This document shows, piece after piece, positions 1 through 15,471 of a DNA stretch of 15,471 nucleotides. The DNA lies in contig JAHFAK010000049.1 in assembly GCA_023250585.1 (NCBI GenBank), positions 1-15,471 of the forward strand, in the 5' to 3' direction. The notes beneath the pieces were generated by a model. That model was not told the DNA's origin and did no database searches. It saw nothing but the letters and a program-made list of their open reading frames with translations. This stretch comes from Deltaproteobacteria bacterium. GTDB taxonomy: Bacteria > Bdellovibrionota_F > JAHFAK01. Each line of letters opens with the position of its first letter. The stretch's first letter is position 1. The translations under genes and the position numbers were made by a program.

Positions 1-30
1 AAGAATCAGATTTCGAACGTGGTCCCTCAC

Positions 31-158
31 CTGTCATTGCGAGGAGGACACGTTTTCTTGTCCGACGAAGCAATCTCAAGCAGGTTCGGGATAAACTCCG
101 CAATCGTGCATATGTAAGAAAAGATTGCTTCAAACCCTTCAGGTTTTCGCAATGACAG
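31..158. repeat. 128-bp palindromic (cloverleaf-like) intergenic repeat
   Basis: The outer 12-bp arms ctgtcattgcga (31-42) and tcgcaatgacag (147-158) are perfect inverted repeats. Inside them are a hairpin ggaca/tgtcc (46-50 with 59-63), a second perfect stem gaagcaatct/agattgcttc (67-76 with 122-131), and a third hairpin aaacc/ggttt (132-136 with 142-146). Together these fold into a four-arm cloverleaf. It resembles the scattered non-autonomous palindromic repeats of many bacterial genomes. No transposase is present. Mobility is inferred from structure only, since just one copy is in this window. Confidence 0.75.
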
Positions 159-274
159 TCGATTTGGACATTTCAGTTTCCTATCGCTCTTTCTCAGAAA
201 ATGGAGCACTCTCTTGATTTTTTCATACCTTCTCAGTTAATGGGAGGGATTAAGTAATTTCTCTATGAAGATGG

Positions 275-297
275 ATCCCGCGGTCAAGCCGCGGGAT
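275..297. repeat. GC-rich perfect hairpin repeat
   Basis: A 9-bp perfect stem (atcccgcgg, 275-283, with ccgcgggat, 289-297) closes a 5-nt loop, tcaag. It is far richer in GC than its surroundings. Similar short gatcccgcgg-type palindromes are abundant between genes in Rickettsiales and some other host-associated bacteria, from general knowledge. It has no following T-run on either strand, so it is not a classical intrinsic terminator and is more likely a dispersed repeat. Confidence 0.65.
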
Positions 298-350
298 GAC
301 GATCTGAGACTTCCTCTTTAAAACTGCGGCAAGGTGAGATTCTACTTGTG

Positions 351-409
351 TTGACAAATATGATAATTATTGCTATTTTTACATATTAGATACATATAAT
401 TAGTAGGAG
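351..409 (+). promoter_or_regulatory. vapBC promoter and ribosome binding site
   Basis: A perfect -35 box TTGACA (351-356) is followed by a 17-bp spacer and a -10-like TATTTT (374-379). A Shine-Dalgarno sequence taggag (404-409) lies 8 nt before the vapB ATG at 418. The AT-rich leader between them is where VapBC autorepression would be expected, but I could not define a clean operator there. Confidence 0.6.
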
Positions 410-417
410 TTATTCAT

Positions 418-618
418 ATGAGAACAACCGTTATTATTCCGGATGATATGGTAGAAGAGGCAATGAAACTCTCAAAGATCAAGAGTAAGACAGCACTTAT
501 CATGTCATCGTTACAAGCATATATTCGTGATTTAAGAATACAACAGCTTTTAGAATTAAAAGGTAAAATACCTATTGAGGTTGATATAAAAAAAATAAGG
601 GAAAGAAAACACGCATGA
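418..618 (+). CDS. vapB: VapB-family antitoxin
   Basis: A small 66-residue protein, the antitoxin half of a type II toxin-antitoxin pair. It would bind and neutralise the VapC ribonuclease and, with it, repress their shared promoter. The N-terminus (MRTTVIIPDDMVEEAMKLS) has the beta-strand plus helix pattern of the ribbon-helix-helix-like VapB family that starts MRTTV and continues with an EAxKL-type helix. The basic C-terminal tail (KKIRERKHA) fits a toxin-binding extension. The ATG at 418 is supported by the tagGAG site 8 nt upstream. Its stop codon overlaps the toxin start (ATGA at 615-618), implying translational coupling and one mRNA. The assignment rests on both this sequence and the PIN-domain partner. 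No catalytic function is expected. Confidence 0.85.
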   Translation: MRTTVIIPDDMVEEAMKLSKIKSKTALIMSSLQAYIRDLRIQQLLELKGKIPIEVDIKKIRERKHA

Positions 619-1007
619 AATGTCTTGCCGATAGCTGTGTATGGATTGATTTTTCTCAAGGCAAAAATACAAAAGAAGTAATCTATTTTGAAGAAATGCT
701 TAAGAATAAATTACTTTATACGGTCGGGCTTGTTAAGGCAGAGATAATTCCCTTTATTAAAGATACAAAAATTCAAAATAAAGTTGAAGATTTATTTGAT
801 GTAGTTTCGTATCTCTTTGATTATGTCAATGTATGGAATGAGGTTATTCTTCATCAAAAGAAACTTTTGAAAAAAGGACTTGTCGGATCCGTGCCAGATC
901 TTCTTCTTGCTTCTTTCTCAATTCATTATAACGTTCCTCTATTGACTACCGATCATTATTTTTTTTCTATTGCTAAAATAATTGAGTTAGAAGTTATTAG
1001 TCTCTAA
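615..1007 (+). CDS. vapC: VapC-family PIN-domain ribonuclease toxin
   Basis: A 130-residue PIN-domain protein, the usual length for VapC toxins, which are Mg2+-dependent endoribonucleases that typically cut tRNA or rRNA. The conserved acidic residues are all visible: D6 in the opening LADSCVWID, E43 in KAEIIPF, D95 in VGSVPDLLLA and D113 in LLTTDHYF. The active site therefore looks intact. The start overlaps the vapB stop by four bases (ATGA), so expression is coupled to the antitoxin. The gene ends 19 bp before the converging dnaJ. The RNA target cannot be deduced from sequence. It sits next to palindromic repeats, which fits an acquired accessory module. A plasmid-type stability role is possible but nothing here shows a replicon. 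Confidence 0.9.
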   Translation: MKCLADSCVWIDFSQGKNTKEVIYFEEMLKNKLLYTVGLVKAEIIPFIKDTKIQNKVEDLFDVVSYLFDYVNVWNEVILHQKKLLKKGLVGSVPDLLLASFSIHYNVPLLTTDHYFFSIAKIIELEVISL

Positions 1008-1026
1008 TTATATAAGATTTGTGAAA

Positions 1027-2106
1027 TTATCCAAAGAGACTTTTTTTCGATAGCGTATCACTGGAAAGCTCGGCGAGTTTTTGTAGAAGCTTCTCTTCTT
1101 CTTTGGAAAGCTTTTCTGGAGTTTTTACTAAAATTTCTACGAGGTGATCGCCTTTACCATAGTGCCGTAAGCTTGGAAAACCTTTTGAGTGTAATTTGAG
1201 AATGGTTCCGCTTTGCGTGCCTTTTTTTATTTTTAATTTTTCTTTCCCATAGAGCGTTTCTACTGCAAGTTCACTTCCAAGCGCGGCTTGAGGAAAACTA
1301 ATGGTAACTTGGCTAATAACATTATCTTCTTCTCGAGTAAATAAGGTGTGTTTTTTGAGATGAAGTTCAATATAGAGATCTCCATTAACTCCACTCGAAA
1401 GGCTTGGTTCTCCTTCTCCGGAAACACGAAGCTGAGCTCCTGTATCAACTCCTGGAGGAATTGTGATATTTAATTTTTTTGTTTTTTTGATAACGCCTTT
1501 AGCATGACAGGTTTTACAAGGATCCGTAATAACTTTTCCTTCTCCGGCGCAGTAAACACATGTGGTGCTAATGGTAAAAAATCCTTGGCTATGTCCTACT
1601 TGTCCACGGCCATGGCATTTTGGGCACGTTGAAGGCGAAGATCCTTTTGCACTTTGTTTTCCATTACAATCAGGACACAAAACATTTTTCTCGACTTCAA
1701 TTTCTTTTGAAACACCAAAGCAGGCTTCTTCAAAAGTTATGTGCATCTGATATCCGAGATCTTTTCCTTTTCGCGATCTTTCTCCTCGTCGGCGTGAACC
1801 TAATCCAAAAAAGTCTTCGAAAATATCCCCAAAATTTGAGAAGATATCATTGACATCTGAAAATCCCTGAAATCCCCCGCCATTTAAACCAGCATGTCCA
1901 TACGTATCATATACTTTACGTTTGTTAGGATCTCGCAGTACTTCATAGGCTTCTGATGCTACTTTAAATGATTCTTCTGCGCTCTTATCATCAGGATTTC
2001 GATCAGGATGAAATTGAAGAGCTAATTGACGATAGGCTTTTTTTATTTCAGCATCTGACGCTGTCTTTGATATCCCAAGGATATCGTAATAATCTCTTTT
2101 TGTCAT
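1027..2106 (-). CDS. dnaJ: Chaperone protein DnaJ (Hsp40)
   Basis: The 359-residue type I J-protein that delivers unfolded clients to DnaK and stimulates its ATPase. The J domain spans about 1-70 with HPD at 33-35. A Gly/Phe-rich region follows (about 71-103, with GGGFQGFSD and [10 protein letters not shown]). The zinc-binding domain has four CxxC pairs (C144/C147, C161/C164, C183/C186, C197/C200), and a C-terminal substrate-binding region completes the protein. Two of the four CxxCxGxG repeats are imperfect: the first reads CPDCNGKQ and the fourth CKTCHAKG. All eight cysteines remain. The ATG lies 5 bp after the dnaK stop, so the two form an operon. The ribosome site in the end of dnaK is weak (tagaga), which suggests coupling. 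No grpE or hrcA is nearby. Confidence 0.97.
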
Positions 2107-2111
2107 AATCT

Positions 2112-4016
2112 CTAATTTGCTTCTTCAAAATCAGCGTCAACTACGTTATCATCTTTCTTCTTCGCGCCAGCTTCAGCTTGAGGAGTATCTTGTTGTCCGT
2201 TATCTTTCGATTGTTGCTGAGCTTGTTTATACATTATTTCAGCAAGCTTATGTGAGCTTTGGGTAAGCTCTTCGGTTGCTTTTTTAATTTCCTCGATGTT
2301 GCCTTTGCTGTGAGCCTCGCGAGCCTTTTTAATTGTGTCTTCTACTTTTTGTTTTTCAGCTGCATCAAGTTTATCTCCATGTTCTTTCAAGGTCTTTTCA
2401 GTTGTAAAAATAAGATGGTCTGCATTGTTTCGGACCTCGGCTTCTTCTTTGTTCTTCTTATCTTCGGCTGCATGAACTTTTGCATCATCAACCATTTTGT
2501 TGATTTCTGCTTCATTGAGACCCGATGAAGATGTAATGGTAATATTTTGTTTTTTATTCGTGGCTTTATCATGAGCAGTTACATTGACAATACCATTTGC
2601 ATCAATATCAAACGTAACTTCGACTTGTGGAATACCTCGAGGAGCAGGAGGAATATCAGTTAGTTGAAATCTTCCCAGGGTTCTATTCCCATTTGCCATT
2701 TCGCGTTCTCCTTGAAGCACATGGATATCTACTGCGGTTTGGCTATCTGCTGCTGTGGAAAAGACCTGGCTTTTTTTCGTTGGAATTGTGGTATTGCGTT
2801 CAATGAGTTTTGTCATAACACCGCCAAGCGTTTCAATTCCTAAAGAAAGTGGAGTTACATCGAGGAGCAACACATCTTTTACATCGCCGGCAAGTACACC
2901 ACCTTGAACTGCGGCTCCCAAAGCTACAACTTCATCCGGATTTACTCCTTTATGAGGTTCTTTGCCGAAAAGTTCTTTTACAATCGCTTGTACTTTAGGA
3001 ATTCGGGTGGATCCTCCAACGAGGACAACTTCATGAATTTCACTTGCTTTAAGACCAGCATCAGCAAGTGCTTGTTTGCAAGGCCCAATTGATTTTTGTA
3101 AGAGATCATCAACCATTTGTTCGAACTTTGCGCGTGTAAGTTTCACATTCATGTGTTTTGGACCTGAAGCATCGGCTGTAAGAAATGGTAAATTAATTTC
3201 TGTTTCTGTGGTACTTGATAATTCGATTTTTGCTTTTTCTGCAGCTTCTTTGAGTCGTTGAAGCACCATTTTATCTTTAGAAACATCGATGCCTTGATCC
3301 TTTTTGAATTCAGTAATAAGCCAGTCGATAACTCGTTGATCGAGGTTATCTCCACCGAGATGCGTATCGCCATTTGTTGATTTAACTTCAACAATGTTAT
3401 CGCCGACTTCAAGAATAGAGATATCAAACGTGCCGCCTCCAAAATCATAAACAGCAATTAATTCATCTTTTTTCTTATCGAGACCATAGGCAAGAGCTGC
3501 GGCTGTTGGTTCATTGATAATTCTTTTTACATCAAGACCCGCTATTTTACCGGCATCTTTTGTTGCTTGTCGTTGGCTATCATTAAAATATGCAGGAACG
3601 GTGATAACTGCTTCAGTTACTGGTTGCCCTAAGTAATCTTCCGCAGCTTTTTTTAATTTTTGAAGAATCATTGCGGAAATTTCAGGAGGAGAATAGTCTT
3701 TGCCTTTTATATCTACTTTTGCATCGCCATTTGTCCCTCGTATTACTTTATAAGGAACGAGTTTCATTTCTTCGCTAACTTCATTATGTTGGCGACCCAT
3801 AAATCGTTTTATAGAATATACGGTATTTTCTGGATTGGTTACGGCTTGACGTCGTGCAAGTTGACCAACAAGACGATTTCCATCTTTGGTAAATGCAACA
3901 ACGCTTGGAGTTGTGCGCGAACCTTCTTCGTTGGTAATAACTTTAGGCTCTGCGCCTTCCATAATTGCCACAACTGAGTTCGTTGTTCCTAAATCAATTC
4001 CTATAATTTTTCCCAT
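2112..4016 (-). CDS. dnaK: Molecular chaperone DnaK (Hsp70)
   Basis: A 634-residue Hsp70, normal length for bacterial DnaK, the ATP-driven cytoplasmic chaperone for folding and heat-shock control. The nucleotide-binding domain shows [10 protein letters not shown] (5-14), DFGGGT (191-196) and [10 protein letters not shown] (334-343). The hydrophobic interdomain linker DVLLLDV is at 381-387. The substrate-binding beta domain ([12 protein letters not shown] onward) and a charged alpha-helical lid follow. The C-terminus ([13 protein letters not shown]) is acidic, as in bacterial DnaK tails. The start is fixed by a strong Shine-Dalgarno site aggaggta (4021-4028 on the plus strand as tacctcct), 6 nt from the ATG. 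dnaJ follows directly. I saw no CIRCE operator upstream, so heat control may use an alternative factor or none. Confidence 0.98.
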
Positions 4017-4020
4017 CTGA

Positions 4021-4028
4021 TACCTCCT
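4021..4028 (-). promoter_or_regulatory. Strong ribosome binding site of dnaK
   Basis: The minus-strand sequence aggaggta is a near-perfect anti-Shine-Dalgarno complement. Its aggagg core ends 6 nt before the ATG at 4016. It fixes the dnaK start and contrasts with the apparently leaderless starts at fic and the ATPase gene. Confidence 0.85.
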
Positions 4029-4095
4029 GAGTTATGTAACTAAATGAAATATAAGAAATTCTTCTCTAAGCACCTAAAAATAGCTTTCAGTTTTC

Positions 4096-4123
4096 TAAAT
4101 AACCATTCTCTGCGCATTGTCAA
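4096..4123 (-). promoter_or_regulatory. Possible dnaK promoter
   Basis: Read on the minus strand, a perfect TTGACA -35 (4118-4123) is followed after 16 bp by TATTTA (4096-4101), only a half-match to a -10 box. It would give a leader of roughly 75 nt ending in the strong ribosome site at 4021-4028. The -10 is weak, so the exact start point is uncertain. The inverted repeat TTAGCACTC-N9-GAGTGCTAA typical of CIRCE is not present. Confidence 0.4.
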
Positions 4124-4176
4124 GCCAAAGTATAAGAGAATTTTCTTTACCATTAAAGATCTTATGAGATATAAAA

Positions 4177-4893
4177 ATGTCTATGAATATTGCATTAATA
4201 GGTTATGGAAAAATGGGCAAAGCCATTCATAGCCTTGCCGAATCAGATGGAATACACGTTATTTCAATTATTGATCCAAAAAGTAGCCAGTATAAAACTA
4301 TTACGGAAGAAAGCATGAAAAATGTGGATGTCTGTATTGAATTTACAACTCCTGAATCGTGTATCGATAATATAAAAAAGATTCTTTCCTATAAAAAACA
4401 TATGGTTATTGGAACTACGGGATGGGAACGGCATCTCCCTGAAATTAAGGAAGAAGTGCATAAGCAGAATCTTGGACTTATTTATGCTTCTAATTTTTCT
4501 GTTGGAGTAAATTTATTATACCGAATAGTTGAATCTACAAGTCAACTATTCGCACAGGTCACAGCATATGATCCATATATTATAGAAGCTCATCATAAAC
4601 ATAAAAAAGATGCTCCAAGCGGAACGGCAAAAGAACTTATATCTATTATATCAAAACAGTATAAGAGAAAAGAGAAAGACTTCAGTGTCGCAGTAACGCG
4701 AGCTGGAGCTATTCCGGGCGTCCATGAAGTAGGGTTTGATAGCAGCTTTGATACGATTCGTATTAATCATACAGCTCGTAATAGAAATGGATTTGCGGCT
4801 GGAGCGCTTTTGGCTGCAAAGTTTATTAAAGATAAAAAAGGTTTTTTTCATTTTAGGGATGAATTTGAAAAAATAATTGGAGGGTTACAATGA
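4177..4893 (+). CDS. dapB: 4-hydroxy-tetrahydrodipicolinate reductase
   Basis: DapB reduces the product of DapA with NAD(P)H to tetrahydrodipicolinate on the lysine/diaminopimelate pathway. It is 238 residues, shorter than the E. coli enzyme (273). The N-terminal dinucleotide-binding motif IALIGYGKMGKAI is at 5-17, with GTTGW near 79-83. The diagnostic active-site segment EAHHKHKKDAPSGTA is at 137-151, carrying the catalytic His/Lys pair. A second ATG two codons downstream (4183) would also work, and no good ribosome site favours either. The stop overlaps the dapA start by four bases, so dapB precedes dapA in a tight two-gene operon. No other lysine-pathway genes are nearby. The likely use is meso-diaminopimelate for peptidoglycan, but lysine synthesis cannot be excluded. 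Confidence 0.95.
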   Translation: MSMNIALIGYGKMGKAIHSLAESDGIHVISIIDPKSSQYKTITEESMKNVDVCIEFTTPESCIDNIKKILSYKKHMVIGTTGWERHLPEIKEEVHKQNLGLIYASNFSVGVNLLYRIVESTSQLFAQVTAYDPYIIEAHHKHKKDAPSGTAKELISIISKQYKRKEKDFSVAVTRAGAIPGVHEVGFDSSFDTIRINHTARNRNGFAAGALLAAKFIKDKKGFFHFRDEFEKIIGGLQ

Positions 4894-5780
4894 GCCAAAA
4901 AAAAATTAAGGGAGTATATACCGCAATAGTCACACCATTTAATGATGATCTTTCGATTGATTACAAAAGTTTTTATACTCTTCTCGATAAACAAATTGAA
5001 GGTAAAATTGATGGAGTTCTCATTGGTGGAACTACGGGCGAAAAACCAACATTGACTGAGCATGAATTTCAAGAGCTGGTAGAAAAGTCCGTAGCTCATA
5101 TAAAAAAACGTGTAAAAGTTATGGTTGGCACGGGGACAAATTCAACGGATAAATCAGTTAAAGAAACAAAGCTCGCGGCTGATTTAGGTGCTGACTTCGC
5201 ACTTGTCGTTGGACCATATTACAATAAACCCATGGATGCGGGCTATATCGAGCATTTTACCAAAATTGCCGATGCATCAAAAATTCCAATTTGTCTCTAC
5301 AATATTCCTGGCCGAACAGGGAGCAATATGAAACCAAGTGTAGTGCTCGAACTTGCGAAACATAAAAATATTATTGCAATCAAAGAAGCGACAGGAAGTA
5401 TTGATCAAGCACAACAAATTATTAAAAAAGCTCCCAAGCATTTTTCGCTTCTTTCTGGCGATGATGAACTTACTTTACCTCTTATGGCATTGGGCGGAGA
5501 TGGCGTCATTTCAGTTGCGGGAAATCAAATTCCTCAAGAAATGAAAGCATTGGTGTATTGTCTCGAGAATCAAAAATATCAAGCAGCACAAGAAATCCAC
5601 TATAAATTTCTTGATCTCTTTAAAATTAACTTTATTGAAACAAATCCCATTCCTATTAAAACAGCATTGCACATGATGGGGCTCATCAAAAATGAAAATT
5701 TTCGACTTCCTCTTTGTCGAATGACTCCAGAAAATAAAGCCAAGCTAAAAACTTGTTTAGAGAAGTATGAATTGATTTAG
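4890..5780 (+). CDS. dapA: 4-hydroxy-tetrahydrodipicolinate synthase
   Basis: DapA condenses pyruvate with aspartate semialdehyde in the first committed step of the diaminopimelate branch. The 296-residue TIM-barrel has family-typical length and the key residues: GGTTGEKPTL with T48/T49, Y137 in LYNIPGRTG, and the Schiff-base lysine K165 in AIKEATGS. The start is supported by GGAGGG at 4879-4884, 5 nt before the ATG, and by the ATGA overlap with dapB. Enzymes of the same fold (N-acetylneuraminate lyase, other aldolases) are less likely given the dapB neighbour and the intact DapA motif set. The last 51 bp recur downstream at 7942-7992, suggesting that the 3' end was once an integration or recombination point. 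The gene is followed by a 126-bp palindromic element. Confidence 0.95.
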   Translation: MSQKKIKGVYTAIVTPFNDDLSIDYKSFYTLLDKQIEGKIDGVLIGGTTGEKPTLTEHEFQELVEKSVAHIKKRVKVMVGTGTNSTDKSVKETKLAADLGADFALVVGPYYNKPMDAGYIEHFTKIADASKIPICLYNIPGRTGSNMKPSVVLELAKHKNIIAIKEATGSIDQAQQIIKKAPKHFSLLSGDDELTLPLMALGGDGVISVAGNQIPQEMKALVYCLENQKYQAAQEIHYKFLDLFKINFIETNPIPIKTALHMMGLIKNENFRLPLCRMTPENKAKLKTCLEKYELI

Positions 5781-5797
5781 AATCGAAGGAGAAGGAC

Positions 5798-5923
5798 TAT
5801 ACACGACGCCATAACTTCGCATACCTTCGTTACTCCTTGTCTCGTCACTGCGGCGTACAAGCTCGTACGCCTCGCTCCTTGACTTCGTCGTGCCTTGGTC
5901 TGCTCGTTCTTGCGTCGTGTATA
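5798..5923. repeat. 126-bp inverted-repeat element, intergenic copy
   Basis: A GC-richer element bounded by perfect 12-bp inverted repeats, tatacacgacgc (5798-5809) and gcgtcgtgtata (5912-5923). A central hairpin ggcgtac/gtacgcc (5852-5858 with 5865-5871) has a 6-nt loop. It matches the copy at 10565-10690 over its full length in the same orientation, with 11 mismatches that I counted (about 91% identity). Four of those mismatches fall in the hairpin loop and none in its stem. Its minus strand is free of stop codons in the frame used by the other copy. It lies between the converging dapA and fic genes, where its stem could act as a bidirectional terminator. No target-site duplication is obvious. 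Confidence 0.9.
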
Positions 5924-5936
5924 CGCAATTATTTAT

Positions 5937-5949
5937 GTCGTTGTGTATA
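5937..5949. repeat. Possible truncated end of a second 126-bp element
   Basis: The 13 bases gtcgttgtgtata, just after the intergenic element and touching the fic stop codon, match the right end of the intragenic copy (gcgttgtgtata). The following gttatt also occurs shortly after that copy's end. This may be the remains of an older insertion, but the match is short. Confidence 0.35.
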
Positions 5950-5950
5950 G

Positions 5951-6916
5951 TTATTTTACAAACACATACGTCGTCATTGCTTTATCTCCAGATTTCTTAA
6001 GCATCTTTTCTTCTACTCCATAGCGAAGATCGCGGCTCGCGGTTGCGGTTGAGAGCGTTTTGTGAAGTTTCATGTAGTCTTTTCTTAAAAAGCGATTGTT
6101 TTTGAAGTGATCGCGTGCTTCTTTGAGACGTATTACTGGAGTTTGAGGTTCAGGCTTTGCTTCTTCAATAAATTCAGCTAAAATGTTGTTAATTGATTCA
6201 AGCATGAACTCTATGAAGATTGTCGATTTTCCTGATTTGTCTGAAGATTCAAGCGCATCATAATATTTTTTTTGTTTTTTTTTAATAAGTGATTCAATGG
6301 GTATGTATTCAAAAAGTGGATGGACATCCATTAATATTCTGGTTTGCCATAACCTCCCCATTCTTCCGTTCCCATCGGAAAATGGATGAATGAATTCTAA
6401 TTCATAATGAAAAACACACGAGAGAATTAATGTATGAATTTCGTGTTCTTTTTGTATACAATTATAAAGATTTTCTATGAGCTGTGGTACTTGAGTATAT
6501 TTTGGAGCCATATGGACAATTCTATCCATTTTATATACTCCGATATTCTGAGTGCGCAATTTCCCTGGGTTATCAATAAGGCCGTTCATCAAAATTTTAT
6601 GAGCAGATAAAAGAGATGTCAGTTTATTGCTTTTAAATTCTTGAATTTTAGCGTAAGTCTCAATTGCGTTTTTTACTTCGAGAATATCTTTTTGAGGGCC
6701 AATAACTCGCTTGTTATCAAGAATATCTGTTACCTGAGATTCAGAAAGAGTATTTCCCTCGATAGAAAGACTTGCTTGAATAGACCGAATACGATTCTGA
6801 CGACGTAATTTAGGCGATGGAACTGAAATATTTAAACCTTCACACTTGCCAATTTTGAGACTGATTTCAGTGCATAAGGTAAGCATTTTTGGAGTTATAT
6901 CAAATGGAGGTTTCAT
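5951..6916 (-). CDS. fic: Fic-family adenylyltransferase with C-terminal winged helix
   Basis: A 321-residue Fic-domain protein, an enzyme class that usually transfers AMP from ATP to target proteins. The core motif HPFSDGNGRMGR is complete at 177-188 (H177 catalytic). An N-terminal inhibitory motif of the S/TxxxE(G/N) type is present as SLSIEGN (49-55, E53). This marks an autoinhibited class II enzyme rather than a toxin needing a separate antitoxin. The last about 60 residues (FLRKDYMKLHKTLS, then TASRDLRYG and TYVFV) look like a winged-helix DNA-binding domain, common in this subgroup. A 30-bp double palindrome abuts the start codon and is a good candidate operator for autorepression. There is no ribosome binding site. 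Targets are unknown. The gene is convergent with dapA and separated from it by a repeat. Confidence 0.92.
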   Translation of the reverse strand: MKPPFDITPKMLTLCTEISLKIGKCEGLNISVPSPKLRRQNRIRSIQASLSIEGNTLSESQVTDILDNKRVIGPQKDILEVKNAIETYAKIQEFKSNKLTSLLSAHKILMNGLIDNPGKLRTQNIGVYKMDRIVHMAPKYTQVPQLIENLYNCIQKEHEIHTLILSCVFHYELEFIHPFSDGNGRMGRLWQTRILMDVHPLFEYIPIESLIKKKQKKYYDALESSDKSGKSTIFIEFMLESINNILAEFIEEAKPEPQTPVIRLKEARDHFKNNRFLRKDYMKLHKTLSTATASRDLRYGVEEKMLKKSGDKAMTTYVFVK

Positions 6917-6917
6917 A

Positions 6918-6951
6918 CTATGATAGTATCAAATGATACTATCATAGACAA
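6918..6951 (-). promoter_or_regulatory. fic promoter overlapped by a 30-bp double palindrome
   Basis: Bases 6918-6947 form a perfect inverted repeat of 14-bp arms around a 2-nt centre. Each arm contains its own dyad: tgatagtatca (6921-6931) and tgatactatca (6934-6944), 13 bp apart. Read on the minus strand, TTGTCT (6946-6951), a 17-bp spacer and TACTAT (6923-6928) form a plausible promoter lying almost wholly under the palindrome. The ATG begins 6 nt after the -10 box, so the transcript would be leaderless. A dimeric repressor, perhaps the Fic winged helix itself, could cover it. That link is inference. Confidence 0.6.
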
Positions 6952-7054
6952 GCATATTATTTGTTTTTGTAATATATATCCCTTCGCTTATACTTTTCGT
7001 ATATTCAACGTCCATTTATTTTCAAAATTGGGCATTCTGTTTTCGTTGGCTATA

Positions 7055-7762
7055 CTACTCTAATGTTTTTATCAGCTCTTTCTTTGCGTTTTTTGACATT
7101 TCTAACTTAAGAATATCATCAATTTTTTCATGTTTATCATTATAGAAGATGTCGTACACGAAAAAGGCAGGAACACTTCCAAAACTTAAACATGATATTA
7201 TCATCAATGGTAGAGTCATAGGTTGTATAACATTAGCACCAACATGTATAATCAATGAAGCCATGAAGAAAAATGCTAATACTTGGTATTGTTCTTTTGT
7301 TTTGTTTGCGAGGTTGATTTTTTTCTGAATTAAGTTATTTTCGTAATCAACGATTCGCGGCACTACTGTTGTTAGATATGCAAGTACAATTTTTTTGGAT
7401 TCTTGAGATGTATGGCTGAATTGTAAACTATCTATATGTTTGATGAGGACGCAGAGATTATTTTTCGTGGTTTCAGAATCAGGAGCAGATGATTTTTGAG
7501 CTGTTGTAATTTTTTCTACCAATGTCTTACTTTTTTCATTGAGAGCATTCCAGGTTCCTGTATTTTCAGCATGATTCTTCGTTGGTAATTTTAATTCTTT
7601 TGCTATCGTATCAAACTGTGAAAGTTCTGAAGATAATTCTTCGTTGGTAGCTTTTGATATGTTGAGACATCCATTGCTATCTTTCGAAAATACTTGAGAT
7701 CCTCTTTCTTGGATATGCGAGATGATACGATCAGATAGGACCGCACTCTTGCCATTACTCAA
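7055..7762 (-). CDS. Hypothetical protein with two membrane-spanning helices
   Basis: I do not recognise this 235-residue protein. The first about 155 residues are hydrophilic, probably helical, rich in Ser/Thr/Lys/Glu and without a signal peptide. Two hydrophobic segments follow at about 159-180 (YQVLAFFFMASLIIHVGANV) and about 183-207, forming a membrane hairpin. A charged tail ends the protein (HEKIDDILKLEMSKNAKKEL), so N- and C-termini should face the same side. The only start that keeps the frame is TTG at 7762. An in-frame ATG at 7784-7786 sits ideally near a promoter, but a TAA at codon 7 interrupts it, so the gene may start at TTG, reinitiate, or be decaying. No Shine-Dalgarno site is seen. 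It lies between fic and the dapA remnant. A role as an inner-membrane or host-directed accessory protein is speculation. Confidence 0.6.
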   Translation of the reverse strand: MSNGKSAVLSDRIISHIQERGSQVFSKDSNGCLNISKATNEELSSELSQFDTIAKELKLPTKNHAENTGTWNALNEKSKTLVEKITTAQKSSAPDSETTKNNLCVLIKHIDSLQFSHTSQESKKIVLAYLTTVVPRIVDYENNLIQKKINLANKTKEQYQVLAFFFMASLIIHVGANVIQPMTLPLMIISCLSFGSVPAFFVYDIFYNDKHEKIDDILKLEMSKNAKKELIKTLE

Positions 7763-7783
7763 TAATTATATTTTCAAAGAAGC

Positions 7784-7822
7784 CATATTAGATTAACATG
7801 CAATAATTGTGCTAAAAGTCAA
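7784..7822 (-). promoter_or_regulatory. Possible promoter and interrupted upstream start of the two-helix protein
   Basis: On the minus strand, TTGACT (7817-7822) and GTTAAT (7792-7797) are separated by 19 bp, longer than ideal. An ATG at 7784-7786 begins 5 nt after the -10-like box. That ATG is in frame with the downstream gene but reads only six codons (ATG GCT TCT TTG AAA ATA) before TAA. Confidence 0.35.
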
Positions 7823-7890
7823 TAAATAAAATAGTTACTCTCTATATTGATATAACAGTGAGTCATAGTCTAAGACAAGCGTTTCTTAAT

Positions 7891-7905
7891 ATGTAAAATT
7901 TACAT
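7891..7905. repeat. Small perfect palindrome atgtaaaatttacat
   Basis: Seven-base arms, atgtaaa and tttacat, flank a single A. The site sits between the two-helix gene's promoter region and the dapA remnant. It could be a protein-binding site, but being so AT-rich it could also arise by chance. Confidence 0.3.
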
Positions 7906-7935
7906 GAGAGAGAAATTGAGTTACGTCTGGAAAAC

Positions 7936-7992
7936 ATGAAAGAAAATAAATCAAAGCTCAGAGCTTGTTTGAAACGATACGAATTGATTTAG
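7936..7992 (+). pseudogene. Remnant of a dapA 3' end
   Basis: Bases 7942-7992 align without gaps to the last 51 bp of dapA (5730-5780), with 39 identical positions, including the identical final gaattgatttag. Translated in frame it ends ENKSKLRACLKRYELI, against ENKAKLKTCLEKYELI for DapA. The differences are mostly synonymous or conservative (A/S, K/R, T/A), so the fragment diverged while coding. An in-frame stop at 7894-7896 shows that no complete gene remains. The minus-strand ATPase stop codon (7989-7991) lies inside the fragment. It is either the displaced 3' end of an older dapA after integration, or the trace of a lost second dapA. Confidence 0.75.
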
Positions 7993-9173
7993 GATTTCAA
8001 AATTTCGTTATTCCATAATTGAGTTACAAAACGTTTCCAATGCATACATTCAATTCCATCTTCGGTTTTTCGATGAGTCTCATCACGTGAGACAACAATA
8101 GATCGTTTGACGTTATATTCATCACGTAATGCAGTAATTCCTTTGAGATGATCTGTTTTCAACGAATTTGTTGATTTGAACTCAAGTGCAACATCCATAT
8201 CGCCAAGAATAAGATCTACTTCAAAACCAGAGCTTGTTCTCCAAAAGGCAAGAGGGAGGTCGCTATCATTATACGAAAGATATGCTTTGATTTCATTGAT
8301 TAAAAAATGCTCAAAGATGTTGCCGTAGCTATCGGTTCCTGGAATTGTTTCTTGTACCGGAGGCATAAGATAGCGTGCAACTCCAACATCGAACATATAA
8401 AACTTTGCTGTTTCAATTAAGCGCCGGTTTTTTGCTTTGCGCCACGGCTCAAGTTCATAGCCTACCAGCGTATCTATGAGGATTTGATAATAATTTCGTA
8501 TCGTGGATGATGAAACGCCAACATCACGTGCAATGTTAGCATAGTTAATCAATGATCCATGAGTAAAACTTACTGACGCAAGAAAACGGGCAAAGGATGG
8601 GATGTTTCTCGTTAATGCTTCATCAATAATTTCTTCTTTAATATAATTATTAAGATACGCTTTCATGAGCTTTTTAGGATTTTTGCTCAAATAATGAATC
8701 GGCAAGCACCCGCAAGACAAAGCTCGATCTAAATCAAAATTTTTTAATTCATGGGTAACAAGTGGAAATAAAAAATATTCAATTGCTCTGCCCCCCAATA
8801 AATTGTGCGCCTGTCTTTTTAACTTTCGCGCACTTGATCCGCAGAGGATTATTTTTTTATTCGTATTTTCAAGAAGCCAATGGACTTCATCTAAAAGCTC
8901 AGGAACTTTTTGAATTTCATCAATGACAATGACTTTATTTCTTTCGTTTGCAAGGATTTTCTCTCTCAAAAGTTTCGGCCGCAGGGTAAGATCAGTTGCC
9001 AAATCAGAATCCAGTAAATCAAAAGAAAGAGCATTGGGAAATTGTTGCCCTAAAAGCGTTGTTTTTCCTGTTTGTCGTGGCCCCCAGAGAAAAACCGCAC
9101 CTGATTTTTTAATTGGATTTTCTGGAAGCTCTATTTTAAGTATTCTTTTTATTTCTGATAATCGTTGATTCAT
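7989..9173 (-). CDS. AAA-family ATPase with DUF4143 domain
   Basis: A 394-residue protein of the widespread AAA_14/DUF4143 family, of uncertain biological role. Visible features are a Walker A motif GPRQTGKTT (31-39), a Walker B motif VIVIDEIQ (81-88) and a sensor-like IILCGSSARKLKR (108-120). GGRAIEYFLFPL (127-138) follows. A helix-turn-helix-like stretch VGVSSSTIRNYYQILIDT is at 218-235. The C-terminal DUF4143 part has FEVD (317-320) and EFKS (331-334), giving a PD-(D/E)xK nuclease-like pattern (D320, E331, K333). Length and motifs are complete, so it is probably functional. These genes are often duplicated and mobile in host-associated bacteria and archaea. It has its own strong promoter and appears leaderless. 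Its last codons overlap the dapA remnant, showing that it was juxtaposed by rearrangement. Confidence 0.9.
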   Translation of the reverse strand: MNQRLSEIKRILKIELPENPIKKSGAVFLWGPRQTGKTTLLGQQFPNALSFDLLDSDLATDLTLRPKLLREKILANERNKVIVIDEIQKVPELLDEVHWLLENTNKKIILCGSSARKLKRQAHNLLGGRAIEYFLFPLVTHELKNFDLDRALSCGCLPIHYLSKNPKKLMKAYLNNYIKEEIIDEALTRNIPSFARFLASVSFTHGSLINYANIARDVGVSSSTIRNYYQILIDTLVGYELEPWRKAKNRRLIETAKFYMFDVGVARYLMPPVQETIPGTDSYGNIFEHFLINEIKAYLSYNDSDLPLAFWRTSSGFEVDLILGDMDVALEFKSTNSLKTDHLKGITALRDEYNVKRSIVVSRDETHRKTEDGIECMHWKRFVTQLWNNEILKS

Positions 9174-9185
9174 ATAACGATTATC
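9157..9185. promoter_or_regulatory. 10-bp inverted repeat straddling the ATPase start codon
   Basis: gataatcgtt (9157-9166) and aacgattatc (9176-9185) are exact inverted repeats around a 9-bp centre that holds the start codon. The right arm contains the -10 box. A third near copy, aatgattatc, lies at 9207-9216 beside the -35 box. The arrangement looks like an operator for a dimeric repressor. Confidence 0.5.
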
Positions 9186-9208
9186 TTGTAAATCAGTATC
9201 AATGTCAA
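9180..9208 (-). promoter_or_regulatory. Near-consensus promoter of the DUF4143 ATPase gene
   Basis: On the minus strand, TTGACA (9203-9208), a 17-bp spacer and GATAAT (9180-9185, five of six -10 bases) form the best promoter in the window. The ATG at 9173 begins 6 nt after the -10 box, so the first transcribed base should be at or next to the start codon. No Shine-Dalgarno site is present. The mRNA should therefore be leaderless. Confidence 0.7.
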
Positions 9209-9221
9209 TGATTATCCTTTA

Positions 9222-12200
9222 TCAAAACCCGCTTCCGAGGCCAGCATAAATTCTTACTGGATATTCATCATTGAAACCATATTTTTTTTGGTTTTGGAAG
9301 CCATATGCAACGGTAAAGAAACTAAACCAGGGCGTATAGTGAAATATGAATGATTTCATTCGAAGTTCGAAGCCCGCATCGTAGAGAAGCAGTGGGCCTT
9401 TTGCTCGTACCTGTTGAGAAGTAGATGCATCAAATGTTTGAGCCGAATTATCAAATTCTCCATGATCCCAGGCATTTCCTGCATGGGCGAAGATTGTTCC
9501 ATAAATGTCGTCGAGATAAAAAAATGAATGTGAATATTTTAAATCAGTTGCAAGGGGAAAATTATAGTTAAGCTCGCCTAATACTCGTGTCTCTCCAATA
9601 ATTGAGTATCCATCGTAACCAGGGAATGAAAGCGTGGTATTAATATCTCTGAATGTTTTAAATATTGATTTGCCGCCAAGATAGAGTTCGTCGGAAGGAT
9701 CAACATTTTTGTCGATAAAACTTCCGTCAAAACTAAATCCAAATGTATGTTCTTGATGATTTTTTAATGCATATTTATAATCAATATCAACTCTCACCGT
9801 GTGAAAGAAATAGTCGGTGCGCGGATCCGCGGGATCAAATTTTCCCCACAAAAGACCCATGCTTTGAATATCGTTATTTAAATCGGTGTACGTAAAAACA
9901 TAATCAAATTTCATTTCGAGTCCCCGAGGGCTAATGTCGTGATCTTTTCTTTTTTCATCATCAATATCTTTATAATGAAACGTAAAATTTGCGCTGTTAT
10001 TCCTCAGAAGTTTAAAGCTTTTGATGTCGCCCGTTCCATCTCCATTGGTATCTGCGCCCAAGAAAGCAACTCCTGAATGCAGCGCTAAATCACGGAAATT
10101 GTATTCCAGCGAGAGAGAATGATCTCCCAATGGCATGGTTGCACCGGCTTTGACAATATCCTGTTTATATTCAGCATAATAATCTGGATTTGTTGTTAAT
10201 CCTGATTGATCAAGAAATGCTTGCGTATAAATGTTGCTGACATAAATTCTATTAATTGCTTGTGCAGCCGAGAGATTAAATTCGGGGTACCACATATTAT
10301 TGGTATATTCAGCAAGATAATTTTCGTCTTCATCATAGAAAAATCGCGCACGAAGCGAATGACGAGAAAGATAATCTTCTATTGTAAATGTTAACCCAAA
10401 ACCAACTTGGCTATTAAAAATAATCATTTCAGGAACAAGTTGTAATGGAATAAAGTTTTTCCATTTTGGAATCGAAAGAAAATCCGTTGCATTGTATGGC
10501 TCGTATTCAATGGCAGGATATTCAAGTTCTTCTTTTAAATATGCTTTTAATCCTTTTTCATCGATATACACGACGTCATAACTTCGCATACCTTCGTTAC
10601 TCCTTGTCTCGTCACTGCGGCGTACTGTTTCGTACGCCTCGCGCCTCGACTTCGTCGTGCCTCGGTCTTCTCGTTCTGGCGTTGTGTATATATTGTTATT
10701 CAGGAAGTCCTTTGTTTCGATTTTAAAAAGTTTAAATCCGTAGCTTGTGAAATATGAGTAGAAAATTGTTTCATCGTAGCTATTAAAGTAAGGCATAAAA
10801 GCCCCACCGAGAACATTCGTTACTTGTTGAATTTTTCGAGATGTCAGATTTATTTCGTAAATATTAAAAATGCCGGTGCGGTCGGTTACAAAAAATATTG
10901 TATCTTTTGTCGCCCAATATGGGTCACGATTTTCGTAATCATCAAAAGTCAGCGGCATGAGATTTGTGCCCTTCACATCAATCGTCCAAATATTTTGTTT
11001 ATCTTTTCTAAAGAGAGAAAATACCAGACGAGTATCATCTGGACTCCACGAAGGCGCATTTACTTGTGTATCATCATCATACTCAATGAGATATTTAATT
11101 GAATTATTATTGCGTAGATCCAGTATTCCTAAATGTTTTTTCCCATCATTATTACGGATAAAAGCAATCTTTGTGCCGTCGTGTGACCATGCGACTTCTT
11201 CAGCTCGTAGATGCTCTGTCACATAAGTGAATTCTCCATCTTTATAAAAAAGATGTTTCCAAAATTTTTTCTTTTGTTTCATGTCATATGTAAAATCACG
11301 ATACGTTCGAGCTTTTACTTCTTCTTTAAAACGATCGATAAGTTCGTGTAAATCAATTATAACGAGATCATTATACGAGAATCCTTGCAGATGTTTTTTT
11401 GTTCCCTTTTTTACTTTTGAAAGAACAATTTTAGAACTATCTGGCGACCAATCATACGAAGTTACTCCTGTTAAACTTGCTTCGACTTTAAAATAGGTTC
11501 CATCTTCCTTAGGAAATTCTTTATAATTGCGAATAATGAGTTTTTTCGTTCCGCCATAATCAAATTCAAGATATGAGAGCCATAAGCCATCCGGAGAAAT
11601 CTTTGGATAAATGCGATAGTCGGGTATGTTTTGCTTTTCTGCTTTTTCGGCTTTTGACAATCGTTTAATGATAACAGTTTGGTTGTCAGCGAGGGCATAT
11701 GTCGCATCGCCAACTTTTTCTTTAGACTTTTTTTCTTTCTCTTCAAATTTTATTTCTTGCCCCTCTTTTCTCTCTTTTGAAATTTGATTAGCAAAGGCAA
11801 GATATTTTTCTTCATTCGTATTTTTCCATTCATCAAAAGTATCTTCAAATTTTTCACCCGATGCTTCTTCGATAAAAGGAATCATAGTCATGTTTGGTTT
11901 ATAGGCTTTTTCGGCAACTAGTTTATCGATTTTGACATGAATGTCGGTGCCAAATTTTTCACCCATAAATTTTGTTAACGAAAAACCCATACAATATCCA
12001 AGCTCGCCATAGAATTTTTTGAGAGCTTGAGGAGTCGCCATTTCATTGGGATCAAGTACGGTATCTTCCAGAAAAGCCATGCGCAAAAACATTTCTCGAT
12101 GGCTATCGAAAGAGTCTCTCTTGAATTCGCTGGTATCGTATTGAGCGATACCTTCTACCCACCAATATGGTGTCGTCCAGCCATCGAGGCGAAATATGCC

Positions 12201-12725
12201 AAAAATTTCGTAATCCGGAAGTTTTGTGTCGAGGTAAGGCAAGCTGTTTCGATCTTGTAACGTAAATGGTGAAAAACCAAAGGTCGCAACGCGATCACCA
12301 AAAATACTTCCAGCTTTGCCACCAACGATATGAGCAAATTCATGAGTTAACACGTTTTTGATCCAATCACTGCGACCACGTAAATTAAAAGTATTGGTAT
12401 ATAAATTTGTTGGTTCGATCATAATGAGATCATACGAATAAAGCGCAAAGCCATTTGACCCATCTCGGGAATCTGAAATGACAATATGAATTTTTCTGTT
12501 TAAAGGATAATCGTATCTTGTCGTTACTTTGGTATAGGTGTCATCAGCTATTTTTGCAATCTTTCGCGCCGTAAATTCTGTTGAGCGATTAAAATGAATA
12601 AAGAAGTGTTCAGTTTCGATTGTGTACCAGGTGTAACCAAGTTGTTTGTTGATAAGGGTATCGGCAAAAGAAAGTGGTGACACAAAGAGAGCAAAAATAA
12701 ATATGGCATAAAAGATTTTTTTCAT
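9222..12725 (-). CDS. Secreted peptidase-like / TolB-propeller / outer-membrane barrel protein
   Basis: A 1167-residue envelope protein. It has a signal peptide (1-21, cleavage likely after SFA) and a peptidase-MA-like domain with zinc motif HEFAH at 128-132 and a probable third ligand E191 in WWVEGIAQY. A lysine/glutamate-rich linker (about 315-350) precedes a TolB/PD40 beta-propeller (about 365-675, repeats such as WSHDGTKIAF and WSPDDTRLVF). The C-terminal part (about 750-1167) has alternating aromatic strands and a final F, as in outer-membrane barrels. The catalytic residues look intact, so a periplasmic or surface protease anchored by its own barrel is plausible. Residues 679-721 are encoded by an inserted 126-bp repeat. 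The start lies 3 nt after the upstream stop with no ribosome site, implying coupling. The substrate is unknown. Confidence 0.85.
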   Translation of the reverse strand: MKKIFYAIFIFALFVSPLSFADTLINKQLGYTWYTIETEHFFIHFNRSTEFTARKIAKIADDTYTKVTTRYDYPLNRKIHIVISDSRDGSNGFALYSYDLIMIEPTNLYTNTFNLRGRSDWIKNVLTHEFAHIVGGKAGSIFGDRVATFGFSPFTLQDRNSLPYLDTKLPDYEIFGIFRLDGWTTPYWWVEGIAQYDTSEFKRDSFDSHREMFLRMAFLEDTVLDPNEMATPQALKKFYGELGYCMGFSLTKFMGEKFGTDIHVKIDKLVAEKAYKPNMTMIPFIEEASGEKFEDTFDEWKNTNEEKYLAFANQISKERKEGQEIKFEEKEKKSKEKVGDATYALADNQTVIIKRLSKAEKAEKQNIPDYRIYPKISPDGLWLSYLEFDYGGTKKLIIRNYKEFPKEDGTYFKVEASLTGVTSYDWSPDSSKIVLSKVKKGTKKHLQGFSYNDLVIIDLHELIDRFKEEVKARTYRDFTYDMKQKKKFWKHLFYKDGEFTYVTEHLRAEEVAWSHDGTKIAFIRNNDGKKHLGILDLRNNNSIKYLIEYDDDTQVNAPSWSPDDTRLVFSLFRKDKQNIWTIDVKGTNLMPLTFDDYENRDPYWATKDTIFFVTDRTGIFNIYEINLTSRKIQQVTNVLGGAFMPYFNSYDETIFYSYFTSYGFKLFKIETKDFLNNNIYTTPEREDRGTTKSRREAYETVRRSDETRSNEGMRSYDVVYIDEKGLKAYLKEELEYPAIEYEPYNATDFLSIPKWKNFIPLQLVPEMIIFNSQVGFGLTFTIEDYLSRHSLRARFFYDEDENYLAEYTNNMWYPEFNLSAAQAINRIYVSNIYTQAFLDQSGLTTNPDYYAEYKQDIVKAGATMPLGDHSLSLEYNFRDLALHSGVAFLGADTNGDGTGDIKSFKLLRNNSANFTFHYKDIDDEKRKDHDISPRGLEMKFDYVFTYTDLNNDIQSMGLLWGKFDPADPRTDYFFHTVRVDIDYKYALKNHQEHTFGFSFDGSFIDKNVDPSDELYLGGKSIFKTFRDINTTLSFPGYDGYSIIGETRVLGELNYNFPLATDLKYSHSFFYLDDIYGTIFAHAGNAWDHGEFDNSAQTFDASTSQQVRAKGPLLLYDAGFELRMKSFIFHYTPWFSFFTVAYGFQNQKKYGFNDEYPVRIYAGLGSGF
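10565..10690. repeat. 126-bp inverted-repeat element inserted in frame in a gene
   Basis: Same length and orientation as the copy at 5798-5923, with 115 of 126 positions identical. The end repeats are slightly decayed (tatacacgacgtc against ggcgttgtgtata), while the central stem ggcgtac/gtacgcc (10619-10625 with 10632-10638) is unchanged. Because 126 is divisible by three and the minus strand has no stop in this frame, it adds about 42 hydrophilic, Arg/Glu/Ser/Thr-rich residues (YTTPEREDRGTTKSRREAYE and onward) to the envelope protein without breaking it. It lies between the propeller and the barrel, where extra length is probably tolerated. Confidence 0.93.
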
Positions 12726-12728
12726 AAT

Positions 12729-13724
12729 TTAAAAATAGAACGACAACCCTGTTATTAAATTAACACTTCCAATAAAATTATTAGCGATCGCAAAATCTAC
12801 GACAGGATATGTTTTTCCATAAATCGGAAATCGATTTGCGAGATGGAATTCTATATCATTGCTTAATTGCAATCGGACGAGAGGTCCTAATTCAAGCATA
12901 TATCCCGTACTTGATCTTGCAAAAGGATCTGATGAATCATACGTGATTGTTGATCCTCCAACTTTTGTTGCTAAGTTATAGATAATCTGACTATCAACTC
13001 CAACATAGATACTTCTTCCCCATTGCATTCCTAACTCTGCAAAGGCTTTAAGCGAATCTCCAAAATTAACCTGATTATTACCAATCTGTGTAGTTCCTGA
13101 TGCATCGGTAACCGTAACAAAAGTATATTCTGCAATTGTAGCGCGCTTTACCGTATAAGTTCCGCCTAGTTCAAGAGCAAAAAGGTTTTTCACGAATTCC
13201 AATTTTACAGAAGGACCAGCCTCAATTTCGATTGAACCATTTCCTAATGGAGTTGCGGGATTATTTGAATCATCAAAACTTTGAGTTTTTCCAGAAGGAA
13301 ATTTCAGTGCTAAAAAAATTCCCGTCGACAGTAATGGATCAGAGAGTCCAAAAATTTGAAAAAATGAAAATGCTCGAACATCCCCTAATCCATAGGCTGA
13401 AGTAGAGCTCGTGCCCGTATCAAACGTGCGGTATAAAAATGGAAAGTCCATTCCAAATGAAAGATTTTCAGAGGCTCCATATTCAGTAATAAAATGTAAT
13501 CCTACTACTTGAGCTGAAGAAGAAGATGATGAAACCACGAGTTGTTTTTTTGTATTGTAGAGTTTATCAGTATTTTTAAAATCAAAATCAAAACCAAATC
13601 GCAGCACATTTTTTTCGAGATTAATTGAGCGAGCAACGTAATTGGATTTGAAAAACGTTATCGTATTGGTATGCGCGAACGCAATCGTTGATGATACTAA
13701 AAAAAGAAAAAGAAGTTTTTTCAT
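12729..13724 (-). CDS. Probable outer-membrane beta-barrel protein
   Basis: A 331-residue protein of unknown function. A signal peptide (MKKLLFLFLVSSTIAFA, cut after residue 17) leads into a chain dominated by alternating polar and hydrophobic segments with frequent Gly and aromatic residues. It ends NLITGLSFYF, with the terminal Phe expected for barrel insertion by the BAM machinery. A serine run (SSSSSSAQ, about residues 66-73) lies in a probable loop. No enzymatic motif is visible. The general look is that of small channel- or transporter-like barrels. The start follows the HIT stop by 7 nt with an AGGA ribosome site inside the HIT end. The next gene begins 3 nt after its own stop. It is therefore likely co-made with the large peptidase-propeller-barrel protein and may be its partner. 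Confidence 0.75.
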   Translation of the reverse strand: MKKLLFLFLVSSTIAFAHTNTITFFKSNYVARSINLEKNVLRFGFDFDFKNTDKLYNTKKQLVVSSSSSSAQVVGLHFITEYGASENLSFGMDFPFLYRTFDTGTSSTSAYGLGDVRAFSFFQIFGLSDPLLSTGIFLALKFPSGKTQSFDDSNNPATPLGNGSIEIEAGPSVKLEFVKNLFALELGGTYTVKRATIAEYTFVTVTDASGTTQIGNNQVNFGDSLKAFAELGMQWGRSIYVGVDSQIIYNLATKVGGSTITYDSSDPFARSSTGYMLELGPLVRLQLSNDIEFHLANRFPIYGKTYPVVDFAIANNFIGSVNLITGLSFYF

Positions 13725-13731
13725 TATAAGT

Positions 13732-14076
13732 CTATCCTGGTGGCCAATTAAAATGCCGTCCTCCCAACAAGTGCATATGAATATGATACACTTCTTGGCC
13801 AGCGTTTCTATTACAATTATAAATCAATCGATATCCATCTTCTGAAAGTTTATATTCTTTTGCCAAATTTTTTGCGATAGTAATAATTTTTCCAAGCACT
13901 AGATTATCGTCTTCGGTAACATCATTAATTGTTGGGATATGTTTTTTTGGAATAATTAAAATATGTGTCGGCGCTTTGGGGTTAATATCATGAAAGGCAA
14001 GAATATCAGATTCTTCATACGCAACTTTGGCAGGAATTTCTTTAGTAATAATTTTACAAAAAAGACAATTCTTCAT
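13732..14076 (-). CDS. HIT-family (HinT-like) nucleotide hydrolase
   Basis: A 114-residue histidine-triad protein of typical HinT size. Members hydrolyse phosphoramidate or related nucleotide conjugates in the cytoplasm. The triad YHIHMHLLGGR is at 97-107 (HIHMH 98-102). The preceding NAGQEV and the opening CLFCKIITKEIPAK (4-17, with a possible zinc pair C4/C7) match the HinT/PKCI branch. The ATG has no purine-rich ribosome site. A -10-like TACAAT (14087-14092) ends 10 nt upstream, so the mRNA may have a very short leader. Its stop is 7 nt from the outer-membrane barrel gene, so it is probably the first gene of that operon, or follows the membrane protease 47 bp upstream. A direct envelope role is not implied. 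Confidence 0.93.
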   Translation of the reverse strand: MKNCLFCKIITKEIPAKVAYEESDILAFHDINPKAPTHILIIPKKHIPTINDVTEDDNLVLGKIITIAKNLAKEYKLSEDGYRLIYNCNRNAGQEVYHIHMHLLGGRHFNWPPG

Positions 14077-14123
14077 AAGAAGAGAAATTGTATCAAGATT
14101 TATTTTGGATTGACAGAAAAAAA

Positions 14124-14816
14124 TTAATTGCGCTTTGAACCAAAGAAACCAAAACGGAAGAGAAAATACAAAAGTTGCATAACTGCCGCAAGTGCAGCAG
14201 CAAGATAGGTATAGGCAGCGGCATTGAGCACCACCGTGACTCCTTGTAAATCTTTTTGCGGAATAATTGCATGAGTGTCGAGTAACTTTTTTGCGCGTCG
14301 TGAAGCATCGAGTTCAACCGGAACAGTGATGAGTTGAAAAATAACTGCCAAAGCAAATCCAATTATTCCTAATTTGATTAATCCAAAAGCACTTATCATA
14401 GCGCCAAGAAAAATCAAAATCATTGCCATGTTTGATCCAAGCATCGCAGCTGGAGCTATAATTTGTCGAAACATAAGAGGAGCATAGCCTTCGGCATGTT
14501 GAATTGCATGGCCAACTTCATGAGCTGCCACCCCAACTGATGCAATAGAAGAATTTCGATACACTTTTGGGCTTAAACGAAGAACTTTTGCTTGTGAATC
14601 ATAATGATCGCTAAACCATCCTTGTACTTCTTCAACTTTTACATCTCTAATATTTGATTCTTCGAGTATTTTAAGCGCAACATCTTTTCCGGTGAGATGC
14701 GTACTTGCTCCAATTTTTTCATAATGTGAAAAAGCGCCTTTTACTTTTATCTGAGCCCAGATCGTAAAGAGAATTGCTGGGCCAACAAACATAAAATACA
14801 TAGGGTCAAAAAACAT
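14124..14816 (-). CDS. YugP-like membrane zinc metallopeptidase
   Basis: A 230-residue integral membrane protein of the neutral zinc metallopeptidase family (Bacillus YugP-like, PF04298). A first hydrophobic helix lies at about 5-22. The zinc motif HEVGH at 99-103, extended as AAHEVGHAIQHAEGY, is followed by helices at about 117-165 and by VPVELDASRRA (165-175), with E168 as the likely third ligand. A last hydrophobic stretch (AAALAAVMQLLYFLF) ends near the C-terminus. Length and motifs match the family. The physiological substrate is generally unknown and should lie in or near the membrane. The start is well supported by aaggagtt 5 nt upstream. It diverges from the thiD-like gene and leads a minus-strand run of envelope genes. 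Confidence 0.92.
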   Translation of the reverse strand: MFFDPMYFMFVGPAILFTIWAQIKVKGAFSHYEKIGASTHLTGKDVALKILEESNIRDVKVEEVQGWFSDHYDSQAKVLRLSPKVYRNSSIASVGVAAHEVGHAIQHAEGYAPLMFRQIIAPAAMLGSNMAMILIFLGAMISAFGLIKLGIIGFALAVIFQLITVPVELDASRRAKKLLDTHAIIPQKDLQGVTVVLNAAAYTYLAAALAAVMQLLYFLFRFGFFGSKRN

Positions 14817-14881
14817 ATAAAACTCCTTTCAACCTAAGTCCGGTCTTGATTTATAACTTTTATTTACTTAATCATTCCTGT

Positions 14882-15471
14882 ATGAAAGTCAATGAGCGTA
14901 AGAATATTCTGCTGATTTCCGGGCTTGATCCTTCAGGCCAAGCAGGAGTTATTGTTGACATAGAAACGGTTTTTAATTTGAGATGCAATCCTTTAGCTGC
15001 AATAGCTACCAATACGGTACAGAATAAAAATAAAGTAACTGCGGGGCATGCGATAGATTCTATGATTTTACATGAACAACTCAGCCATTTAATTAAAGCT
15101 CATCCAATTCATGCGGTTAAAATAGGCCTTTTGGTTCAGAAAGAAAGCGCTCATATTATTAAAACCTTGTTTGAAGAGATGCATGTCCCTATTATTTTTG
15201 ATCCTGTTTATCAATCTTCAACGGGGTATTATTTTACGAGCGAGAAAGAATTTAATGCTATTGCTCATGAATTATCTTCTATCGTAACACTGATTACGCC
15301 TAATAAACTTGAAGCAGAAGCGCTATCTAAAATTATTATTAATGAAGAAATTGATTTTCAAAAAGCTGCCCAAGAAATTGGATATAAAAACATACTTATT
15401 AAAGGTGGACACTTTACCCGCAAAAACAATGATTTTTTTTACTCACGAGGAAAAGCTGCTTGGATTGAAGG
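14882..15471 (+). CDS. thiD: Hydroxymethylpyrimidine (phosphate) kinase, N-terminal part
   Basis: An open frame of 196 codons running off the window end, so the C-terminus is missing. It matches the ribokinase-fold ThiD family, which phosphorylates hydroxymethylpyrimidine phosphate for thiamine synthesis or salvage. The opening ISGLDPSGQAGVIVD (12-26) corresponds to the usual SGxDxSGGAGxxAD, with Q replacing a glycine. IIFDPVYQSSTG and LITPNKLEAEAL correspond to the conserved DPVxxxxxG and TPNxxEA segments. ILIKGGH precedes the nucleotide loop, which lies outside the window, so activity cannot be judged. There is no ribosome binding site. A weak TTGATT (14846-14851) 17 bp before TAATCA, ending 7 nt from the ATG, hints at another leaderless start. 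Without the other thi genes, a salvage role is as likely as synthesis. Confidence 0.8.
   Translation, partial: MKVNERKNILLISGLDPSGQAGVIVDIETVFNLRCNPLAAIATNTVQNKNKVTAGHAIDSMILHEQLSHLIKAHPIHAVKIGLLVQKESAHIIKTLFEEMHVPIIFDPVYQSSTGYYFTSEKEFNAIAHELSSIVTLITPNKLEAEALSKIIINEEIDFQKAAQEIGYKNILIKGGHFTRKNNDFFYSRGKAAWIE

Follow-up and report, generated by a model that had tools for sequence, protein, structure and literature searches.

In-frame invasion of genes by palindromic repeats is best known in the intracellular Rickettsiales. The palindromic elements of Rickettsia (RPE; Ogata et al. 2000 and 2002), for which we rely on PMC10969869 and PMC2229807, measure 105-146 bp, and their target duplication is listed as unknown (PMC2229807). 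ERIC/RU-1 of enterobacteria is 127 bp long and is compared below together with the enterobacterial YPAL/RU-2 (PMC2759123, PMC2229807). The RUP of Streptococcus pneumoniae is a 107-bp MITE with a TA target that is attributed to IS630-Spn1; the listing gives it as intergenic, with no open reading frame (PMC2229807). Some copies of the palindromic MITEs QMITE1 and QMITE2 of Coxiella burnetii lie in frame in open reading frames or add C-terminal residues (PMC5896051).

Here, we analyzed a 15,471-nucleotide stretch of DNA (the window) on contig JAHFAK010000049.1 of a Deltaproteobacteria MAG (2.24 Mb in 164 contigs, 96.66% complete, 1.13% contaminated), whose phylum is represented by two genomes in our comparison set, with no close relative among them. 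Its open reading frame at 9222-12725 on the minus strand contains a 126-bp imperfect palindrome, which an earlier note on this DNA had taken for a full-length copy of an intergenic repeat inside an open gene, with a length divisible by three and a stop-free frame. This description held in each of its points: the unit at 10565-10690 is about 91% identical to an intergenic copy at 5798-5923, lies wholly within the host frame and is open in that frame as residues 679-721. The features of the window are as follows.

9222..12725, minus strand: host gene, encoding a 1167-aa predicted secreted protein with a TolB-like beta-propeller (PD40), then a C-terminal beta-barrel
10565..10690: in-gene copy of the 126-bp imperfect palindromic element, read in frame on the minus strand of the host protein as residues 679-721 (YTTPEREDRGTTKSRREAYETVRRSDETRSNEGMRSYDVVY)
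10565..10581, plus strand: left terminal inverted repeat TATACACGACGTCATAA, from pattern search
10674..10690, minus strand: right terminal inverted repeat TATACACAACGCCAGAA, from pattern search
10619..10638: apical hairpin GGCGTAC / GTACGCC
5798..5923: second 126-bp copy, intergenic, between dapA and a Fic gene
5924..5949: tail of the intergenic copy, 26-27 bp, with a third terminal repeat (TTATGTCGTTGTGTATA)

Near the intergenic copy, the dapA 3' end is repeated over 55 nt (76%; 7941-7995 versus 5729-5783, coding ENKSKLRACLKRYELI-stop) after the Fic gene and a membrane gene of no known function, and what lies between the two dapA ends may have been inserted.

Ends, copies and distribution of the element

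The 126-bp unit at 10565-10690 has matching ends (start TATACACGACG, end CGTTGTGTATA) and carries terminal inverted repeats of 17 bp, TATACACRACGNCATAA, at both of them. The terminal-repeat pattern (at most 2 mismatches) was found at 49 sites, compared with 5 for the reversed control; the version of the element in the delta genome has TACASAGCGTCATAA in this place, and the degenerate form of the ends is TACA(C/G)(A/G)(A/G)CGNCATAA. On many copies, a third terminal sequence (CGCAATTATTTATGTCGTTGTGTATA) closes an extra tail of 26-27 bp, giving a unit of about 152 bp; the intergenic copy of the window has this tail (to about 5949), whereas the in-gene copy lacks it and measures 126 bp only. Copies fold as a single long imperfect hairpin with the apical stem GGCGTAY/RTACGCC, and in this genome up to three of the element's six frames are open.

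The earlier note had proposed searching the genome for further copies, and these were abundant. BLAST against its own genome gave 40 matches at E<=1 (best non-self 2.3e-47), which reduce to about 28 distinct copies when the halves that nested insertions or contig ends separate are counted as one, a repeat nature far beyond chance. Most copies are intergenic and lie in both orientations at unrelated places, some with nested insertions. More were found in other genomes: relatives 77-80% identical occur in MAGs with the NCBI labels Deltaproteobacteria and Nitrospinota, the element is present in 40 of the 63 genomes of one other class, and an exact core pattern, a scan that could miss distant relatives of the element, was found across 84,980 genomes on 11 contigs, all of them from MAGs with these same two labels, with up to 50 element matches in a single genome among the positive MAGs. 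The search of relatives found no copy in the class-mate genome and a match in one of 57 more distant ones, of 24 nt only. No match was obtained in the viral contigs, plasmids and phages searched, nor, as a test of homology to ERIC, in 5,426 E. coli genomes queried with a 156-bp copy (L038) at E<=1e-3; no Rfam family matched the window, and no published description was found in the open literature searched. On the strength of these negatives, the family is undescribed as far as the libraries searched show. The earlier suggestion of an undescribed family of this lineage thus stands in its first part and not in its second, as the element is also frequent among other uncultured MAGs labelled "Deltaproteobacteria" or Nitrospinota.

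Some copies are themselves modified. A second palindrome of about 108 bp, TCCTACTACGCTCC...GGAACGAAGCAGGA, flanked by the 8-bp repeat TC(A/G)(C/T)TGCG, is nested near the apex of four copies (L024, L025, L030 and L021; shorter in L021) and represents another MITE-like family, for which the main element offers a preferred target. At L236 302-575, an open reading frame encodes a peptide of the ARNDRRPHVVIASMVPHLSLRGG kind, whose appearance suggests that it stems from yet another repeated palindrome. Three copies in genome G065 (L140, L143 and L083) show two 1-nt deletions at opposed arm positions relative to the common 128-bp core, which shortens the core to 126 bp and makes the net length a multiple of three.

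Target site, symmetry and mobilization

We consider it very probable that the element is a non-autonomous MITE that measures about 126 or 152 bp, ends in 17-bp terminal inverted repeats, is palindromic from arm to arm, inserts at TA and is read through in genes. The observed parts of this reading are the number of copies and where they occur, their in-frame reading, the lack of the segment in homologues, co-variation of the arms, TA bias and one clean empty site; as in other MITEs, the element is short, without a transposase, present in high copy (about 28) and mobile, with both filled and empty sites. A junction in the his operon is filled in G060 and empty in G059. The only site clean to the base is ATTT[TATGCAG...TGTGTATA]GAATCC on G065:C53 versus the empty ATTT-TG-GAAGCC on G061:C3, where two bases are kept, which supports a 2-bp, TA-like target duplication. 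Across 98 mapped insertion sites, 55% read Y-TA-R, compared with 17.5% of nearby TA sites. Insertion occurs at TA with a preference for Y-TA-R, and a duplication of TA is supported, though not every in-gene copy fits it.

Excision under TA duplication yields MKKKYSIILLLFSLPQFVGAV and MKLNNINLIKFDERG, the latter leaving a HisIE of the same length as its relative in G347 (MKLHFNINIKFDEKG). With this duplication, the net insert is 150 bp, and in frame, for an open reading frame on contig C152, HisIE and an AddB-like gene, 155 and 152 bp for two leaders and 124 bp for a third. The window copy, from its length of 126 bp, likewise nets 124 where the frame needs 126 or 123. The three leaders and the window copy are therefore off-frame under TA duplication and require other ends or later small indels at the junctions; our guess is that the tail-less window copy is a 150-bp insertion minus 24 or 27 bp. 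The duplication that restores the frame is TA for L131, L140 and L143, the 4-bp TATA for L011 and L015, and 0 bp for L009, and a 4-bp TATA duplication was rejected as a general rule, since it fits the second set and fails the first. Preferential insertion into stop codons was also discarded (8 of 98 sites, p about 0.06 against the 4.2% that Y-TA-R sites would give), as such insertions follow mostly from the Y-TA-R target preference.

Such target behavior is that of TA-duplicating DDE elements (IS630/Tc1 class), among them RUP and IS630-Spn1 (PMC2229807). Mobilization of the MITE would take place in trans, through a TA-targeting (IS630/Tc1-like) DDE transposase that is presumably now lost or was not assembled. 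No DDE_3 transposase was found in seven other genomes searched. One IS630-like open reading frame in G000 was rejected as a parent, being single, shortened and without matching ends, and there was no facing pair of element ends at 1-3 kb, as a large TIR-bounded parent would show, among the matches listed. Alternatively, a RAYT (Y1) transposase might spread the element as a REP/BIME-like palindrome via single-stranded intermediates. The palindrome does contain a strong hairpin, and Y1_Tnp genes are present in five of six genomes searched, this one included. However, neither the element nor its ends were present at any of the 12 Y1_Tnp loci examined, of which several have different palindromes of their own; the units measure 126-152 bp versus the 20-40 bp of GTAG/CGTC-tagged REP palindromes; and TA duplication with a Y-TA-R bias better fits a DDE, TA-targeting transposase. 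Spread by RAYT is thus improbable.

It is slightly less probable still that the palindrome is kept as a functional element of its hosts, such as a terminator, an mRNA-stability element or a DNA-binding site, with the in-gene copies being incidental. Copies are mostly intergenic, one abuts an AdoCbl riboswitch-like match, many end the upstream open reading frame within a few codons, and the co-variation of the arms is strong. When 36 copies taken from several genomes are aligned, 94.9% of the paired cells are complementary, and double changes occur in 14 of 24 arm pairs (71 double-changed cells versus 20.6 when shuffled). The covariation score is 0.250 versus 0.115 when shuffled, a value reached in 0 of 500 shuffles, and pairing collapses when the pairs are slid by 1-3 columns. 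Yet, apart from the terminal column, G-U pairs hardly occur, so that we read the symmetry as one of DNA rather than of an RNA helix, and the scatter of the copies over unrelated places in both orientations, their nested insertions and the lack of an Rfam match in the window argue against a host function, which would in any case be compatible with mobility of the element.

The copy next to the riboswitch-like match (L013 1374-1505) is flanked by ACGATCAA/TTGATCGT and lies directly 5' of the match, which scores 43.7 bits versus a gathering score of 50; a position inside the B12 riboswitch aptamer was rejected, the copy lying just 5' of the aptamer match. Among 147 copies, about 50 open reading frames (>=90 aa) end inside the element (e.g., L006, L021, L192 and L183), often at most 5 codons from its end (YRAS-stop, YTTP-stop), at in-frame stop codons in the element ends.

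Proteins read through the element

In the host protein of the window, TolB-type propeller repeats were matched at residues about 512-673, and the protein or a homologue is present in 49 of the 290 genomes searched (the window's own counted). The linker that follows (residue equivalents 672 to 760) spans 88 residues, compared with 46 in the class-mate G001, which is the length that remains once the 42 inserted residues are removed, and 35-62 residues in 20 of 22 other aligned homologues; the two with longer linkers, L252 (110 residues) and L256 (83 residues), have unrelated sequence there. Excision of the insert raises the local alignment score against G001 from 892 to 920. In a structural model of residues 480-1167 (mean pLDDT 66, usable for coarse layout only), the insert (pLDDT 29-41) falls within a stretch of pLDDT <50 between propeller and barrel, and the element is thus predicted to sit in a disordered linker. 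Both the position between the two domains and the lack of the 42 residues in orthologues, which the earlier note had raised, are borne out. That these residues have instead belonged to the envelope protein since ancient times, with the repeat deriving from its gene, is hardly tenable: the smooth in-frame reading and the conservation of the protein on both sides would suit it, but the segment is absent from homologues of many families, the long linkers of L252 and L256 are unrelated, and the same DNA recurs in unrelated genes, intergenic sites and distant genomes.

Read-through by an inserted MITE, the explanation that we prefer, is also seen elsewhere in the genome, with about seven in-frame genic copies: the window linker, four apparent signal peptides (recognized by eye, without a predictor), the N-terminus of a PurE-like protein and, probably, plsB. 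The frames run unbroken through these copies, on C152 as MKKKYS[50 aa]IILLLFSLPQFVGAV, with AAGGA upstream. Two leaders on C148, the second of a TPR protein, read MKKII[..]ALFFVTTSAILAETK and MSATIT[..]GALYILLFCLLSTTLFA, and a lipoprotein-like leader on C43, of a protein with a PEGA domain, reads MNFMKHIILFCI[..]VLILVGCAKR. On C96, the matched domain of the PurE-like protein (AIRC, 3.3e-21) starts right after the insert. The plsB halves, one at an end of contig C72 and one at an end of C40, match parts of the PlsB profile that follow on one another, suggesting one gene split at the element. In other genomes, in-frame copies are carried by HisIE and an AddB-like PD-(D/E)XK nuclease gene (both G065) and by MtaB of G063 (profile 1.6e-127), there in the linker that joins its UPF0004 domain to its radical-SAM domain. 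The parallel drawn earlier with Rickettsia palindromic elements is therefore apt in that other copies run in frame through unrelated genes. As for the label "protein-invading", it suits these genic copies, about a quarter of all copies here and 3 of about 120 examined elsewhere, but most copies are intergenic. A clear mid-gene break of a conserved gene by a copy was not found, in an excision test that was noisy, and a simulation of frame retention in intergenic copies, on 7 copies only, was uninformative. Open reading frames through elements such as L032/L088, L229 and L033 were not counted, as they look like chance frames upstream of real starts.

A polar frame ending in GMRSYDxxY or similar is used in the window linker, MtaB, the AddB-like gene, HisIE, the PurE-like protein and C152, and the remaining three leaders use other frames, which end in hydrophobic residues. 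Four apparent signal peptides out of about seven genic copies correspond to a binomial tail of about 3e-7 to 2e-4, under our assumption that signal peptides make up 1-5% of coding sequence, and this excess is likely due to survivorship. We propose that the MITE would insert at TA, preferably Y-TA-R, and that, since up to three of its six frames are open, a landing in a gene could be read through as a peptide of 42-50 aa. Surviving landings would be those in tolerant places, namely, disordered inter-domain linkers, N-termini and, within signal peptides, the n-region or the beginning of the h-region, and the fusions would be translated and probably persist through purifying selection rather than benefit. 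It is tempting to speculate, as a tentative extension, that the copies represent a family of protein-invading palindromes that has a defined mechanism of TA targeting, occurs in several classes or phyla and yields peptides that depend on the frame. Conceivably, the polar peptide enters linkers and N-termini, peptides with a hydrophobic end enter signal peptides, and net-150-bp subfamilies with paired 1-nt deletions on opposite arms have been shaped for in-frame tolerance.

Comparison with known systems

With its defined ends, TA target, kept symmetry and filled and empty sites in related genomes, the element makes peptide invasion testable and raises the questions of whether ordinary MITE transposition together with selection is how such peptides enter proteins, and of which regions of a protein tolerate them. 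It resembles RUP as a MITE with a TA target, but IS630-Spn1 is known for RUP, whereas no IS with matching ends was found here. QMITE1 and QMITE2, palindromic MITEs with some in-frame copies, are a partial precedent, as is RU-2; they differ in sequence, host and target, and read-through of conserved housekeeping genes is seen here. With ERIC and YPAL, the element shares TA at the termini, target duplication and in-frame fusions, and with ERIC also a near-identical unit length, although its terminal inverted repeats are longer (17 versus 7 bp), and it appears to insert within existing signal peptides rather than to create a new leader. RPE are similar in size, in being palindromes with terminal inverted repeats, in forming several families and in inserting in frame into unrelated genes, which here include the conserved genes for the window protein, the PurE-like protein, MtaB, the AddB-like protein and HisIE and the plsB halves. 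They differ in host lineage, the exact core pattern having been found in Deltaproteobacteria and Nitrospinota MAGs only and not in Rickettsia, and no sequence relation is seen. Moreover, the element has a definable TA target and a 17-bp TIR, its copies are mostly intergenic, and no account was found of RPE inserting in signal peptides, as this element apparently does. The sequence comparisons that could be made with the known systems were negative. We read the element as working in an RPE- and ERIC-like way while belonging to neither by its sequence, and we file it as a new family of protein-invading palindromic MITEs, closest to RPE in behavior and to ERIC and RUP in size and ends.
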